Assembly: GCF_000384135.1 (NCBI RefSeq)
Contig: NZ_KB913028.1
Coordinates: 1,453,351-1,517,350, forward strand
Direction of reading: 5' to 3'
DNA: 64,000 bases
Source: Succinispira mobilis DSM 6222
Lineage (GTDB): Bacteria; Bacillota; Negativicutes; Acidaminococcales; Succinispiraceae
Shown here: positions 1 to 64,000 of the stretch, piece by piece
How positions within the stretch are numbered: the stretch's first letter is position 1
How the letters are laid out: each line of letters begins with the position of its first letter
Translations under genes and position numbers: made by a program
Notes under the pieces: model-generated
Database searches by the model: none
What the model saw: the letters and a program-made list of their open reading frames with translations, nothing else
Told to the model about the DNA's origin: nothing

Positions 1-167
1 AACACTGTTCCTGCACCATTTTCCCCCACTAAACACGGTTCTTCCCATTGATGCAAACTTGCTAAAGCCACTTTAACCTTGGCGCCTGCACCACAAAACC
101 CTAATTCGCCGCTTTCTCTATTTACCGAACATGCTCTTGGGCAAAGTTGACAATTTGTTAAATCCAT
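1..167 (-). CDS. Radical SAM protein, PflA-like, N-terminal part (runs off the window)
   Basis: The first 55 codons are present; the gene continues beyond the left edge. The start is the ATG at 167, preceded by an AAGGAAG ribosome site. The N-terminus carries a four-cysteine pattern (NCQLCPRACSVNR, then GFCGAG) followed by a WEEPCLVG segment. This is the opening of the family annotated as putative pyruvate formate-lyase activating enzyme, in which these cysteines precede the radical SAM CxxxCxxC cluster. That cluster lies outside the window, so the family call rests on the N-terminus only and the substrate is unknown. Confidence 0.75.
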   Translation of the reverse strand, partial: MDLTNCQLCPRACSVNRESGELGFCGAGAKVKVALASLHQWEEPCLVGENGAGTV

Positions 168-232
168 TTTCTAACTTCCTTTTAAATAATTTAGCTATAA
201 TTCTAGCCTAAATAACTAGTTTTGTTAATAGA

Positions 233-274
233 AAAAGCAACTCTTCCTATTTATAATAGTGACGAGTTGCTTTT
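233..274 (-). terminator. Terminator of the exported protein gene at 285
   Basis: Ten-base inverted repeat AAAAGCAACT / AGTTGCTTTT (233-242 and 265-274) just after the minus-strand gene ending at 285. The minus strand ends the stem in a T-rich tract. Confidence 0.65.
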
Positions 275-284
275 ATAAAAATCT

Positions 285-839
285 TTACCTTTTTAGAACA
301 CTAATTTCGATTTTACTTGTTTCTTGGTTTTCACCAAAATAACCCGTTACTCCATCGCGCTTCAAGTATATTTCCACTAACTTGTCTTGCTGATCAATAA
401 ATTGCCAGTAAATTGTTTCTATTTTTATAGGCGGATTGCTTTTTTGAAAAAATATATCCTTATTAAGTGGTTTACCATATTTTTCTTTAAAATATTTTTC
501 CATATTTTGATAAATATTTGCCGTTTCCGGACCTTGTTTCAACAGTTTTATTGTTAGTTTGCTTATTCCCTTCTTCGTAATAAAAACCGTAAGGTTACAT
601 TCGTATTCTAAAAACTTACCATTTTCAAATTCTATCTTTTTCCCATTATCAACTTCTAAACTAGTACTCTTTTTAAAATCAGCACTCTCCAACTGCTTAA
701 CAATTTTTTGTTCTTCTACTTGCCAATTTAAATCCCAAAATTCATTCCCAAGATTTTTAGTTTGTCCAACTTGCACCCCAAAACAGAAAAATGCAAACGT
801 AAAAATTACAGTTAACGAGAAAAGCTTTTTAATTAACAT
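285..839 (-). CDS. Hypothetical exported protein, 184 aa
   Basis: A signal peptide is evident: MLIKKLF followed by a hydrophobic stretch to about residue 22. The mature part is charged and soluble, with no motif I recognise. It has the composition of small periplasmic or cell-surface proteins seen elsewhere in this window (for example the C-terminal half of the gene at 22323). It lies 14 bases downstream of the exported gene at 854 and is probably co-transcribed with it, with a terminator right after its stop. Function unknown. Confidence 0.7.
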   Translation of the reverse strand: MLIKKLFSLTVIFTFAFFCFGVQVGQTKNLGNEFWDLNWQVEEQKIVKQLESADFKKSTSLEVDNGKKIEFENGKFLEYECNLTVFITKKGISKLTIKLLKQGPETANIYQNMEKYFKEKYGKPLNKDIFFQKSNPPIKIETIYWQFIDQQDKLVEIYLKRDGVTGYFGENQETSKIEISVLKR

Positions 840-853
840 TGATTTCGCCTCCC

Positions 854-2260
854 TTATTGTAATTGTTCACTACCTATTTCTGCACCTCCCCACTCTACAA
901 GAGTAAAACCTTGCCGCAATATTGTCGGTAACTCCTGCTCCGGTAATTTTGTTATATTATCTGCAAGAGCAATTCCTCTGAATTCCATAAATAGTCTTAA
1001 AACCGTATCTGCCTTAGGGATGGTTTCTAACAAAGAGCTTCCATCAATATCATCATTAATTCGAAAATGAATAAAACATTGTTCATAATTATTTAAAGCA
1101 GGCAACCAATATACAATAAAATCGTTTATTTCTTGTTGATTTAACCCGATTTGCAATAATTTTTCTTGTAAAAAGTCTATATAATCTGCTCTTTTAATGT
1201 AAAACCCGTCCTTGTATTTATAATGCTGTTCAGAAAAAGAATACTTCCCGTCCCAAAATAAGTAGCGATAACTTCTTTGATCTTCTAAATTTAAAAGTAT
1301 GCCATTAGGTTGAGCTATAACTTGCCAAGAGTACTTGTACTTGGGATAAGTATTTAAAATTTTACCTTTAAACGTATGCTTAATAATAATTTGTTCTGAT
1401 TTTTCCGGATATAAATAAATGGCTGGTTTCTTAACCATCATTTCCGGCTCTAGAATAATTTCCAAGTTTTCATCTGGCAAATTCGCCAAACTTATTACCT
1501 TACTTCGATGTTCAGCTACAAATTCAATGTATTTGTAGGTAGCCAAGTCTTCGGCTGACAACTGTATGGAAAATTTTGATTTATTAGCAGATAATACTAA
1601 TTTAGCGCCATCTGCATTCATTTCTTTTAATAGATACACTTTATAATTATTAACCGGCACTAAGTTTTCTTTGAAATTAACAAAATTTTTCGGTGTAAAT
1701 ACTTCTCCGCTTATCTGCCTATTTTCTAAGCTACTAGAAACATCACTAATATAAATATATGCACTATTCATCCCCCAATAATTTCGTGGATAAATATTAT
1801 AAAAGCCAACCTGATAGTGAGAATTTTCTTGTACAAAACTCAAATCCAAATTTTCCATTCCTGCAATATGATACCATGGTCCGTGTTTTGACATTTCTTT
1901 CAAGTATAAAATCGAATCTATTCCTATTGGCGCTTCAAATTTCGTAGTCACCAATTCCTTCTTCGGCAAAATATATTCTTCTACATTCATATCTAAATAT
2001 CTTTGCCGTTCCATCTGCAACTCTGCTATTCTTTGTTGAAAGTTCAACACTTGTTTCTCGTTACCTTGTTTTTCGCTTGTAGAAAGCCAATTTTTATATC
2101 GAGCTAATTCCAAATCTATGGCCACAATAGTTGCTTTTATGCACTCTTGTTTTAAATATTTCTGTTCTAAAGTATTGTTTTCTTGAGCAAAAACACTATT
2201 AATAAATATATTACTTAAAAATATAAGTAACCCTATGCAGATAAGTTTATACCTGTTCAT
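854..2260 (-). CDS. Exported protein with a YLYPE-type beta domain, 468 aa
   Basis: Signal peptide at residues 1-25 (hydrophobic GLLIFLSNIFINSVFA). Residues about 30-75 are helical and Glu/Gln-rich, possibly a coiled coil. The central and C-terminal part (about 280-440) has the conserved pattern KPAIYLYPEK, TYPKYKYSW, then YRYLFWDG, found in a family of uncharacterised bacterial surface proteins. No catalytic motif is visible. It likely sits in the cell envelope. The downstream exported gene at 285 follows after 14 bases, so the two probably form an operon. Confidence 0.7.
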   Translation of the reverse strand: MNRYKLICIGLLIFLSNIFINSVFAQENNTLEQKYLKQECIKATIVAIDLELARYKNWLSTSEKQGNEKQVLNFQQRIAELQMERQRYLDMNVEEYILPKKELVTTKFEAPIGIDSILYLKEMSKHGPWYHIAGMENLDLSFVQENSHYQVGFYNIYPRNYWGMNSAYIYISDVSSSLENRQISGEVFTPKNFVNFKENLVPVNNYKVYLLKEMNADGAKLVLSANKSKFSIQLSAEDLATYKYIEFVAEHRSKVISLANLPDENLEIILEPEMMVKKPAIYLYPEKSEQIIIKHTFKGKILNTYPKYKYSWQVIAQPNGILLNLEDQRSYRYLFWDGKYSFSEQHYKYKDGFYIKRADYIDFLQEKLLQIGLNQQEINDFIVYWLPALNNYEQCFIHFRINDDIDGSSLLETIPKADTVLRLFMEFRGIALADNITKLPEQELPTILRQGFTLVEWGGAEIGSEQLQ

Positions 2261-2334
2261 AAATTACACCACCCCTATATTTTTTATAATAAGTATTTAC
2301 TAAAATTTTTCTATCATTAAACAAGTTTAACAGC

Positions 2335-2802
2335 TTAATAAATAATCCTATCTTGTTTTTCTTGCCATTTTTGAAAACTCATTAAACACTGTTCCCGATC
2401 TAACGGTAATAGTCTTAAGTTTTCTTGGTATTTATCTGGAAACTTTATATATTCATATATTGCATTATCATCAAAACCGATATTAGCAGCATCATAACGC
2501 GTACAACCATAATAGACCTTAGTTATGCGAGCCCAATATATTGCCGCTAAACACATCGGGCAAGGTTCACATGATGTATATAGCTCACAATCAGATAAAT
2601 CAAACTTATTTAATATTGCTGCCGCCTTACGAATAGCATTTACTTCTGCATGTGCCGTTGGATCATTAGTCTTTAAAACCTCATTGTGAGCGCTAGCAAC
2701 AATCTTGCCTTCTCTTACAATCACAGCTCCAAATGGGCCACCAGCATCTTGCATGAATCCACGAATCGCTTCTTGATTGGCAAAATCCATAAATTTATTC
2801 AT
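2335..2802 (-). CDS. guaD: Guanine deaminase (cytidine deaminase fold)
   Basis: 155 aa, the normal size for bacterial GuaD. Zinc-site motifs are intact: TAHAEVNAIR (the HAE with the catalytic Glu) and SCEPCPMCLAAIYWAR (PCxxC). The N-terminal GGPFGAVIV and the C-terminal GFDDNAIYEYI are typical of guanine deaminases rather than tRNA adenosine deaminase TadA. Expected reaction: guanine to xanthine plus ammonia, in purine salvage. The ATG at 2802 has a GGAGGGGAA ribosome site. It appears monocistronic. Confidence 0.88.
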   Translation of the reverse strand: MNKFMDFANQEAIRGFMQDAGGPFGAVIVREGKIVASAHNEVLKTNDPTAHAEVNAIRKAAAILNKFDLSDCELYTSCEPCPMCLAAIYWARITKVYYGCTRYDAANIGFDDNAIYEYIKFPDKYQENLRLLPLDREQCLMSFQKWQEKQDRIIY

Positions 2803-2922
2803 AAATTTATTCCCCTCCTTTATACATATTAATTTCTAACCGTAATATTTTCAAATAATCTAAATATATTTTAACATTTCCTTTCTCTTTAGTATAGTTT
2901 TGTTTCACTATTATATATAAAA

Positions 2923-2988
2923 AAGACACCGCATAAAACAGCTTGTACTACCTATTTCGAGTAGTATCTATTTTATACGGTATCTATA
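2923..2988 (-). terminator. Terminator of trpB
   Basis: Long imperfect inverted repeat (GACACCGCATAAAACAG on one arm, TATTTTATACGGTATC on the other) immediately after the trpB stop, with A-rich sequence on the distal side that gives a U tract on the minus strand. Confidence 0.6.
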
Positions 2989-2994
2989 TATTAA

Positions 2995-4215
2995 TTATTT
3001 GTATTCTTCACCATAACCATAGTGCTCAACAACATAATCTACATCTTTATCTCCTCGACCACTTAAGCTAACCAAAATAGAACCTTGTTTCATTTCTTGA
3101 GCTTTTTTCATAGCATAAGCTACTGCGTGCGAACTCTCTAGTGCTGGTATTATCCCTTCATAACGTGATAGTTTAAAAAAAGCATCAATAGCTTCTTCAT
3201 CGCTACTTGTTTCATAGTGTACACGACCAAGGTCATGCAAAAAAGCATGTTCTGGACCGACAGAAGGGTAGTCTAAACCACTGGCAATTGAATATACTGG
3301 TGCTGGTTCGCCTTGCTCATCTTTGAGCATAATACTTTCAAAACCATGCATTATTCCTCGTTCCCCGTATGACATTGTCGCCGCATGTTCCCCCAGAGTT
3401 TTCCCGCGTCCTAATGGTTCTACACCTACAATTTCTACTGGTTCATCAAGAAAAGGAATAAACATACCCGCAGCATTACTACCACCACCTACACAAGCAC
3501 AAACTAAATCTGGTAAAAGTCCCGTCATTTCCTTAAACTGGTCTTTTGCTTCATAGCCAATAACGGCCTGGAAATCTCTAACCATTAATGGGAATGGATG
3601 TGGTCCTAAGGCTGAACCTATACAGTATATCGATTCTTTATAATTTTGAGCGTAAGATTCAAATGCCGAATCTACTGCCTCTTTAAGTGTTTTTAAACCA
3701 TGACTTACTGGAACTACCTTTGCACCTAAAATTTTCATTCTAGTTACATTGGGAGCCTGTTTAGCAATATCAACTTCACCCATATGAATTTCACATTCCA
3801 ACCCAAAAAATGCTGCTGCTGTCGCTAATGCTACCCCATGCTGTCCCGCACCAGTTTCAGCAATTAAACGTTTTTTCCCCATAAATTTGGCCAATAAACC
3901 TTCACCCATGCAATGATTTAGTTTGTGCGCCCCTGTATGATTTAAATCTTCTCTTTTCAAATAAATTTGGCAATTACCAAGTTTTCTAGATAAACGCTCA
4001 CAATGGTATACCGGCGTAGGGCGCCCTTGAAATTCTTTGCGAATACGCCGTAATTCATTTATAAATTGAGAAGAATGGCAAATTGTTTGATACGCATCAG
4101 CTATTTCTCTAAAAGCTGGTTCTAATTCTTGCGGTAAATAAGCCCCACCATATACTCCAAAACGTCCATTTTTATCAGGATAATCTTTTAAATATCTTCT
4201 AAAATCCATTTGCAA
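2995..4215 (-). CDS. trpB: Tryptophan synthase beta chain, orphan
   Basis: 406 aa, a PLP enzyme that condenses indole with serine. The PLP lysine lies in [13 protein letters not shown] and the phosphate-binding loop in [10 protein letters not shown]; the family's GAGQHGVA segment is also present. The usual HKINNALGQ is replaced by HKLNHCMGE. No trpA or other trp gene is nearby, which suggests it works on free indole (salvage) or with a distant TrpA; that is inference. The start has a GGAGGTTGCAA site and a terminator follows the stop. Confidence 0.9.
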
Positions 4216-4380
4216 CCTCCAAAAAACTTTTTTCTCTATATGAGTATAACAACAATAATTTTAATTTACAAGTAGCGCTAATTATTACTAATTAATCTTT
4301 CCACATTACGAATATTGTTCTTTTTCATTCTATATTTGTTCTTATTTCTCAACTTAAACTCCTAGAAATCAGCAATTTCA

Positions 4381-4409
4381 TTGACAATACATGATAATTT
4401 TGATAAAAT
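4381..4409 (+). promoter_or_regulatory. Promoter of the cobalamin-riboswitch transcript
   Basis: Perfect -35 TTGACA (4381-4386), 17-base spacer, -10 TAAAAT (4404-4409). Transcription would start near 4416, just before the riboswitch. Confidence 0.75.
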
Positions 4410-4431
4410 AAAAAAATATTTTATATAATAA

Positions 4432-4558
4432 AGTTTAACAGGTGCCTCTTGGCCTAAAAGAAAAGTTCGGTGTATTCCGACGCGGTCCCGCCACTGTAAA
4501 AGATTGTTTATTACATACTCTCACAGACAATCTCAAGCCAGTAACTGCCTGTTTAAAC
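4432..4558 (+). promoter_or_regulatory. Cobalamin (B12) riboswitch
   Basis: The family core is readable in order: ACAGGTGCC near 4438, GAAAAGTTCGGTG, the hallmark GACGCGGTCCCGCCACTGTAA at 4479-4499, then AAGCCAG and ACTGCCTG near 4550. The closing stem pairs GTTTAACAGG (about 4433) with CCTGTTTAAAC (4548). A strong promoter lies upstream and a terminator at 4655-4689 before the gene at 4726. It should switch transcription off when cobalamin is abundant, as known for this class. Confidence 0.92.
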
Positions 4559-4654
4559 AATCACCGCTATTACCTACGAAAGATGGGGATGGAGATTGCG
4601 AAATATGATTATTAAGTTTTTAGCCTTAATAAATTGTGCTTTTCGACTAAATTC

Positions 4655-4689
4655 AGGACACTCTTTCTAATGAAGGGTGCCCTTTTTTT
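4655..4689 (+). terminator. Riboswitch expression-platform terminator
   Basis: Stem AGGACACTCT (4655-4664) with AGGGTGCCCT (4674-4683) followed by seven T residues, between the B12 aptamer and the start codon at 4726. Confidence 0.8.
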
Positions 4690-4725
4690 GTTTTAACTAT
4701 ATTAAATGTAAAAAAAGGAGTTCGT

Positions 4726-5265
4726 ATGTTAATAAAAGATACACCAATAATTATTCGCACAGCCAAAATTTCCGAAATAGAAACGGTTAAAAATTTTCTC
4801 CTACAACAATGTAAACTGCTTTATAATGGTGAGATAAGTCCTAATCAATACCAAGATTTAGAACAATCTCAGGCAAAATATTTTCTCCCGGAACGCCACA
4901 CTTTAATAGGAGCTTTTTTAACAACCGGTCAGCTAGTCGGAACGATTGCTGTCTCAGTTTATAATGATCGAATATCCTGTATCAAGGGTAGATATGCACC
5001 TCATACTGCTGCTGAAATTGGACGTTGTTATATCAGCCCCGAACTTAGGCGTTCGGGAATTGGCTCTCAACTATTTAATTCCGCACTAGATTTCGCTTTA
5101 TCCGCTAATTACAAATTTCTCTATTTGCACACACATAAGTTTTTACCGGGCGGCTTTAATTTTTGGTTAAAAAACGGTTTTAAAATAACTGTAGATGAAG
5201 AAGATATCCATCAAACAGTGCATATGGAGCTTGATTTAGCAGCTTTTATTGGTGACAAAATATGA
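4726..5265 (+). CDS. GNAT family N-acetyltransferase under B12 riboswitch
   Basis: 179 aa. The acetyl-CoA site is visible at AEIGRCYISPELRRSGIGSQ (R/QxxGxG/A loop about residues 105-113), and a C-terminal FNFWLKNGF matches GNAT motif B. The substrate is unknown. The ATG at 4726 follows AAAAAAGGAG. Its stop overlaps the start of the next gene (ATGA), so the two are translationally coupled. Both lie behind a cobalamin riboswitch, which implies a role in corrinoid uptake, salvage or modification; this link is inference from context. Confidence 0.8.
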   Translation: MLIKDTPIIIRTAKISEIETVKNFLLQQCKLLYNGEISPNQYQDLEQSQAKYFLPERHTLIGAFLTTGQLVGTIAVSVYNDRISCIKGRYAPHTAAEIGRCYISPELRRSGIGSQLFNSALDFALSANYKFLYLHTHKFLPGGFNFWLKNGFKITVDEEDIHQTVHMELDLAAFIGDKI

Positions 5266-6224
5266 ATAGCGATTTTATCTTTCTAGCCTGTACAAAAACT
5301 TTTATAATTTGGAAAGCAGCTTTACCTGCCATGTTGTTTGGTTGTTGGTGTGGTGTAGTTTTACGGCGTGGTAAAATTTTTATTTTTTTTAGCAAATTAA
5401 CTAGACCTTTAACATGGTTGGGAAAAATTCCTAAAGAACTAGGTCCTTTTTTTATCCTTTGTCTTTTAAATCGCTATGCTGCAAATGCGCTTTTGGCTGA
5501 TTGTGCTAAAACTAATAAGCTTAGCACCAACACTATTACAGCAGTATATCTTATGGGTTCACTGCCTACCGGAATATATTTTACAGCTTTTTATTTTACG
5601 CCAATATTAATAAATTCTTTAGGGATTGAACTCGGTAGCATTTTCATTGTTATCCATATACTCTTAAGTCTAATCGTTACTTGTACTGGTATTTTTTGGC
5701 AACGTCTAATCAATCAAAATTGGAATAACTTCAGTTTTCAAAGCAATGTATCACCCCAAAACAACATCTCCAAAGCTGATACATTTTTTCAAGATCTCAA
5801 TAGCGCTTGGCTACAATTTCGCTCTATTGCAGTAATTTTCATGCCTGTTACTTTCTTCTTTGCTCTGCTACTATCAACAACTTGGTTAGAACAGTTAGCC
5901 CCAACTTTAGATCAAATCTTACAAAGTTTTTCCCTATCTACTGCTGGTGTTATGGTTATTATTGCTGGCTTACCTACTTTAATTGCTGCTATTGGTTTAG
6001 CTGGTAGCTTATTTGCACAAGGACTTCTTTCTGCACCTGAAGTAATCTTCACACTTCTCTTAGCTGCTTTTGGGCATAACGTATATGATTCATGTTCTAG
6101 AGTCTGGCCAAGTAATGTTGCCATTTTCGGACTAAAACTAGGTACATCACTTACTTTAGTCGGAGCGAATTTATATTTGGGCACTGTCGCAATAGCTATT
6201 TTTATCACTTATAATTTCCTTTAA
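5262..6224 (+). CDS. Gate-type (nucleoside recognition-like) membrane protein, B12-regulated
   Basis: 320 aa and very hydrophobic, with roughly eight to nine membrane segments in two halves separated by a hydrophilic stretch at about residues 150-175. The pattern of glycines and Asn/Pro breaks (LCLLNRYAANALLADC, VYLMGSLPTGIYF, FGHNVYDSCSRVWPSN) is like Gate/nucleoside-recognition and spore-maturation-like permeases. The start overlaps the stop of the acetyltransferase gene. Location behind the cobalamin riboswitch makes it a candidate transporter for a corrinoid or a precursor; no direct evidence of substrate. Confidence 0.65.
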   Translation: MNSDFIFLACTKTFIIWKAALPAMLFGCWCGVVLRRGKIFIFFSKLTRPLTWLGKIPKELGPFFILCLLNRYAANALLADCAKTNKLSTNTITAVYLMGSLPTGIYFTAFYFTPILINSLGIELGSIFIVIHILLSLIVTCTGIFWQRLINQNWNNFSFQSNVSPQNNISKADTFFQDLNSAWLQFRSIAVIFMPVTFFFALLLSTTWLEQLAPTLDQILQSFSLSTAGVMVIIAGLPTLIAAIGLAGSLFAQGLLSAPEVIFTLLLAAFGHNVYDSCSRVWPSNVAIFGLKLGTSLTLVGANLYLGTVAIAIFITYNFL

Positions 6225-6254
6225 ATATTTTTCAATTATTTTTCACAAAATGAT

Positions 6255-6300
6255 AATAGCTCTGAAAGTTAGTAATAATACTAAAACTTCAGAGCTATTT
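6255..6300. terminator. Bidirectional terminator
   Basis: Inverted repeat AATAGCTCTGAA / TTCAGAGCTATT with T-rich flanks, lying between two convergent genes (5262 on plus, 6339 on minus). Confidence 0.75.
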
Positions 6301-6338
6301 TTATTGTTAAATATTATTTTTCTAATTTAGACTTTAGT

Positions 6339-7259
6339 TTATATTTTCTCTGTTTGTGCCTTCGACTTTTGAATTTTAGACGGAATTTCTTTAGCTACTT
6401 GCTTTACTTCTGCGGGGATTTTAATTTTTTCTTGTTTATCTAACATAATTACTTCAGATTTCATCGTTAATTTAGAAGCTGCTAAAAATTTAGCTAAGTC
6501 TTGTTTATCTTTATCCTTCATTTTTTTATCATATTTGGCAATAACATTATTAACAATATTTCTAGTAAAATCAGTAAAGTCAATTTCCGAATTAATAACT
6601 TTATTCTTCCGATCAATTTTTTCCTTATAAGTAATATCTCCAGCTTTACTCATAATTTCGTGATATGCTGTCAAAAATTCTGTTTTTGCTTCTGGAGTTT
6701 TAAAAGAAGTTTTATCTGCTAAGATAGCTTTCTCCACTAAATCATATAACCTAGTTGTGTTCACAACTACTGCTAATTCAACTTGTTCAGTATTATAATT
6801 TAATAATTCTACTGATTTTATGAATTCTAAACGTTCAACCTTTTGTTTTTCTGCTAACTTTTTATCATTTATAATGAGATTAGGAATTATTTGTTTAGTC
6901 CACTGCTTATCCAGTTGAGTATATACATGTAGATCTGTTCCATTTTGTTCTAAGTATTGTTGTATTGTAAACTCTTTTTTAGCTTTACCTAACATTAAAA
7001 ATTCAATTTGATAATCTAATTTGCTAACTTTAGATTTACTATCTACACCTAAAACATCAATCTTAGCATTAAAGTTGGCAATTGGAGTAATTAGTTCTAA
7101 ATCCACTTTAACTTTCGAACCACGTGCTTCGAACTCTTGATATATCGGCGCCAAATATCTTTCAACATCTGTCATTGTCAATTGACCTGCCGCTGAAACC
7201 TGATTGCTACTAACAAAAGCAAGTAGCATCCACATAACAATTATAATTTTTCTTATCAT
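6339..7259 (-). CDS. Hypothetical exported protein, 306 aa
   Basis: I choose the ATG at 7259 because GGAGGCGATAAACTG precedes it and the protein then begins with a clean signal peptide (MIRKIIIVMWMLLAF to about residue 24, cleavage near VSAAG). An in-frame start 66 bases upstream lacks a ribosome site. The mature part is Lys/Glu-rich with no recognised catalytic motif; a long hydrophilic C-terminal tail ends in a charged segment. It is probably periplasmic. Function unknown. Confidence 0.7.
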   Translation of the reverse strand: MIRKIIIVMWMLLAFVSSNQVSAAGQLTMTDVERYLAPIYQEFEARGSKVKVDLELITPIANFNAKIDVLGVDSKSKVSKLDYQIEFLMLGKAKKEFTIQQYLEQNGTDLHVYTQLDKQWTKQIIPNLIINDKKLAEKQKVERLEFIKSVELLNYNTEQVELAVVVNTTRLYDLVEKAILADKTSFKTPEAKTEFLTAYHEIMSKAGDITYKEKIDRKNKVINSEIDFTDFTRNIVNNVIAKYDKKMKDKDKQDLAKFLAASKLTMKSEVIMLDKQEKIKIPAEVKQVAKEIPSKIQKSKAQTEKI

Positions 7260-7338
7260 CAGTTTATCGCCTCCGTAAATATCTAACATGTTACTTAGAA
7301 TAGCATTTTTTTTTAAGCAAATCAAGTTTATACATTAT

Positions 7339-7386
7339 TTGCTATTTTGCGAACAATAAGCTATAATTTAACCAAACATTAGTTCG
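7339..7386 (+). promoter_or_regulatory. dinB promoter with LexA-like box
   Basis: -35 TTGCTA (7339-7344), 17 bases, perfect -10 TATAAT (7362-7367). CAAACATTAGTTCG (7373-7386) matches the Gram-positive LexA/DinR box CGAACNNNNGTTCG at all but one position and covers the expected start of transcription, so damage-inducible control is likely. Confidence 0.7.
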
Positions 7387-7407
7387 TTTGGTGGTGACAA
7401 TTAGTTC

Positions 7408-8658
7408 ATGCCTGATATTTTACATATTGACTTAAACAATTTTTATGCTTCAGTAGCTTGTCTCGAACGCCCCCAACTAAAACATCTTCCCCTAGCAGTT
7501 TGTGGTAGCCAACAAGAGCGTCATGGCATTGTTTTAGCTAAAAACGAACCAGCTAAAGCTCTCGGCGTTAAAACTGGCGAAGCTATTTGGCAAGCCAAAA
7601 CTAAAGCCCCACACTTAATAATCGTTGAACCAGATTTTTCGCAATACTACTTTTTCTCGCAAAAAGCGCGTCTAATTTACAGCGAGTACACTGATCAAGT
7701 TGAACCTTTTGGCATTGACGAAGCTTGGCTAGATGTTACAGGTTCCAAGAATCTTTTCGGTCAACCTTTAGAAATCGCAGAAATAATTCGCCAAAGAGTA
7801 AAACAAGAACTAGGACTTACTGTTTCCATTGGTGTTTCTTTTAATAAAGTTTTTGCCAAATTAGCTTCTGATCTCAAAAAACCTGATGCTATCAGCCAAG
7901 TAACTCTAGAAAATTTCCAAAATGTAGTTTGGCCTTTACCCATAGAAAATCTACTTTATGTTGGTAAAGCAACAGCTAGTAAATTAAGACTATTTGGCAT
8001 AGATACTATTGGTAAATTAGCCAAACTTGACAAAAACTTTCTCCGAACTAAATTAGGTAAATGGGGTCCTATGCTCTGGCTTTATGCCAATGGACTAGAT
8101 CAAACCGTAGTTAGCAAAATTTCTGACGAAAAATCAATAAAATCGTTGGGGAACAGTACAACTTGTGCCCGTGACCTTCATACTGCAGCCGAAGTTAAAT
8201 TAGTTTTTGCTACCTTAGCCGAAAGTATTGCTTTAAGATTACGGGAAAATAAATTAAAAGCGCAAGCCTTGCAAATAAGTATTCGAGACAATCACTTAGA
8301 CTATATGCACAAACAGATTACTTTTGCTACAGCAACTGACCACAGTGAACAACTTTTATCTTTGGCCATGCAACTTTTTAACGAAACTTATCTGTGGAAT
8401 AAGCCCGTTAGAAGCCTTGGCCTGCGCTGTATTAATTTAATAAACTTGACTCAAACCGGTGAACAACTTTCTCTATTCGCCGAAACCCAACAAACAACTG
8501 ACCAGCAAGCACGTATAGTTGCAATAAGTGATCAAATACGTGCTAAGTTTGGCTATAATTCTCTTACTAAGGCTAGCACATTACTCGACCAACAGCTTAC
8601 GCACTACCAAGAAGACGATATTCATTATCGCCAGCACAATAGTTTTCACAGTAGGTGA
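7408..8658 (+). CDS. dinB: DNA polymerase IV (Y-family translesion polymerase)
   Basis: 416 aa, full length. Catalytic metal ligands are visible: Asp8 in HIDLNNFYAS and Asp104-Glu105 in FGIDEAWLD. The YVGKATASKLRLFGI helix-hairpin-helix region and a C-terminal little-finger domain follow. The C-terminus ends in ETQQTTDQQ followed by a short tail rather than an obvious QLSLF clamp motif, but EQLSLFAE near residue 355 fits a beta-clamp binding site. It carries out error-prone synthesis past lesions. A LexA-like box upstream suggests SOS control. Confidence 0.92.
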   Translation: MPDILHIDLNNFYASVACLERPQLKHLPLAVCGSQQERHGIVLAKNEPAKALGVKTGEAIWQAKTKAPHLIIVEPDFSQYYFFSQKARLIYSEYTDQVEPFGIDEAWLDVTGSKNLFGQPLEIAEIIRQRVKQELGLTVSIGVSFNKVFAKLASDLKKPDAISQVTLENFQNVVWPLPIENLLYVGKATASKLRLFGIDTIGKLAKLDKNFLRTKLGKWGPMLWLYANGLDQTVVSKISDEKSIKSLGNSTTCARDLHTAAEVKLVFATLAESIALRLRENKLKAQALQISIRDNHLDYMHKQITFATATDHSEQLLSLAMQLFNETYLWNKPVRSLGLRCINLINLTQTGEQLSLFAETQQTTDQQARIVAISDQIRAKFGYNSLTKASTLLDQQLTHYQEDDIHYRQHNSFHSR

Positions 8659-8735
8659 TTTTTAGCTTTTTGTCCTTTACGAATCCTAAACCGCCAATTA
8701 TAATTAGTCTAAAACAATATTAAGGAGGATAATTA

Positions 8736-9188
8736 ATGTCTCTAGTCTATTACTTTCTATCTTTTATAGCTGGTTTAGCACTTACATTGCAAGTTAGCAT
8801 CAATACTCAGTTGCGACTAGCAGTAAATAGTCCTCTATTCTCATCTTTAATTTCTTTTGCAATTGGCACTATCGCCTTGGCCATTATATTCTTTTTTTCA
8901 TTATCTAGCGGTAACTATTCGCTTACTCAAACTAACTTTAGTAGCCTAAGTCTCTGGCTTTTCAGTGGCGGACTTTTAGGCGCTTTTTATGTATTCATTA
9001 CTATATTGGCTTCCCCCAAAATTGGCTTTGCTAATATGTTCAGCTTAGTACTTTGTGGGCAAGTTCTCTTAGCCGTATTATTAGACCATTATGGAATTCT
9101 AGGCAATACACTACACGCCTTCACCCCACTACGCGCTTTAGGCGTTTTATTTTTAATAGCTGGTGTTTATCTTATTCATCGTTTTTAA
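8736..9188 (+). CDS. DMT-family (DUF606/YdcZ-type) membrane protein
   Basis: 150 aa with five hydrophobic segments spanning nearly the whole length. The N-terminal LALTLQVSINTQLR and central GGLLGAFYVFITILASPKIG are hallmarks of the DUF606/YdcZ half-size members of the drug/metabolite transporter superfamily, which act as paired halves. Substrate unknown. The ribosome site TAAGGAGGATAATTA precedes the ATG, and a strong bidirectional terminator follows the stop. Confidence 0.82.
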   Translation: MSLVYYFLSFIAGLALTLQVSINTQLRLAVNSPLFSSLISFAIGTIALAIIFFFSLSSGNYSLTQTNFSSLSLWLFSGGLLGAFYVFITILASPKIGFANMFSLVLCGQVLLAVLLDHYGILGNTLHAFTPLRALGVLFLIAGVYLIHRF

Positions 9189-9226
9189 AAAATAACTGAC
9201 GGAACAATGTTCCGTCAGTTATTTTT
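9188..9226. terminator. Bidirectional terminator
   Basis: Perfect 18-base stem (AATAACTGACGGAAC core) with a 3-base loop, flanked by A and T runs, between convergent genes at 8736 and 9215. Confidence 0.9.
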
Positions 9227-9604
9227 ACACTCCAAATTAAAATTTTTCTGTAGATTTTTCCCACAAGCATTACGTCGACACCGCCCACAAGCTAAGCGTC
9301 GTTCTTGTTCATTGTAGAATTCATAGTCGCCTCCAGCAATCATCAAAACATGACCATTAACTAATGAAGTAGCTAATTTTTCCCGCGCATCAGTGTACAA
9401 TTTTTGCACAGTACCACGCGATACCTGCATTCTTTCTGAACACTCTTCTTGTGTAAACCGCTCTAGGTCAATCAAGCGAATAGTTTCGTATTCTTCTACT
9501 GACATTACAATAGTTTCTTGCGTTTCACCTTGATTCCTAAGGGGACCATATAATTCACTGGCTGGTAGACAACAAACTTTTTTCCATTTTCTTGGTCTAG
9601 GCAT
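9215..9604 (-). CDS. DUF134 (UPF0251) predicted DNA-binding protein
   Basis: 129 aa. It begins MPRPRKWKKVCCLP as in the DUF134 family, followed by VEEYETIRLIDLE and a sigma-like helix-turn-helix (TQEECSERMQVSRGTVQKLYTDAREKLA). The C-terminus holds a CxxC-type cysteine cluster (CGRCRRNACGKN, then LEC) that could bind metal. The family usually sits with DUF5320 and NifX/NifB-like or Mrp genes; here only the DUF5320 partner at 9679 is present. It probably regulates this small locus (inference). Confidence 0.88.
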   Translation of the reverse strand: MPRPRKWKKVCCLPASELYGPLRNQGETQETIVMSVEEYETIRLIDLERFTQEECSERMQVSRGTVQKLYTDAREKLATSLVNGHVLMIAGGDYEFYNEQERRLACGRCRRNACGKNLQKNFNLECKNN

Positions 9605-9678
9605 TGATGTTTTCTCCTAAAAATAATTTTTATTTACATCTATTTTACCATAACCCCGCAAGCAGACAAACTTTCCCG

Positions 9679-9873
9679 CTAAATACCTTGTTGACCTTTG
9701 CGTCTACCCTGTTGACAGCCTTTGCCACCACGTCTACAGCCTTTACCACTGCCAAAACCATTTATACCCTTCTCACTAGTGTTAGCTGTCATTTCTGCTG
9801 TATTACAAACACCTAATCCTCTACCTGTTTTACTGCCTTCACCCATTGGTCCTGTTCCATCTCTTCTTGGCAT
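9679..9873 (-). CDS. DUF5320-type Gly-rich small protein
   Basis: 64 aa, with the typical opening MPRRDGTGPMGEGSKTGRGLG and a glycine/arginine-rich, cysteine-containing tail. This family accompanies DUF134 regulators and dinitrogenase iron-molybdenum cofactor-like proteins; its function is unknown. It is transcribed from a perfect promoter at 9931-9959, with the DUF134 gene about 75 bases downstream. Confidence 0.8.
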   Translation of the reverse strand: MPRRDGTGPMGEGSKTGRGLGVCNTAEMTANTSEKGINGFGSGKGCRRGGKGCQQGRRKGQQGI

Positions 9874-9905
9874 TTCAATCGCTCCTTTTAAAATCTTTAG
9901 TTATA

Positions 9906-9959
9906 TTCGGCATATGCCAATTACAATTTCATTATAACTTTATATTTTGCATATGTCAA
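9906..9959 (-). promoter_or_regulatory. Promoter and CATATG palindromes before the DUF5320/DUF134 locus
   Basis: On the minus strand: -35 TTGACA (9954-9959), 17-base spacer, -10 TATAAT (9931-9936), both perfect. GGCATATGCC (9909-9918) is a perfect palindrome just after the start of transcription, and a second CATATG copy (TGACATATGCA) overlaps the -35. This is a likely operator pair. Confidence 0.7.
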
Positions 9960-9970
9960 TAACTTTCAAT

Positions 9971-10003
9971 AAAAAACTACCTACTTATGTTTTTGTAGGT
10001 AGT
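9971..10003 (-). terminator. Terminator of the tail-collar gene
   Basis: Stem ACTACCTAC (9976-9984) / GTAGGTAGT (9995-10003); the minus strand continues into six T residues. Confidence 0.8.
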
Positions 10004-10018
10004 CTGTTTAGTTTAATT

Positions 10019-10264
10019 TTACTGGCGTTGTGGGAAAAGACCTCTTACGGCAATATGATAATGCATTGCTGTGTGTGGAGCCTTATTTCTTAAGTCTGGC
10101 AAAGCAAATGTAGCTTGACCATCCCCTCCATAAGTTGTTCCGATAAGTGCAAACAACGCCTGATTTTCAGTTATTCTCAAAAGTTGACCTTCACAAGGCA
10201 TCCAACCTTCAATTTTCCAAGAAAATGCAAATAACTGGATTTGTCCTAAAATTGGTTCATCCAC
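10019..10264 (-). CDS. Stand-alone tail-collar domain protein
   Basis: 81 aa, a single phage tail collar domain: GQIQLFAFSWKIEGWMPCEG, then NQALFALIGTTYGGDG and FALPDLR are the family signature. It starts with GTG at 10264, preceded by AAGGAAGGTGATTAATC. In phages and R-type tails this domain sits at fibre tips; single-domain copies exist in many Firmicutes with unknown role. No phage structural cluster surrounds it, but a tail-assembly-like gene lies at 11482. Confidence 0.85.
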   Translation of the reverse strand: MDEPILGQIQLFAFSWKIEGWMPCEGQLLRITENQALFALIGTTYGGDGQATFALPDLRNKAPHTAMHYHIAVRGLFPQRQ

Positions 10265-10341
10265 GATTAATCACCTTCCTTATTTTCTTGGCTATATCAT
10301 ATCAGTTTTATTAGAAAAAATAAAGAAAAATAAACTTCTGC

Positions 10342-10674
10342 CTAGGAATGTTGAGGAATAATTGCAAATAAAATCAAGTCTTCTGTGCCCGTATTTATCA
10401 CACTATGGCTATGACCTTGCGGACAATAATGGCATTTACCCACACTTAATACTTCCTCTGATGCATCATAAATAGCCTTCCCAGTTCCTTGTAAAACATA
10501 CACAATTTCACTTTCTTGCTCATGCTTATGCATTCCAATTGAAGCACCTGGGGCTAAAGTTACTTTCATAATTTTATTTACTGCATCATTATAAATTTTA
10601 GCATTAAATTCTTTTTCACCACCACGAAAATTAGCAATTGTAGTTGTTGTTATTTTTTCAAAATCAATAAACAC
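10342..10674 (-). CDS. Small cupin-domain protein
   Basis: 110 aa, single cupin barrel. Metal ligands fit cupin motif 1 (GMHKHEQESEIVYVLQG) and motif 2 (PQGHSHSVINTG). The start is GTG at 10674 with GAGGCG upstream. Substrate unknown; such proteins are often sugar- or organic-acid-binding or isomerase-like. Confidence 0.8.
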   Translation of the reverse strand: MFIDFEKITTTTIANFRGGEKEFNAKIYNDAVNKIMKVTLAPGASIGMHKHEQESEIVYVLQGTGKAIYDASEEVLSVGKCHYCPQGHSHSVINTGTEDLILFAIIPQHS

Positions 10675-10857
10675 TTAAACGCCTCACTTTTTAATTTTTA
10701 TAAATTTATTGAACTAATACCTTTTAAACTAGCAGTTATCTCAAACTCTCCTAACCTTTAATAAATACCCTTAACATCAGAATTTGCTCTGATTATGATA
10801 ATCGCTTGAATTTCACCTAACTACTTATAGATTACTAAAATTATAATATCGTTGAAC

Positions 10858-11469
10858 TTATATCATAGTTTCTAGTTCTGCTAAAAACAACTCTACACTT
10901 TTTTGTGCTTCTAAATTAGATGTAAAAGAAAATTTTTTACCATAAGAATCCATAAACCCATGTCGTCCTGTAATTTTTTTGCTTTCTAGATTTGCCTTGC
11001 CACTTAATAATTCAATTACTTTATCAACTTCGAACAAATCTTCACTAGCAAACAGCACTAATGCTGGACAAACTGGTTGTAAGTGCAGATAATCTCGAAT
11101 TCTCGACCCATAAAAACACACTACCGCTGCACAGTTGCTGTTCTCACAACACAACCAAGCTAAAGTTGCCCCAACACTAAACCCTATAACAATTACTTGC
11201 TCGTATTCTTCTTTTAAATCATTTATTAACCGCTCTACTTGTTTAACAATTTTAAAACCAACTTGCTGGTTAAAATAAGTATAAGCTTCAGTTTCCTGCT
11301 CATAAGCAAAAGTTATCTCTCGCTTTAACAAATTAGGCGCAAACACTGCATACCCTTTCTGTTGATAGCTTATACACAATTCTTCAATAAAATCATTTAG
11401 ACCATAAATTTCATGTAAAATAACTACTGCCTGTTTTAGCTGTTCTTGTTGACTAACAAATGTCCACAA
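10858..11469 (-). CDS. Dienelactone hydrolase-family alpha/beta hydrolase
   Basis: 203 aa. The nucleophile elbow is GFSVGAT (Ser), the acid is in LFASEDLFE (Asp) and the histidine is in GRHGFMDSYG, so the catalytic triad looks complete. The oxyanion region is HEIYGLNDFIEELC. The start is a TTG at 11469 with AGAGGT eight bases upstream; no better in-frame ATG exists before the first beta strand. It lies 12 bases after the stop of the tail-assembly-like gene at 11482, so the two are probably co-transcribed. Substrate unknown. Confidence 0.8.
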   Translation of the reverse strand: MWTFVSQQEQLKQAVVILHEIYGLNDFIEELCISYQQKGYAVFAPNLLKREITFAYEQETEAYTYFNQQVGFKIVKQVERLINDLKEEYEQVIVIGFSVGATLAWLCCENSNCAAVVCFYGSRIRDYLHLQPVCPALVLFASEDLFEVDKVIELLSGKANLESKKITGRHGFMDSYGKKFSFTSNLEAQKSVELFLAELETMI

Positions 11470-11481
11470 AACTTTTACCTC

Positions 11482-11814
11482 TCATTCTAGTTCTTTACCA
11501 CAATGTGGGCAAATCTTCAAATTATTGCGCTCATAATCATTTATTTTTTGGTAAAAATCTTTCAAATAATTGTAGTCTCTAGCAAATAAATCCTCAATTA
11601 TTTCTGGTTTAATTTCCTCACAAGTCCCAATATTCTTAATTACTTTTGCTAGCAAAAACACATACACCGCTGCAGCATTACCTTTTTCATTTGCTTTTTT
11701 TACAGCTGTTAATTCGTCAGCAGCTGAAGCTAAGCGCATTATCCCTTTTTGATGAATAATACCTTGCCTATCAATATAACCTCCTGGTAAAGAAAACTCA
11801 AATTCCGTTTGCAT
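11482..11814 (-). CDS. Phage tail assembly chaperone-like protein with CxxC tail
   Basis: 110 aa. The ATG at 11814 is chosen because AGGAGG sits seven bases upstream; an in-frame GTG at 11823 overlaps that site. The opening MQTEFEFSLPGGYIDRQG and MRLASAADEL closely resemble a family of tail assembly proteins found with contractile tail-like gene clusters. The C-terminus adds CPHCGKE, half of a zinc-ribbon-like motif. It is followed at once by a hydrolase gene, and no tail genes lie around it. Its role here is unknown. Confidence 0.6.
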   Translation of the reverse strand: MQTEFEFSLPGGYIDRQGIIHQKGIMRLASAADELTAVKKANEKGNAAAVYVFLLAKVIKNIGTCEEIKPEIIEDLFARDYNYLKDFYQKINDYERNNLKICPHCGKELE

Positions 11815-12043
11815 CTCTACCACCTCCTAAAATTAACTCCATGTATTTACCTTTAGCTTACAAACACCATGCGCACTAAATGCCGCTCGCTGTTATGATT
11901 GCTCCGCACCAGAAAGAATTTGCAACACTTTAAATATTCATTTAAAAAGCATGAAAAATACTGTTTCAGAAGTCATTATAATAGCTGAATCACTCGGTTT
12001 CTAAACTACTATTTACTAATTAAGACAGCTTATTTTTTTTATA

Positions 12044-13198
12044 TTAGTTTCTACGCATCGCCCGAATTTCGTTTTTAACAAGCAAAGAAACTCGACAAGA
12101 TTCAATAATTTTTTGCACTGCTTTATTGTGAGTAAAGTCATCTAACAAATTGTTTTGCAAATACGCTTTAGTCAACGCTGGTGCTTTAAGAAAACAAGTT
12201 GCAATTACCCAGGCCACTGCCATCTTTACGTAGTACCCGTCATGCTTAATTTTATCTAAAGCCGCTAACACTTGCGCAGCATATTCCTCATCTAAATAAT
12301 ATTCTAAAAACATTACAACTGCAAAACGGACTTCAAATTCTTTTTTAGAAGCAAGATAAGGCTGCAAAAAATTCCAGACCTGTGCTTTATTATTTTTAGC
12401 AAATTTCAACCCATTACAAAAATTGTCGCAGATTGCCCAATTATTTATTTGCGGTACAAATACTTTTATATGGTGAAGCCGCTCTTCTAAACTACAGTTA
12501 GCATAACCAATAATCATACCTTGTAGCATAACTTCTTCAAAATGCTCTTGTGGTGCTACTTTTAAATATGAGCGCCAATCCTCTTTAAGCATATTTTTAG
12601 CTATTTTTCGCAAAATTGGCACACGAACTCCCAGTATATTATCTATATTCGGAACTAAACTTTTAGAAAATGCTTGGTATTTTTCTTCCGCTAATTCTTG
12701 TAGTTGCTGCTTTATTTGTTGGGGACATACTTGCGCTCCTGCTACTGCCAATTTTTCTAAGTTTAAGAGACTTTCTTTTAAACTTAAGCCTGCTGCAAAA
12801 CCTATTAAGCTGCCTGTAACACCAATAACTCGATGACAAGGTATAAATATCAACAAAGGATTTTTATTATTAGCAGCCCCCACCGCCCGATATGCTTCTG
12901 GTTGACCAATTTTTTCAGCTATTTCTTTATAAGTTGCAGTTTCACCGTAGGGAATTTCACTCAAGGCTTGCCAGACTTTTTTTTGAAATGCTGTTCCTTG
13001 AGGGTTCAAAGGTAATTTAAATTCCTGCCGTTCCCCTAGGCAATATTCCTGTAATTGTTGTTGTGCTTTTTTCAAAATATAATTTAACTTATCTTGTTCT
13101 ACAGGAATTTCATCTTGTACATAAGAAACTCTAATAATTTTCTTATCTTGTTCTTCAATGCAAAAATTCCCTAGGGCTGTTGTTACATATGCTTTCAT
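12044..13198 (-). CDS. Fusion of O6-methylguanine-DNA methyltransferase and AlkD-like DNA alkylation repair protein
   Basis: 384 aa. Residues 1-155 are an Ogt/MGMT: helix-turn-helix GETATYKEIAEKIGQPEAYRAVG and the alkyl-acceptor motif IPCHRVIG with Cys121. Residues about 160-380 are a HEAT-like DNA alkylation repair domain (AlkD superfamily), with PILRKIAK, INNWAICDNFC (254-261) and EVRFAVVMFLEYYL. The first part transfers alkyl groups from guanine or thymine to itself; the second would excise alkylated bases. The two are usually separate proteins. The ATG at 13198 has GGAGGTGGAAG upstream. Confidence 0.88.
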   Translation of the reverse strand: MKAYVTTALGNFCIEEQDKKIIRVSYVQDEIPVEQDKLNYILKKAQQQLQEYCLGERQEFKLPLNPQGTAFQKKVWQALSEIPYGETATYKEIAEKIGQPEAYRAVGAANNKNPLLIFIPCHRVIGVTGSLIGFAAGLSLKESLLNLEKLAVAGAQVCPQQIKQQLQELAEEKYQAFSKSLVPNIDNILGVRVPILRKIAKNMLKEDWRSYLKVAPQEHFEEVMLQGMIIGYANCSLEERLHHIKVFVPQINNWAICDNFCNGLKFAKNNKAQVWNFLQPYLASKKEFEVRFAVVMFLEYYLDEEYAAQVLAALDKIKHDGYYVKMAVAWVIATCFLKAPALTKAYLQNNLLDDFTHNKAVQKIIESCRVSLLVKNEIRAMRRN

Positions 13199-13263
13199 CT
13201 TCCACCTCCAACTTATATTTGAAGTATACCTTAAAACAATATTTTTGTCTGCTAATGGTAAAG

Positions 13264-13292
13264 AAAAAATCGCTCAATTAAGCGATTTTTTT
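13264..13292. terminator. Terminator after the nitroreductase gene
   Basis: AAAAAATCGCT / AGCGATTTTTT with a six-base loop. It ends the minus-strand gene at 13307. Confidence 0.8.
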
Positions 13293-13306
13293 CCTGTCTT
13301 TATAAT

Positions 13307-13945
13307 TTAATCAATTATCGTCATAACAGCTTCCACAGCTTTACGCGGTGGATTTTTTATATCAGTTCTTGCTGGTACACCTAAAGTTGACATCGCCGCC
13401 AAGTAAAAACCGGGTTTGGCAAAACCAAGATATTCACTAATTTCCTTATCAGCATAAGTTGCGCCTGTCATCCAACAAGTTCCATATCCCATATTTGCTG
13501 CAGCCAACTGTAGGTTTTGAATCGCCGCCCCAATATTTTGAATACCAGGGTTAGGTTTAGTGTATTCTAAGGCCTGTGCTTTATCTAATGTACTGTATTC
13601 CAGCAAATCGTCTGCCAAAGTTGGATATGGACCTGCATAAACCAAAATTAACATTGGCGCCCCCCTAAAAGCAGTATTATATTTCAGAGCTGCTCGAAAC
13701 GCTTTTTGCTTAGCTTCATCTGTTAAATAAGCTGCCAATTCAGCATTTTTTTCTTCAACTAACTTTACAATTTTTTCGATTTTTTCTTGATTCTTAACTA
13801 CCACAAAATGCCAGTTTTGTAAATTTTTGCCTGAAGGAGCATAAGTAGCTGCCTGAATAATCGCCGCTAAGTCTTCCGGTTTTACTACTTCATTTGTAAA
13901 TGTTCTTACACTATGTCGCTTATAAATAAATTCTAAATTGTTCAT
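13307..13945 (-). CDS. Nitroreductase family flavoprotein
   Basis: 212 aa. FMN-binding signatures of the family are present: YKRHSVRTF at the N-terminus, AATYAPSGKNLQNWHFVVV, and the C-terminal GTCWMTG and AMSTLGVP segments. These enzymes use NAD(P)H and FMN to reduce nitro compounds, quinones or other electrophiles; the natural substrate is unknown. A good ribosome site (CGGAGGC) precedes the ATG and the gene is monocistronic. Confidence 0.88.
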   Translation of the reverse strand: MNNLEFIYKRHSVRTFTNEVVKPEDLAAIIQAATYAPSGKNLQNWHFVVVKNQEKIEKIVKLVEEKNAELAAYLTDEAKQKAFRAALKYNTAFRGAPMLILVYAGPYPTLADDLLEYSTLDKAQALEYTKPNPGIQNIGAAIQNLQLAAANMGYGTCWMTGATYADKEISEYLGFAKPGFYLAAMSTLGVPARTDIKNPPRKAVEAVMTIID

Positions 13946-14088
13946 TATTTTTGCCTCCGTTGGTTAATTATATATTTAATAAAATTCAATCATCCCCCCT
14001 AATAGGTTGTGATGAAATTCACTAAATTATAATACTATTATTGTATACATAATGCAAGAGGTTTAATGCAAAAACACTTTTTTATCTA

Positions 14089-14952
14089 CTAACCTAGATA
14101 TTCACCATATAACCAATACCCTTCTAGGCGTGTTCCATCAGATAAATATTTAATTCCTAAACCATCAGGCAAACCTTCAAAAACCTCGCCTTCATAACGA
14201 GAACCATCCTCATACTTGATTTTACCAATACCAGTGGCTTTCCCATTAATAAAGTCGCCCTCATAAGATTTGCCATTGGACCATTTAAAAATACCTGTAC
14301 CTTGATATTTCCCATTTATAAAATCGCCTTTATACATATCTCCATTAGACCACTTAAAAGTTCCTTGTCCATGGTAATTTCCCTCTATAAAGTATCCCTC
14401 ATAATAGTTTCCATTAGCCCATTTGAAAGTTCCTTTGCCATGATACTTTCCTTGGAAAAAATCTCCTTCATAATAGTTACCATTAGACCATTTAAATATT
14501 CCTTTTCCTTGATATTTCCCGTTTACGAAATCGCCTTTATACATATCTCCATTAGCCCAAGCAAAAACTCCTTTTCCATAATAGCTGCCGTTAACAAAAC
14601 TGCCTTCATAATAATCACCGTTTGTCCATTTAAAAATCCCTTTTCCATGATATGTGTTTTCAGCAAAATCACCTTTGTAAAAATCTCCTGAAATTAGTGT
14701 ATATACCCCTTTACCTTGATATTTGCCATTGACAAAATCTCCCTCATATTTTGAGCCATTTAGATATATATATACTCCCTTACCATGCATAGTACCATTA
14801 ACAACATCACCTTCGTAAACATCACCATTAGAAAATTTTATTGTTTCTTTTGCACTAACTATATTTTCAGTATAACCAAGACCACTTCCAAAAATAGCAA
14901 CTAGAAAACTAATTAACATCAGTCTAAGCAAAAATTTAGCCGTTGTTTTCAT
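14089..14952 (-). CDS. Exported MORN-repeat protein
   Basis: 287 aa from the ATG at 14952, which is seven bases after AGGAGG; an in-frame TTG at 14958 is too close to that site. A signal peptide (to about residue 34) is followed by about eleven MORN repeats of 23 residues with the core YEGDFxNGKYxGKG and YxxNGxx, covering almost the whole mature protein. MORN repeats bind lipids or act as scaffolds in other systems; in bacteria the exported forms have no defined function. The repeats are near-identical at DNA level, so copy number may vary. Confidence 0.88.
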   Translation of the reverse strand: MKTTAKFLLRLMLISFLVAIFGSGLGYTENIVSAKETIKFSNGDVYEGDVVNGTMHGKGVYIYLNGSKYEGDFVNGKYQGKGVYTLISGDFYKGDFAENTYHGKGIFKWTNGDYYEGSFVNGSYYGKGVFAWANGDMYKGDFVNGKYQGKGIFKWSNGNYYEGDFFQGKYHGKGTFKWANGNYYEGYFIEGNYHGQGTFKWSNGDMYKGDFINGKYQGTGIFKWSNGKSYEGDFINGKATGIGKIKYEDGSRYEGEVFEGLPDGLGIKYLSDGTRLEGYWLYGEYLG

Positions 14953-15126
14953 TGTCAACCCTCCTATTTTTGAACCAATTTTCTAATTATATCTTGCAAC
15001 TATTTTTTTAATTTTGCAAATATTTATCTCGTATTTCATCTCAAAATTCTATATTTTATCTAACTGGAAAAATTTTATTAATTAGCACTGCTAATTTTTA
15101 TTTTCATTTCTCCCAATCTTAATTTT

Positions 15127-15161
15127 ATAGTGATTTTAATATTTTATATTAAAATCACTAT
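15127..15161 (-). terminator. Probable terminator of the comB-tspO-kinase operon
   Basis: Fourteen-base stem ATAGTGATTTTAAT / ATTAAAATCACTAT just after the minus-strand kinase gene. The following U tract is weak. Confidence 0.5.
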
Positions 15162-15196
15162 TGTCTTGCCTGAAATTAAATACTCTCTTATAACGT

Positions 15197-16855
15197 TTAA
15201 TCAAAAAAACAAGATTTACCTATAAACTCACGTAAAATAGAATTAAGAGGAATTTCCGCATCAGTAACAGGCGCAAAATAAGATAATAATCTAATTAGGC
15301 GTCTTGCTTCGCCGTGTTCTTTATGTTCAGTGCCTATTTTTTCTAATAGAGGAATAGCAAAGCTTCCCAATACTGCCAATTCATAAATTAAAGCTGAGTT
15401 AAACATTAAATCTGCATCTTCTGAATACGGGAAAATATTTTTTTCTTCACCACGCATTACGGAAGCCCACATTTTCAGTGTATTCAATGCATCACGATTT
15501 CTAAATTGACTATCTCTAACAATTCTGCGAATAAGTCGCGCATCAGTAGTTGGAATTCTATTGTGTTCATCAATTGCAATTTGTGTCATTGCACTAATAT
15601 GAATTTTAATCTTATGATGCTTAGATACGCTAGCTGTAAGTTTTTCGTTTAACGCATGAATTCCTTCTATTATCACTAACTTTCGCTTTCCTAACTGTAC
15701 TTTTCTACCAGACGCCACTTGTTTGCCAGTAGCAAAATCAAATCTAGGTAATTCCACCTCTTCTCCCAATAACATTCTGCGTAAATGTTCCTTAAAAAGT
15801 TCAACATCAACAACCTCTAAAGACTCCAAATCCAATTCACCTTTGGGCTTGGCAATTTTCTCCCGATCAATAAAATAGTCATCTAAAGAGATTTTTATCG
15901 TATCAATTCCCAATACTTTTAATTGCACACTTAACCTTTGAATAAACGTCGTCTTTCCTGACGAGGAAGGTCCTGCCACCAATATTATTTTAAAGCGATT
16001 GATATTATTCATAATATAATCTGCTATTTCAGCCATTTTTTTCTCATGTAATGCTTCCGCCATTAAAATAACATTGTTAATGTCACCAGCTTTCACATAT
16101 TCGTTCAACCGTCCAATATAATCGCACTCAACAATTTCAGCCCATCTTTCAGCCTCTAAAAAAACTTTTGCTAATTTAGGCATTTCTTCAAATTGTGGCA
16201 ATTTATATGGTTCCTCTTGCAAAGGAAATCTTAAAATCATTCCTGGTTCGTAATATCTAAGCTCAAAAGTTTTTATGTAACCTGTACTTGGAACCATTGT
16301 CCGATAAAAATAGTCATACCCTTCCCCACAAAAATATATGCCTGTATTTTGACGATTACTCTGTTTCAGGAGCTTAACTTTTTCAACTTCTCCCACAGCT
16401 TCAAACAATGCCACGGCTTCTTCAATACTTATCGTCTTTTTTTCAATAGGCAAATCTTCAGCAACTAATTCACGCATTCGCTTTTCAATAGCCTGAACAT
16501 CAAAAAAATTCAATGGATAATCTAATCTAAATTCACAATAAAGCCCTTTACTCAACGAGTGTTCTACAATTAACCTGCCCTTCGGAAAAATTTCTCTAGC
16601 AGCTAAAACCATTATAAAAATCAGACTTCGCTGATACACTTTGAAACCGACTTCTGTTGCCAAGTCAAAAAATTCTACGACACAATCCTCATTAATCTTA
16701 GTGGACATATCTTTCAAATTATTATTAATCATCGCTGCAACGATTGGTGTTCTGTAAAATCTCAAAAAATCTTCACTTATTTTAAGTAAACTTACACCTT
16801 TGGAATAAGCGTATTCATCCCCATTAATACGTATTATAACTTTTTTAGCAAGCAT
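15197..16855 (-). CDS. Nucleoside (uridine-type) kinase with N-terminal TGS and threonyl-tRNA synthetase-like domains
   Basis: 552 aa. The N-terminus resembles a TGS domain (about 1-65), then comes a ThrRS second additional domain-like region with LIVEHSLSKGLY. The C-terminal half is a phosphoribulokinase/uridine kinase P-loop domain: ILVAGPSSSGKTT, IDTIKISLDDYFIDRE, and the lid with RLIRRIVRDSQFRNRDA. This three-part architecture is standard for the clostridial nucleoside kinase family. It is the last gene of an operon with tspO and comB, 27 bases after tspO. Confidence 0.87.
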   Translation of the reverse strand: MLAKKVIIRINGDEYAYSKGVSLLKISEDFLRFYRTPIVAAMINNNLKDMSTKINEDCVVEFFDLATEVGFKVYQRSLIFIMVLAAREIFPKGRLIVEHSLSKGLYCEFRLDYPLNFFDVQAIEKRMRELVAEDLPIEKKTISIEEAVALFEAVGEVEKVKLLKQSNRQNTGIYFCGEGYDYFYRTMVPSTGYIKTFELRYYEPGMILRFPLQEEPYKLPQFEEMPKLAKVFLEAERWAEIVECDYIGRLNEYVKAGDINNVILMAEALHEKKMAEIADYIMNNINRFKIILVAGPSSSGKTTFIQRLSVQLKVLGIDTIKISLDDYFIDREKIAKPKGELDLESLEVVDVELFKEHLRRMLLGEEVELPRFDFATGKQVASGRKVQLGKRKLVIIEGIHALNEKLTASVSKHHKIKIHISAMTQIAIDEHNRIPTTDARLIRRIVRDSQFRNRDALNTLKMWASVMRGEEKNIFPYSEDADLMFNSALIYELAVLGSFAIPLLEKIGTEHKEHGEARRLIRLLSYFAPVTDAEIPLNSILREFIGKSCFFD

Positions 16856-16882
16856 AAACTCACATCCTCATCTTTGATTCAA

Positions 16883-17353
16883 TTAGTGATTTAAAATCCA
16901 CAAGCTATAATTCAAATAGCTAGCAAAACAAACCCAGGCTAAATATGGATATAGCAAATAGGATGTCTGTTTAGAAATGCGTCTAAAATAAACAATTGTC
17001 CAAACAATTGCCACTAATAATAGTATCATAACCAAAAATCCCAAATACGGAGAACGTAAACCAAAAAACACCGCTGACCAAACTACATTAAGAAAAAGTT
17101 GTCCACAAAAAATTCGCATGGCTCTTTTCCGTTGCACTAAAAATTCACTTGTCCAAATTTTATAAAAAGCAACTGCCAACAAGAAATATATAAAATTCCA
17201 TACAGGTGCAAAAATCCAGTTAGGTGGTGATAAATGCGGCTTTAACAAGCCCAAATACCAGGTATTAACAGACATTTTAGTAAATATACTGCCTATAAAA
17301 CCCGCTCCAAAACACAATATCAAGCTAAGCCCAAACTTAGGTATACTTTTCAT
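16883..17353 (-). CDS. tspO: TspO/MBR family tryptophan-rich membrane protein
   Basis: 156 aa with five membrane helices. The signatures PHLSPPNWIFAPVWNFIY, LNVVWSAVFFGLRSP and the C-terminal PYLAWVCFASYLNYSLW are diagnostic of TspO (translocator protein, porphyrin- and sterol-binding). Bacterial TspO binds and can degrade porphyrins and is linked to stress. It sits between comB and the kinase with 22 and 27 base gaps, so the three are one operon. Confidence 0.9.
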   Translation of the reverse strand: MKSIPKFGLSLILCFGAGFIGSIFTKMSVNTWYLGLLKPHLSPPNWIFAPVWNFIYFLLAVAFYKIWTSEFLVQRKRAMRIFCGQLFLNVVWSAVFFGLRSPYLGFLVMILLLVAIVWTIVYFRRISKQTSYLLYPYLAWVCFASYLNYSLWILNH

Positions 17354-17375
17354 TGCTACACCCCCAAGTTAAATT

Positions 17376-18080
17376 TTAAAAAACACTTATTTTGCCAGCT
17401 CTATAAACAGGAACTACATCACAAAGATCTTTTTGAAGGCAATAATTCAAATCATCTAAGTAGCCTAATTCTAATAAGCGTTTGCCATTTTTGCTTTGGC
17501 TTACAAATTCTTTTAGATTTTCAGACGCACTTTTGTACATTAAATAAGTGGCTATTGCAGAATCACTCCGCATATGGGTATCTGATAAATTATCAACCAA
17601 GGCTCCTGCACAAACTGCATCTTCTAAAGAAAATTGTCGATCCGTACCTGCACAAACAATAATGATATCTTTTCGCCAGCTTACCGCCTGTTGACAAACT
17701 GCTTTAGCGTTAATAAATGAACCAATCAAGCTGGTCTTTGCAGTTTTTGTAGCTTCAATTGCAATAGTTCCATTACTTGTAGTCATAATAATACTCTTAT
17801 CTCTAACTGCCTCAGGGGTAAATTCTAAAGGCGAATTACCAAAATCAAATCCAGCAATCTTTACAGATTGTCTTTCACCTGCAAATAGAGCTGGAGAAAT
17901 TTGTTTCCCTAAAGCCTTCGCTATATCTAAACTAGAAACAGGAAAAATATTCTTGCAACCATTAGACATAGCTGTAACAATGCTAGTCGTAGCCCGAAAA
18001 ACATCTAGTATAATACATATTTTATCAGTTATATCAACTTGCTCTAAATTTATAGGTAATAATGCAACATCTACTTTCAC
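17376..18080 (-). CDS. comB: 2-phosphosulfolactate phosphatase-like protein (ComB family)
   Basis: 234 aa with the family motifs CIILDVFRATTSIVTA, LFAGERQSVKIAGFDFGNSP and TTSNGTIAI. In methanogens ComB makes sulfolactate for coenzyme M; in Firmicutes the enzyme occurs without that pathway and its real substrate is uncertain. The start is GTG at 18080 after GAAGGTGAAGTA. It is the first gene of the operon with tspO and the kinase. Confidence 0.85.
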   Translation of the reverse strand: MKVDVALLPINLEQVDITDKICIILDVFRATTSIVTAMSNGCKNIFPVSSLDIAKALGKQISPALFAGERQSVKIAGFDFGNSPLEFTPEAVRDKSIIMTTSNGTIAIEATKTAKTSLIGSFINAKAVCQQAVSWRKDIIIVCAGTDRQFSLEDAVCAGALVDNLSDTHMRSDSAIATYLMYKSASENLKEFVSQSKNGKRLLELGYLDDLNYCLQKDLCDVVPVYRAGKISVF

Positions 18081-18145
18081 TACTTCACCTTCTTCAATTT
18101 ATTAAAGTTTTTTCCGTTGTCCATTTGCGCAACTATATAAAAAGC

Positions 18146-18188
18146 AAAACTGACTTGCTGTAATTATACATTAACGCAAGTCAGTTTT
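18146..18188 (-). terminator. Terminator of the CDF transporter gene
   Basis: Thirteen-base perfect stem AAAACTGACTTGC / GCAAGTCAGTTTT after the minus-strand gene at 18201, ending in T residues. Confidence 0.8.
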
Positions 18189-18200
18189 AAAAGCAACCTT

Positions 18201-19088
18201 TCATTTTTCTTTTTCATATGGCTCTGGATGTATCGTTACTTCACAGGGAGCAAAAATTTGCTTAAGTTCATATTCCACTTCATCACAAATAAAATGTGCT
18301 TGTTGCAATTTTAACTCTCCATCTAGAAAAATATACAAGTCAATTAACCTTTTACTTCCAGAACGTCTTGAATGAATATGCCGATACCCTCTAATCAAAG
18401 GGTTTTTATCTAAAAGACTTTGTATTATCAGTCGCTCTTCTTCTGGCAGCGCTACATCTATTAACTCATACACATTTTTCTTCGTCATACTATAACCCGC
18501 TTTAAAAATTATAATAGCAACTAACATAGCAATTATAGGATCTAGCCAATATAATCCTGTTATTTTTATTGCAACCAAGCCTAACAAAACACCCACGCTC
18601 GTCCAAATATCGGCCTGCAAATGCAAAGCATCCGCTTCAAGCGCATGTGATTGTGTTGCTTTCGCTACTTTTAATAAGTTTTTCGAAACAAAATAGTTTA
18701 TCACAATAGAAATTAACATTACTACAATACCATATTCTAAAAATTGAGGAACTTCGTGCGCCGAAAACTTCTGTACTGCCTCATATATTATCCATATTGC
18801 GGCAAATATAATTAACAATGCCTCTACTGCACCCGATAAATTTTCAATTTTTCCATGCCCATAAGTATGTTTTTTATCAGGTTTTTTATCTGAATTTGCA
18901 ACCGCTAAATAAGCAATACAAGCCGCCAATAAATCTACTGCCGAATGTGCGGCTTCTGAGACAATACTTACTGCCCCAGTAAAAACTCCTATCCCTAATT
19001 TTAAAAGCACTAAGATAAAATTAGAAATAACAGAAACTTTAGCAGCGCCTGTTTTACTACCAAAAAATTTTTCTATCAACTGATTCAT
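18201..19088 (-). CDS. Cation diffusion facilitator, probable Co/Ni exporter
   Basis: 295 aa from the ATG at 19088, chosen because GGGGAGG precedes it and the family start follows; a longer frame to 19172 runs into the riboswitch. Metal-site segments typical of CDF are present: SEAAHSAVDLLAA in TM2 and SHALEADALHLQADIWTSVGV in TM5, then a cytoplasmic ferredoxin-like C-terminal domain (HIHSRRSGSKRLIDLYIFLDG). It exports divalent metal by proton exchange. The NiCo-type riboswitch upstream points to cobalt or nickel as the inducer. Confidence 0.9.
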   Translation of the reverse strand: MNQLIEKFFGSKTGAAKVSVISNFILVLLKLGIGVFTGAVSIVSEAAHSAVDLLAACIAYLAVANSDKKPDKKHTYGHGKIENLSGAVEALLIIFAAIWIIYEAVQKFSAHEVPQFLEYGIVVMLISIVINYFVSKNLLKVAKATQSHALEADALHLQADIWTSVGVLLGLVAIKITGLYWLDPIIAMLVAIIIFKAGYSMTKKNVYELIDVALPEEERLIIQSLLDKNPLIRGYRHIHSRRSGSKRLIDLYIFLDGELKLQQAHFICDEVEYELKQIFAPCEVTIHPEPYEKEK

Positions 19089-19111
19089 ACTTCCTCCCCT
19101 GCTACTTGAAC

Positions 19112-19146
19112 AATAAAAATAGCCTATGGAACAAAAACATTGTCCC
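19112..19146 (-). terminator. Expression-platform hairpin of the NiCo riboswitch
   Basis: On the minus strand GGGACA can pair with TGTTCC, followed by a T-rich stretch (TATTTTTATT). The TGTTCC arm is shared with aptamer stem P1, so the two structures exclude each other. Confidence 0.65.
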
Positions 19147-19226
19147 ACAAGCTTAAATAATCTTGCTGCCATTTCGGCCCAGCTGTGTTAGCGCAGTAAT
19201 ATGCTAAACGCCTGCTTATTTGTACC
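19128..19226 (-). promoter_or_regulatory. NiCo riboswitch (czcD-type motif)
   Basis: Read on the minus strand, the leader shows AAGCAGGC, a GTTTAGC/GCTAAC hairpin, CAGCTGGGCCGAAATGGCAG, another hairpin, then TGTGGGACA. The order and spacing match the known Ni/Co-sensing four-way junction RNA, whose conserved segments are GAGCAGGC, CAGCCGGGC, GAAA, CGGCA and GUGGGACA. P1 forms between GGTACAAA (19219-19226) and TTTGTTCC (19128-19135). It directly precedes the CDF gene, the usual partner. Metal binding should stabilise P1 and block the terminator. Confidence 0.85.
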
Positions 19227-19349
19227 ATCTATATTAATAATATTGATGATACCATATGCTAAAAAATAATACAATAACTTTCTTTTCTATTGGGCAATCA
19301 ATTTATAATCATAAAACTAACTTACTTACACCTATTGACTATAATTTTA

Positions 19350-19901
19350 TTATATCGCCTGCAATTTTTGCCACCTTTTCTTAGTTAAAAAACTTACATG
19401 TTCTGTTCTAAATTCATCCAATAAACTCCAGTAAACATCTTTATTAGTGTGACTATAAATAAAACCACACTTTTTTTGGACACTTCTTGACTGTTCGTTA
19501 CCTGAAAAATTACCACACCATAATTTTTCTAGTTGCAAAGTTTCAAACGCATATTGCATAACTGCATTTAGTGCCTCTGGAGTTAACCCCTTACCCCAAA
19601 ACGGTTCAGCTATCCAATAACCTACTTCAGCTTCATCAACTGCTATATCTTTAACATTACTTTTTTCTCCAAATAATAAGCCTATACAACCTATTGGACA
19701 ATTATCTTGCTTTAAACAGATAGCGTATGTTTCTGGCTCTGACAATATGCTGGCAATTATTTCTTGACTATTAGCGATACTAGTATGTACTGGCCAACCA
19801 GCAACAGGTCCTATTAAAGGATTTTTTGCAGATTCATATAAGCTAGGCGCGTCACTAATCAACCAAGGACGTAATCTTAATCTTTTTGTTTCTATTATCA
19901 T
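19350..19901 (-). CDS. GNAT acetyltransferase, RimJ/RimL-like
   Basis: 183 aa. It starts with TKRLRLRPWLISDAPSLYE, typical of RimJ/RimL-type enzymes; the acetyl-CoA loop is FWGKGLTPEALNAVMQYAFE and GNEQSRSVQKKCGF follows. These acetylate N-termini of proteins or small molecules; the target is unknown. It appears monocistronic. Confidence 0.85.
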   Translation of the reverse strand: MIIETKRLRLRPWLISDAPSLYESAKNPLIGPVAGWPVHTSIANSQEIIASILSEPETYAICLKQDNCPIGCIGLLFGEKSNVKDIAVDEAEVGYWIAEPFWGKGLTPEALNAVMQYAFETLQLEKLWCGNFSGNEQSRSVQKKCGFIYSHTNKDVYWSLLDEFRTEHVSFLTKKRWQKLQAI

Positions 19902-20009
19902 TTTTTATCATATCCTCTATAATAGCTACTTTATATTTATTTTTTCTTAAATCTTTTATTTTATTCTAGCACAAACTTGCGTCTTGTTCGAATTATTTTA
20001 GACTAACTA

Positions 20010-20062
20010 TTGACAAAGGATATTTAAGGTGCGATAATAATTACCAGATGATAATTATTATC
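20010..20062 (+). promoter_or_regulatory. ahpC promoter with Fur/PerR-like operator
   Basis: -35 TTGACA (20010-20015), 17-base spacer, -10 GATAAT (20033-20038). GATAATTATTATC (20050-20062) is a perfect palindrome with one central base and fits the Fur-family core; it overlaps the transcription start. Peroxide control by PerR is the likeliest reading. Confidence 0.75.
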
Positions 20063-20123
20063 CGTTAGTTTTTATTAAACGGATAATATCAAAAATTAAA
20101 ACACTATTAGGAGGTAATTTATT

Positions 20124-20687
20124 ATGTCATTAATCGGAACTGAGGTAAAACCATTTAGTGCTCAAGCTTATCACAACGGTAATTTTATAGAGGTAACAGA
20201 AGCTAATTTCAAAGGAAAATGGAGTGTTGTTTGCTTTTATCCCGCTGACTTTACTTTTGTATGCCCTACTGAACTTGAAGATTTACAAAACAACTATGAA
20301 GCCTTGCAAAAACTAGGTGTAGAAGTTTATTCTGTATCTACAGATACGCATTTTACCCATAAAGCATGGCACGATACTTCAGATGCTATCGGTAAAATAA
20401 CATATATAATGATTGGTGACCCATCACATACTTTATCTAGACATTTCGAGGTTTTAATCGAAGAAAAAGGTTTAGCAGATCGCGGCACCTTTATTATTGA
20501 CCCAGATGGTATTGTCCAAGCAATCGAAATTAATGCTGGCGGTATTGGTCGTGATGCAAGCATCTTAATTAATAAAATAAAAGCTGCCCAATATGTTCGC
20601 AATAACCCTAAAGAAGTTTGCCCAGCAAAATGGCAAGAAGGCGCTGAAACACTTAAACCTAGTTTGGACTTAGTAGGAAAGATTTAA
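20124..20687 (+). CDS. ahpC: Alkyl hydroperoxide reductase subunit C (peroxiredoxin)
   Basis: 187 aa, typical 2-Cys AhpC. The peroxidatic cysteine lies in [13 protein letters not shown] (about residue 47) and the resolving cysteine in KEVCPAKW near residue 166. It reduces peroxides and is recycled by AhpF, encoded 13 bases downstream. The operon sits behind a Fur/PerR-like palindrome. Confidence 0.95.
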
Positions 20688-20700
20688 GAGGTAACTAGCT

Positions 20701-22227
20701 ATGGTACTAGACAAGGAAATCCGTGAACAATTAGCACAATATCTTGAATTACTAGAAGCGCCAATTTTAATAAAGCTAAGTGTTGATAATGATCCTATTT
20801 CCCAAGATATGACTAATTTAGTCAATGAGTTGGCCGAGTTGTCTTCTAAAATAACTGTTGTAAATACTAAGTTAGCTAGAACACCTAGTTTCAGTATTAA
20901 TCGAGTTGAACAAGATATGGGCGTAACTTTTGCGGGCATTCCACTAGGCCATGAATTTACGTCTTTGGTTCTAGCGCTTTTACAAGTCAGTGGTCGAGCC
21001 CCAAAAGTGACTGAGCAAATAATTGAACAAATAAAAACAATCTCCGGCAACTTTAATTTCGAGTCTTATATTAGCTTAAGTTGCCATAATTGCCCAGAAG
21101 TAGTTCAAGCTTTAAATCTACTTAGTATTATTAACCCTAATATTACGCACACAATGATTGATGGTGCTACCTTTAAACAAGAAATAGCCGATAAAAATAT
21201 TATGGCTGTCCCTTGCGTCTACTTAAACGGCGAGCTATTCGATAGCGGACGCATGAGTCTCGAAGAGATAATTACAAAAATAGCCCCCGCTTTAGAAACT
21301 ACGGAGTTTACTAACAAAACCTATGATGTTTTAATTGTCGGTGGTGGTCCAGCAGGTGCAAGTGCTGCAATTTATGCGGCTCGCAAAGGCCTAAGTACAG
21401 CAATTCTTGTGGAGCGTTTTGGTGGGCAAATTCAAGATACTATGAGCATTGAGAATATTGCCGGAATCAAACACACCCAAGGACCAAAATTAGCTCAAAA
21501 TTTAGAAGAACATGTTCGTGAATATAATATTGAGCTCTTTAAAGTTCAAAAGGCGGTAAAACTTCATAAAAACAACTTACTCGAATTAGAGCTAAATAGC
21601 GGGGCTAAAGTACAGGCTAAAACTTTAATTTTAGCAACTGGAGCTCGATACCGCCAATTAGGAATTCCAGGCGAAAATGAATTTAAAAACAAAGGTGTAG
21701 CCTATTGCCCACATTGTGATGGCCCTATTTTTAAAGGTAAGCGTGTGGCCGTTATCGGCGGTGGAAATTCAGGTGTTGAAGCAGCTATTGATTTAGCCGG
21801 AATTGTCGAACATGTAACCTTATTCGAATATTTGCCTGAATTAAAAGCTGACATCGTTTTGCAGCAACGTCTCTACAGCCTGCCTAATGTAACAGTTTTA
21901 AAAAATGTGCAAACCGCGGAGATTATCGGCACCGAAAAAGTAACTGGAATTAGTTATATTGACCGCGCAACTAACAACACCATAAAAGTTGACTTAGAAG
22001 GAGTTTTTATCCAAATTGGGCTTATTCCCAATACTGACTGGCTAAAAGATTCTCTAGAATTAAATGCTTGTGGCGAAATTATTGTAGATAGTCGTGGAGC
22101 AACTAATATTCCTGGCGTATTTGCAGCTGGTGACTGCACTAATACCCCATACAAACAAATTGTTATTTCTATGGGTTCTGGAGCAACAGCCGCCCTAAGT
22201 GCCTTTGATTATTTAATTCGCAACTAA
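20701..22227 (+). CDS. ahpF: Alkyl hydroperoxide reductase subunit F
   Basis: 508 aa. The N-terminal tandem thioredoxin-fold domain carries CHNCPEVV (about residue 129); the rest is a thioredoxin reductase-like flavoprotein with the FAD loop [18 protein letters not shown], the redox pair CPHCDGP and the NAD-binding [12 protein letters not shown]. It passes electrons from NADH to AhpC. Second gene of the ahpCF operon; a strong terminator follows. Confidence 0.95.
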
Positions 22228-22237
22228 ATATAACTAT

Positions 22238-22284
22238 TAAAACCCCTAGTTTATTGAGCTTATACTCATAAACTAGGGGTTTTA
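22238..22284 (+). terminator. Terminator of ahpCF
   Basis: Long stem AAAACCCCTAGTTTA / TAAACTAGGGGTTTT after the ahpF stop. Confidence 0.85.
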
Positions 22285-22322
22285 CATTAGAATTATACAT
22301 AAACAATAAAAAGGTTATTTTG

Positions 22323-23351
22323 TTAATAGTCTTTACTTGAACCAACCTCAGCTTTCTTTTCAAGAATATAACTAGTTTGAGGATGACCATAAAAAATCGT
22401 CACAGCAAAAGGAAATCTCCACGGAAACTGACTTTTGCCCCAAGAGGAAGGCAATTGCGGGATTTGATGTTTTCCCACCAATATTCCTAATTTATATCCT
22501 TCTCCTAAATTCCATGCAGCTTTCGAATCAAACTTGGCATCAGCTTCTGTATAAGGAATTCCATATCGTCCTGTAAGGCCTCTTTTTACGTAATGAAATT
22601 TATCTAAAATCTGGTCTTCATTGGCATATATTTGTACTGTAACCTGATACATTTTTCCTTGATAAAAGAATATTTCAACTCTAGCAGGCTCATCGTTATA
22701 AGTACTAACATATATTTGCCAACTTTGCTCTGATTTTTTGTCTGAACCAATGCGTGTAGTATTACTACGTTCGCCCATTATCTGTTTTGCCTCATTTTCC
22801 GTAGCACCCCAAGAAATTCCGAGCACTTTATCTGTTTTGAGTTTTATTACTGGCTCACCATTACTCCATTCTCCTTCATGTACAATCTCTCCCTTGGAAT
22901 TTCTACTCGTACCATAACCATTTTGTAGTCCAGCTTTCCACTCGCCATCATAAGTATTCCCTACCCCAAATTTAAAAATACCCTGCCCTTCCCGAACACC
23001 ATTCTTGTAATTCCCTATATATGAATCACCATCAGACCATTTTATATTTACTTTACCATTTAGTTTTCCTGCGAACATTTCTCCATCTGCTTGAACTGTA
23101 GTTTCTTTACCATCTTTGCCCTTAAAAACATATTGCAACTTTCCATACCCCTCTGCAACACCATTTACAGCTGGACCAATCCATGATGCTGATACTATAT
23201 TTACATTCTCATCCCAAAATACTATACAAAATTTAATGCCATTTGTTGGATCACTTATCCATTTTTCATTAGTTGCCATAGCAATTGTGCTATGGCCAAA
23301 AATAACTAAAAATGCACTTAGTGTTAATATTACTTTTTTTAATAAATTCAT
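22323..23351 (-). CDS. Exported protein with MORN repeats and a C-terminal beta-type domain
   Basis: 342 aa. A signal peptide (MNLLKKVILTLSAFLVIFG to about residue 26) is followed by three or four MORN repeats (WSDGDSYIGNYKNGVREGQG, FGVGNTYDGEWKAGLQNGYG) up to about residue 165. From VLGISWGATENEAKQIMG on lies a second domain of about 160 residues with no family I can name, rich in aromatic beta-strand patterns. Probably envelope-located. It is a second exported MORN protein in the window (the other at 14089). The ribosome site GGAGGAG precedes the ATG. Confidence 0.8.
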   Translation of the reverse strand: MNLLKKVILTLSAFLVIFGHSTIAMATNEKWISDPTNGIKFCIVFWDENVNIVSASWIGPAVNGVAEGYGKLQYVFKGKDGKETTVQADGEMFAGKLNGKVNIKWSDGDSYIGNYKNGVREGQGIFKFGVGNTYDGEWKAGLQNGYGTSRNSKGEIVHEGEWSNGEPVIKLKTDKVLGISWGATENEAKQIMGERSNTTRIGSDKKSEQSWQIYVSTYNDEPARVEIFFYQGKMYQVTVQIYANEDQILDKFHYVKRGLTGRYGIPYTEADAKFDSKAAWNLGEGYKLGILVGKHQIPQLPSSWGKSQFPWRFPFAVTIFYGHPQTSYILEKKAEVGSSKDY

Positions 23352-23678
23352 ACAAACTCCTCCATTAAATTAAATTCACACTACCAATCCGACAATCTAT
23401 ATTTTCATTATAGCATATGCTTGAGGTAATTTTTAAAACATTATGTGATAATAAAAACACCTTTTGTTTTAGTCTAACTAAACTAAAACAATTACAAGTT
23501 TTGTGTTTTTAATTACAAATCATGCCAATACTTAAATTACCTTGCTTACTAAAATTATTTAAACATTATTAATTACTTTACTATACATTAGAATAGCAAC
23601 TACCCTTTAAGTGGGGTCTTGCGAAAAAATTTCTTTAATCTATAATTAACATATACTTATAGTATTGGAGTTGGAACT

Positions 23679-24578
23679 ATGAAAAAATATAGGCTTTATC
23701 AAGTTGATGCTTTTACCAAAGAAATATTTAAGGGAAACCCAGCTGGAGTAGTCACTAATGCTGACGGCTTAACTGAAATACAAATGCAACAAATAGCTCG
23801 TGAATTAAACAATTCCGAAACGGTATTTATCTTTCAGGCTGATAATCCTAACTATACGACATATTTACGTTATTTTACCCCTACTAATGAGGTCCCGATC
23901 TGTGGTCATGCTACTATCGCCGCCCATTATGTGCGAGCTCTAGAAAACAACCTTGCAAGTCAAACTATCTATCATAAAACTGGGGCGGGAATTCTACCTG
24001 TTCATATTGAAAAGTTAAACAATGATTATAAAATTACTATGGTTCAAGGACAAATAGAATTCGGTAATTACTTAATTGATAAAGAAAAAACTATTCTTCT
24101 TAAAGCTTTAGGCTTATCTGAAACAGATTTGTTAACTACGCATCCAATTCAAATAGTATCCACTGGTCATTCGAAAGTTCTCATTGGTATTAAAGATATT
24201 AACCTTTTACACAACCTACAGCCTGAGCATCGTGTATTAAGCGAACTTAGCCAAAAGATAGATTGCAATGGTTACTATGTTTATACATTCGATCCAACCT
24301 CAGAAATTACAGTAAATGGTCGAATGTTTGCACCCGCTATTGGCATAACCGAAGACCCTGTTACTGGTAATGCCAACGGCCCCTTAGGAGCCTATCTGAT
24401 TCAACAGCAATTAGTAAAAACACCTGCTACAAATTATAGTTTTAAAGCTAAACAAGGTGAAGCTATTGCTCGCACTGGAATTATCGAAGTCAATGTCCGC
24501 TTAGAAAATCATAAACCTTTGGAGGTTAGTATCTCTGGCAATGCTGTCATTGCTTTTCAAACAGAACTGCTCTTGTAA
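23679..24578 (+). CDS. PhzF family isomerase-like protein
   Basis: 299 aa. The family signatures are clear: YQVDAFTKEIFKGNPAGVV with the ARELNNSETVFI catalytic Glu region, RYFTPTNEVPICGHATIAAHYV, and GITEDPVTGNANGPLGAYL near the C-terminus. PhzF acts in phenazine synthesis, but most bacterial homologues are isomerases of unknown substrate; no phenazine genes are nearby. It is followed by a bidirectional terminator. Confidence 0.9.
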   Translation: MKKYRLYQVDAFTKEIFKGNPAGVVTNADGLTEIQMQQIARELNNSETVFIFQADNPNYTTYLRYFTPTNEVPICGHATIAAHYVRALENNLASQTIYHKTGAGILPVHIEKLNNDYKITMVQGQIEFGNYLIDKEKTILLKALGLSETDLLTTHPIQIVSTGHSKVLIGIKDINLLHNLQPEHRVLSELSQKIDCNGYYVYTFDPTSEITVNGRMFAPAIGITEDPVTGNANGPLGAYLIQQQLVKTPATNYSFKAKQGEAIARTGIIEVNVRLENHKPLEVSISGNAVIAFQTELLL

Positions 24579-24618
24579 AAATATAAGCTGTATCAATCTT
24601 GGCTGTAGTGACCCCATA

Positions 24619-24669
24619 AAATAATAGAAAGCACAGTAGCATTATAACTACTGCGCTTTCTATTATTTT
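24619..24669. terminator. Bidirectional terminator between phzF-like and RND genes
   Basis: Stem AATAATAGAAAGC-CAGTAG / CTACTG-GCTTTCTATTATT with T-rich ends, between convergent genes. Confidence 0.85.
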
Positions 24670-24701
24670 ATTTACAACTTTGTTACTTATTTGTTACTCA
24701 A

Positions 24702-27700
24702 TTAAATTTTCGGTGCTTTAAACCAAGTTGCATAAATAGTCGGCAAAACTAGTAGAGTCATTACTGTCGCTCCCAATAAGCCGCCGCCAATTGCTACCGC
24801 CATTGGTCCCCAAAACGTACTGCTAATTAATGGGACCATCCCTAAAATTGCAGTTGCTGCGGTAAGCATAATCGGTCTAAAACGTAAAATCGTAGAATCA
24901 ACGATCGCATTACTTAAAGTTTCGCCGTTGCTTAAATGCTGCTCAATTTGATCTAGTAAAATTACAGAGTTACGAACAATCATACCACTTAAAGCTAAAA
25001 TCCCCAGTTGGGCTACAAACCCTAATGGTAAGCCAGTTATTAACATCGCCACACTTACCCCAATTATCCCTAAAGGCAAAGTTAATAGGGCAATTACTAC
25101 TAAAGATACTCTTTGCAATTGCAACATTAGCAATATTACTATAACTAAACTCATTACTGGCACGGTTTGCAATAAAAAATCTACAGAAGTTTTACTTCTC
25201 TCTGACGAACCCGCAACTTCAATACTATAGCCAAATGGCAATTGGTCTCGCAACTGTTGCAGTTCACTATAAACTTGTTGTGTAGCATCATTGCCAGTTA
25301 TTTTTCCTACAACATCTGCTTGTACCGTTATTGTTGGCTTTAGATTATACCGCCAAATTGTACCTTCTTCTGCTTCATAACTAATTTTAGCAATTTGTTC
25401 TAAGGGTACAAAAGCGCCACCACCAATGTGGATTGGTAAATTCTTAATTTCTGCTAAAGTTTTTCGATTTTCCTTATCTAACCGAAATAATATGCCTAGC
25501 GTTTTATCCGCCTCATAATATTCACCAATAGTTAGACCACTAATTTGTGCCTGTAAATCTTTCGCTAAACTTTGGCTCGTTATCCCTAATAAACGAGCTT
25601 TATCTTGATCGACACTTAATTTCATACTCTTGGCTTTTTCTTGCCAATCATAATTTATGTTTTTCAATTCTGGCTTAGACTGCATAATTTGTCCAACTTT
25701 ATTAGCCAGCTCTAATACTTTTGTTTGTTGATAACCAGAAACTCTCAGCATTACTGGATAATCTGATGGCGGACCAGTTTGAATTAGTTTAATATTTGAG
25801 CGGACTTCCTCAAAACCTTGATTAAATTGTTTTTCTAGCTTACTTTGTAATTGCTTACGCGCTTCTATATCTTTAGCTACAATAATAAACTGCGCAAAAT
25901 TATTGGCTGGCAATTTCGGCTCTAGCGTTAAAATAAAACGTGGAGCACCTTTGCCGACATAATAACTATATTGCTTAATTAGCGGCTCATCTTCTAATAG
26001 TAAAGCTAATTTCTTGGCTTGCTGTTCTGTATCTAGCAACGAAGCCCCTTCTGGCAAAGTTAACTCTACTATCAACTCTGGTCTTGTTGAAGGAGGGAAA
26101 AATTCTTTTTTTACAAATTTCAAAGAAAACACCGCCAACACAAAACACGCTATAGTAAACCCTAAAACTAGTTTGCGATTATTTAAACACCAGACTAAAA
26201 TTTTCTTAAAAAAATTATAAAACTTTGTATTATAAACTTCCTGCTTATTAGCCTGGTCATTTATATTTTCAGTCCTGCGCGGTTTTATTAGTACATAGCC
26301 AAATAGTGGGGTAACCATTACCGCCACTACCCAGGAAAATAATAAGGCAATCGTAATTACAGGAAATAAACTACTAGTAAATTCCGCAGAAGCTCCTTTG
26401 GCAAAACCAATAGGTATAAAACCTGCACAAGTTATTAAAGTTCCTGTCAACATCGGAAAAGCCGTCGCCTGGTAAGCATAACAAGCTGCCTCTACCCGTT
26501 CCCAGCCCTGTGCTAGCTTTACTTCCATCATTTCTACTGCAATTGTCGCATCATCAATTAATAAGCCTAAGGAAATAATCAACGCCCCCAGCGAAACCTT
26601 ATGCAAATCAATACTCGCGATACTCATTCCAGCAAAAACCCCCGCTAAAACTAAGGGAATACACAAAGTTACCACCCAACCACAACGTACTCCTAAACTT
26701 AGAAAACTCACCGCTAACACAATAATAATCGCTTCCCAAAGTGACTTGGTGAATTCGCCAATTGATTCTTCCACGACTTGTGCTTGATTAGCAACTTGGC
26801 TAATTTCTAATCCTAGAGGCAATTCTTGTCTAATCATAGCAATTGCTTTATGTAACGCCAAACCCAAGTTAATAATATTACCGCCACTATCCATTGATAC
26901 TGCCAGTCCCACCGCGGGTTGCCCATTATAATACATTTTCGGTTCGCTTGGTTCTACATAACCACGGCTAACTTTAGCAATATCCCCCAAACGAAAAGTT
27001 CTGCCCGCGGCACGTATTGGCAAATTATTCAGTTGCTCTAGATTGTCAAATAAGCCCGAAACCCGCAAATAAACATTATCAGACTTAGTCTCTAACATAC
27101 CTGCGGGATTCATAGAGCTTTGAGCTTGAACTGCTTGTAATATAACCTTTGGATCTAGTCCGAGTTGCGCCAGTTTGTTACTTTGGATTTCAATATAAAC
27201 TTTCTCGGGCTGAACACCAATTAATTCCACCCGCTTAACACTATTTACACCCAACAAAATTCTCCGAATTTGTTTTGCCTGAGCCCGTAATTCTTCATAA
27301 CTATAATCACTTGCTGTCAAAGCATAGATACTGCCAAACACATCATCAAAGCGATCATTAAAAGCCGGCCCCACTACTCCCTGTGGCAAACTACCCTTAA
27401 TATCATTAGCTAGGTTTCTCACCTCTAACCACGTAGGTCGCACATCTTTAGCGGGCACAGATTCTTTCAAATTTACATAAATTACAGCTTGCCCAGCTTT
27501 AGAATAGCTCTTTAAATAATCTAAACCAGGAGTATCTTGTAATTTTTTTTCAAGTTTATCCGTAACTTGTTCTTCGACTTGCTTAGCCGTAGCTCCTGGC
27601 CAAGCAACGCTTACAATCATTTGACGAATTACGTATTCCGGATCTTCCATTCTGCCTAAACGCGGGTAAGTAAACAGACCGGCGATAAATGTTAAGGCCA

Positions 27701-27761
27701 CAAAAAAATACACAAGTTGCTGGTGTGCTAGCGCCCATCTGGTCAAGTTAAAATCTTTCAT
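24702..27761 (-). CDS. RND-family inner-membrane efflux transporter (AcrB/MexB-like)
   Basis: 1019 aa, full length. It has TM1 near residue 12, a large porter loop, a TM cluster around 335-480 with the RND motif SLGLLIDDATIAVEMME (proton-relay Asp pair), a second loop, and a C-terminal TM cluster. It drives drug or metabolite export with proton antiport. The start overlaps the stop of the adaptor gene (ATGA). No TolC-like gene follows, so the outer-membrane channel must be elsewhere. Its presence implies a diderm envelope. Confidence 0.93.
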   Translation of the reverse strand: MKDFNLTRWALAHQQLVYFFVALTFIAGLFTYPRLGRMEDPEYVIRQMIVSVAWPGATAKQVEEQVTDKLEKKLQDTPGLDYLKSYSKAGQAVIYVNLKESVPAKDVRPTWLEVRNLANDIKGSLPQGVVGPAFNDRFDDVFGSIYALTASDYSYEELRAQAKQIRRILLGVNSVKRVELIGVQPEKVYIEIQSNKLAQLGLDPKVILQAVQAQSSMNPAGMLETKSDNVYLRVSGLFDNLEQLNNLPIRAAGRTFRLGDIAKVSRGYVEPSEPKMYYNGQPAVGLAVSMDSGGNIINLGLALHKAIAMIRQELPLGLEISQVANQAQVVEESIGEFTKSLWEAIIIVLAVSFLSLGVRCGWVVTLCIPLVLAGVFAGMSIASIDLHKVSLGALIISLGLLIDDATIAVEMMEVKLAQGWERVEAACYAYQATAFPMLTGTLITCAGFIPIGFAKGASAEFTSSLFPVITIALLFSWVVAVMVTPLFGYVLIKPRRTENINDQANKQEVYNTKFYNFFKKILVWCLNNRKLVLGFTIACFVLAVFSLKFVKKEFFPPSTRPELIVELTLPEGASLLDTEQQAKKLALLLEDEPLIKQYSYYVGKGAPRFILTLEPKLPANNFAQFIIVAKDIEARKQLQSKLEKQFNQGFEEVRSNIKLIQTGPPSDYPVMLRVSGYQQTKVLELANKVGQIMQSKPELKNINYDWQEKAKSMKLSVDQDKARLLGITSQSLAKDLQAQISGLTIGEYYEADKTLGILFRLDKENRKTLAEIKNLPIHIGGGAFVPLEQIAKISYEAEEGTIWRYNLKPTITVQADVVGKITGNDATQQVYSELQQLRDQLPFGYSIEVAGSSERSKTSVDFLLQTVPVMSLVIVILLMLQLQRVSLVVIALLTLPLGIIGVSVAMLITGLPLGFVAQLGILALSGMIVRNSVILLDQIEQHLSNGETLSNAIVDSTILRFRPIMLTAATAILGMVPLISSTFWGPMAVAIGGGLLGATVMTLLVLPTIYATWFKAPKI

Positions 27762-28822
27762 ATACGCACCTTCTGCCCGGCGTGTAATTTTTGTACACCT
27801 GCTGTCACCACAATATCTCCTGTTTTAAGCCCTGATATTACCTCAATTTTATCATCTTTAAAATTACCTAGCTTAACCTCTTGTAACTGCACACAACCCT
27901 CACGCACTAACCAAACTTGAGCTTTAGTTTCTGTTTGATAAAGAGCAGTAATTGGAATTGTGTGAATTTTAGTTTTCTGGTCTTGATAATTTACTAATAC
28001 ATTAGCGGTCATCCCCAACTTAATTTCTGCTGGTGGCTCTAGCAAACTAATCCGTACCGTATATGTCCGCGTAACTTTATCGGCCACAGGCGAAATTTCT
28101 CTTACCTTTCCAACTACTTTAATGTTTTCTAAAGCCCAAAAATCTACTTGTACTGGTGTATTTATCGCTAACTGTTCCACTCTATTTTCTGGCACATTGA
28201 TTTCTATTTCACGTTCCCCATCTCTTACTAAGGTAAGCACAGTTTGTCCCGCACTAACCACTTGTCCACTTTCTACAGCAATACTGGCAATAACCCCTGC
28301 CGCATCTGCTTTAAGATAACTATACTCTAGCTGATTAGCACCTTGATTATACTGTGCATTTGCTTGACGTACAGCGGCTAGAGCTACTTCATAAGCATTC
28401 TTATATTGATCTAGTTGGGAAGTACTTATTGCTCCTTGGGCATGTAAACTACTGTAACGTTGCAAATCACTACTAGCAAGTTCTAATTTGGATTCGGCCG
28501 CGGCAACTTGAGCCGCATTAATATTTACGGTTTGCCTAATATCCTGTGGATCTATTTGTAGCAAAACATCTCCAACCTTAACTTTACTACCCACTTCAAC
28601 ATTGCGGTTAATAATTTTACCAGCAACTTGAAAAGCTAATTTTTTTTCATAACGCCCACGTACCTCGCCTGAATAATTAGCCTGCTGAGTTGAGTCGCTA
28701 TCTGTTACCGTATAAGTTCTCACTAAGGGATCTTTATTTAGACCATTATCAGCTATTTTACCGCAGGCTGTTAACGTAACTAGCAAAAGCAGCGTGCTAA
28801 TTATACTAATAGTTTTTTTCAT
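27758..28822 (-). CDS. RND efflux periplasmic adaptor lipoprotein
   Basis: 354 aa. The signal peptide ends in a lipobox (LVTLTACGK), so the protein is lipid-anchored. The lipoyl-hairpin-barrel order is visible: AGKIINRNVEVGSKVKVGDVLLQIDP, a helical hairpin (about 75-140), then ADAAGVIASIAVESGQVVSAGQ and a beta-barrel. It links the RND pump to an outer-membrane channel. First gene of the operon; the ribosome site is AGGAGGATAACC. Confidence 0.92.
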   Translation of the reverse strand: MKKTISIISTLLLLVTLTACGKIADNGLNKDPLVRTYTVTDSDSTQQANYSGEVRGRYEKKLAFQVAGKIINRNVEVGSKVKVGDVLLQIDPQDIRQTVNINAAQVAAAESKLELASSDLQRYSSLHAQGAISTSQLDQYKNAYEVALAAVRQANAQYNQGANQLEYSYLKADAAGVIASIAVESGQVVSAGQTVLTLVRDGEREIEINVPENRVEQLAINTPVQVDFWALENIKVVGKVREISPVADKVTRTYTVRISLLEPPAEIKLGMTANVLVNYQDQKTKIHTIPITALYQTETKAQVWLVREGCVQLQEVKLGNFKDDKIEVISGLKTGDIVVTAGVQKLHAGQKVRI

Positions 28823-29064
28823 TTGGTTATCCTCCTTCTATAATCTTAAATATTCTCTCGCCTACTCACTATTTCGCGGTATTTAAAATTTAAAAAATTC
28901 ACTTTATGCTCCTTATATCTATAATACATATTACAGATAGATACTCTATTTTTAATTATAATGTCAATAGACATTGCTTATTGGTGTTATAGCCTTATTT
29001 ATTAAATAAAATCAACCAGTAAACTGTTTTAGTTTTTAAGTTTCCGACGTTGAAAAAAATAGTT

Positions 29065-29110
29065 CATAGAGACTTTACGATACTTTATAGTTTCGCTAAA
29101 AACCTCTATG
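29065..29110 (-). terminator. Possible terminator of the TetR gene
   Basis: CATAGAG (29065-29071) pairs with CTCTATG (29104-29110); on the minus strand a run of seven T residues follows. The loop is long, so this is tentative. The rest of 28823-29113 shows no gene. Confidence 0.4.
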
Positions 29111-29113
29111 TGA

Positions 29114-29689
29114 TTAACGCGACTGGGGTTTAATAATTGCTTGCACTAGAAAATCAACTAATTCAGGTGTGTAATCTACTTCTGGCTCTAAAGGCCCTGT
29201 TTTGGCATAAGTAAAAGCTTGAAACAATTTAAAACCTGCATAAGCTACCACAGTTTCATTCACTTCGCGAAAAACACCTCTTGTTTTACCATCTTTAATT
29301 ATTTGCGCAATTTTAGCAATTATTTCTTGATCAATAATTGCATGATATTTCCGTTTAACAAAAGCTGCAAATATCTCATCTTCTTTTAGAATTCCCGTTA
29401 TAAAATTATCTTGATTAAAGTTTTGTACTGCAACATTAATCAAGGCAGTTAGTTTTTCTAACGGATCTGCAATTGTTTGAACTTCAGCAAATACCCGCTG
29501 CAAAAAAGCCTGTGATTCTCTTAAAATCAGGCTTTTCAATAAATCTTCTTTATCTTTAAAATGCAGATAAATTGTTTTTTTAGAAATACCGCAATCTCTA
29601 CTTAACTCGTCCATTGTAGTTTTTTTAAAGCCAAAGCGTTCAATTCGATGCTGTGCTTTATCCATTATCATATTTTTAATTAAATTCAA
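29114..29689 (-). CDS. TetR/AcrR-type transcriptional regulator
   Basis: 191 aa. The N-terminal helix-turn-helix is RFGFKKTTMDELSRDCGISKKTIYLHFKDKEDLL, canonical for TetR; the C-terminal ligand domain is variable. The start is TTG at 29689 with GGGGGG upstream; in-frame ATGs at codons 7 and 9 are alternatives. It lies upstream of the RND operon in the same direction and probably represses it (inference from common arrangement). Confidence 0.87.
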   Translation of the reverse strand: MNLIKNMIMDKAQHRIERFGFKKTTMDELSRDCGISKKTIYLHFKDKEDLLKSLILRESQAFLQRVFAEVQTIADPLEKLTALINVAVQNFNQDNFITGILKEDEIFAAFVKRKYHAIIDQEIIAKIAQIIKDGKTRGVFREVNETVVAYAGFKLFQAFTYAKTGPLEPEVDYTPELVDFLVQAIIKPQSR

Positions 29690-29727
29690 ATTTTCCCCCC
29701 CTAAAATAACATAGTATTTACTTGATA

Positions 29728-30078
29728 CTAACCGCCAACGTATTTCTCTTTAAACTTCTTTTTTAACTTCAAAGCGTAAAATACTATTTCGCCTATTGCT
29801 ACTACTTTGAAACAATAGCCATAATAAGATATTTGCGCACTTTTTTCTAATCGCCCCCTAAATTGATTCATAAACCAGCCACCAAACGTATAGATATTAT
29901 CAGTCTCAAATTTAATACCTAATAATTGTTATATGTCCAAAATAGATTCTTGCGCACCTATATAAAAGGTTTTTAGTGCAATTTCTACAATCTGAACCTC
30001 TTTTACAGTATCATATTCGCTATCTTTATTAAATTTAAGTTTATCATTTATATTTTTTTCGGTCAATGATTCCGCTTT
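29728..30078 (-). pseudogene. Decayed CNNM/CorC (hemolysin-like, UPF0053) gene
   Basis: Two open fragments in different frames read on the minus strand. The C-terminal one contains IYTFGGWFMNQF and AQISYYGYCFKVVAI then LKLKKK, which match the CorC/HlyC domain pattern (TxGGW, then GYxFxV, then a basic end). The upstream one (VKEVQIVEIALKTFYIGAQ) resembles the segment before the MTPR motif of the same family. The middle is deleted and stops intervene. The upstream remainder, 30079-30373, has no gene; a four-codon start-stop followed by a membrane-like stretch near 30197 is not supportable. Confidence 0.45.
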
Positions 30079-30373
30079 TTATTCCAATCAAATAATATTA
30101 TTTTGTGTTAAATTACATTCAACCATTTATATGACTAATAACTCAAAAATACTTTTTATAACTCCAAAACTAGCTATACTATTATTAATAGCTTATAATG
30201 AAAAGATAATATTTTATCAGTTTATTTTTAATTATTGCCGTTATTCTTGCTTATACATTAACTATAATTTCTAATTGCCCTAAGTTCAATTCCCCATACA
30301 TTTATTTTTGCTAATCATAAATCAAGGGTTTTTATATTGACTAAGTTTCTAGAAATTTTCTAAGGAGGATATT

Positions 30374-32485
30374 GTGTTTAATAATTTAATTTTAACTCTT
30401 TCTAATCAGCGACATCTCAGGGCAATTCAGCAGAGTCTTCTGTTAAATATGCCAATTATGGTAATTGGTTCTTTTGCAGCTGTATTTATAAATCTACCTC
30501 TAACTGAGTATCAAAATCTTATGAACTCCTTATTAGGCGCCAACTGGAAATTGTTAGGCACATCAATTTATAGCGCTTCCTTTGGTATTATTTCTCTTCT
30601 CTTAGCAGGAACTATCAGCTATTTGTTAGCTGAGCACCAAGAAGGATTTCATCCTTTAGTCGCCTCCATAACTGCTATTAGCTGCCTCACAATTTTAATC
30701 CAACCTGAATCAACTCAAGGTTTTTTGGGGTTGCCGGCACATTGGTTAGGAATTTTCGGCATATTTTTCTCAATAATAGTTACACTTTTGGTAACTGAAA
30801 TATTTTTTTTTATTCGCTCCCTAGAATTAATAAAACTAGAAGCCTTTTTTGATAACCACGACCCCCTAATTGCTCAATCACTAACCAATATTATTCCTTT
30901 TGGGATTACACTAGCTATTTTTGCGATAATTAAATATATCAGCCTCGCTTATGGAATTGTAGATATTTGTCAACCCTTTTACAATCTAATAAAATCTTTG
31001 TTTACAGTAGGTGATTCTTCTTTATTTGCTGTACTCAAATACTACTTTGTCGTTCAAATTCTATGGTTTTTCGGTATTCACGGCCAAAATGTCTTAAGTT
31101 CAGTTTTGGACGATCTATATAAAATTGCTGCACAGCAAAATCTCCTAGCGTATAGTACTGGTGGACAACCAACCGAAATAATAACCAATGTTTTTATCAC
31201 TACTTTTGCAACCATTGGTGGTACTGGTTCAACCTTATGTTTAATTTTGGCTATTTTATTTACATATAGACAAGGAATTCCCTACCGCTTAGCACAAATT
31301 TCTGTTTTGCCGGCAATATTTAATGTCAGCGAAATTTTAATATTTGGCCTGCCAATAGCCCTAAATCCAATTTTTTTGTTACCTTTTATTCTAACACCTC
31401 TAGTTCTGCTCTGTGTGGCCTATCTAGCTACACTAATTGGTCTAGTACCTATTACTAACAACATCATTCACTGGACAACGCCCCCTTTATTAAGCGGTTA
31501 TTTAGCTACTAATTCTTTTAGCGGTATAGTACTCCAATGTGTTAATCTAGGCATAGGTTTTGCTATTTACTTACCGTTTGTAAAAATCTCAAAAAGGCAA
31601 AAACAGCAAGAACTGGAAAAATCTTTAACTTATTTATCCGAATTAGCATCTGTACCTAAAAATATGTATTCTACTAATCTAATTATTCGTGGTGATAATG
31701 CTGGTAAGCTTGCACGTCTTTTGGCACACGATCTCAAAGAAGCAATGGAACAAAAAACGCTTTACTTAGAATATCAACCACAAGTTTACCAAGGAAAAAC
31801 AGTAACTGGTGTTGAAGCCCTTTTACGATGGAACCACTATTCACTAGGGAAAATCCCCCCTTCTTTAGTAATTATGTTAGCTGAAGAAACAGGTTTAATT
31901 CATTCTCTAGGTGGCTGGGTTTTAGCAACTGCCTGCCAACAATTAGCAACTTGGAAGAAAGCCGGCCTAGAAGATGTCGTTATGTCTGTCAATATCTCCG
32001 TTAAACAACTTACTAAAGATAAAATTTTAGAAGATGTAGCTAAAAGCATAGCTACTAGTGGTATTAATCCTTATGAATTAGAATTAGAAATAACAGAAAG
32101 TATTGCTTTGGATAATAATCATTATACCCAAAAACGCCTCCAAACCTTGACTACATTAGGTGTGAAAATTGCTATTGATGATTTTGGCATGGGACATAGT
32201 TCTTTAAGCTATATTAAAAACTTACCCATTAATACTTTGAAAATTGATCAATCTCTAAGCCGAGATATCACTTATAATTTACATAGCCGAAAAATGGTAA
32301 CCAGCATTATTGAGATGTGTGCCTCTTTAAATCTAAAAGTAATTGTTGAGTATATCGATAAAATTGAACAACAACTACTCTTAGACGAATTAGGTGATGT
32401 TCATTGCCAAGGTTATTTATATAGTCCATCCTTAAGTCCAGACAGAGCTTTATCTTATATTCAAAATATGAATAACAAAAAATAA
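30374..32485 (+). CDS. Fusion of PTS EIIC-type transporter domain and EAL c-di-GMP phosphodiesterase domain
   Basis: 703 aa, GTG start after TAAGGAGGATATT. Residues 1-405 are a lactose/cellobiose-type EIIC with about ten membrane helices, the GIHG signature (234-237) and FNVSEILIFGLPIALNP (316-332). Residues about 450-690 are an EAL domain with most catalytic residues: E481 (EAL), N540, E572/E575, D602-D603 (IDDFGMGHSSL), K623, E659 and Q679. There is no EIIA or EIIB, so it may sense sugar binding and hydrolyse c-di-GMP rather than transport. The AEGVET loop is altered to VEYIDK. Confidence 0.88.
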   Translation: MFNNLILTLSNQRHLRAIQQSLLLNMPIMVIGSFAAVFINLPLTEYQNLMNSLLGANWKLLGTSIYSASFGIISLLLAGTISYLLAEHQEGFHPLVASITAISCLTILIQPESTQGFLGLPAHWLGIFGIFFSIIVTLLVTEIFFFIRSLELIKLEAFFDNHDPLIAQSLTNIIPFGITLAIFAIIKYISLAYGIVDICQPFYNLIKSLFTVGDSSLFAVLKYYFVVQILWFFGIHGQNVLSSVLDDLYKIAAQQNLLAYSTGGQPTEIITNVFITTFATIGGTGSTLCLILAILFTYRQGIPYRLAQISVLPAIFNVSEILIFGLPIALNPIFLLPFILTPLVLLCVAYLATLIGLVPITNNIIHWTTPPLLSGYLATNSFSGIVLQCVNLGIGFAIYLPFVKISKRQKQQELEKSLTYLSELASVPKNMYSTNLIIRGDNAGKLARLLAHDLKEAMEQKTLYLEYQPQVYQGKTVTGVEALLRWNHYSLGKIPPSLVIMLAEETGLIHSLGGWVLATACQQLATWKKAGLEDVVMSVNISVKQLTKDKILEDVAKSIATSGINPYELELEITESIALDNNHYTQKRLQTLTTLGVKIAIDDFGMGHSSLSYIKNLPINTLKIDQSLSRDITYNLHSRKMVTSIIEMCASLNLKVIVEYIDKIEQQLLLDELGDVHCQGYLYSPSLSPDRALSYIQNMNNKK

Positions 32486-32587
32486 AGTAAACATCTAAAA
32501 TATTATCCTATAGCCACTATAATTTTAAATGTTTTAGATTGAGCATTATAATCCTAGACTATGTTTAGTTATTCTTTTATTTTAGGA

Positions 32588-32650
32588 ATAGAAAACTGGC
32601 CTGAAAAAATCCTGCTTTTTAAAGCTAATTTTTTCAGGCCAGTTTTCTAT
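32588..32650. terminator. Bidirectional terminator
   Basis: Very long stem (ATAGAAAACTGGCCTGAAAA and its complement) with A/T-rich ends between convergent genes at 30374 and 32672. Confidence 0.88.
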
Positions 32651-32671
32651 AACTTCTTTAATATTCTTGTT

Positions 32672-33436
32672 TTATTTATATCCTTTACTGTCTAAAATTT
32701 TAAGAAATTTATTTTCTGATAAAATTTCATGAGTTATAAATTCGCCTTTATAAAACAAACTAAAACTAGTAAAAGGCGTAGGTGCATTTTGTGCCGCCTC
32801 ACAAGTTTTAAGTTTTATAACTTTAAGTGCAACTTGCTTATTTTCAGCTATTTTCTCAATAAGTGGCACATATTTAGCCGTAAATGGACATTGATTCGTA
32901 TAATACAATGTAAATCCCACTTCACTTTCTGTTTTATGACAATTTAGGCAACTTACCTTGAATTTAGGTGGTTGGGAATTACTCGCAAAAGCTAAATAGT
33001 ACAACTCAAAATAAGGCGCAAATTCTGCCGCCTTTTCAAATCCGTGGTGTTGCAAAAACTTAGTATCTGCCAAATAGGGCAATTTCTTTTTAGCTGTTAA
33101 TATTGCGAGCCCTTGCTTTCCTTGCTTTTTAGCATCGTCAATACAGGCATTTAGCAATAACTTAGAATAGCCTTGCCCTTTATACTGCCCAGCTACCCAT
33201 AGGCAATTAATATATATGTAATTGTCTGCTTCAATTGGTACCCAAGCTTTTTCGGCAGGGAGGTATTCAATAAAACATTTTCCTCGTATATTTCCCTTCA
33301 AAAAAACTAACCCCTCGGCAAATCTATCTTGCAGCCAGGATTTCTTAGCTTGTACCTGGCAATCATTATCATTAGCAATGGCACAACAAATATGCTCTTT
33401 AGCTATGTTTTCTGAGGTAACAGTGATAAGTTCCAT
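32672..33436 (-). CDS. GNAT acetyltransferase with C-terminal YoaP-like domain
   Basis: 254 aa. The N-terminal GNAT domain has INCLWVAGQYKGQGYSKLLLNACI (acetyl-CoA loop). The C-terminal part, after SCLNCHKTESE, has TLYYTNQCPFTAKYVPLIE, a thioredoxin-like YoaP domain with a single Cys. Target unknown. It lies 27 bases downstream of the AraC-type regulator gene and is probably co-transcribed. Confidence 0.85.
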   Translation of the reverse strand: MELITVTSENIAKEHICCAIANDNDCQVQAKKSWLQDRFAEGLVFLKGNIRGKCFIEYLPAEKAWVPIEADNYIYINCLWVAGQYKGQGYSKLLLNACIDDAKKQGKQGLAILTAKKKLPYLADTKFLQHHGFEKAAEFAPYFELYYLAFASNSQPPKFKVSCLNCHKTESEVGFTLYYTNQCPFTAKYVPLIEKIAENKQVALKVIKLKTCEAAQNAPTPFTSFSLFYKGEFITHEILSENKFLKILDSKGYK

Positions 33437-33463
33437 TTTTTCTTACCTCCCCTGAAAATTTCT

Positions 33464-34333
33464 TTATTTTTTCTTAATTGGTACCCAAATTTCACTATAA
33501 TAACTTTTATCTTTAATTCCTTGCGGATACTCTGCTGCATTTGTGTACAGTTCAATATTATATCCAGCTGCAATTTCATAATCACAACAATTAGGTAACC
33601 ACTCAGTAAAAATTTTCTGATTTACAGCTTGTATTGCTTCTGGCAATGCTCCTTTGCATGGAAAAACAGCCCAAGTATTTTTAGGGATAATCTTTGTAGT
33701 AACACCTTGGGGAACATCTTGCATTGGATTGTAATTATCTGCGATCAAGTATTCAAATTCATCTGTCGGCATCCCACCTTCAATACTTTTATCAATGCAG
33801 ACTCCATACATTCCACAAATTAATGCCCCACCTCCAGTTTGATAATGTTCGGCCCAAAACTGAGGGATTTCTGCAAAAGCATTATCATACTTAAATACTT
33901 TCGACACACCCATAATAGTAAACGCTTCTTTTTCTACAATTTTGTAATCCATAATATAACCACCTTCCAGCGAAAATTTTAATTTGAGCGGGGCCAAGGA
34001 TTTTAACATTGCCCCGCCCTTTCGAACAGCAGTAGGGGTAAGCCCATGAAAACGGGTAAAAGCCTTGGTAAAACTATCTGGAGAATCGTAGCCGTACTTT
34101 AAGGCAATATCAATTACTTTATTTTCCGTTGCTACAAGCTCACTCCCAGCTAATGTCAATCTACGTTTTCTAATATATTCACTTACAGTAAAACCACATA
34201 ACATCGTAAATCCTTTTTGAAAGTAAAAAGGTGATAGCCTTGCTCTTTCTGCAATGTTATCTATACTTAACTGACCTTCTAGATTGTTCTCAATATAATT
34301 TATCGCTTTACTAATGTCTTCAACCCAACCCAT
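33464..34333 (-). CDS. AraC-family regulator with GyrI-like effector domain
   Basis: 289 aa from the ATG at 34333, which has AGAGGTG upstream; the in-frame ATG 27 bases earlier has none. Two helix-turn-helix motifs occupy residues about 8-105 (IAERARLSPFYFQKGF and DIALKYGYDSPDSFTKAFTRFHG). Residues about 135-289 form a GyrI-like/effector-binding (SOUL-like) domain. Such proteins sense small hydrophobic or cationic compounds. Probably regulates its own operon with the GNAT-YoaP gene. Confidence 0.88.
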   Translation of the reverse strand: MGWVEDISKAINYIENNLEGQLSIDNIAERARLSPFYFQKGFTMLCGFTVSEYIRKRRLTLAGSELVATENKVIDIALKYGYDSPDSFTKAFTRFHGLTPTAVRKGGAMLKSLAPLKLKFSLEGGYIMDYKIVEKEAFTIMGVSKVFKYDNAFAEIPQFWAEHYQTGGGALICGMYGVCIDKSIEGGMPTDEFEYLIADNYNPMQDVPQGVTTKIIPKNTWAVFPCKGALPEAIQAVNQKIFTEWLPNCCDYEIAAGYNIELYTNAAEYPQGIKDKSYYSEIWVPIKKK

Positions 34334-34425
34334 AAGTACACCTCTTATCTGCATTTCCATTCTACTGTAAAGTTAACATTATGTCCCGACTTTTTCTGTA
34401 AAATTTTGTCCGTTTTTTAGTCTGC

Positions 34426-35550
34426 TTAATAAAGCATTTCTCCTGGTCGGTAACCAACCGGTAACTCTTCTTCAACTAAAAATTTGAAATTAGGGTCTTT
34501 TAAAATTGGTAAGAAGGCGGCATAAGGTAGACAGGCAAATTCGCTAACATAATTACTAGCACCAAACCATTTGCCTTCTTTAGCTGCTAAATTTAAATCT
34601 CTAGCAAATTTTGTATGATTAGAGCAATCATGCACTATTAAATTCCATTGTTCATCTATTGCAATACGCATAAATTGCAAAGTTAATTCTCTGCTCCAAA
34701 TAGGTGAAATATAGCCATGACGCGCCATATACATATTAGCCCCATAATAATTATCAATGTTGTTGGCATTTAAATGTAATTCTGCACAATTAATAAAATC
34801 AACTTTTGTAGCTAATATCGCCTGTTTCTTTTTGAAAAAAGTTTCAAAAAATTCTGGTGTCATTGGCGTTTCTATCCCTACATTATTTATATATTTTTTG
34901 GCAATAGCTATATTCTCTATAACTTTATCTGCACAATTAGAAGCGCCTAAGTTAAACCTTATTTCATTTAAACCTGCTTCCCCCAAAGCTTTCAAAGTTT
35001 CCTCCGTAGCTAAAGTCCCATTAGTGTATAAATGCTGATAAATTTCAACTTGATTAAATTTTTTGATTACCGAATAATATTTTTCTATCTCCATAAATGG
35101 TTCCAAATACACATAAGCAATTCCCGTAGGTTTATCTTGAATTTTTAGTAATAAATCAAGATCTTGTTCATAAAACTTTGTCCCACCAATACCCCATAGA
35201 CCTTCACCAATTGGTGCTATATCATCTAATTCGCCATAATTATAACAAAATTTACACTCTAAGTTACATTTATTAGTTTTACGAATAGCGCTAAGCCCCG
35301 TCCCTAACAAACAAGACCGACAGCCTGGCGAAAATTTATTTTCATCGCCTATAAATCTAGTTCTTCCCTCTAGAGTTTTCAAACCTTTTATTTGCGCCAT
35401 TAAAAGCTCATTGCGTTTTTCAACTGCTGCCTCGATTTGGGCTAAAGTTGCAAAAACGATTTCTTGTTGCTTGCTCATCAATTCTTCATCCTCGGGTAAT
35501 TGAGCAAAAAATTCAAACCATATTAACGCATCTTTTTTAGAAATTTTCAT
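34426..35550 (-). CDS. Radical SAM protein of unknown substrate
   Basis: 374 aa. The cluster motif is CNLECKFC within RKTNKCNLECKFCYNYG, with CRSCLLG just before it giving extra cysteines. The GIAYVYLEPF, LYTNGTLA and EIRFNLGAS segments fit the SAM-binding barrel. The C-terminal part ends in a conserved-looking PVGYRPGEMLY. It has no neighbour that defines a pathway. Ribosome site AAGGAGAAAAA. Confidence 0.82.
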   Translation of the reverse strand: MKISKKDALIWFEFFAQLPEDEELMSKQQEIVFATLAQIEAAVEKRNELLMAQIKGLKTLEGRTRFIGDENKFSPGCRSCLLGTGLSAIRKTNKCNLECKFCYNYGELDDIAPIGEGLWGIGGTKFYEQDLDLLLKIQDKPTGIAYVYLEPFMEIEKYYSVIKKFNQVEIYQHLYTNGTLATEETLKALGEAGLNEIRFNLGASNCADKVIENIAIAKKYINNVGIETPMTPEFFETFFKKKQAILATKVDFINCAELHLNANNIDNYYGANMYMARHGYISPIWSRELTLQFMRIAIDEQWNLIVHDCSNHTKFARDLNLAAKEGKWFGASNYVSEFACLPYAAFLPILKDPNFKFLVEEELPVGYRPGEMLY

Positions 35551-35730
35551 TTTTTCTCCTTGTATTAACCTAATTAAATCATTATCTTTTATTTTATACC
35601 TATAACTTTAGCTTTTAGTATAATTTCTAATTATAACATAGTAAGCCATTGAATTATTTAAGTTTTATCCTAAAAACTATTCAAAAAAATAGTTTTTGTA
35701 CCAGGTTAGTTTCGATAAAATTTTTTTCAA

Positions 35731-35774
35731 ATAAAACAGGCTGTGTCTAAGACTAATTCCTAGTAACACAGCCT
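35731..35774 (-). terminator. Terminator of rsgA
   Basis: Stem AGGCTGTGT (35738-35746) / ACACAGCCT (35766-35774); the minus strand continues TTTTAT. Confidence 0.75.
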
Positions 35775-35783
35775 ATTACTCGC

Positions 35784-36851
35784 TTAGTTTTTGTGTTTTT
35801 TATCTTTGGCAAACCTGCGAGCATTTTTCATGCCGCCGACTTCTTTAAACATCCGCTCTAATTTTTGAGTTTCAATTTGTTTGCTATTTAACCCTTGATA
35901 GGAAGACTCATTTTTTAATTTTATATAACTATCCAATCTCCTTTGGGTTATTGTTCCCGCGGCTATGGCCTTTTGTATTGCACAACCTGGTTCGTTAGTG
36001 TGCGTGCAATCTGTAAATTTACATTGCGGTATAAGTTCTTCAAGATCCGCAAAAGATTTTACTAAATCTAGGCTTTGAATCCCTAATTCACGCATCCCTG
36101 GAGTATCAATAACTGCGCCGCCAAACGAACACGGAAATAATTCTCTCCCAGTAGTTGTATGTCTGCCTTTATCAGCATTACCGATTTCATTTGTGGCCAA
36201 AACAGCTTCACCTAAAATCTGGTTAATTAAGGTTGATTTTCCAACCCCTGAGGAACCAATAAATGCTGTAGTAAGCCCTTTGCTCAAATATGATTTAAAC
36301 TTATCAATATTATCCTGATACATACTAGTAGTTATTATCTGCGCAAAGCCAGAAGCTTGTTCAACTTCTGTGATTATGGCTTGTAGATTCGGACACAAAT
36401 CGGACTTTGTAAGCACAATTACCGGAGTTGCACCACTATCCCAGGCAATTGCCAAATAACGTTCTAAGCGATTTAAGCTATAATTATTATTTAAAGACAT
36501 ACACAGAAAGACGACATCTACATTAGCCGCAACCACTTGAGCTTGCTCACTTACTCCCACCGCTGTACGCAAAAAAACACTTTTACGTGTTAAGATACAC
36601 TGAATCAAAGCCAAATCTTCTTGGCTTTGACAAGAAATCATCACGTAATCGCCTACAGCTGGGAGCTTTGCTAATTCAGTAGTTTCATACCTTAGTTTTC
36701 CTGAGATTTGGGCAAACTGTTCCCCTTTGGTGGTTACTATTTTATATAAACCTTTATATTGGGCAATAACTCTTGCCAAAGTTAAGTCGGGATACATGCT
36801 GGACTCATTTATAAAGCGCTCTGTTAAGCCATATTTTTTTAAGATATTCAT
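35784..36851 (-). CDS. rsgA: Ribosome small-subunit-dependent GTPase A
   Basis: 355 aa. Circularly permuted GTPase: G4 (VLTKSDL) precedes G1 (FIGSSGVGKSTL), then TTGRELF and DTPGMREL. The C-terminal zinc site CKFTDCTHTNEPGC is intact. It matures the 30S subunit. TAGGAGGTAAGAAA precedes the ATG. An IS605-like element ends about 110 bases upstream of the start, within the gene's promoter region. Confidence 0.93.
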   Translation of the reverse strand: MNILKKYGLTERFINESSMYPDLTLARVIAQYKGLYKIVTTKGEQFAQISGKLRYETTELAKLPAVGDYVMISCQSQEDLALIQCILTRKSVFLRTAVGVSEQAQVVAANVDVVFLCMSLNNNYSLNRLERYLAIAWDSGATPVIVLTKSDLCPNLQAIITEVEQASGFAQIITTSMYQDNIDKFKSYLSKGLTTAFIGSSGVGKSTLINQILGEAVLATNEIGNADKGRHTTTGRELFPCSFGGAVIDTPGMRELGIQSLDLVKSFADLEELIPQCKFTDCTHTNEPGCAIQKAIAAGTITQRRLDSYIKLKNESSYQGLNSKQIETQKLERMFKEVGGMKNARRFAKDKKHKN

Positions 36852-36959
36852 TTTCTTACCTCCTAAAAATCAAAGCAAGCTAGGAAGGAGGTTTTGATTT
36901 TTAAATTTTCAAAGCCCCCTCCCCTATTACAATCTCCATTTTTACTATATTTGATTTCT

Positions 36960-37150
36960 TGAACTACCACCACTTATAGAAGTGGTGGATTCTTGGGAAC
37001 ACGCCGACCAGTGTCAGCGTTTAACCAAGCTATCCCCGTAATTCCTACGGTTCTTTGGCTACTAAGCCAAAAGTCGAAGTCCTTCAGCAAGTATATTATT
37101 TGCTGCGTTCACATCCCTATCATGCACAGTATGGCAGTTTGGGCATTCCC
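36960..37150 (-). ncRNA. Likely omega-RNA (TnpB guide RNA) region
   Basis: In this family the guide RNA is made from the 3' end of tnpB through the right end, where the spacer begins. The region has stacked hairpins: GGCTTAGTAGCC, CCGTAGGAATTACGG, the CTGACACTGGTCGGC segment, and the terminal CCACCACTT hairpin. Boundaries and function are inferred. Confidence 0.4.
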
Positions 37151-38156
37151 ATTCTCTAAGGTTCAAGTTTTTTACCTCTCTGTTGCGATATCCGCAAACA
37201 GAACAGCTTTGACTAGACGGGAATGACTTTCCAATGACTGAAATAGTCCTGCCGTACCAATTAGCCTTATATTCAAGCATAGAACGAAATTCAGACCATC
37301 CCACCTCGGCAATTGATTTTGCTAATTTATGATTCTTAATCATATTGCTAGTTTGTAAATCTTCTAAGCAAATCGTTTGATTATCACGAATTAGCCTAGT
37401 AGATAGCTTTTGTAGAAAATCACGGCGACAATTAGCAATCTTTTCGTGGTGTCTAGCAAGTTTAATTCTAGCTTTATTGCGGTTATTACTACCTTTTGTT
37501 TTTCGAGATAGTGATCGTTGCAATTTAGTTAATTTACGCTCTAATTTGCGGTAGTATTTAGGGTTATGTATTTTTTCACCAGTAGAGAGGATTGCGAAGT
37601 CTTTGACTCCCAAGTCTACACCGATAGATTGACCAACTACGGGTAATTGATCTATTTCCACATCAACCAATACTGATACAAAATATTTACCCGATGGATT
37701 ACGACGAATCGTAGCACTGATTATTTGCCCATCAACTTCCCTTGATTTTGCGAATTTCACTAGTCCAAGTTTAGGTAGTTTAATGATATTATCCACGATT
37801 CGGATAGAGGAATTATTACATTTACTAGTATACGATTGCACAGGATTTTTCTTAGACTTGAATTTGGGATAGCCTTTCTTTTCTTTGAAAAACTTCTGAT
37901 AAGCAGAATCTAAGTCTTTTAGTGTAGTTTGTAGTGAAGTAGAATCAGACTCTTTTAGCCAAGGAAATTCTTTCTTAAGCTTGGTTAGCAACGCAGAACA
38001 GCCATTATAGTTAATTGTTGTATCATATTCCTCATAGGCTTCTTTTCTTTTTGCTAAAAAGTGATTATACACGAAACGATTACAACCAATCGACTTGGCA
38101 ATTATAGTTTCCTGCTCTTTTGTTGGGTATAGACGAAATTTATAAGCTTTATGCAT
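37062..38156 (-). CDS. tnpB: TnpB (OrfB) RNA-guided nuclease of IS200/IS605 family
   Basis: 364 aa, close to full length. RuvC-like catalytic residues are present: D181 in [11 protein letters not shown]265 in CLEDLQ, and Asp in [11 protein letters not shown] (346/348). The zinc ribbon C318-C321-C338-C341 is intact, as is the N-terminal [14 protein letters not shown]. It should be a competent nuclease guided by the element's own RNA. The start ATG has AGGAGGTGAAAGTCA upstream. Confidence 0.92.
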
Positions 38157-38201
38157 TGACTTTCACCTCCTTTACCTATAAGTCAATAGGAGGAATCATT
38201 T

Positions 38202-38339
38202 ATGCGAGTGAAATTTACTACAACATTAGACAGCGAAATATTGAAAGAGTTGAAAATCCAAGCTATTCAAGAAGGAACCGATGTTAGCAAAATACTTGAA
38301 AAACTAAGTATTGAATATCTCAAAAAGAAGGAAACTTAG
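38202..38339 (+). CDS. Small ribbon-helix-helix protein, divergent from tnpB
   Basis: 45 aa. It begins MRVKFTTTLDSEILKELKI, then GTDVSKILEKL: a beta strand followed by two helices as in Arc/MetJ-type repressors. AATAGGAGGAATCATTT precedes the ATG. Start codons of this gene and tnpB are 45 bases apart on opposite strands, and the gene lies between tnpB and the left-end hairpin, so it belongs to the element. It could repress tnpB or its own promoter (inference). Confidence 0.72.
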   Translation: MRVKFTTTLDSEILKELKIQAIQEGTDVSKILEKLSIEYLKKKET

Positions 38340-38450
38340 CGGTGGGAGTCTTCTTGCAAACTATGATAAAGTACTCATAGTTAAGACCTCCAAAAAAATT
38401 TTCTGGTCTATAAATATTCATTATTATTTTAGCTACTTTTATGAGTTTGC

Positions 38451-38771
38451 CTAAGATTTTTTCTTTTTAGGCTTGGGCACAGGTATGACCTCTTCTAAAA
38501 TAGCTCCTACTTGTTCACTCAAACTAACATTATCAATATCTAAAATATAATGTTCCTTTGAACCTTTATAGGGAAACCCTAACTCTGCTTGAGCCATTAA
38601 GCTCTGAAGTTTTTCATGTTTTTTTACATAAACAGTATTATCACAAACTAAAAATATCGGCTTATTATTTATATATACCATGTACTCTCCAAACATTTTT
38701 CGATATCTTATTTCACCACAGGCTCTCACCTGCTCACATACAAACTCAATGTATTCTACTGTTGTTGCCAT
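38451..38771 (-). CDS. TfoX N-terminal domain-family protein
   Basis: 106 aa. The pattern YRKMFGEYMVYINNKPIFLVCDNTVYVKK followed by GFPYKGSKEHYIL matches the TfoX_N family (competence regulator N-terminal domain, found alone in Firmicutes). It ends in a lysine-rich tail. Role unknown. The following gap (38772-39130) contains a GATAAGTG/CACTTATC hairpin at 38970-38993 and the hsd terminator, but no gene. Confidence 0.8.
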   Translation of the reverse strand: MATTVEYIEFVCEQVRACGEIRYRKMFGEYMVYINNKPIFLVCDNTVYVKKHEKLQSLMAQAELGFPYKGSKEHYILDIDNVSLSEQVGAILEEVIPVPKPKKKKS

Positions 38772-39027
38772 TTGCTAACCTCTTTCTAGCTACTAGCTCA
38801 AATTTTGCAGATTTTTAAAGCGGATACCCAAATTTTTTATTATTTGGAAGTTGTAAAACTACTTTCATTATACCACTTACAATATTAAAGTTCTAAAATT
38901 TCGTTAATAAGTATTGTATTTGCTATAAAATATGCTGTATTTACCTGCTTTATAGATATATTAGTACTAGATAAGTGTTCATATTCACTTATCTTAAATT
39001 ATTAGGTATATAAACTGACATTTATAG

Positions 39028-39080
39028 AAAATAGATAGGCTTGAGGTTATATGAAATGACCCCGCCTATCTATTTTTATT
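39028..39080 (-). terminator. Terminator of the hsd operon
   Basis: Stem AAAATAGATAGGC (39028-39040) / GCCTATCTATTTT (39064-39076), downstream of hsdR on the minus strand. Confidence 0.7.
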
Positions 39081-39130
39081 TACTTATTGACTTAAGTCGC
39101 CAGAAAACAACCTTAATTTTCTTACTAAAA

Positions 39131-42100
39131 TTAAACCTTTCCGCCTACACCTTTAAACTTGTCCACAAAGGCCATAATTTTTTGAAAAACACTACGTTTT
39201 TTCGTTAAATATTGCGGATTTAGCGGACTCATCTTAGGCAGAATTTCATTGAGTTCGGTACCATTTTCACTGACATATTCTTTTTTTAAAGAAGTGCTAA
39301 TATATCTTTTCGCCGCTTCTGCATTAAGATTTTCCGCTTTAATTAATTCTTCCGCCTCACGCTTTTGCTCAGTTTGCGCAAAACTAAAAAAGCAATCAAT
39401 AATACTAGCTTTATCTTGAATTTGATCTAAATCAGTTTGATTAATAAAATCAACTACCAAAGTTTCTTTAGCACGATTACCAACACTTGAACGAATTAAA
39501 CGTCGCACTTCTTCAACTAATAATTCTTTATTTTTCATTTTTTTGTTATGCTCAAAAACTAACTCTAAAATATAATCTAAATTTATTTCTTGCGATTTTA
39601 GCAAATCTATTTCAAAAATCACATCATCCCAATCAATAGTCGCAGCACCTTTTTCTTGACCTGCTTTTTCGCGACGGATCCAATCTCTAATATCGTTATA
39701 AGTAGAGCGATAATCTTGAATAACTCTGTCTTTTAGCACTTGAACACCTTGCATAAGCTCAATATCTGCATCGCTAACATAATAAGTAGCTTTAAAGTTT
39801 TCTAAAGCTACAGGATCCGCTAAATCTACAGTTTGTAGCGCTTTTAAACTGGCAAATTCATCATAGTTTTGCAAAATATTTTCCACTCGCAAATATTCCC
39901 CAAACAGTTTAGCAAAATCTTTTTTATCTTTTTCTGTAACAATATCCTCAACATTAGGAAAACGCTCTTGCAATTCTTGTACTACTGCGCTATAACCGCG
40001 ACGCGCTTCGCCAGTAAGCAAATCGGTAAAACCATCCATATATTCCCGATAGCTTTTTTCTAAAACTACATTTTTAGTATTCTTGTCGCCAAAGAGGGTA
40101 ATAGCGTCTATGGTTGCCCGCTCTAAATCTCGAAAAGTAACAATATTGCCAAAGGTTTTAGTCGAATCATAAATACGATTAGTGCGCGAGAAAGCCTGTA
40201 TTAAGCCATGATGGCGCAGATTTTTATCCACAAATAAAGTATTTAGTGTTGGCGCATCAAATCCTGTTAAAAACATCCCCACCACAATTAGCAAATCAAT
40301 TTCCTTATCCTTTACCCGTTTCGCTAAATCCCGATAATAATTTTGAAATTCATTACCTTCTACACCATAATTAGTTTTAAAAAAGTCATTATAGTCCTTA
40401 ATAGCTAAGCTTAAAAATTCTTTGGCACTACTATCTAAAGCCGAAAGCTCGAAAGTTTCATCACTAATCTCACCGATAGCAGTTTGCTCTTCATTCGCCG
40501 TAAAAGAAAATATCGTGGCAATCTTTAACGGTTTAGAACTTGCTTGCTGTAAATTCTTTAATGCTTCATAGTAAAGTTTAGCTGCTTCTACACTACTTAC
40601 CGCAAACATAGCATTAAAACCTTTGCCACTAGCATTTAAGCGATGGGTTTTAACTCTAAAATTATTCAAAATGTATTGTGAAATTTCTTTGATTCGCTCT
40701 GGATGCAATAAAGCCTCTTTAGTTTCGGCAGCTGAGAGTTTTTTCTCATCTTGCTCGCTTTCTAGACTTTTGAATTTGGGCCGAACATCATTATAGTCCA
40801 CTTTAAATTTCAGAACTTTTTCATCTCTAATCGCATCAGTGATTACATAAGAATGTAGTTCTCTGCCAAAAACTGAGGCTGTAGTTTCTGAACCTAAAGC
40901 ATTCTCAGGAAAAATCGGCGTTCCCGTAAAGCCAAACTGATAGTATTTTTTAAATTTCTTTTGAATATTCTTTTGCGCTTCCCCAAATTGCGAGCGATGC
41001 GCCTCATCAAAAATAAATACTACCTGTTTATTATAGATTGGCAATTCAGCCTCATTTTTCATCAAATTATTAAGCTTTTGAATTGTCGTAACAATAATTT
41101 TATTATCATCTTTGGCAATATTCCGCTTTAAGCCGGCTGTACTTTCCGAGCCATTAACGCTATCAGGCGAAAAACGCTGATATTCTTTGATAGTCTGATA
41201 GTCTAAATCTTTTCTATCTACCACAAAAAATACTTTCTCTATAAAATCTAACTCTGTCGCCAAACGAGCCGCTTTAAAACTAGTCAAGGTTTTGCCAGAA
41301 CCAGTTGTATGCCAAATATAACCACCGCTATCAGTAGTCCGCCAATTTTTTGCTTGATATGAACTAATAATTTTCCATAAAATCCGTTCTGTGGCCGCAA
41401 TTTGATAGGGGCGCATAACCAGTAAGGTATCACTTACATCAAATACGGAATATTTTAGTAACACATTGAGCAAAGTATTCTTTTGAAAAAATGTGGCCGT
41501 AAAATCTTTTAAATCTTTAATCAGACTGTTATCGGCTTTTGCCCAGTTCATAGTAAAATCAAAACTATTTTTATCGCGTTTGGTTGTATTGGCAAAATAA
41601 CGGCTATCGGTGCCATTAGAAATTACAAAAATCTGCAAATATTTATAGAGTGAATTTGCTGAGTTAAAACTTTCTTTGCTATAACGATGTACCTGATTAA
41701 AAGCTTCACGAATAGCAATCCCCCGCTTTTTAAGTTCCACTTGTACTAGTGGTAACCCATTAACCAAAATCGTAACATCATAGCGATTAGCCTGTGTACC
41801 CTTTTGCTCAAATTGGGAAATAACTTGCATTTTATTATTGGCAATATTTTTTTTATCTAGCAAATAGATATTTTGGATATGACCATCATCAAACACAAAA
41901 TCATAAATATAATCATTATGTATTTTACGCGTTTTATCAATAATATTATCACTAGGTTTATCTAAATACTGCTCGCAAAATCTAAGCCATTCAGCTTCGC
42001 TAAACTCAACTTTATTCAGAATTTGGAGTTGCTTGCGCACATTCGCGAGCATTTTTTCTGGCATATTTAGTTCAGGTAAATATTCATAACCTTGTTTAAC

Positions 42101-42229
42101 TAAATCAGAGATTAGCTCCTGCTCTAAACTACTTTCAGTTTGGTAACTTTCGCAAACCTGAGATAACTTAGTATATTTATCTAATACGATAAAATTATTG
42201 GATTCTGCTATAGTGCTATATTGAAACAT
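39131..42229 (-). CDS. hsdR: Type I restriction enzyme R subunit
   Basis: 1032 aa. The N-terminal nuclease domain has the PD-(D/E)XK-type [12 protein letters not shown]; the motor domain has [13 protein letters not shown] (Walker A), [10 protein letters not shown] (DEAH) and GFTGTPIF; a long C-terminal helical region follows. It translocates DNA and cuts when the HsdS-bound site is unmethylated. Two bases separate it from hsdS upstream. The full set hsdM-rhuM-hsdS-hsdR appears intact. Confidence 0.95.
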
Positions 42230-42231
42230 CT

Positions 42232-43419
42232 TTAATCCTCCTGTTTGGGAAAGTTCAGAAGCATATTACGATAATATTCGTATTGTTGTTGACGAAGCTC
42301 TATTTCACGAGGTAGCCCCTCGCTGATTGAATTTGTTAGGGCATCAAATTTATCGAGGATAGCAACGATGCGTTCTTGCTCGGCAAGAGATTTATCAAAA
42401 TTATTGGAGTAGGGAATTGGAAATTTTACTTCTTTTAATGCATTTGCATTAAATTGTGGCTGGCCACCTCCTGATACTAATTTATTGGCTTGAGCCCAAA
42501 AAAGTTTACTCTGAGAAAAATGCCAATAATACCTCGGGTTAATAAGTTTCTCCGAAAAACTAATCTTAATCAAAAATCCAGCATAAATGGCCAAATAATC
42601 TTCTTCAAAAATCATAGTTTTCCCATATGTTGCACCTGTTCGTGCCATCAACAAATCGTTTTTTTTAAGAATATACCTTTCATTTTCTTTAGAAATATCA
42701 ATATACTTTTTATCTTCTGTTATTAGCTTTCCTCTCTCGTTAATATCTGTAATTCTTACAAATCTTGCTTCACCAGATTCCTGAGCTTTTGCTGCATACC
42801 CATATGTGAATTTTCCTATTTCACCCAAAGTCTTCCACTCAACCTCCCCTTCTTCAAAAGTAAGCAATTTATCACGATAATATTCGTATTGCTTTTTGCG
42901 AGCGGTTAGCTCTGCGGTTAGCTCTGCGGTCAGCTCTGTAAAAGTGTCTAAAATACGGACGATTTCTTGTTGGATTGGTAAGGGGGGTATGGGGATAATT
43001 ATATCCCCCATAACATTACTCATAAGTTTAGGATTTCCCATACCACTTCTTACATACTTAGGAGCCTCCACACGCAATATATGATAAATATATCTCATCA
43101 ATGTATCTTGTTTTGTTAGCTTTAAAATTCCACATACATTTGTAACATTAAATTTCCCTATCCTATAAAAAACTGTACCCGCATTTGCTCCATCAGTAGT
43201 CCATGTTAAATACTCACCATCGTAAGCATATGTATTTATTTTACCAAGCTCACCATTATTTTCAGTCTGTGATGAATATACTGGAAATTCCCCAAAATTT
43301 TCTATAATATCTTGTTTTGAAATTACTACGCCTCTACTTACATAACATATATCTTTAATTTTAAAAAATTCCACACCATTAGGACAAAGTTCAACAATCA
43401 ATTCATCTAATTTACTCAT
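42232..43419 (-). CDS. hsdS: Type I restriction specificity subunit
   Basis: 395 aa. Two target-recognition domains are each followed by a conserved region: the first ends in [20 protein letters not shown], the second in [14 protein letters not shown]. The first spacer is built of tandem TAEL units, as in EcoR124-type enzymes where their number sets the spacing of the recognition halves. The start ATG overlaps the rhuM stop by one base. Confidence 0.93.
42902..42937 (-). repeat. Three 12-bp tandem repeats in hsdS (TAEL spacer)
   Basis: Plus-strand units GCGGTTAGCTCT, GCGGTTAGCTCT, GCGGTCAGCTCT (42902-42913, 42914-42925, 42926-42937) encode the Leu-Thr-Ala-Glu-type spacer. Slippage of one unit would keep the reading frame. 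Confidence 0.9.
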
Positions 43420-44429
43420 TATTTTTCACCGCCTTTTTCTAGCAGCTGTTTTACTTGCTTTTCAAAGTCCGAATTGATTTTTTGCGTTTTATTAAATTCA
43501 TCATATTCAGCCTTTGCTTTTTCATCTGCTTGCTTTTTGCTTATGCGACCTTTACCTGTTAAAATATCGTATTTTCTAAAAGCTAAAAATTCATTAATGC
43601 TGGTGGCAAAATCTTGCATAGTAAAAGTATTTTCTCGCTCAATCAAATCTTCTATATAATCAAAATATCCTGCTACCGCTCTTTCTAGCTGTCTAATTTC
43701 TTTTTCTGACAAATAGTTTTTTCCCACTGTAACATCACTTCTTAAAATTCTCCCATCTGGTGCATTTTTCCAAGTAATTAAGCCCATATGCTCTTTGTTT
43801 CTATCTGCACTTTCAGCAATTATTTCTGCGGCGGTTTTTCCAGTTATGGCAAAATGAAATTTATTTTGAACCATAGCATAAAACTCTTTTGTTAAGTCTG
43901 CGTTTTTATCATAGTCCAGACTGCACTCAGCAAATATATCTGTTATTTGTAACCAAATTCTTCGCTCACTTGCGCGAATAGAGCGAACTCGTTCTAATAG
44001 TTCTTTAAAGTAATCTTTTCCAAAAGCAGTTTTACCTTGCTTTAGTCGTTCATCATCTAACACAAAACCTTTAGTCAGATATTCTTTTAAAATTCCAGTT
44101 GCCCAGATTCTAAATTGCGTAGCCTTGCGAGAATTTACCCGATAGCCCACAGAAATAATCGCATCTAAGTTGTAAAAATCAAGGCGTCTTTTTACCTTTC
44201 TACTACCCTCAGTTTGAACTATTTCCATTTTGGAAACAGTTGCTTCAAGTTGCAATTCTCCCTCCGAAAAAATATTTGTAAGATGTTTTGAAATAGCAGG
44301 CACTTCAACATCAAACAACTCGGCCATCGCCTTTTGAGTTAGCCAAATAGTTTCATCTTTCACTACTGCATTGATAGCTACATCTTCTTCTGGGGTATTA
44401 TAGATTAAAAATTTCAATTCCTTATTCAT
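43419..44429 (-). CDS. RhuM-family protein inside the hsd operon
   Basis: 336 aa from the ATG at 44429, chosen for GAGGGGCAAG upstream; a start 21 bases earlier would overlap hsdM further. The segments [43 protein letters not shown] and [14 protein letters not shown] define the RhuM (virulence RhuM / Bro-N-like) family. It overlaps hsdM by 8 bases and hsdS by one, so it is translated as part of the restriction operon. Function in restriction is unknown. Confidence 0.88.
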
Positions 44430-45978
44430 CTTGCCCCTCGATTTCTGCAATAATTTTATCTATTTCAGAGCGAAGGCTATCTATTTTGGCTACAGTAGTT
44501 TTAATTTCTGCATTTAAAACCTTGATATCAATAACTTCTCTTGTATCTTTAGCTTCAACATAGGAACTTACCGAAAGATTATAATCATTTTGAACGATAG
44601 CGTCATAAGCAACAGATTTAGCAACATACTCAACATCTTCTTTGCTATCAAACATTGCCATTATTTTCTCTATATGGTCTTCGGTAAGTATATTGTTATT
44701 AGTTTCTTTTTTATAGAAATCTGCCCCACTTGCATCAATAAATTGAACTTTATTATCAGTTTTGTGCTTAGACAACACCAAAATATTCACAGCGATTGAA
44801 GTTCCAAAAAACAAATTCGGCGCTACAGCAATAACAGTTTCTACAAAGTTATTATCAATCAAATACTGTCTAATTTTTTGTTCGGCGCCACCACGATAAA
44901 AAATTCCTGGAAAACAAACTATCGCCGCACGCCCTTTACTTGATAGATAACTAAGCGCATGCAACACAAAGGCAAAATCTGCTTTAGACTTTGGCGCTAA
45001 TACTCCTGCGGGCGCAAATCTATCATCATTAATAAGCGTTGGATCATCGCTCCCAATCCATTTTACGGAATATGGCGGGTTAGATACAATCGCATCAAAA
45101 GGTTTATCATCAGCAAAACGAGGATCTAATAGCGTATTGCCTAATGCAATATTAAACTTATCATAATTAATATTATGTAAAAACATATTCATCCGTGCAA
45201 GGTTATAGGTGGTGTGATTTATTTCCTGTCCAAAAAAACCATCTTCGATAATATGCTCATCAAATTGTTTTTTAGCTTGCAATAATAACGAGCCAGAACC
45301 AGCGGCGGGGTCATAGATTTTATTGATGGTGGTTTGTCCGTGAAGTGCTAGTTGGGCAATAAGTTTAGATACACTTTGGGGCGTAAAAAACTCACCGCCA
45401 GATTTACCTGCATTAGCTGCATAGTTAGAAATTAAAAACTCATAAGCATCGCCAAACAAATCAATATGATTATCTTCAAAATTACCTAAATTAAGCCCTG
45501 CCACGCCTTTAATTACGGCCGCTAAACGCAAGTTTTTATCATTTACAGTATTGCCTAAGCGGTTACTAGTGGTATCAAAATCAGCAAATAGTCCTTTTAT
45601 ATCTAACTCGGACGGATAACCATTGGCTGAACTTTCAATAGCTCCAAATATCGTTGCTAAATCAGTATTTAAGCTTTCATTGGTATGGGCATTTTTAGCA
45701 ATATTAACAAATAGTTGACTAGGATATATAAAATATCCTTTAGTTTTGATTGCATCTTCTTTAATTTCTTTAGTTATAATTGCATCATCTAGTTCCGCAT
45801 AATTAATGCTTTCATCTCCAGCTGCAATATAATTTGCAAAGTTTTCACTAATAAAACGATAAAACAACGTGCCTAATACATATTGTTTAAAATCCCATCC
45901 ATCTACCGATCCGCGAACATCATTGGCTATTTTCCAAATTTGTGCTTGTAATTCTGCTCTTTGTGCTGCTGTTGTCAT
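44422..45978 (-). CDS. hsdM: Type I restriction methyltransferase subunit
   Basis: 518 aa. The N-terminal HsdM_N domain ([23 protein letters not shown]) is followed by an N6-adenine methylase: [14 protein letters not shown], the SAM loop [14 protein letters not shown] and the catalytic [14 protein letters not shown]. It methylates the HsdS-specified site. First gene of the operon; GAGGTGGAAA precedes the ATG. Confidence 0.95.
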
Positions 45979-46086
45979 TTTCCACCTCTAAATTATAAAT
46001 ATTTATTTTATCATTCTTATGCTGATGTTTATAAACCTGCTTGCTGTAATCAGCGTGCTACAAGCTTAGTCTTTAGTTCAAAACCA

Positions 46087-46180
46087 TTTAACTTTTAGTA
46101 TAACCTATCTACGCCTATTTTTCTATGTATAAAAAGCAAAAACTGGGGCAGACTTTCTAGAATCTGTCCCCAGTTAAATT
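46087..46180. repeat. Copy 1 of a TATAACCTATC intergenic repeat with a hairpin
   Basis: Shares TTTAGTATAACCTATC and ATTTTTCTATGTATAAAA with copies at 54600 and 56345, then a hairpin AACTGGGG / CCCCAGTT (46141-46175). The hairpin would end transcription of the AAA ATPase gene (46209, minus) and sits upstream of hsdM. Confidence 0.75.
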
Positions 46181-46208
46181 AAGCAACTTTGCTAACTACC
46201 TAGCTATT

Positions 46209-47078
46209 TTATTTTTCAAATTCCGCCCGATATTTTTGAAAAAATTCATAATAAACCCGTACATTATGCAACTGAGTCCATTTTTTTGTAGTAACGGGGT
46301 ATTCGTCTAAATCATAAATTTTTGCTCCTTTTAAAGCCAATACAAAAGGCGAATGCGTAGCAATAATAAATTGGCAACCAAAAAAACGAGCAGATTCAGC
46401 TAAAAAATCTACTAATTGCATTTGTCTTTCTGGCGATAGACTATTTTCAGGTTCATCTAAAAGATATAAGGCGTTTTCGGAAATTTTTTCTCTAAAATAA
46501 GCAAAAGCACTTTCGCCGTTAGATTCTTCTTTAAGATTTAGTCCGAGATTGCGTTTAACATACATCGACTGTGTCATTGATTGGGCCGCAACAATCTTTT
46601 TTAGTTCATTGCTTTTTTGTAGTATATTTTCCCGAGGTGGCCTTTGTTGACGCATTTGCAGATATTCCGCAAATAGTTTTTCCCGCTTATCATCAACACC
46701 CTCGTTTAACATCCGTAACTTTAAAACAAAATCAAAAACATCATCGCTAGTAATAATCCTACTAGCTTGTGGAATAGCACCACCTTTAATATTACATGCA
46801 CATAACTTTAGATATTCTTCAAAAAAACTGGAACTATTACCGATTGTACCTCTAGTTAATTTTAATTTTTCGGCAATAATATTTAAAAGCGTAGTTTTAC
46901 CAGAACCATTGCCACCATAAAGTATTGTTATCGGCTCAAACTCTAAATAGCTAAGCTGTTTTTGCGATAAAATTTTAAATGGATACAAGGTATTATAACA
47001 TTTTCTTTTTATGTTATTTACAATATAATCAAATTCTTTATCGCCATCTGGTAAATATAGTTCTCGTAAATAAACCAT
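46209..47078 (-). CDS. AAA-type (ABC-like, OLD-related) ATPase
   Basis: 289 aa. Walker A ILYGGNGSGKTT (53-63), Walker B LYLLDEPENSLSP and IATHSPFVLALKG indicate an SMC/ABC-like ATPase of the kind seen in stand-alone AAA proteins and in defence modules. No nuclease (TOPRIM) domain is fused, and no partner gene adjoins. Its place in a defence-rich stretch is suggestive only. Ribosome site AAGGAGTAGG. Confidence 0.8.
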   Translation of the reverse strand: MVYLRELYLPDGDKEFDYIVNNIKRKCYNTLYPFKILSQKQLSYLEFEPITILYGGNGSGKTTLLNIIAEKLKLTRGTIGNSSSFFEEYLKLCACNIKGGAIPQASRIITSDDVFDFVLKLRMLNEGVDDKREKLFAEYLQMRQQRPPRENILQKSNELKKIVAAQSMTQSMYVKRNLGLNLKEESNGESAFAYFREKISENALYLLDEPENSLSPERQMQLVDFLAESARFFGCQFIIATHSPFVLALKGAKIYDLDEYPVTTKKWTQLHNVRVYYEFFQKYRAEFEK

Positions 47079-47179
47079 TTTCCTACTCCTTATGTGAAGT
47101 TTTTTATGTTGCTTGCAATGCTTTTAGCCCTACAATGTATATTTCAAAAATCTTGTGAAACGATATGAACCGCCAAATA

Positions 47180-47350
47180 TTAGTTATTTACCTTATAAAA
47201 ATATAAATTGACTATTTCATCTAATTGAGCCGCAATTTCTGCAAATTCGCAATCTAAATTAAGCGTTCTAACGCTAATTAAATTTCCACTCATTTTGTAA
47301 TCATTATCAATTAAAACTAACTCATCTGTTTTAGCATACTTAATTGTGCA
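47180..47350 (-). pseudogene. Unidentified gene remnant
   Basis: An open frame of about 56 codons with no start, ending in a TAA at 47180. It reads YAKTDELVLIDNDYKMSG then RTLNLDCEFAEIAAQ: clearly protein-like, but I cannot place the family. It touches the 3' end of glycerate kinase and looks like the tail of a lost gene. Confidence 0.4.
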
Positions 47351-47360
47351 TTAGCTTCAC

Positions 47361-48482
47361 CTACACCAATAGCCGCAGAATATTTTCCATTACCAACACC
47401 AGATTTTCTCGGCTACAAGTCACAGCTTCACTAAAAGGCACTGGCTTGCGATTAATACTAAAAACTGCCGTCAACCCTTTTTCATAAGCCTGCTCGCTAA
47501 CTTCATCAACTGCGCCAGCTAAACAAATTACTGGCACCCCAGCAACCTTAGCTCGTGCCGCTACACCTGCAACAACTTTGCCCATTAGCGATTGATTATC
47601 AAATTTTCCTTCACCAGTAAACACCACATCGGCGCCAGCTAGTAGTTGCGTAAAATTTACCGCATCTAATACTACATCTATACCCCGCATCAGTCGCCCC
47701 TGAAAAAAGGCCGCCGCCCCAGCTCCCATACCACCAGCAGCTCCAGCTCCAGGCAATTTATCTACAGGACTATAACCTAGCTCTACTAATTTTTGCGCCA
47801 AGTGAGCCAACCCCGCATCCAAGCTTTCAACTTGCTCTAAACTTGCACCTTTTTGCGGAGCAAAAATTGCCGCCGCTCCCAAAGGACCACACAAAGGATT
47901 AGTTATATCACACATCACAACTACCTCTACTCCAACGATATTGTTTTGCAACTTACGAATATCAATTGAAGCAATATCCCTGAGAGTATCGCCCGTTGGC
48001 ACAAATTTTTCCCCCTGATAATTGTAAAACACACAGCCTAAAGCTGCCGCTGCACCACACCCACCGTCATTAGTCGCACTACCACCCAACCCTAGAATAA
48101 TTTTCTTAGTTCCAGCAGTAATGGCATGTTGCATCAATTCACCTACTCCATAAGTAGTTGCAGTGCCCACCGACAAACGACCGCTAACAAGTGGTAATCC
48201 AGCTGCGGCCGCCATTTCAATAACAACCGACCCATCACTTAAAATACCATAAAAAGAATCCAACGGCTCACCTAAAGGACCTCGTACCTTGCAATGAATC
48301 TTGCGCCCCGACATTGCCGCCAAAAAAGCATCTACAGTTCCCTCACCCCCATCGGCCACTGGTATTGTAACAACTTGAGCTTGTGGGCAAATTTTAACAA
48401 CCGCCTGTTTCATAGCCTCACAAACTTCCTGAGAAGATAATGTGCCTTTAAAAGAATCTGGTATCAAAATAATTTTTTCCAT
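47361..48482 (-). CDS. Glycerate kinase (GarK/GlxK family)
   Basis: 373 aa, full family length. Signatures: ILIPDSFKGTLSSQEVCEAM at the start, IPVADGGEGTVDAF, LGLGGSATNDGGCGAAAALG, and FTGEGKFDNQSLMGKVVAGVA. It phosphorylates glycerate, typically to 2-phosphoglycerate, in glyoxylate/glucarate breakdown. The gene is visibly more GC-rich than its surroundings. No pathway partner is intact nearby; a membrane-protein remnant lies just upstream. Confidence 0.93.
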   Translation of the reverse strand: MEKIILIPDSFKGTLSSQEVCEAMKQAVVKICPQAQVVTIPVADGGEGTVDAFLAAMSGRKIHCKVRGPLGEPLDSFYGILSDGSVVIEMAAAAGLPLVSGRLSVGTATTYGVGELMQHAITAGTKKIILGLGGSATNDGGCGAAAALGCVFYNYQGEKFVPTGDTLRDIASIDIRKLQNNIVGVEVVVMCDITNPLCGPLGAAAIFAPQKGASLEQVESLDAGLAHLAQKLVELGYSPVDKLPGAGAAGGMGAGAAAFFQGRLMRGIDVVLDAVNFTQLLAGADVVFTGEGKFDNQSLMGKVVAGVAARAKVAGVPVICLAGAVDEVSEQAYEKGLTAVFSINRKPVPFSEAVTCSRENLVLVMENILRLLV

Positions 48483-48570
48483 TATATAGTATCGCCATTA
48501 CCACCAATAACAATTTAAAGATTAAATCTGGCGACTTCTCCCTTCTAAGTTAAATTTTCTTACTAAATTA

Positions 48571-48737
48571 TCAACAAAAAATTAAAGAAAGAATGTATAC
48601 TACAACTACTGTCGTAATGCCTTGCACCAATGTTACCCCTGTCTGACACTTATAAGCAACATTGGTAGGCATGTTGGAAAACTGAGAAACAACCCAAAAA
48701 TATAAATTAGGTCTCCCATGATTTTTAATTTTATCAT
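48571..48737 (-). pseudogene. Frameshifted remnant of a small membrane protein
   Basis: The minus strand starts MIKLKIMGDLIYIFGLFLSFP, then the sense continues one frame over as NVAYKCQTGVTLVQGITT and VVVVYILSLIF with a stop at 48571. Two hydrophobic segments suggest a membrane protein. Family not recognised. The rest of 48483-49082 shows no gene. Confidence 0.35.
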
Positions 48738-49082
48738 AGAAGACCCTGTTTTTAATTAAATTTTAAAATTTTTCATAATAATTGTTTCTTGCCAATCCCC
48801 CTAACTTAGTCTAGGGGATTCTGGATGATAAATCGCCAAGTAAAAATAAATTGAAAACTTTTAATTTTACATGAATATTTTTCTTAACCGCTTTTCAAGA
48901 TTGAATTTACTCACATTTTATTTAATAGAAACTGCTATTTTCCCATTATCATAGACAGTATTTCTAATAAATATAATCGTCTGAAATAGCCACTAAACGA
49001 ATTAATAAAAAGTTTACAACAATAGAATATACTATTTATCTTTTAGTTTCACCTCAAAACTAATCGAACTTAACGACACTTA

Positions 49083-49466
49083 TTACCAATTATCTTTATT
49101 CATAATTACCACAGATTCTTCAAGCTGATCGTAATTGTTAATTTTATACAACAAGCGCTCTTTAACGGCCTGCAGTTCCACAATACGTTCATTCAATCTA
49201 CGGTGCTCTTCTAATAAAAGTTCTTTTCTTGCCTCTTTCGTAACCGCTCCTTGTTGATAAAGTTGAACATACTCAACAAGAGTTTCTACTGGCATCCCAG
49301 CTTTTCGCATGCAGTGAATAAATTGAATCCAGCCACAACTATAATCATCATATTCTCGAATTCCATTAGGCCTACGCTTAACTGGAGGAATAAGTCCAAT
49401 TCGCTCGTAATACCGCAGTGTATCAGGTGTTAACCCGTATTTTTCACCTACTTCTGATATAAGCAT
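49083..49466 (-). CDS. MerR-family transcriptional regulator
   Basis: 127 aa. N-terminal winged helix VGEKYGLTPDTLRYYERIGLIPPVKR, then a dimerisation coiled coil (EEHRRLNERIVELQAVKERLL). There are no metal-binding cysteines at the C-terminus, so it probably senses an organic signal. AAGGAGTTGCG precedes the ATG. A 19-bp-spaced promoter with a central dyad lies 40 bases upstream, typical of MerR autoregulation. Confidence 0.9.
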   Translation of the reverse strand: MLISEVGEKYGLTPDTLRYYERIGLIPPVKRRPNGIREYDDYSCGWIQFIHCMRKAGMPVETLVEYVQLYQQGAVTKEARKELLLEEHRRLNERIVELQAVKERLLYKINNYDQLEESVVIMNKDNW

Positions 49467-49504
49467 ATACGCAACTCCTTATTAACATAAAATAATTTCC
49501 TTTT

Positions 49505-49535
49505 ATTCTAACACCTAGAGTTAACACTAGGTCAA
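49505..49535 (-). promoter_or_regulatory. MerR-type promoter with 19-bp spacer and dyad
   Basis: On the minus strand: -35 TTGACC (49530-49535), 19-base spacer, -10 TAGAAT (49505-49510). The near-perfect palindrome ACCTAGAGTTAACACTAGGT (49513-49532) fills the spacer, as in promoters that MerR proteins untwist. Confidence 0.78.
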
Positions 49536-49596
49536 ATATTTTTTATAATTGACACTATCTCGCCCACGCCTGACGCTTTTTATAACTGCAGAAAGC

Positions 49597-49636
49597 TAAA
49601 GCTGGATTAGAACTTTTGATTCTTAGTCCAGCTTTT
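49597..49636 (-). terminator. Terminator of the NUDIX-helicase pair
   Basis: Stem AAAGCTGGA / TCCAGCTTT with an extended TAGAA/TTCTT arm, just after the minus-strand gene at 49697. Confidence 0.65.
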
Positions 49637-49696
49637 ACATCGTTATTTATTGTTCATAACCCAATGTTTGCGCAAAAATATTATTTGCAATAGTTG

Positions 49697-52636
49697 CTAC
49701 GACTCCCCAGTGATATACACATATAAAGCTGGCGCAACTGGAACAGACAATTGCATTTGCATCTTCACTACCGATACGCTCTTGCCGTCGCTCGTCGGCA
49801 TACGTTCTTCAGATACACGCCCTTCTATTACCGCCAAATCACCCAGGTAATAAAAATCTAAGCCTTCATCGTTACTCTTTTTAATAAAGAGCGGTATGCG
49901 CATATTATTCTCCTTATGTTTCAATATGGACTGAACATCTGGGCTAGATATCGTGCGTTTGGACTTGGAAAACCATGTAAAATGAACATTACTGATAAAA
50001 GCATCCTCATATTTAGTAGTATCTGATATATCCTCTGCCTTATTATAATTGACAAAAATCGGGCAATTAGTTTTGTCCGGGCTAACTATATAGCCACCAA
50101 CATTTTGAGCTACAGGATTTTCCTCCCAGTTTAAGATGCGAAAAACATCTTTGCGAGAATACTTTCTGTATAACATAAAACCGCCTATATAGCGATTAAG
50201 GTCATAACCATTCTCATAGGTTGCTCGTGCATATTCCAGAACATCCTTTGTAAAGCGCACAAAAATATCATTTGCCAGCAATTTAGTAGTGAAGGGATGC
50301 CAAACAATAGATTGTCCATCTTCCATTACGAGATTAAAACCATATTTATCCCCAACGCTAATCTTCCTACTCTTATTAGCTTTTCCTTCCTTTACGCTAT
50401 TTTCTGTTACAAAACGGAAATTGATATTTTGAAGAGCACTCTGGATAGTCTTATCAGATGGTAAGTAGCCATATTTTTTGTAAATAGCAGCCTTAAAATC
50501 ATCTAACTGTATATTGCCAGAATCTAACAATAGCTGTAAACACACTACTTCCTCTATACGCTTACCATTAGTAAGATCACGGCTTATATATCCTAATAGT
50601 AGCTTTTCTTGTGCAGATAATGTTCCTGGAAAAACAGCTTCTCGCTCCTCTACAAAGTTAAAATAAGAGCGACTAGCCTCAACATAAAGAAAAGCATCGC
50701 GAGAGCCATGTTTCAAAAAGTCCATCATCATAGGAATTTTACCCAATTTATACTTAAGCAAATCGTAATCGCTAATTAAGTCTCTTTTTAAATTCATCTT
50801 CGCCTGGTCAATGGCAGCATAAATACGTTCCTTTGCAATTCGCTCAAAATTAACAGTGGAAGAACCAGGAATACCGTCACTTTCACCAGCAATGAGTTTT
50901 CGCAGATTATCTTTGTTGTAGCTAGAATCTCCATAAAGGGCAATTGGAACTAGGTAATTGTTATTATAATTGCCTATAAAATCAATTACGGTAAGGTAAC
51001 TCTTGCCGTTGGTCTTACGCAACCCACGCCCCAACTGTTGAACAAACACAATTGCCGACTGGGTCGGCCGAAGCATTATGATTTGGTTAACCTTCGGAAT
51101 ATCAATGCCCTCATTAAAAATGTCTACACTAAAAATATAGTCTAATTTTATAGCCGGGTCATCAGATTCCAGAAGCTCAATAGCTTTTTCTCTTTCTGAC
51201 TCACTGCTCTCACCAGACAATGCTACACTCTTAAACCCTCTTTCATTAAAGGCCTTAGAAAGCTCACGGCTTACATTATTAGAATTGCAAAAAACAAGAC
51301 CACGGATATCCCCATTGTCGCAGCCATACCACTGCGAACGTTCAATAATATGATTGATTCGTTCCTCGGACACGAGCTTTAAAAAAGCGGCATCCTCACC
51401 AACAACCGCATTGTCAACAACAACGTCAGTCACCCCAAAATAGTGAAACGGGCAAAGCATTTCCTCATCCAAGGCCCTGTGAAGGCGAATTTCATAAGCA
51501 ATATTGTAATCAAACTGTTTGAAAATATCAAAACCATCAGTACGCTCAGGCGTAGCCGTCATTCCCAGTAAAAACTTAGGCTTTAAGTGCTTTAAAATCT
51601 TCTGATAAGTGATAGCGCCAGCACGATGGGTTTCATCTATAACAATATAATCAAAATGCTCCGCAGCAATGGCAAATAGGTTTTCATCACGACTAATAGT
51701 TTGGACTGTTGAAAATACATAATCTTTTTCAATTTCTTTATGGGCACCGCTAAATATCCCCATAGACTTCTCAGGCATAATTTTCAAATAACTCTCTAGC
51801 GCCTTATGTGCAATATTAGCTCTATGAACCAGAAACAACAATCGCTTAGGGTTAACCGCAGCTACGTCAAATGCCGATAAGTACGTTTTTCCTGTACCAG
51901 TAGCCGATATTAACAGCGCTTTGTCTTTTCCCTCTTTTCTAAGCGATGTTAGATTATCAAGGGCATTATTTTGCATCTCGTTGGGAATTATGCTCTTCGC
52001 TGATATTGCTTCGAGACTTTTTCTTTGAGTTGCCGCAAATTGTTTTTGTGCTTTATAAATACTCTGATAAGATTTTATATATTCCGGGGTTACCGCTGTC
52101 GCTGATTCAAACTCTTTGTCAAACTCATAAAGGGTATCTAAAACAATTTTAGCCTTCCGCATAGCGGCAACCCTAAGGTTCCATTCCTTGTTTGATGTTA
52201 GAGCGCTAGCCGTTAGATTACTACTACCAATGATTAAACTGTAATGGTCCTTGTGTTCAAAAATATATCCCTTAGCATGAAAATCTCCTTTAGTAACAAT
52301 CTTGAGCACAACATTTTCAAAGGCCATAAGTTTGTTTAATGCATCAGGATGCGTAAAATTCTGATATTGTGACACCAAAACCTGCCCTTTAATCCCCTTA
52401 GCTTTTAGATATTCTAAGGTATTTACCAACACTGCAAATCCGCTCATAGTTAAAAATGCCACCGAAAAGTTAAAAGACTTGCAACGTTTTAGTTCTTGTA
52501 GAATTATCCCAAGAATTTTTTTATTCTCATTTTTCTTATTTACCACCAACTGAGGCTGATAGTCATAAAGCGATTCGTGGCTATGCACAATAAAACCGGT
52601 TTCCAGAGATTCTCTTAAATTGGAAACAATATCCAT
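49697..52636 (-). CDS. PLD-nuclease / DEAD-box helicase / DUF3427 fusion protein
   Basis: 979 aa from the ATG at 52636, with GAGGAG upstream; that ATG overlaps the NUDIX stop by one base. The N-terminal domain is phospholipase D-like: HAK (120-122) and GSSN about 15 residues on. Next is a superfamily 2 helicase: ATGTGKT (245-251), DETH (334-337), GMTATPERTDG and QQLGRGLRK. The C-terminal 400 residues match DUF3427. This architecture recurs in defence islands. With its NUDIX partner it is a candidate two-gene anti-phage module. Confidence 0.88.
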   Translation of the reverse strand: MDIVSNLRESLETGFIVHSHESLYDYQPQLVVNKKNENKKILGIILQELKRCKSFNFSVAFLTMSGFAVLVNTLEYLKAKGIKGQVLVSQYQNFTHPDALNKLMAFENVVLKIVTKGDFHAKGYIFEHKDHYSLIIGSSNLTASALTSNKEWNLRVAAMRKAKIVLDTLYEFDKEFESATAVTPEYIKSYQSIYKAQKQFAATQRKSLEAISAKSIIPNEMQNNALDNLTSLRKEGKDKALLISATGTGKTYLSAFDVAAVNPKRLLFLVHRANIAHKALESYLKIMPEKSMGIFSGAHKEIEKDYVFSTVQTISRDENLFAIAAEHFDYIVIDETHRAGAITYQKILKHLKPKFLLGMTATPERTDGFDIFKQFDYNIAYEIRLHRALDEEMLCPFHYFGVTDVVVDNAVVGEDAAFLKLVSEERINHIIERSQWYGCDNGDIRGLVFCNSNNVSRELSKAFNERGFKSVALSGESSESEREKAIELLESDDPAIKLDYIFSVDIFNEGIDIPKVNQIIMLRPTQSAIVFVQQLGRGLRKTNGKSYLTVIDFIGNYNNNYLVPIALYGDSSYNKDNLRKLIAGESDGIPGSSTVNFERIAKERIYAAIDQAKMNLKRDLISDYDLLKYKLGKIPMMMDFLKHGSRDAFLYVEASRSYFNFVEEREAVFPGTLSAQEKLLLGYISRDLTNGKRIEEVVCLQLLLDSGNIQLDDFKAAIYKKYGYLPSDKTIQSALQNINFRFVTENSVKEGKANKSRKISVGDKYGFNLVMEDGQSIVWHPFTTKLLANDIFVRFTKDVLEYARATYENGYDLNRYIGGFMLYRKYSRKDVFRILNWEENPVAQNVGGYIVSPDKTNCPIFVNYNKAEDISDTTKYEDAFISNVHFTWFSKSKRTISSPDVQSILKHKENNMRIPLFIKKSNDEGLDFYYLGDLAVIEGRVSEERMPTSDGKSVSVVKMQMQLSVPVAPALYVYITGES

Positions 52637-53034
52637 TAGCAATACTCCTCAACGAGCTTATTTACAATAGGAATATCAGCTGCTGCCCAATCTAGATTCT
52701 CAAGTTCTGGTGCTGTCAGCCATTGGTAAGAAAGATGTTCTTTTAGATTAAGAGACTTACTTGTCGTAAGACATTTATAACAGTGCATGATTATTCTAAA
52801 GTCTGGATAAGTGTGATCAACTGTTATATATTTTTCAAACGGCTGAATTTCCATGTCTAGCTCTTCCTGTATTTCACGAGTTAAAGCCTCTTCTTCTGAT
52901 TCTCCCGCTTCTACTTTACCACCAGGAAACTCGAATTTGCATGATATATAACTAAGTTTATTAACATTTCGCTGGGTACAAAGAATTTTATTGTCTTTAA
53001 TAATTATTGCAGCAACTACTTGAATAGTTTTCAT
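52636..53034 (-). CDS. NUDIX hydrolase (MutT-like)
   Basis: 132 aa. Complete Nudix box GGKVEAGESEEEALTREIQEELD. MutT-like enzymes remove oxidised or modified nucleotides such as 8-oxo-dGTP. Its stop codon overlaps the start of the PLD-helicase gene (TAATG), so the two are translationally coupled, which argues for a joint function rather than general housekeeping. The upstream ribosome site is weak. Confidence 0.9.
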   Translation of the reverse strand: MKTIQVVAAIIIKDNKILCTQRNVNKLSYISCKFEFPGGKVEAGESEEEALTREIQEELDMEIQPFEKYITVDHTYPDFRIIMHCYKCLTTSKSLNLKEHLSYQWLTAPELENLDWAAADIPIVNKLVEEYC

Positions 53035-53192
53035 TTTTATTTATCAACTCCAGCTCTACTAAATTTTATTATCGTTAGGTGTACAATATGCGTGCTCCAT
53101 CTCAAAGCAAACAGCCGCAATACCATTTGCAAATATGATTTATTACTATCATGCTTACTAAGTTATTTTTTATATCATGGTAAACTTTTTTT

Positions 53193-53727
53193 CTACCTTC
53201 TTAGTTTTTTTAACTCCGCTCGAAAGGTTCTATTTATAGGTGATCTGTTCTTTGCAAGATTAAGAGGCGGACTAAATTCATTGATAAGCTTATTTTCTAT
53301 TTCACCAATATTTTCATCTACTAACCAATAAAAAATCATCAGATTATCTTTCATCCAAGATGATAGTTTTTCCTCACATATAGCATTAAATTTGTATTTT
53401 CTATCTCGAAAATATACCCTCATATCTCGCCATTCATGTAGAGCCCCCAAGCTTTTACGTAATGTTGACTTTCTTGCCGTGCCTGTAAAATGGTTTTTAT
53501 AATCTCGAGCTCTCAAACCTTGGCTTTCTGAAATTCCTATGTATAAGACAGGATATCCTTTAAACATCGGAACCTCGGCATTAATAAACAAATGTTGTAT
53601 GCTAAGCTGCATTTTTGGCAATTATCATGTATATGCCTTTTTCTGAAGGCAATTGTGAAATTTCATCGCTTAACGGGTCAAATATTCTGGGGTTATTTAG
53701 GTCAAAAGCCACTTCAAACCACCTCAT
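53193..53727 (-). pseudogene. GIY-YIG nuclease-family gene with one-base frameshift
   Basis: The 5' part starts at the ATG at 53727 and runs FDLNNPRIFDPLSDEISQ, then EKGIYMIIAK before a stop. The rest continues one frame over as KMQLSIQHLF with VLYIGISESQGLRARDYKNH, STLRKSLGAL and PPLNLAKNRSPIN. Together they match a full GIY-YIG family of about 180 aa. The break falls in a run of five A residues (minus strand of 53612-53616); four would restore the frame. Either a real mutation or a homopolymer error. Confidence 0.72.
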
Positions 53728-53875
53728 TCTTATTCTATTACTTAGCTACTTACTAATAAATTTTATTATTTTTGTGTTAGTATTACAACTTTATTGTGTC
53801 AGAACAAGATTCATGAATAACTTAATCTAACATGTGAATTTTATCTTTCCAAAAGAAATATCATTTTTCATAGAG

Positions 53876-54439
53876 CTAACTTTTAAGCTTTTTTAGCGTT
53901 ACTATATCTATTTGAGAGTTAATTTGTTCTTGTGTGAAAATATAAATATTATCAGCATATGCATCTAATTTACCATAATCCAATTCATCAAGTATTGTAT
54001 TTTTAAACCACTTCATATTTTTTCCAGTTAAAATAAATACCCCGTATTTATAATCATAGCAAGCTAGCATACATTTCAATGTCTCAAAATCTTTAATAAT
54101 TCCTTGTTTATTACTTCGAATATTAATCGTTTTTACTTCAATAACTATATTATTATTCATTTTGCCTTGCTTGTGAATAATTATATCTGGGTTAAAATTT
54201 TCACGAATTTTTTTGTGACCACTTTTATCTATTTCTGCATTTATAGAATAACTTTCATCCCAGAACTTTTTTTCCTGCAATAATCGCATTTGATGATACA
54301 ATTCATAGCAATATACACGTTCTCTTTTTTTTGAACTAGTATTCCCTGATGTTTTAATTTCAAAATATTCGTTAGGAACATTTTTCATAGCTTGATAAAT
54401 TAATTTTAAGTATTCATCTTTTGGATCATCAAAATTCAT
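53876..54439 (-). CDS. Probable PD-(D/E)XK-fold nuclease, uncharacterised
   Basis: 187 aa from the ATG at 54439 (AGAGGTTGG upstream; an in-frame TTG at 54457 is less likely). The motif NFNPDIIIHK, then NIVIEVKTI, has the Asp and E-x-K spacing of restriction-endonuclease-fold proteins. The rest is charged and helical, with no named family. It lies alone between the GIY-YIG remnant and mobile-element debris, within the defence-rich stretch. The catalytic assignment is tentative. Confidence 0.55.
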   Translation of the reverse strand: MNFDDPKDEYLKLIYQAMKNVPNEYFEIKTSGNTSSKKRERVYCYELYHQMRLLQEKKFWDESYSINAEIDKSGHKKIRENFNPDIIIHKQGKMNNNIVIEVKTINIRSNKQGIIKDFETLKCMLACYDYKYGVFILTGKNMKWFKNTILDELDYGKLDAYADNIYIFTQEQINSQIDIVTLKKLKS

Positions 54440-54595
54440 AATTCCAACCTCTTTCAAATTTTATATAAAATTATACAAGTCAATAAACTGGCAAAAAAAT
54501 TTAACAAATCATATTAACTACTTAAAAACCATTAAAAAACATATTTGTTAAATATAAAAATATGATCAAAATATAATTTACTATCCCTTTGTCAA

Positions 54596-54775
54596 AAAAC
54601 TTTTGACTTTAGTATAACCTATCAGTTTTTATTTTTCTATGTATAAAATTAAAAACTAGGCTAAGATTTTTGCTCTTAACCTAGTTTAAATACCTATTTT
54701 TTAATTTTTATATTCATTTAGTCTCATTTTTTATTTTCCGACTCTGACAAGCTGTGCTACTGCCTCAACATGTGT
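54596..54775. repeat. Copy 2 of the repeat module: TATAACCTATC repeat, hairpin and rlmD-like 3' end
   Basis: Contains TTTAGTATAACCTATCAG, a hairpin ACTAGGCTAAGA / CTTAACCTAGT (about 54653-54687, terminator-like on the minus strand), then on the minus strand a coding tail THVEAVAQLVRVGK-stop (54731-54772). That tail resembles the C-terminus of TrmA/RlmD-type methyltransferases (HVE motif). It nearly repeats 56345-56530. Nothing is recognised in 54776-54889. Confidence 0.7.
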
Positions 54776-54889
54776 CGAAAGTTATCAATCAATACCGCAT
54801 GTTGGTAATTGTAAACTTTGTATTATTGCCTTAACAGTACCTTGAAATATCCTGTCGTTGCGGATATCATTGCCAATTGAACACTTACG

Positions 54890-55086
54890 TCAAACTTTCT
54901 TTAGTTTAAGACAATCCTTCATCAACTCATTCGTATGAGCAATATTAAACGGCTGGTAATTCATTCCTTCGCCCCACTCGCGCACCGAATCATGCTCAGG
55001 GTGTCTAGGATTATTCCAAGCTTCAAGAAATTCTTCATATCCGCCAATGCCTCCTACATCCTCAGGAGGACAAGCGCTGAGATAGT
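54890..55086 (-). pseudogene. Truncated plasmid pRiA4b ORF-3-like gene
   Basis: The last 65 codons of the family are present: SACPPEDVGGIGGYEEFLEA then HPEHDSVREWGEG. The N-terminal portion has been replaced by the end of an IS3-type element, whose sequence opens a chimeric frame reaching 55144. It is a dead fragment. The family is common on plasmids and mobile elements. Confidence 0.75.
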
Positions 55087-55426
55087 CAAGCCAAATTGTG
55101 ACGCAAGCACTGATATTTTTAACTTTAACTAAATCTTTTTTCAAACGGTTTTAAGTATCCCTAGGTTGTCAAATTTTTTATAACAATCACCTTTTTTATA
55201 TTTTGGTTTTTTGCGTACTACAATAGAATGAAGGCTTAGTTTCTTCTTGTATTTATGAACTGTTAGATTACTAATATTAATTGTTTTTTCTAAGGACTAA
55301 TTTCACCATTTTTTTCTTGAATTCTGGTTTGTAAGTTTTTTTATTCCTGTCATTGTAATAGCCTCACTTTCTTATGAATTATTTTATCATAAATATCAGC
55401 GTTGCTGTTACAATTTTATTATACCA
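55083..55426 (-). mobile_element. Internally deleted IS3-family (IS150-like) element
   Basis: The left end (TGGTATAATAAAATTGTAACA, minus strand from 55426) and right end (TCAAGCCAAATTGTGACGC near 55085-55103) are imperfect inverted repeats. Inside, a decayed orfA begins ATGACAGGAATAAAAAAAC near 55355 with the basic PEFKKKMVKLVL-type pattern and frameshifts, and the last codons of orfB (GYLKPFE) remain. About 340 bp are left of an expected 1.2-1.5 kb. Confidence 0.72.
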
Positions 55427-55936
55427 TTTCAGTCAGCTTACCGATTTTTAAATCAATAATGACAAAGCATTTCAAAATATAATTGTAAAAAACGAGGTCA
55501 ATATAATAATGTTCTCCATCAAATGTAATGTGTTGTTGCCTAGACACGAATGAAAATCCACGTCCAAGCTCCAATAAGAATTTTTGCAAATGATCAATTA
55601 AACCTTGCTCAATATCTTTTTCATAAAGATTAGGTGTTTGATCTAATCCTAAAAATTCAAGTACATATGGATCTCGAATAATATCTTTGGCATCAATTCC
55701 TTTTTCCAATGTTTGAATTTCATTTCGTACGCTATCTTTGTCTTGGCTAGATAACAACCTCTGATAATAAAAGCTGTTTATTTGTCGCTCAAGTTGTCTT
55801 GTACTCCAATTTGATTTTGCACATTCATCTAAATAAAACATTCGAGCTGCATCATTTTCGACCTTTAAAAGCATTCTATAATGTGTCCAACTCAATTGGT
55901 CACGCAGTGCGTGACGTTTTGGAAAAGCATTTGATA
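55427..55936 (-). pseudogene. DUF1016/YhcG-type nuclease gene fragment between IS ends
   Basis: The internal part of a DUF1016 (PDDEXK nuclease, YhcG) protein: FPKRHALRDQLSWTHYRMLL, NWSTRQLERQINSFYYQRL, then FLLELGRGFSF and YIDLVFYN with FVIIDLKIGKLT. It is cut at both ends: the N-terminus by an IS3 right end at 55937 and the C-terminus by the left end of another copy at 55426. The frame continues a few codons into each IS. Not functional as it stands. Confidence 0.82.
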
Positions 55937-56300
55937 TGGTCAAGCCAAATTGTAACACAAACACTGATACTTTTAACTCTAACTAAATCTTTATTCAAAC
56001 GGTATCAAGTATCCATTTTATGAATGCGGTCTAACATGATTATAATGCACGCAAATATAATTGTAAGTTGCCTCATTTAAAGCCTCATCACTCTCAAAAC
56101 TATGATGATTTGTGAAGTCTGCTTTGAACGTCCCATAAAAACTTTCCATTGTGCATTATCATAAGGATACCCTGCTTTGCTCATACTTTGTGTGATATTT
56201 TGTAAAGAGCAAAACTCAGTAATTATAATAAGCATTAGGTTTTATCTTGAACTTTAATAATAACCATCGTACACCAACCTTCTCATTATAAATATCAATG
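55937..56300 (-). mobile_element. Second IS3-family remnant with orfB 3' end
   Basis: The right end TGGTCAAGCCAAATTGTAACAC starts at 55937. The minus strand encodes the IS3 transposase tail: SMSKAGYPYDNAQWKVF, a frameshift, then FESDEALNEATYNYI and HYNHVRPHS with a stop, then NGYLIPFE. Further 5' only a short HTH-like stretch (IYNEKVGVRWLLLKFK) remains. The left end is missing. About 80 bp of its right end is shared with the element at 55083. Confidence 0.78.
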
Positions 56301-56344
56301 AATTTGTATTCCCCTAGCATTCGCCTTTCTAGTTTTGCCCTATT

Positions 56345-56530
56345 GCAAAAAAACATTTGCCTTTAGTATAACCTATCAGTTTTTATTTTTCTATGTATAA
56401 AAGTAAAAACTAGGCTAAGATTTTTGCTCTTAACCTAGTTTAAATTCTATTTGCTTAATTATTATATTCAGTTAATCTCAGTTTTTTATTTTTCAAACTC
56501 TGACAAGTTGTGCTACAGCCTCCACATGCG
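56345..56530. repeat. Copy 3 of the repeat module: TATAACCTATC repeat, hairpin and rlmD-like 3' end
   Basis: Nearly the same order and sequence as 54596-54775: TTTAGTATAACCTATCAG, hairpin ACTAGGCTAAGA / CTTAACCTAGT, then on the minus strand PHVEAVAQLVRV-stop. A GC-rich hairpin TTTACCCCCT / AGGGGGGTAAA lies at 56579-56608. In 56610-56774 a short open stretch ending IIDLHPGNTVGLPPCI is visible on the minus strand but has no supportable start. Confidence 0.7.
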
Positions 56531-56774
56531 GTAGCAAAAACGGTCGATACCAATTCGCGAAATTGGAGTTTTGCGGTAAGGTTTACCCCCTAAATGCAGG
56601 GGGGTAAACCAACAGTATTTCCGGGATGCAGATCTATTATTTTTGACATGTCTACTGTTGCTTCTTCCAATATATTCTGTGTTTTTTGTCTAAGTTGGTT
56701 TCTTATCTTTTAGGACATCCCTTTACCATGGAAGCACTATGTCTTTATCTCTTTCGCCAGATGTTTCAAGTATT

Positions 56775-57053
56775 TTAATCGTGCAAAAATAAAGTCACAT
56801 GAACTGTATCTCCACCGCTTTTACCTATTGCATCTCTGATTTTTTTATTGATCGAGATTATCTTGTCTTCATTTTTCCTTGGAGCCAAATTAATGCTTTC
56901 TATTTCATAACCATCAATGGTCCCAGATACCTTTAGAAAACCCCATTTACCTTCAATATTAGCTGTGCCAGGAATTCTAAGGTGATATGTCCACGCCCCG
57001 AATCCTTTTTTATATTCCAATTTGAGTTCTTGATTATCAATTATTTTTATCAT
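56775..57053 (-). CDS. DUF1905 domain protein
   Basis: 92 aa. The pattern KGFGAWTYHLRIPGTANI, VSGTIDGYEIESINLAP, KKIRDAIGKSGGDTVHVTL matches the small DUF1905 beta-barrel family, here without the frequent C-terminal YdeI-like domain. Function unknown. Upstream on the same strand lie the 33-aa protein and the XRE regulator. Confidence 0.78.
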   Translation of the reverse strand: MIKIIDNQELKLEYKKGFGAWTYHLRIPGTANIEGKWGFLKVSGTIDGYEIESINLAPRKNEDKIISINKKIRDAIGKSGGDTVHVTLFLHD

Positions 57054-57111
57054 TTTGAGTTCAGCTCCTTTGATGCTACAAGTAACTATTCTTTCTAAAT
57101 ATCAAATTTGC

Positions 57112-57213
57112 TTAACCTATTTCTTGTTTAAGACCAAGTATAGCGGTCATAATCTGCTCATTCGTTTTTCCTTTGAGATACTCTTCAAAGTATCCTTCCG
57201 GGCTGATCATCAT
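57112..57213 (-). CDS. Small 33-aa protein downstream of the XRE regulator
   Basis: Begins MMISPEGYFEEYLKGKT and continues NEQIMTAILGLKQEIG. It has AAAGGCGG nine bases before the ATG and starts 15 bases after the XRE stop. It is a short helical, acidic protein; similar tiny proteins sit beside XRE regulators in clostridia, but I cannot name a family. Confidence 0.5.
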   Translation of the reverse strand: MMISPEGYFEEYLKGKTNEQIMTAILGLKQEIG

Positions 57214-57228
57214 AGTAGTCCACCGCCT

Positions 57229-57453
57229 TTACTCATTTCCTGTTTTTATTTCTTTGCCATCCGGCAAAATGAAAGTCTGTTCAAACTTAACATCCATCAC
57301 ATCTGATACGGACTTAAGCTCTTCTAATGTTATCGTTTCACGCTTCAGCTTCTTCCCGAAGTTCTGCGGCGACTGACCTAATCGTCTAGCCAATTCGGAG
57401 ACACTGATATTCATTTGTTCACATAGCAGTCGTATCATGTCGGAGTTTTTCAT
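57229..57453 (-). CDS. XRE-type helix-turn-helix regulator
   Basis: 74 aa from the ATG at 57453, preceded by GGAGGGACTATT; a longer frame to 57510 has no ribosome site. The motif MNISVSELARRLGQSPQNFGKKLKRETITLEELKSV is a Cro/CI-type HTH, followed by a short beta tail FILPDGKEIKTG. It is followed by the 33-aa gene. Regulatory target unknown. Confidence 0.82.
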   Translation of the reverse strand: MKNSDMIRLLCEQMNISVSELARRLGQSPQNFGKKLKRETITLEELKSVSDVMDVKFEQTFILPDGKEIKTGNE

Positions 57454-57700
57454 AATAGTCCCTCCATGCCTTAATAGAAAAATTATAAACCATTTGGTTT
57501 CAAGCAACAATATAATGTTTACAAACAGAAAACCCGCAATTCAATAAAAAAGCTGCGGGTAAAATGTATTACTGATTACTCGTCTATTTGGATTTCAATT
57601 CCGTTCCTTTTTGACACTGAAAAAGCACTGAATAAATTTATTTTAAATTCATGCGAGCTGTATACATCACAAAACTATTCGCTTACCGATTTTATCAAAC

Positions 57701-58354
57701 TTATTCGAGCGTATTACTTACAAATCTAATTCCCATTTCAAAGGCTTTTTCACAGTCCTTGGGAAATTCCTCTTGCCGTCTTTTGGCCTTCGCCGATTCG
57801 TCGAAGGCCGTTGCAACGTACTTAGAATAATCACTAAACTGATATGTATCAGTAACAAATAGAGATTCTGTTGGCCCCATAAATTTCTCGAATAAATTTT
57901 CATATCGAGATAGAATTCGGTCATACTCTACCTCTTTTATCATGCTTTCTGGTACATTCCCTGTGTAAATCAAGCCTATCGGTTTTTTCTTCTCATTAAG
58001 CGAGGAGTAGTTTTTATCATATACGAGATACTGAAAAATTAATCTTTCAATGAATGACCTCATCTCACCAGTAACCTCACCAAAGTAGATAGGTGAGCCA
58101 AGAATAACGGCATCAGCACTCTCGATTTTTTCCAACACGGGGGTTAAGTCATCCTTATAAGCGCACTTACCGTAGCTTTTCCCGCCTTTTAGCTTACAGG
58201 CGAAACAGCTCACACAGCCTTTGAAGTTGAGGTCATACAGATTAATTAGTTCTGTAGTCGCCCCTTGAGAAGCTGCCCCTTCCAGAGCTTTATTTAATAG
58301 AGTTGCGGTATTTCCGTTTTTTCTTGGGCTTCCGTTTATAGCAATTATATACAT
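57701..58354 (-). CDS. Flavodoxin-fold FMN reductase-like (iron-sulfur flavoprotein family) protein
   Basis: 217 aa from the ATG at 58354, seven bases after GGAGG. FMN-binding loop NGSPRKNGNTATLL, then CVSCFACKLKGGKSYGKC (cysteine cluster that may hold an Fe-S centre) and ILGSPIYFGEVTGEMRSFIERL. Such proteins shuttle electrons or detoxify electrophiles. It is divergent from an HxlR-type regulator with a palindrome in between, which suggests induction by that regulator. Confidence 0.87.
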   Translation of the reverse strand: MYIIAINGSPRKNGNTATLLNKALEGAASQGATTELINLYDLNFKGCVSCFACKLKGGKSYGKCAYKDDLTPVLEKIESADAVILGSPIYFGEVTGEMRSFIERLIFQYLVYDKNYSSLNEKKKPIGLIYTGNVPESMIKEVEYDRILSRYENLFEKFMGPTESLFVTDTYQFSDYSKYVATAFDESAKAKRRQEEFPKDCEKAFEMGIRFVSNTLE

Positions 58355-58415
58355 ATGCATACCTCCATTTTTTATTGACTTTGTCATTTAAATTATATAC
58401 CATTAGCTTTAAAAA

Positions 58416-58431
58416 TAAAGTATGCACTTTA
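58416..58431. promoter_or_regulatory. Palindrome between flavodoxin and hxlR-like genes
   Basis: TAAAGT-ATGC-ACTTTA, a perfect six-base dyad in the 108-base divergent region; probable operator of the HxlR-type regulator. Confidence 0.55.
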
Positions 58432-58462
58432 ATGTAATATACTATACAAAAGGGGAGTAATA

Positions 58463-58790
58463 ATGGCAACTTGGTCTCTCGATAGCGAATGTCCAATCAT
58501 CTATACTCTAGCTGTTGTGGGGGGGGAAATGGCGGTGGCTTATAATTTATAAACTGTCCGAAAATGGGATTTTAAGATATGGTGAGTTAAAGAGATGTTT
58601 ACCACCTATTACTCATAAGATGTTAAGTCAAGAGTTAAAAGAACTGGAGGCAAAAAAGCTGATTCATAGGGAAGAATACCATCAAATTCCGCCAAAAGTC
58701 GAATACTCTTTAACAGAAAAAGGGAAATCTTTACTTCCAATACTCGACCTTATGTCTAAATGGGGAACGGAGAATAAATCGCTCATATAA
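58463..58790 (+). pseudogene. HxlR-type regulator gene, out of frame at a G8 tract
   Basis: The ATG at 58463 (AGGGGAG upstream) opens MATWSLDSECPIIYTLAVVG, matching the HxlR start with its conserved Cys-Pro. At 58519-58526 eight G residues shift the frame; seven would continue GKWRWLIIYKLSENGILRYGELKR through the full winged helix to 58790. With eight, translation stops soon after. It is either a phase-variable switch, a recent mutation or a sequencing error. A 91-codon internal frame from 58515 is the downstream half. Confidence 0.8.
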
Positions 58791-58894
58791 AAAAGGAGTG
58801 CCAAAAGCTAAAATGGGTGTGAAACACTTTGGGACGTTCCTTTTTTGTCAACTTAATTCCGCGCAAAATTATATTTTCATATAATCGTTTGACA

Positions 58895-59040
58895 TCCCAT
58901 AAATAAAAATTCGCCTAAACATCACGTCTAGGCGAATATAAACACATATATCCAATTTTTCAAAAAGTCTTGAGCCGCTTGGTTTAAGGCTATTTTCTTT
59001 CTATCAACGCTACGCACTCGACGTGAAATTATTAGGCTTT
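58895..59040 (-). repeat. rlmD-like 3' end with terminator (copy C)
   Basis: On the minus strand HVECVALIERK-stop (58993-59028), followed by a hairpin ATTCGCCTA / TAGGCGAAT near 58908-58938. It has the same layout as the modules at 54596, 56345 and 60500. In 59041-59230 no gene is seen; a short ATCCGG / CCGGAT hairpin lies near 59186-59208. Confidence 0.6.
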
Positions 59041-59230
59041 TTCACATTTTTCGCAAAATGTTGATTAGGCTGCCACGTGATATATTGTTCAACTCAAGTA
59101 TGTATCTATCTAAAAGTGATTATGTTGCGAAACTGGACCTTCGTGTAAATGTTTGATACCCTCACCTTGTGGGTAGAGGAATTTAAATCCGGAGCGACCC
59201 CGGATGTGAAAGAATAAATCTGAATAAATT

Positions 59231-59272
59231 AAGAGACACTCTATGCCAAATATGCGTAGAGTGTCTCTTTTG
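59231..59272. terminator. Terminator after the PTPS-like gene
   Basis: Stem AAGAGACACTCTATGC / GCGTAGAGTGTCTCTT with a short loop, downstream of the minus-strand gene at 59320. Confidence 0.7.
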
Positions 59273-59319
59273 TTTCAGTTTAAGCAAACCAAAATTGGAG
59301 TTTGAACTATCAAATCAGA

Positions 59320-59886
59320 CTATTTCTTGTATCCGCATTTAGGGCAGACACCATTTTCGTTTAATGCAATGCCGCATAATGGGCAACGGTCTATTAAATC
59401 CTTTTGGGGCTCATATTCTTCTGTAGAGCCATTTACTCCGCTTGTAAACGTAATTTTAACTATATTTAGTTTATCTTTCAGTAAATCGTAAACTATTTTA
59501 ATCATGCCTTCAACGGTCATTGTTTCTTTCGTAACAACTAACCGACATTCCGGATAAGCCGTTGCCAGTTCCGTTTTGAAAGCTGGACCCTTTTGCTTAT
59601 TGGTTGGTGCACCATTCCTAATGCCTTGTGCTTCGTAAACGCCCAGAATTGCTGGAAGCAAAGGATCGTCTTCCCTTAAAACCAGTGCGTGGTCAAAGTT
59701 TTGTAATACTTCCCAAGCGGTTTTCTGAATTTCATTACATGGGAAGACCATATTGACCCCCATGTTGACAGTATCTTCAACTTCAATAGTCAATATTCCC
59801 GTATGTCCATGCAAATATTGTGCTTCACCTTTGAACCCATAAAACCTGTGTGCATATTGTAAGTCTAACGTAGTAAAACTTTTCAT
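59320..59886 (-). CDS. 6-pyruvoyl-tetrahydropterin synthase-like protein with C-terminal zinc ribbon
   Basis: 188 aa from the ATG at 59886 (GAGGAG seven bases upstream); longer frames to 59940 lack a site. The zinc histidines of the PTPS/QueD fold appear in YAHRF and LHGHTG, and VTKETMTVEGM resembles the pterin-binding Glu segment. The cysteine normally four residues before HGH is Ala here (EAQYLHGH), so QueD-type chemistry is doubtful. The C-terminus has CPLCG and CPKCG, a zinc ribbon not usual in the family. No queuosine or folate gene is nearby. Confidence 0.75.
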   Translation of the reverse strand: MKSFTTLDLQYAHRFYGFKGEAQYLHGHTGILTIEVEDTVNMGVNMVFPCNEIQKTAWEVLQNFDHALVLREDDPLLPAILGVYEAQGIRNGAPTNKQKGPAFKTELATAYPECRLVVTKETMTVEGMIKIVYDLLKDKLNIVKITFTSGVNGSTEEYEPQKDLIDRCPLCGIALNENGVCPKCGYKK

Positions 59887-60009
59887 AATCATTCTCCTCT
59901 TAATATATTTACGGGTGTTTCTTTGCTCCCGCATGCGCACATAGTTGAGTTGATTGGGTTGCCTGTTTTTTTAATCCGCGATAATATTAGTAATTATTCT
60001 TTGTTAATA

Positions 60010-60240
60010 TCATATACCAATAAGCATATTATTGTCAATACTTATCCTGACAATTTTCATAAGGTCAGCTGGCGTTAGATAATTAAGTAATCTATGAATT
60101 CTGCTAATATTAACCAAATAAATATAAACTGCCAATTCATGGCGCAATTGCTCTGTTTATCAAAATTTCGGACTTTGCCTGACTTTTTTAATAAACACTT
60201 CGTACTTATTTTATTGTACCATTTAAGGTGTCCAATTATA
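60010..60240 (-). mobile_element. IS3-like transposase remnant
   Basis: The minus strand encodes EQLRHELAVYIYLVNISRIH then RLLNYLTPADLM, the end of an IS3-type orfB (NxxRxHxxLxYLTPxD), with its stop at 60010. Upstream, TTGGACACCTTAAATGGTAC near 60225 looks like the element's left end, so almost all of the transposase is deleted. From 60241 to 60480 I see only short frames full of stops. Confidence 0.6.
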
Positions 60241-60499
60241 CCCCCTTAACATATTTTGCATGCTAATGATCCTCTGTAAGCTTTTGAAGGTCAAAGTGCA
60301 TTAATTATCTTCTATTTTAGAAATTTCTTCGCAACTTTATACCATTCTTCAATATAAACATTTTAATAAGTCTCTTTCGCAACTAACTCAATTCAGCAAA
60401 ATTACAATGTTTATAATCTTCCATACCTTTTCGCAAATCCGCCTTACTTTCGTAAAAAAGTTAAAATCAAATACAAATTTTACCCCCATAACATGCAAA

Positions 60500-60640
60500 A
60501 AATCCCCCGAACCGAAGTCCGGGGGAACATAAAACACATATTGAAATTATTTGTAAATCCTCAAACCCTTATGATTACTGGCTACTTACGCTCTATCAAC
60601 GCCACACACTCGACGTGTGCGTTGGCGGAAACATGATACA
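60500..60640 (-). repeat. rlmD-like 3' end with terminator (copy D)
   Basis: The minus strand reads VSANAHVECVALIERK-stop (60583-60633) and then a strong hairpin TCCCCCG / CGGGGGA near 60502-60526 with a T run. It is the clearest of the four modules. Confidence 0.65.
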
Positions 60641-60668
60641 AAACGGCATAACTATTACTCGATATACG

Positions 60669-60758
60669 CTAGGGGGTAAAAGGGGGTAAAATCCCAAGAC
60701 CTACATTTATGTGCTGTGCCGCTTCATTGCCGAAAACAGCCTGTTTTACTGAATACAT
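60669..60758 (-). CDS. Possible 29-aa small protein
   Basis: An ATG at 60758 opens MYSVKQAVFGNEAAQHINVG and ends in a Pro-rich tail. It follows the HTH/zinc-finger gene at 60830 on the same strand by 71 bases. Tiny, with no clear ribosome site; could be the remnant of a longer gene. Confidence 0.3.
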   Translation of the reverse strand: MYSVKQAVFGNEAAQHINVGLGILPPFTP

Positions 60759-60829
60759 ACGGTCTTAAATCAATTCGCGCATACCCTCCATAGCACGTTT
60801 CCACGCTTTTCCAAAATAAAGATACCCAC

Positions 60830-61339
60830 TCACTCTTTAGCATCAGATAGCAATAAAGCTTTAAGCCACACCGGTAAATGATTTACCTTTTTAAATTGTA
60901 AAATTTTCTGGGCAACTTCTGCGGCGTCTTCTTCTCGCCAAAAGCGATGCCTGCGATAACATTCTGGGCTACAGAACTTGCGCCAATTGACCCCTAATGC
61001 TTTGAATTCATTCCCGCAATATTCACAGTTAAGAACATGTGCTTTTCGGTGGTCCTTTTCCCATTCTCTTTTACAATTCAATGAACAGTATTTTCTCTTC
61101 CGCCCGCAACTATTTTGTTCAAGCTTCATGCCGCAATTAAGGCAAACAACAAAAAGCATTTCCGCTTTCAATACTTCGCGGTATTCCGTCACCAACTCTG
61201 ATGCATAGCCATTTAAGCCTTCTCTAATACAATAATTCCTAACCGAATCTCTTGATAGCCCTGTAGCCTTTGCTATTTTTCCATACCCAACACCTTGGTA
61301 CCGCAGCATTTTAATCTTTTGCCTTTGGCCATTTGTCAT
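60830..61339 (-). CDS. Sigma-like HTH protein with two zinc-finger segments (mobile-element type)
   Basis: 169 aa from the ATG at 61339, after AGGAGGGGATAAGC. The N-terminal HTH (KMLRYQGVGYGKIAKATGLSRDSVRNYC) is resolvase/sigma-region-4-like. Two treble-clef-like segments follow: CLNCGMKLEQNSCGRKRKYCSLNC and CEYCGNEFKALGVNWRKFCSPEC. Proteins of this build are common on conjugative elements of gut Firmicutes and are thought to regulate them. An inverted repeat lies across its leader. Confidence 0.78.
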   Translation of the reverse strand: MTNGQRQKIKMLRYQGVGYGKIAKATGLSRDSVRNYCIREGLNGYASELVTEYREVLKAEMLFVVCLNCGMKLEQNSCGRKRKYCSLNCKREWEKDHRKAHVLNCEYCGNEFKALGVNWRKFCSPECYRRHRFWREEDAAEVAQKILQFKKVNHLPVWLKALLLSDAKE

Positions 61340-61352
61340 GCTTATCCCCTCC

Positions 61353-61389
61353 TGACAAGCATTCATCACTCAAAAAACGATGCTTGTCA
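61353..61389 (-). promoter_or_regulatory. Inverted repeat in the leader of the HTH/zinc-finger gene
   Basis: TGACAAGCAT (61353-61362) and ATGCTTGTCA (61380-61389) form a perfect ten-base dyad. On the minus strand the downstream arm directly abuts the GGAGGGG ribosome site; the other arm holds a TTGACA. Possible operator or leader hairpin. Confidence 0.55.
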
Positions 61390-61421
61390 AGGAGGTTAAT
61401 AATAGGAAAATACCATAGCAA

Positions 61422-61467
61422 CAGGCCGGTCAAGATGCTAAATTCACCTCAACCGGCCTATTTTTTA
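61422..61467 (+). terminator. Terminator-like hairpin facing plus
   Basis: AGGCCGGT / AACCGGCCT followed by six T residues on the plus strand. No intact plus-strand gene precedes it, so it may belong to a lost gene. Confidence 0.5.
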
Positions 61468-61569
61468 CTTCTATTCAATTAGCTTACAGGATTTTTTGTT
61501 ATTGTTAACACTTAATATACTAGTCTTCATCAAAATACCTACAAATTGAATTTAATTACACTTCATCTG

Positions 61570-61995
61570 TTAAATTTTATCATTAAGCTTATAGTACTCT
61601 TCATCGGTGACAGGTTCTAACCATTCTGCCGGACCCGCCTGGCTATTGGTTTCAACGGAAAGGTGTACAAGCCAGCTATCTCTCGCAGCACCGTGCCAAT
61701 GTTTCACATTTGCCGGGATCTTTACTACATCGCCTGCATTAATTTCGCGAGCTATTTTCCCCTCTTCCTGATACCAGCCCCTGCCACCTGTAACTAAGAG
61801 AATCTGACCGCCTGGATGCTTGTGCCAGTTATTCCGGCAGCCCGGCTCAAACGTAACATTGCCAATCGGACAGTTAAATTCCTTATCGCCTGGTACAAGC
61901 ATCTCAAGATATGCTTGCCCGGCAAAGTATTTATAGTATGGCTCCGGCATTTTGTTGCCTTTGGGGAAAATTACACTATTACTTAAATCACTCAT
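61570..61995 (-). CDS. Cupin-domain protein
   Basis: 141 aa from the ATG at 61995 (GGGGAGAGATT upstream). Cupin motif 1 is NWHKHPGGQILLVTGG and motif 2 is KIPANVKHWHGA; an N-terminal FAGQAYLEML is typical of cupins found with carboxymuconolactone decarboxylase-like or redox genes. Function unknown. It follows the DUF362/flavodoxin genes on the same strand in a more GC-rich stretch. Confidence 0.85.
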   Translation of the reverse strand: MSDLSNSVIFPKGNKMPEPYYKYFAGQAYLEMLVPGDKEFNCPIGNVTFEPGCRNNWHKHPGGQILLVTGGRGWYQEEGKIAREINAGDVVKIPANVKHWHGAARDSWLVHLSVETNSQAGPAEWLEPVTDEEYYKLNDKI

Positions 61996-62076
61996 TTTGA
62001 ATCTCTCCCCTTCTTGTTTTGGATGAAATTGCAATGTCTTCTGTAGAAAAAATCATGTCCGTTATTATCGCAACAA

Positions 62077-63183
62077 CTACAAGACGACTAATTCATAATC
62101 ACGACTGCCCATGCCAATCTCTTCTCCGTATTTGAGTTGTATGGTTCCGTCGACGTGGGCGCGCAAACCGTGGAATTTATCCGCACCAGCTTCGCAATTA
62201 CATGACAGAAAAGAATTTGAAAAGCCAAGTTGCTGGTTTACCAGATCGTAGCTCGCTGGATCAATGGCCACAGGATCAGTGGAAGCTAAAAAGCCGATAT
62301 CGGGAACGATCGGTGCGTCGCTCCAGGGCACACAATCACAATCAGGAGTAATGTTTAACAGAAAGTTGATATAGCCAATCCGCTTTTCATGAGCCTTGGC
62401 AAATCCATACCCATATTCAGTCATGCGCTCAAGAAATGCCGTTAAGTCTGTTGCCCAGTCCATCCCTGTGGCCTTTACAGGACAAACGGTCAGGCATTCG
62501 CCGCAGCCAATGCATTTATCTTCAGCGACACTTGCTTTCTTATCACTCACAGTAATCGCCTGTTCAGGACACACCGCGCTGCATTTATTACAGCCAACGC
62601 ATTTTTCTTGATCAACCATAATCTTGAGAGCATGCTGCTCTTTTTTTCCAGTTGCCGGTGCTCCACCCATAGCAAGGTTTTTTATTGCTCCGCCGAAGCC
62701 CGCCATCTCATGCGCCTTAAAGTGAGACAATACGATTGCGCTGTCGGCACTGACAATGTCTTTAGCCAGTTTCACCTTATCAAAGTGTTTTTTACCTATT
62801 TGCACCTCAGCAATATTTTCGCTGCGTAATCCATCAGCTATGATAATGGGCGCCCCGGTGACCGTATAATCAAAGCCATGTTCCAATGCAGTCAGCAGAT
62901 GTTCGACCGCATTATGCCGACTTCCCGAATAGAGAGTGTTGGTGTCGGTCAAAAAAGGCTTGGCTCCCCGTTCTTTTATTTTGTCAACAACCTGGCGCAC
63001 AAAAACAGGACTAATAAAGCCATCACTGCCGCGTTCACCAAAGGTCAACTTTACAGCCGTAAGACCATCCGGTTGAATCAGCTCACTGAAACCGGCGCGG
63101 TCAAACAGGTTCCTAATTTTGCTGATTTTATTGCTTTTATCTGTTCTTGCTCTCAAATTTGCGAAATATACTTTGCTGGACAC
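62077..63183 (-). CDS. DUF362 protein with ferredoxin domain
   Basis: 368 aa starting at a GTG (63183) after AAAGGAGAAACACTT; longer frames lack a site. The DUF362 part has KLTFGERGSDGFISP, TDTNTLYSGSRHNA and VLSHFKAHEMAGFGGAIKNLAMG. Two [4Fe-4S] motifs follow: CVGCNKCSAVCPEQAI and CIGCGECLTVCPVKAT. It likely binds two clusters and transfers electrons; the partner is unknown. The flavodoxin gene lies about 60 bases upstream on the same strand. Confidence 0.9.
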   Translation of the reverse strand: MSSKVYFANLRARTDKSNKISKIRNLFDRAGFSELIQPDGLTAVKLTFGERGSDGFISPVFVRQVVDKIKERGAKPFLTDTNTLYSGSRHNAVEHLLTALEHGFDYTVTGAPIIIADGLRSENIAEVQIGKKHFDKVKLAKDIVSADSAIVLSHFKAHEMAGFGGAIKNLAMGGAPATGKKEQHALKIMVDQEKCVGCNKCSAVCPEQAITVSDKKASVAEDKCIGCGECLTVCPVKATGMDWATDLTAFLERMTEYGYGFAKAHEKRIGYINFLLNITPDCDCVPWSDAPIVPDIGFLASTDPVAIDPASYDLVNQQLGFSNSFLSCNCEAGADKFHGLRAHVDGTIQLKYGEEIGMGSRDYELVVL

Positions 63184-63242
63184 AAGTGTTTCTCCTTTAC
63201 AAATCACATTTTTTCGGGAACTTGTAGGCAAACAGTAATTAA

Positions 63243-63782
63243 TCAAACGTTTTTTCCCATTTGATAAGCTTCTTTCAAGATCGACGGCGAATTACAGATA
63301 TCTCCCGGCTTAGTTGCTCCAACTCCGCGCACAACCCCTGCCAAATTTGTCAGATCAAAGCAATCGATCCATCCTTGCAAGCCCTTTACTGCACCATCCA
63401 TAGAAGCCGGATCTACATCAGCTGATGCTGCCAGCAAATAAATGTCGCGAAAAGCATACTTCTGAGGAAAAAGAGGATTAGAACGATCCAGCAAGGTTTT
63501 CATCTGCCCACACATTTCATAAAAATATATTGGTGTTGCGAAGACTATCGTGTCGGCATGAAGCATTTTTTCGCCAATTGCATTTGCATCGTCGTCTATT
63601 ACGCACTTCTTAGTAGTCTGACAAGCAAGACAACCTTTGCAAAAGCCAATATTTTGGTCATACAGACAGATTTCTTCTACGCTATGCCCGCTTTCAAGAG
63701 CGCCTCGCTTGAACTCATCAGCTAATATTTCAGAATTCCCCCCTTTGCGCGGGCTGGTGGATATAATTAGTATATTTTTCAT
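63243..63782 (-). CDS. Flavodoxin-fold NADPH-dependent FMN reductase-like protein
   Basis: 179 aa. FMN loop STSPRKGGNSEILA, cysteine cluster CKGCLACQTTKKC and FATPIYFYEMCGQMKTLLDR. It is similar in build to the protein at 57701 and may hold FMN and a metal centre. Upstream of the DUF362 ferredoxin gene, it probably forms a redox pair with it. Confidence 0.88.
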   Translation of the reverse strand: MKNILIISTSPRKGGNSEILADEFKRGALESGHSVEEICLYDQNIGFCKGCLACQTTKKCVIDDDANAIGEKMLHADTIVFATPIYFYEMCGQMKTLLDRSNPLFPQKYAFRDIYLLAASADVDPASMDGAVKGLQGWIDCFDLTNLAGVVRGVGATKPGDICNSPSILKEAYQMGKNV

Positions 63783-63837
63783 TCTATTCGTCTCCTGTCA
63801 TGGTTTTTGTAATCAGGACTTAAGGTACACTCGCTAA

Positions 63838-64000
63838 TCAATTGCTGATTTCAAATGTAACCTGTACATCTCCCTTTCCCAGGACCTCTTTCAACCCGGA
63901 AATGTCTTCTATATAACCAAGTCTGACGTATCCACCATTTGAATTGGAAAACGTATTATAAAATAGTACCAGGCTATTAGATGACCAACACATGATCTCT
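63838..64000 (-). CDS. Cyclophilin-like fold protein, C-terminal part (runs off the window)
   Basis: The last 54 codons are visible: MCWSSNSLVLFYNTFS, YVRLGYIEDISGLKEVLG, then DVQVTFEI. This fits the cyclophilin-like (TTHA1029-type) family, whose members often neighbour flavodoxin genes in clostridia. The N-terminus lies beyond the right edge. Confidence 0.68.
   Translation of the reverse strand, partial: EIMCWSSNSLVLFYNTFSNSNGGYVRLGYIEDISGLKEVLGKGDVQVTFEISN

Follow-up and report, generated by a model that had tools for sequence, protein, structure and literature searches.

A two-gene unit of Succinispira mobilis DSM 6222, encoding a GNAT acetyltransferase and a polytopic membrane protein of the Gate family, lies behind a cobalamin riboswitch and probably represents a detached accessory of a B12-repressed, Nik/Opp-type uptake system for cobalt or a cobalt chelate, in which the GNAT would acetylate a ligand and the Gate protein would move it; we hold this reading with moderate confidence. 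How anaerobes gather cobalt for B12 under scarcity is only partly understood. The conserved set described below, a Nik-type ABC importer with a GNAT and a Gate or MATE protein, is B12-controlled mainly within a single branch of the GNAT tree; it names genes for two unexplained parts of that process and opens a cobalt chelate cycle to testing. The case also illustrates the use of a riboswitch regulon in assigning orphan genes. Features of the unit within the window (the whole stretch of 64,000 nucleotides that was analysed) are collected in the table.

Table. The GNAT–Gate unit, its leader and its upstream neighbour, in window coordinates.
Feature	Positions	Strand	Basis
Promoter-like site, TTGACA-17-TAAAAT with extended -10 TG	4381-4409	+	11/12 matches
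Cobalamin (AdoCbl) riboswitch aptamer, RF00174	4423-4566	+	covariance model, 44.1 bits
Intrinsic terminator (expression platform)	4655-4689	+	hairpin 4655-4683 and T run
GNAT acetyltransferase gene, 179 aa	4726-5265	+	PF00583
Gate-family (PF07670-related) polytopic membrane protein gene, 320 aa	5262-6224	+	homology
Terminator-like hairpin and T run closing the two-gene unit	about 6258-6302	+	read from sequence
trpB-like gene, divergent, upstream neighbour of the unit			by eye

The leader contains a match to the full cobalamin aptamer model (positions 1-189; gathering threshold 31.5 bits, E 8.1e-8), within which CGGUG of L5 (4468-4472) is able to pair with CACCG (4562-4566), a pairing that would be compatible with the kissing contact of the cobalamin riboswitch class. 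Downstream, the terminator hairpin has a predicted energy of -11.5 kcal/mol and is followed by seven T. An earlier reading of the sequence by a model (the first-pass annotation) had described the B12 aptamer, the terminator, and an ATGA overlap between the two genes, and all three are confirmed, the aptamer by covariance search; at the level of sequence, the aptamer match and the terminator also support the riboswitch control of the pair proposed there. The promoter proposed in the same annotation is present as a site, which is plausible only, because the leader region held 10 promoter-like matches against 9.2 expected in shuffles. Regulation of the pair by a B12 riboswitch is ordinary in kind. 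Cobalamin riboswitches of this type usually repress, and we infer OFF-switch behavior here; the mechanism is put conditionally since MFE folding of the leader gave no clear ligand-free antiterminator, the sole candidate being a 6-bp pairing of GAAAGA (4578-4583) with UCUUUC (4662-4667). The whole leader folds no better than shuffles (z -0.93).

The assignment of the first gene as an acetyltransferase holds: its product scores 50.4 bits against PF00583 (cut-off 20.7, E 3e-13) and belongs to a subfamily with the near-invariant motifs AExxRCY and LHTHxFLPGGFxFW. The membrane protein, whose reading frame starts inside the GNAT stop codon, had been called Gate-type; this is valid by homology at the family level, since 9 of the 14 family members in the alignment match PF07670 (Gate; best E 4e-13), but the window protein itself lacks the domain match and alone gave nothing over cut-off against Pfam or NCBIfam. 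Gate-domain membrane proteins include YjiG/YjiH, SpmA/SpmB, and the membrane part of FeoB. An AlphaFold2 model of the protein, built from 14 sequences (mean pLDDT 80, pTM 0.77), suggests that it is probably an elevator-type carrier, and no more is claimed for it; a search of solved structures with a profile made from the Gate alignment gave no match.

A scan of the whole genome (2.09 Mb) placed RF00174 at 12 sites including that of the window, 11 of them over cut-off. Genes behind the other sites, assigned mostly by eye and with Pfam, encode methylmalonyl-CoA mutase, a CbiK-like chelatase, TonB receptors together with a cobN-like gene, CbiZ, a CobT-type DBI_PRT, and ExbB/ExbD/TonB with an ECF set. 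At one further locus (L019), a riboswitch that matches the AdoCbl model RF01482 as well precedes a Nik/Opp-type ABC importer consisting of two permeases, a solute-binding protein (SBP) and two ATPases; both permeases are above the cut-off of nickel permease models, and the top-scoring models for the SBP are nickel ones (Opp5A_nikA, E 1e-96, at a score under the curated cut-off). The pair's own operon has no Nik/Opp ABC genes, so the pair is filed as an accessory of a B12-regulated Nik-type system and not as such a system itself. A gene run for de novo corrinoid synthesis includes cbiD and implies a demand for cobalt; a CbiMQO set with no RF00174 nearby provides another cobalt route, which counts against a role of the pair in cobalt uptake. 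Nickel may be the metal instead, a reading kept in view of a partial match of NiFe hydrogenase type in the genome; urease gave no match there.

Several other loci bear on this regulon or on metal handling more broadly. In the window, a NiCo riboswitch (RF02683, 19138-19228, - strand, 38.0 vs 37.0 bits) precedes a cation diffusion facilitator (CDF) gene (18201-19172, - strand) that lies about 13 kb from the B12-controlled pair and probably serves cobalt/nickel export. Elsewhere in the genome, RF00174 occurs upstream of genes for a dynamin-like GTPase and a beta-helix protein, which are not known cobalamin genes (L017, 12903-13055, - strand, 76 bits), and ahead of a gene whose 180-aa product begins like a signal peptide and matches nothing in Pfam (L020, 2232-2379, + strand, 33.6 bits). 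Cobalamin riboswitches also stand upstream of genes judged by eye to be likely methylmalonyl-CoA mutases, in this genome (L013, 12102-12278, - strand) and likewise, for likely B12-dependent mutases, at L134, L137, L139, and L141; a B12-dependent mutase would be expected to be wanted when B12 is present, so these riboswitches might conceivably be ON switches or sensors of cobamide quality.

Relatives of both proteins were sought in sampled genomes, with mechanical gene calls at the loci. An alignment scan of genome contigs found 14 relatives of the membrane protein (a single-sequence scan gave none), at 50-54% identity in Sporomusa and one other genome of the class, G283, and at about 31% in Desulfotomaculia-like genomes; the Gate gene is mostly situated within or next to an operon that encodes an SBP_bac_5-type importer, methyltransferases, and DUF4198. 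By profile search the GNAT occurs in 28 of 300 class genomes. Leaving aside the window and the divergent f135 group, 25 class loci were examined, and at 21 of these the GNAT shares one uninterrupted same-strand run with at least one Nik/Opp ABC gene. The remaining loci are L125, a fragment with the arrangement of L124, and L131, L143, and L144, where a MATE gene adjoins the GNAT gene. The SBPs and permeases find their best NCBIfam matches in nickel or nickel/cobalt models, with CntA model matches among the SBPs, and family neighbors include Nik/Opp-type metal importers, metal-sensing (CsoR-type) repressors, metal exporters (CDF), and DUF4198. GNAT relatives from Paenibacillus (37-40% identity, same LHTH motif), found in a phylum-wide search, have no ABC genes nearby, which counts against the cobalt-uptake reading. 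Among the Gate loci, the gene of S. ovata DSM 2662 (L085, 10001-10962) seemingly carries a frame break that splits it close to the 5' end, an RF00174-led ABC operon ends in a fragmentary copy (L093, 10004-10457), and a protein of about 140-147 aa that by eye resembles an EamA half-transporter adjoins Gate within the operon at L167 (8862-9305, - strand) and L091 (10957-11376, + strand); EamA proteins elsewhere are zincophore exporters.

The arrangement of the relatives ties the pair to the importer. G283, whose GNAT (62% identity) and Gate protein (53%) are the nearest to those of the window, carries on one strand RF00174 (L168, 2965-3144, 111 bits), a porin, an SBP, two permeases, two ATPases, the GNAT, the Gate protein, a MATE protein, and a metal-sensitive repressor (PF02583). 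At five loci (L135, L137, L139, L140, and L141) the order is RF00174, two permeases, SBP, two ATPases, and GNAT, which L132 extends with a porin and a MATE gene; the ABC proteins of these six loci are 55-64% identical to those of L019 and orthologous to them. Sporomusa sp. KB1 (L067/L080) has RF00174 ahead of Gate and then RF00174 ahead of a porin and an ABC set that is again the ortholog of L019 (55-63%), and at L131 RF00174 heads a MATE–GNAT run. Because ABC genes orthologous to those of L019 are joined with GNAT elsewhere, the system of the window genome appears to be split: gene order shows the importer at L019 and the accessory pair in the window as separate transcription units, both led by a B12 riboswitch of their own.

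B12 control is concentrated in one part of the GNAT family. A maximum-likelihood tree placed the window GNAT in a clade of 14 rows (support 96/99), with the G283 protein as its sister (100/100). In 11 of the 14 rows RF00174 is at the operon head, counting G283, which was unlabelled in the tree run; L138 and the short contigs L142 and L143 are the exceptions. Among the 19 rows that lie outside the clade, only the distant L145/L146 pair has RF00174 at the head in the fetched DNA. Six RF00174-led rows come from one genus, so the loci are phylogenetically dependent and the clustering reflects shared descent in part. Operons with the L019-type ABC carry the switch and those with an L069/NikA-type SBP are mostly without it (L126-L130, L133, L138), a nickel/cobalt split by SBP type that is not strict, since the G283 SBP under RF00174 is a NikA equivalog (612.9 bits vs a cut-off of 393). 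The pattern agrees with a single chemistry put to use for nickel or for cobalt depending on the operon, and agrees poorly with a corrinoid-specific role.

These distributions also qualify the first-pass annotation, whose proposed check turned on whether the pair recurs behind or apart from B12 riboswitches. Recurrence without one was seen in part: GNAT and Gate return in nickel/peptide ABC operons with no RF00174 in the fetched DNA (L063, L066, L068, and L070-L073) or with no RF00174 leading the operon (L090 and L091). Where a relative is accompanied by RF00174, the riboswitch in most cases leads a Nik-type ABC operon, an arrangement that points toward cobalt supply. The general idea of a transporter plus a modifying enzyme is supported.

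On the favored reading, of an accessory to cobalt uptake, transcription would pass the terminator when AdoCbl is scarce, so that GNAT and Gate protein are made, and would stop when AdoCbl is plentiful; as the L019 importer and the pair are each behind a cobalamin riboswitch, the two would rise together. Through the importer, cobalt would most likely enter as a complex with a small organic ligand; Nik/Opp5-type binding proteins carry metal–ligand complexes, e.g. Ni-histidine. The GNAT probably acetylates a small chelator, a step that would either free the metal or be the last in making the ligand. The membrane protein, in whose place other operons have a MATE exporter, probably moves the chelator across the membrane, most likely outward, as MATE would in sister operons. 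What we infer in this scheme is that the metal is cobalt and not nickel, that a ligand is involved, and what chemistry each protein performs and in which direction it acts. A complete cobalt metallophore cycle under a B12 riboswitch, in which the Nik-type ABC imports cobalt with its ligand, the GNAT acetylates the ligand, and Gate or MATE returns it to the outside, is a tentative extension and rather unlikely as a whole.

The annotation had suggested a corrinoid or precursor as the cargo; extended in view of the predicted fold, this idea would have the Gate protein import a corrinoid, cobinamide, or alpha-ribazole that the GNAT modifies. Control of the pair by B12 agrees with this, as do cobT-type genes behind RF00174 in the same genome and the CNT-like predicted fold, which would suit a nucleoside such as alpha-ribazole: the model matched a bovine concentrative nucleoside transporter (CNT) with a VIA Z of 14.2 over 278 residues, about a value that unrelated helical proteins can reach. 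Corrinoid cargo is nevertheless not favored, and we regard it as improbable: the genes around the family encode Nik-type metal importers, metal-sensing repressors, and exporters and do not belong to btu, cob, or cbl, the switch is mostly missing from operons of the nickel type, and the BtuF-like set that comes next in G283 has a separate RF00174 of its own. The Gate protein might instead itself be a Co2+/Ni2+ permease, like the Gate-containing membrane part of FeoB, with the GNAT acting on a protein or a periplasmic ligand, as membership of the Gate family and operons with DUF4198, CDF, and CsoR-type metal genes could suggest; that a complete ABC importer is already present in the same operon of relatives, that MATE proteins recur beside the GNAT, and that the model's best structural matches, CNT and divalent-anion elevator carriers, handle organic substrates (in Foldseek the best only E 0.09, a TRAP transporter first and CNT chains among the next) make this, too, quite improbable. 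Detoxification, in which the GNAT would acetylate an antibiotic or toxic metabolite entering through the derepressed ABC importer and Gate or MATE would expel it, draws on the resistance enzymes among GNAT families and the recurrent MATE genes, but NCBIfam gave only weak matches to such enzymes, none at cut-off, and the tight linkage of GNAT to Nik-type ABC and RF00174 makes it very unlikely.

Compared with known systems, the unit that we favor as an accessory of cobalt uptake stands closest in regulation to the NikABCDE systems of Clostridium tetani and Desulfitobacterium hafniense, B12-riboswitch-led members that have been set apart from nickel-specific ones as predicted cobalt transporters (PMC2667541). 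The common element is a Nik-type ABC under a B12 riboswitch with predicted cobalt supply for B12; the part of that study drawn on here describes no GNAT, Gate, or MATE partner (PMC2667541), and the window pair differs in lying alone behind its own riboswitch, apart from the ABC genes. Opine metallophore systems of the Cnt/staphylopine type likewise combine a dedicated ABC importer with related SBPs, matched by the CntA model, an exporter, and GNATs, and opine zincophore clusters contain extra methyltransferases and GNATs whose role is unassigned (PMC7438024); the exporter is Gate or MATE here and MFS or EamA there, and control here is by B12. Of the CntL/CntM synthesis genes that mark such clusters, the search covered opine dehydrogenase (PF10100), which gave no match in the genome, yet none in the control genomes either, and the likeness would be a parallel in layout rather than membership. 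Gate proteins and concentrative nucleoside transporters are comparable through the homologous Gate signature in the family of the membrane protein and through its predicted fold, which may be CNT-like; the protein itself differs in falling below Pfam detection and in a family operon context of metal uptake. The open-access literature searched contained no description of a GNAT/Gate association. B12-regulated NikABCDE is already known, and what these genomes appear to add to the theme of B12-controlled cobalt uptake is a pair of GNAT and Gate genes as candidates for handling the chelate.
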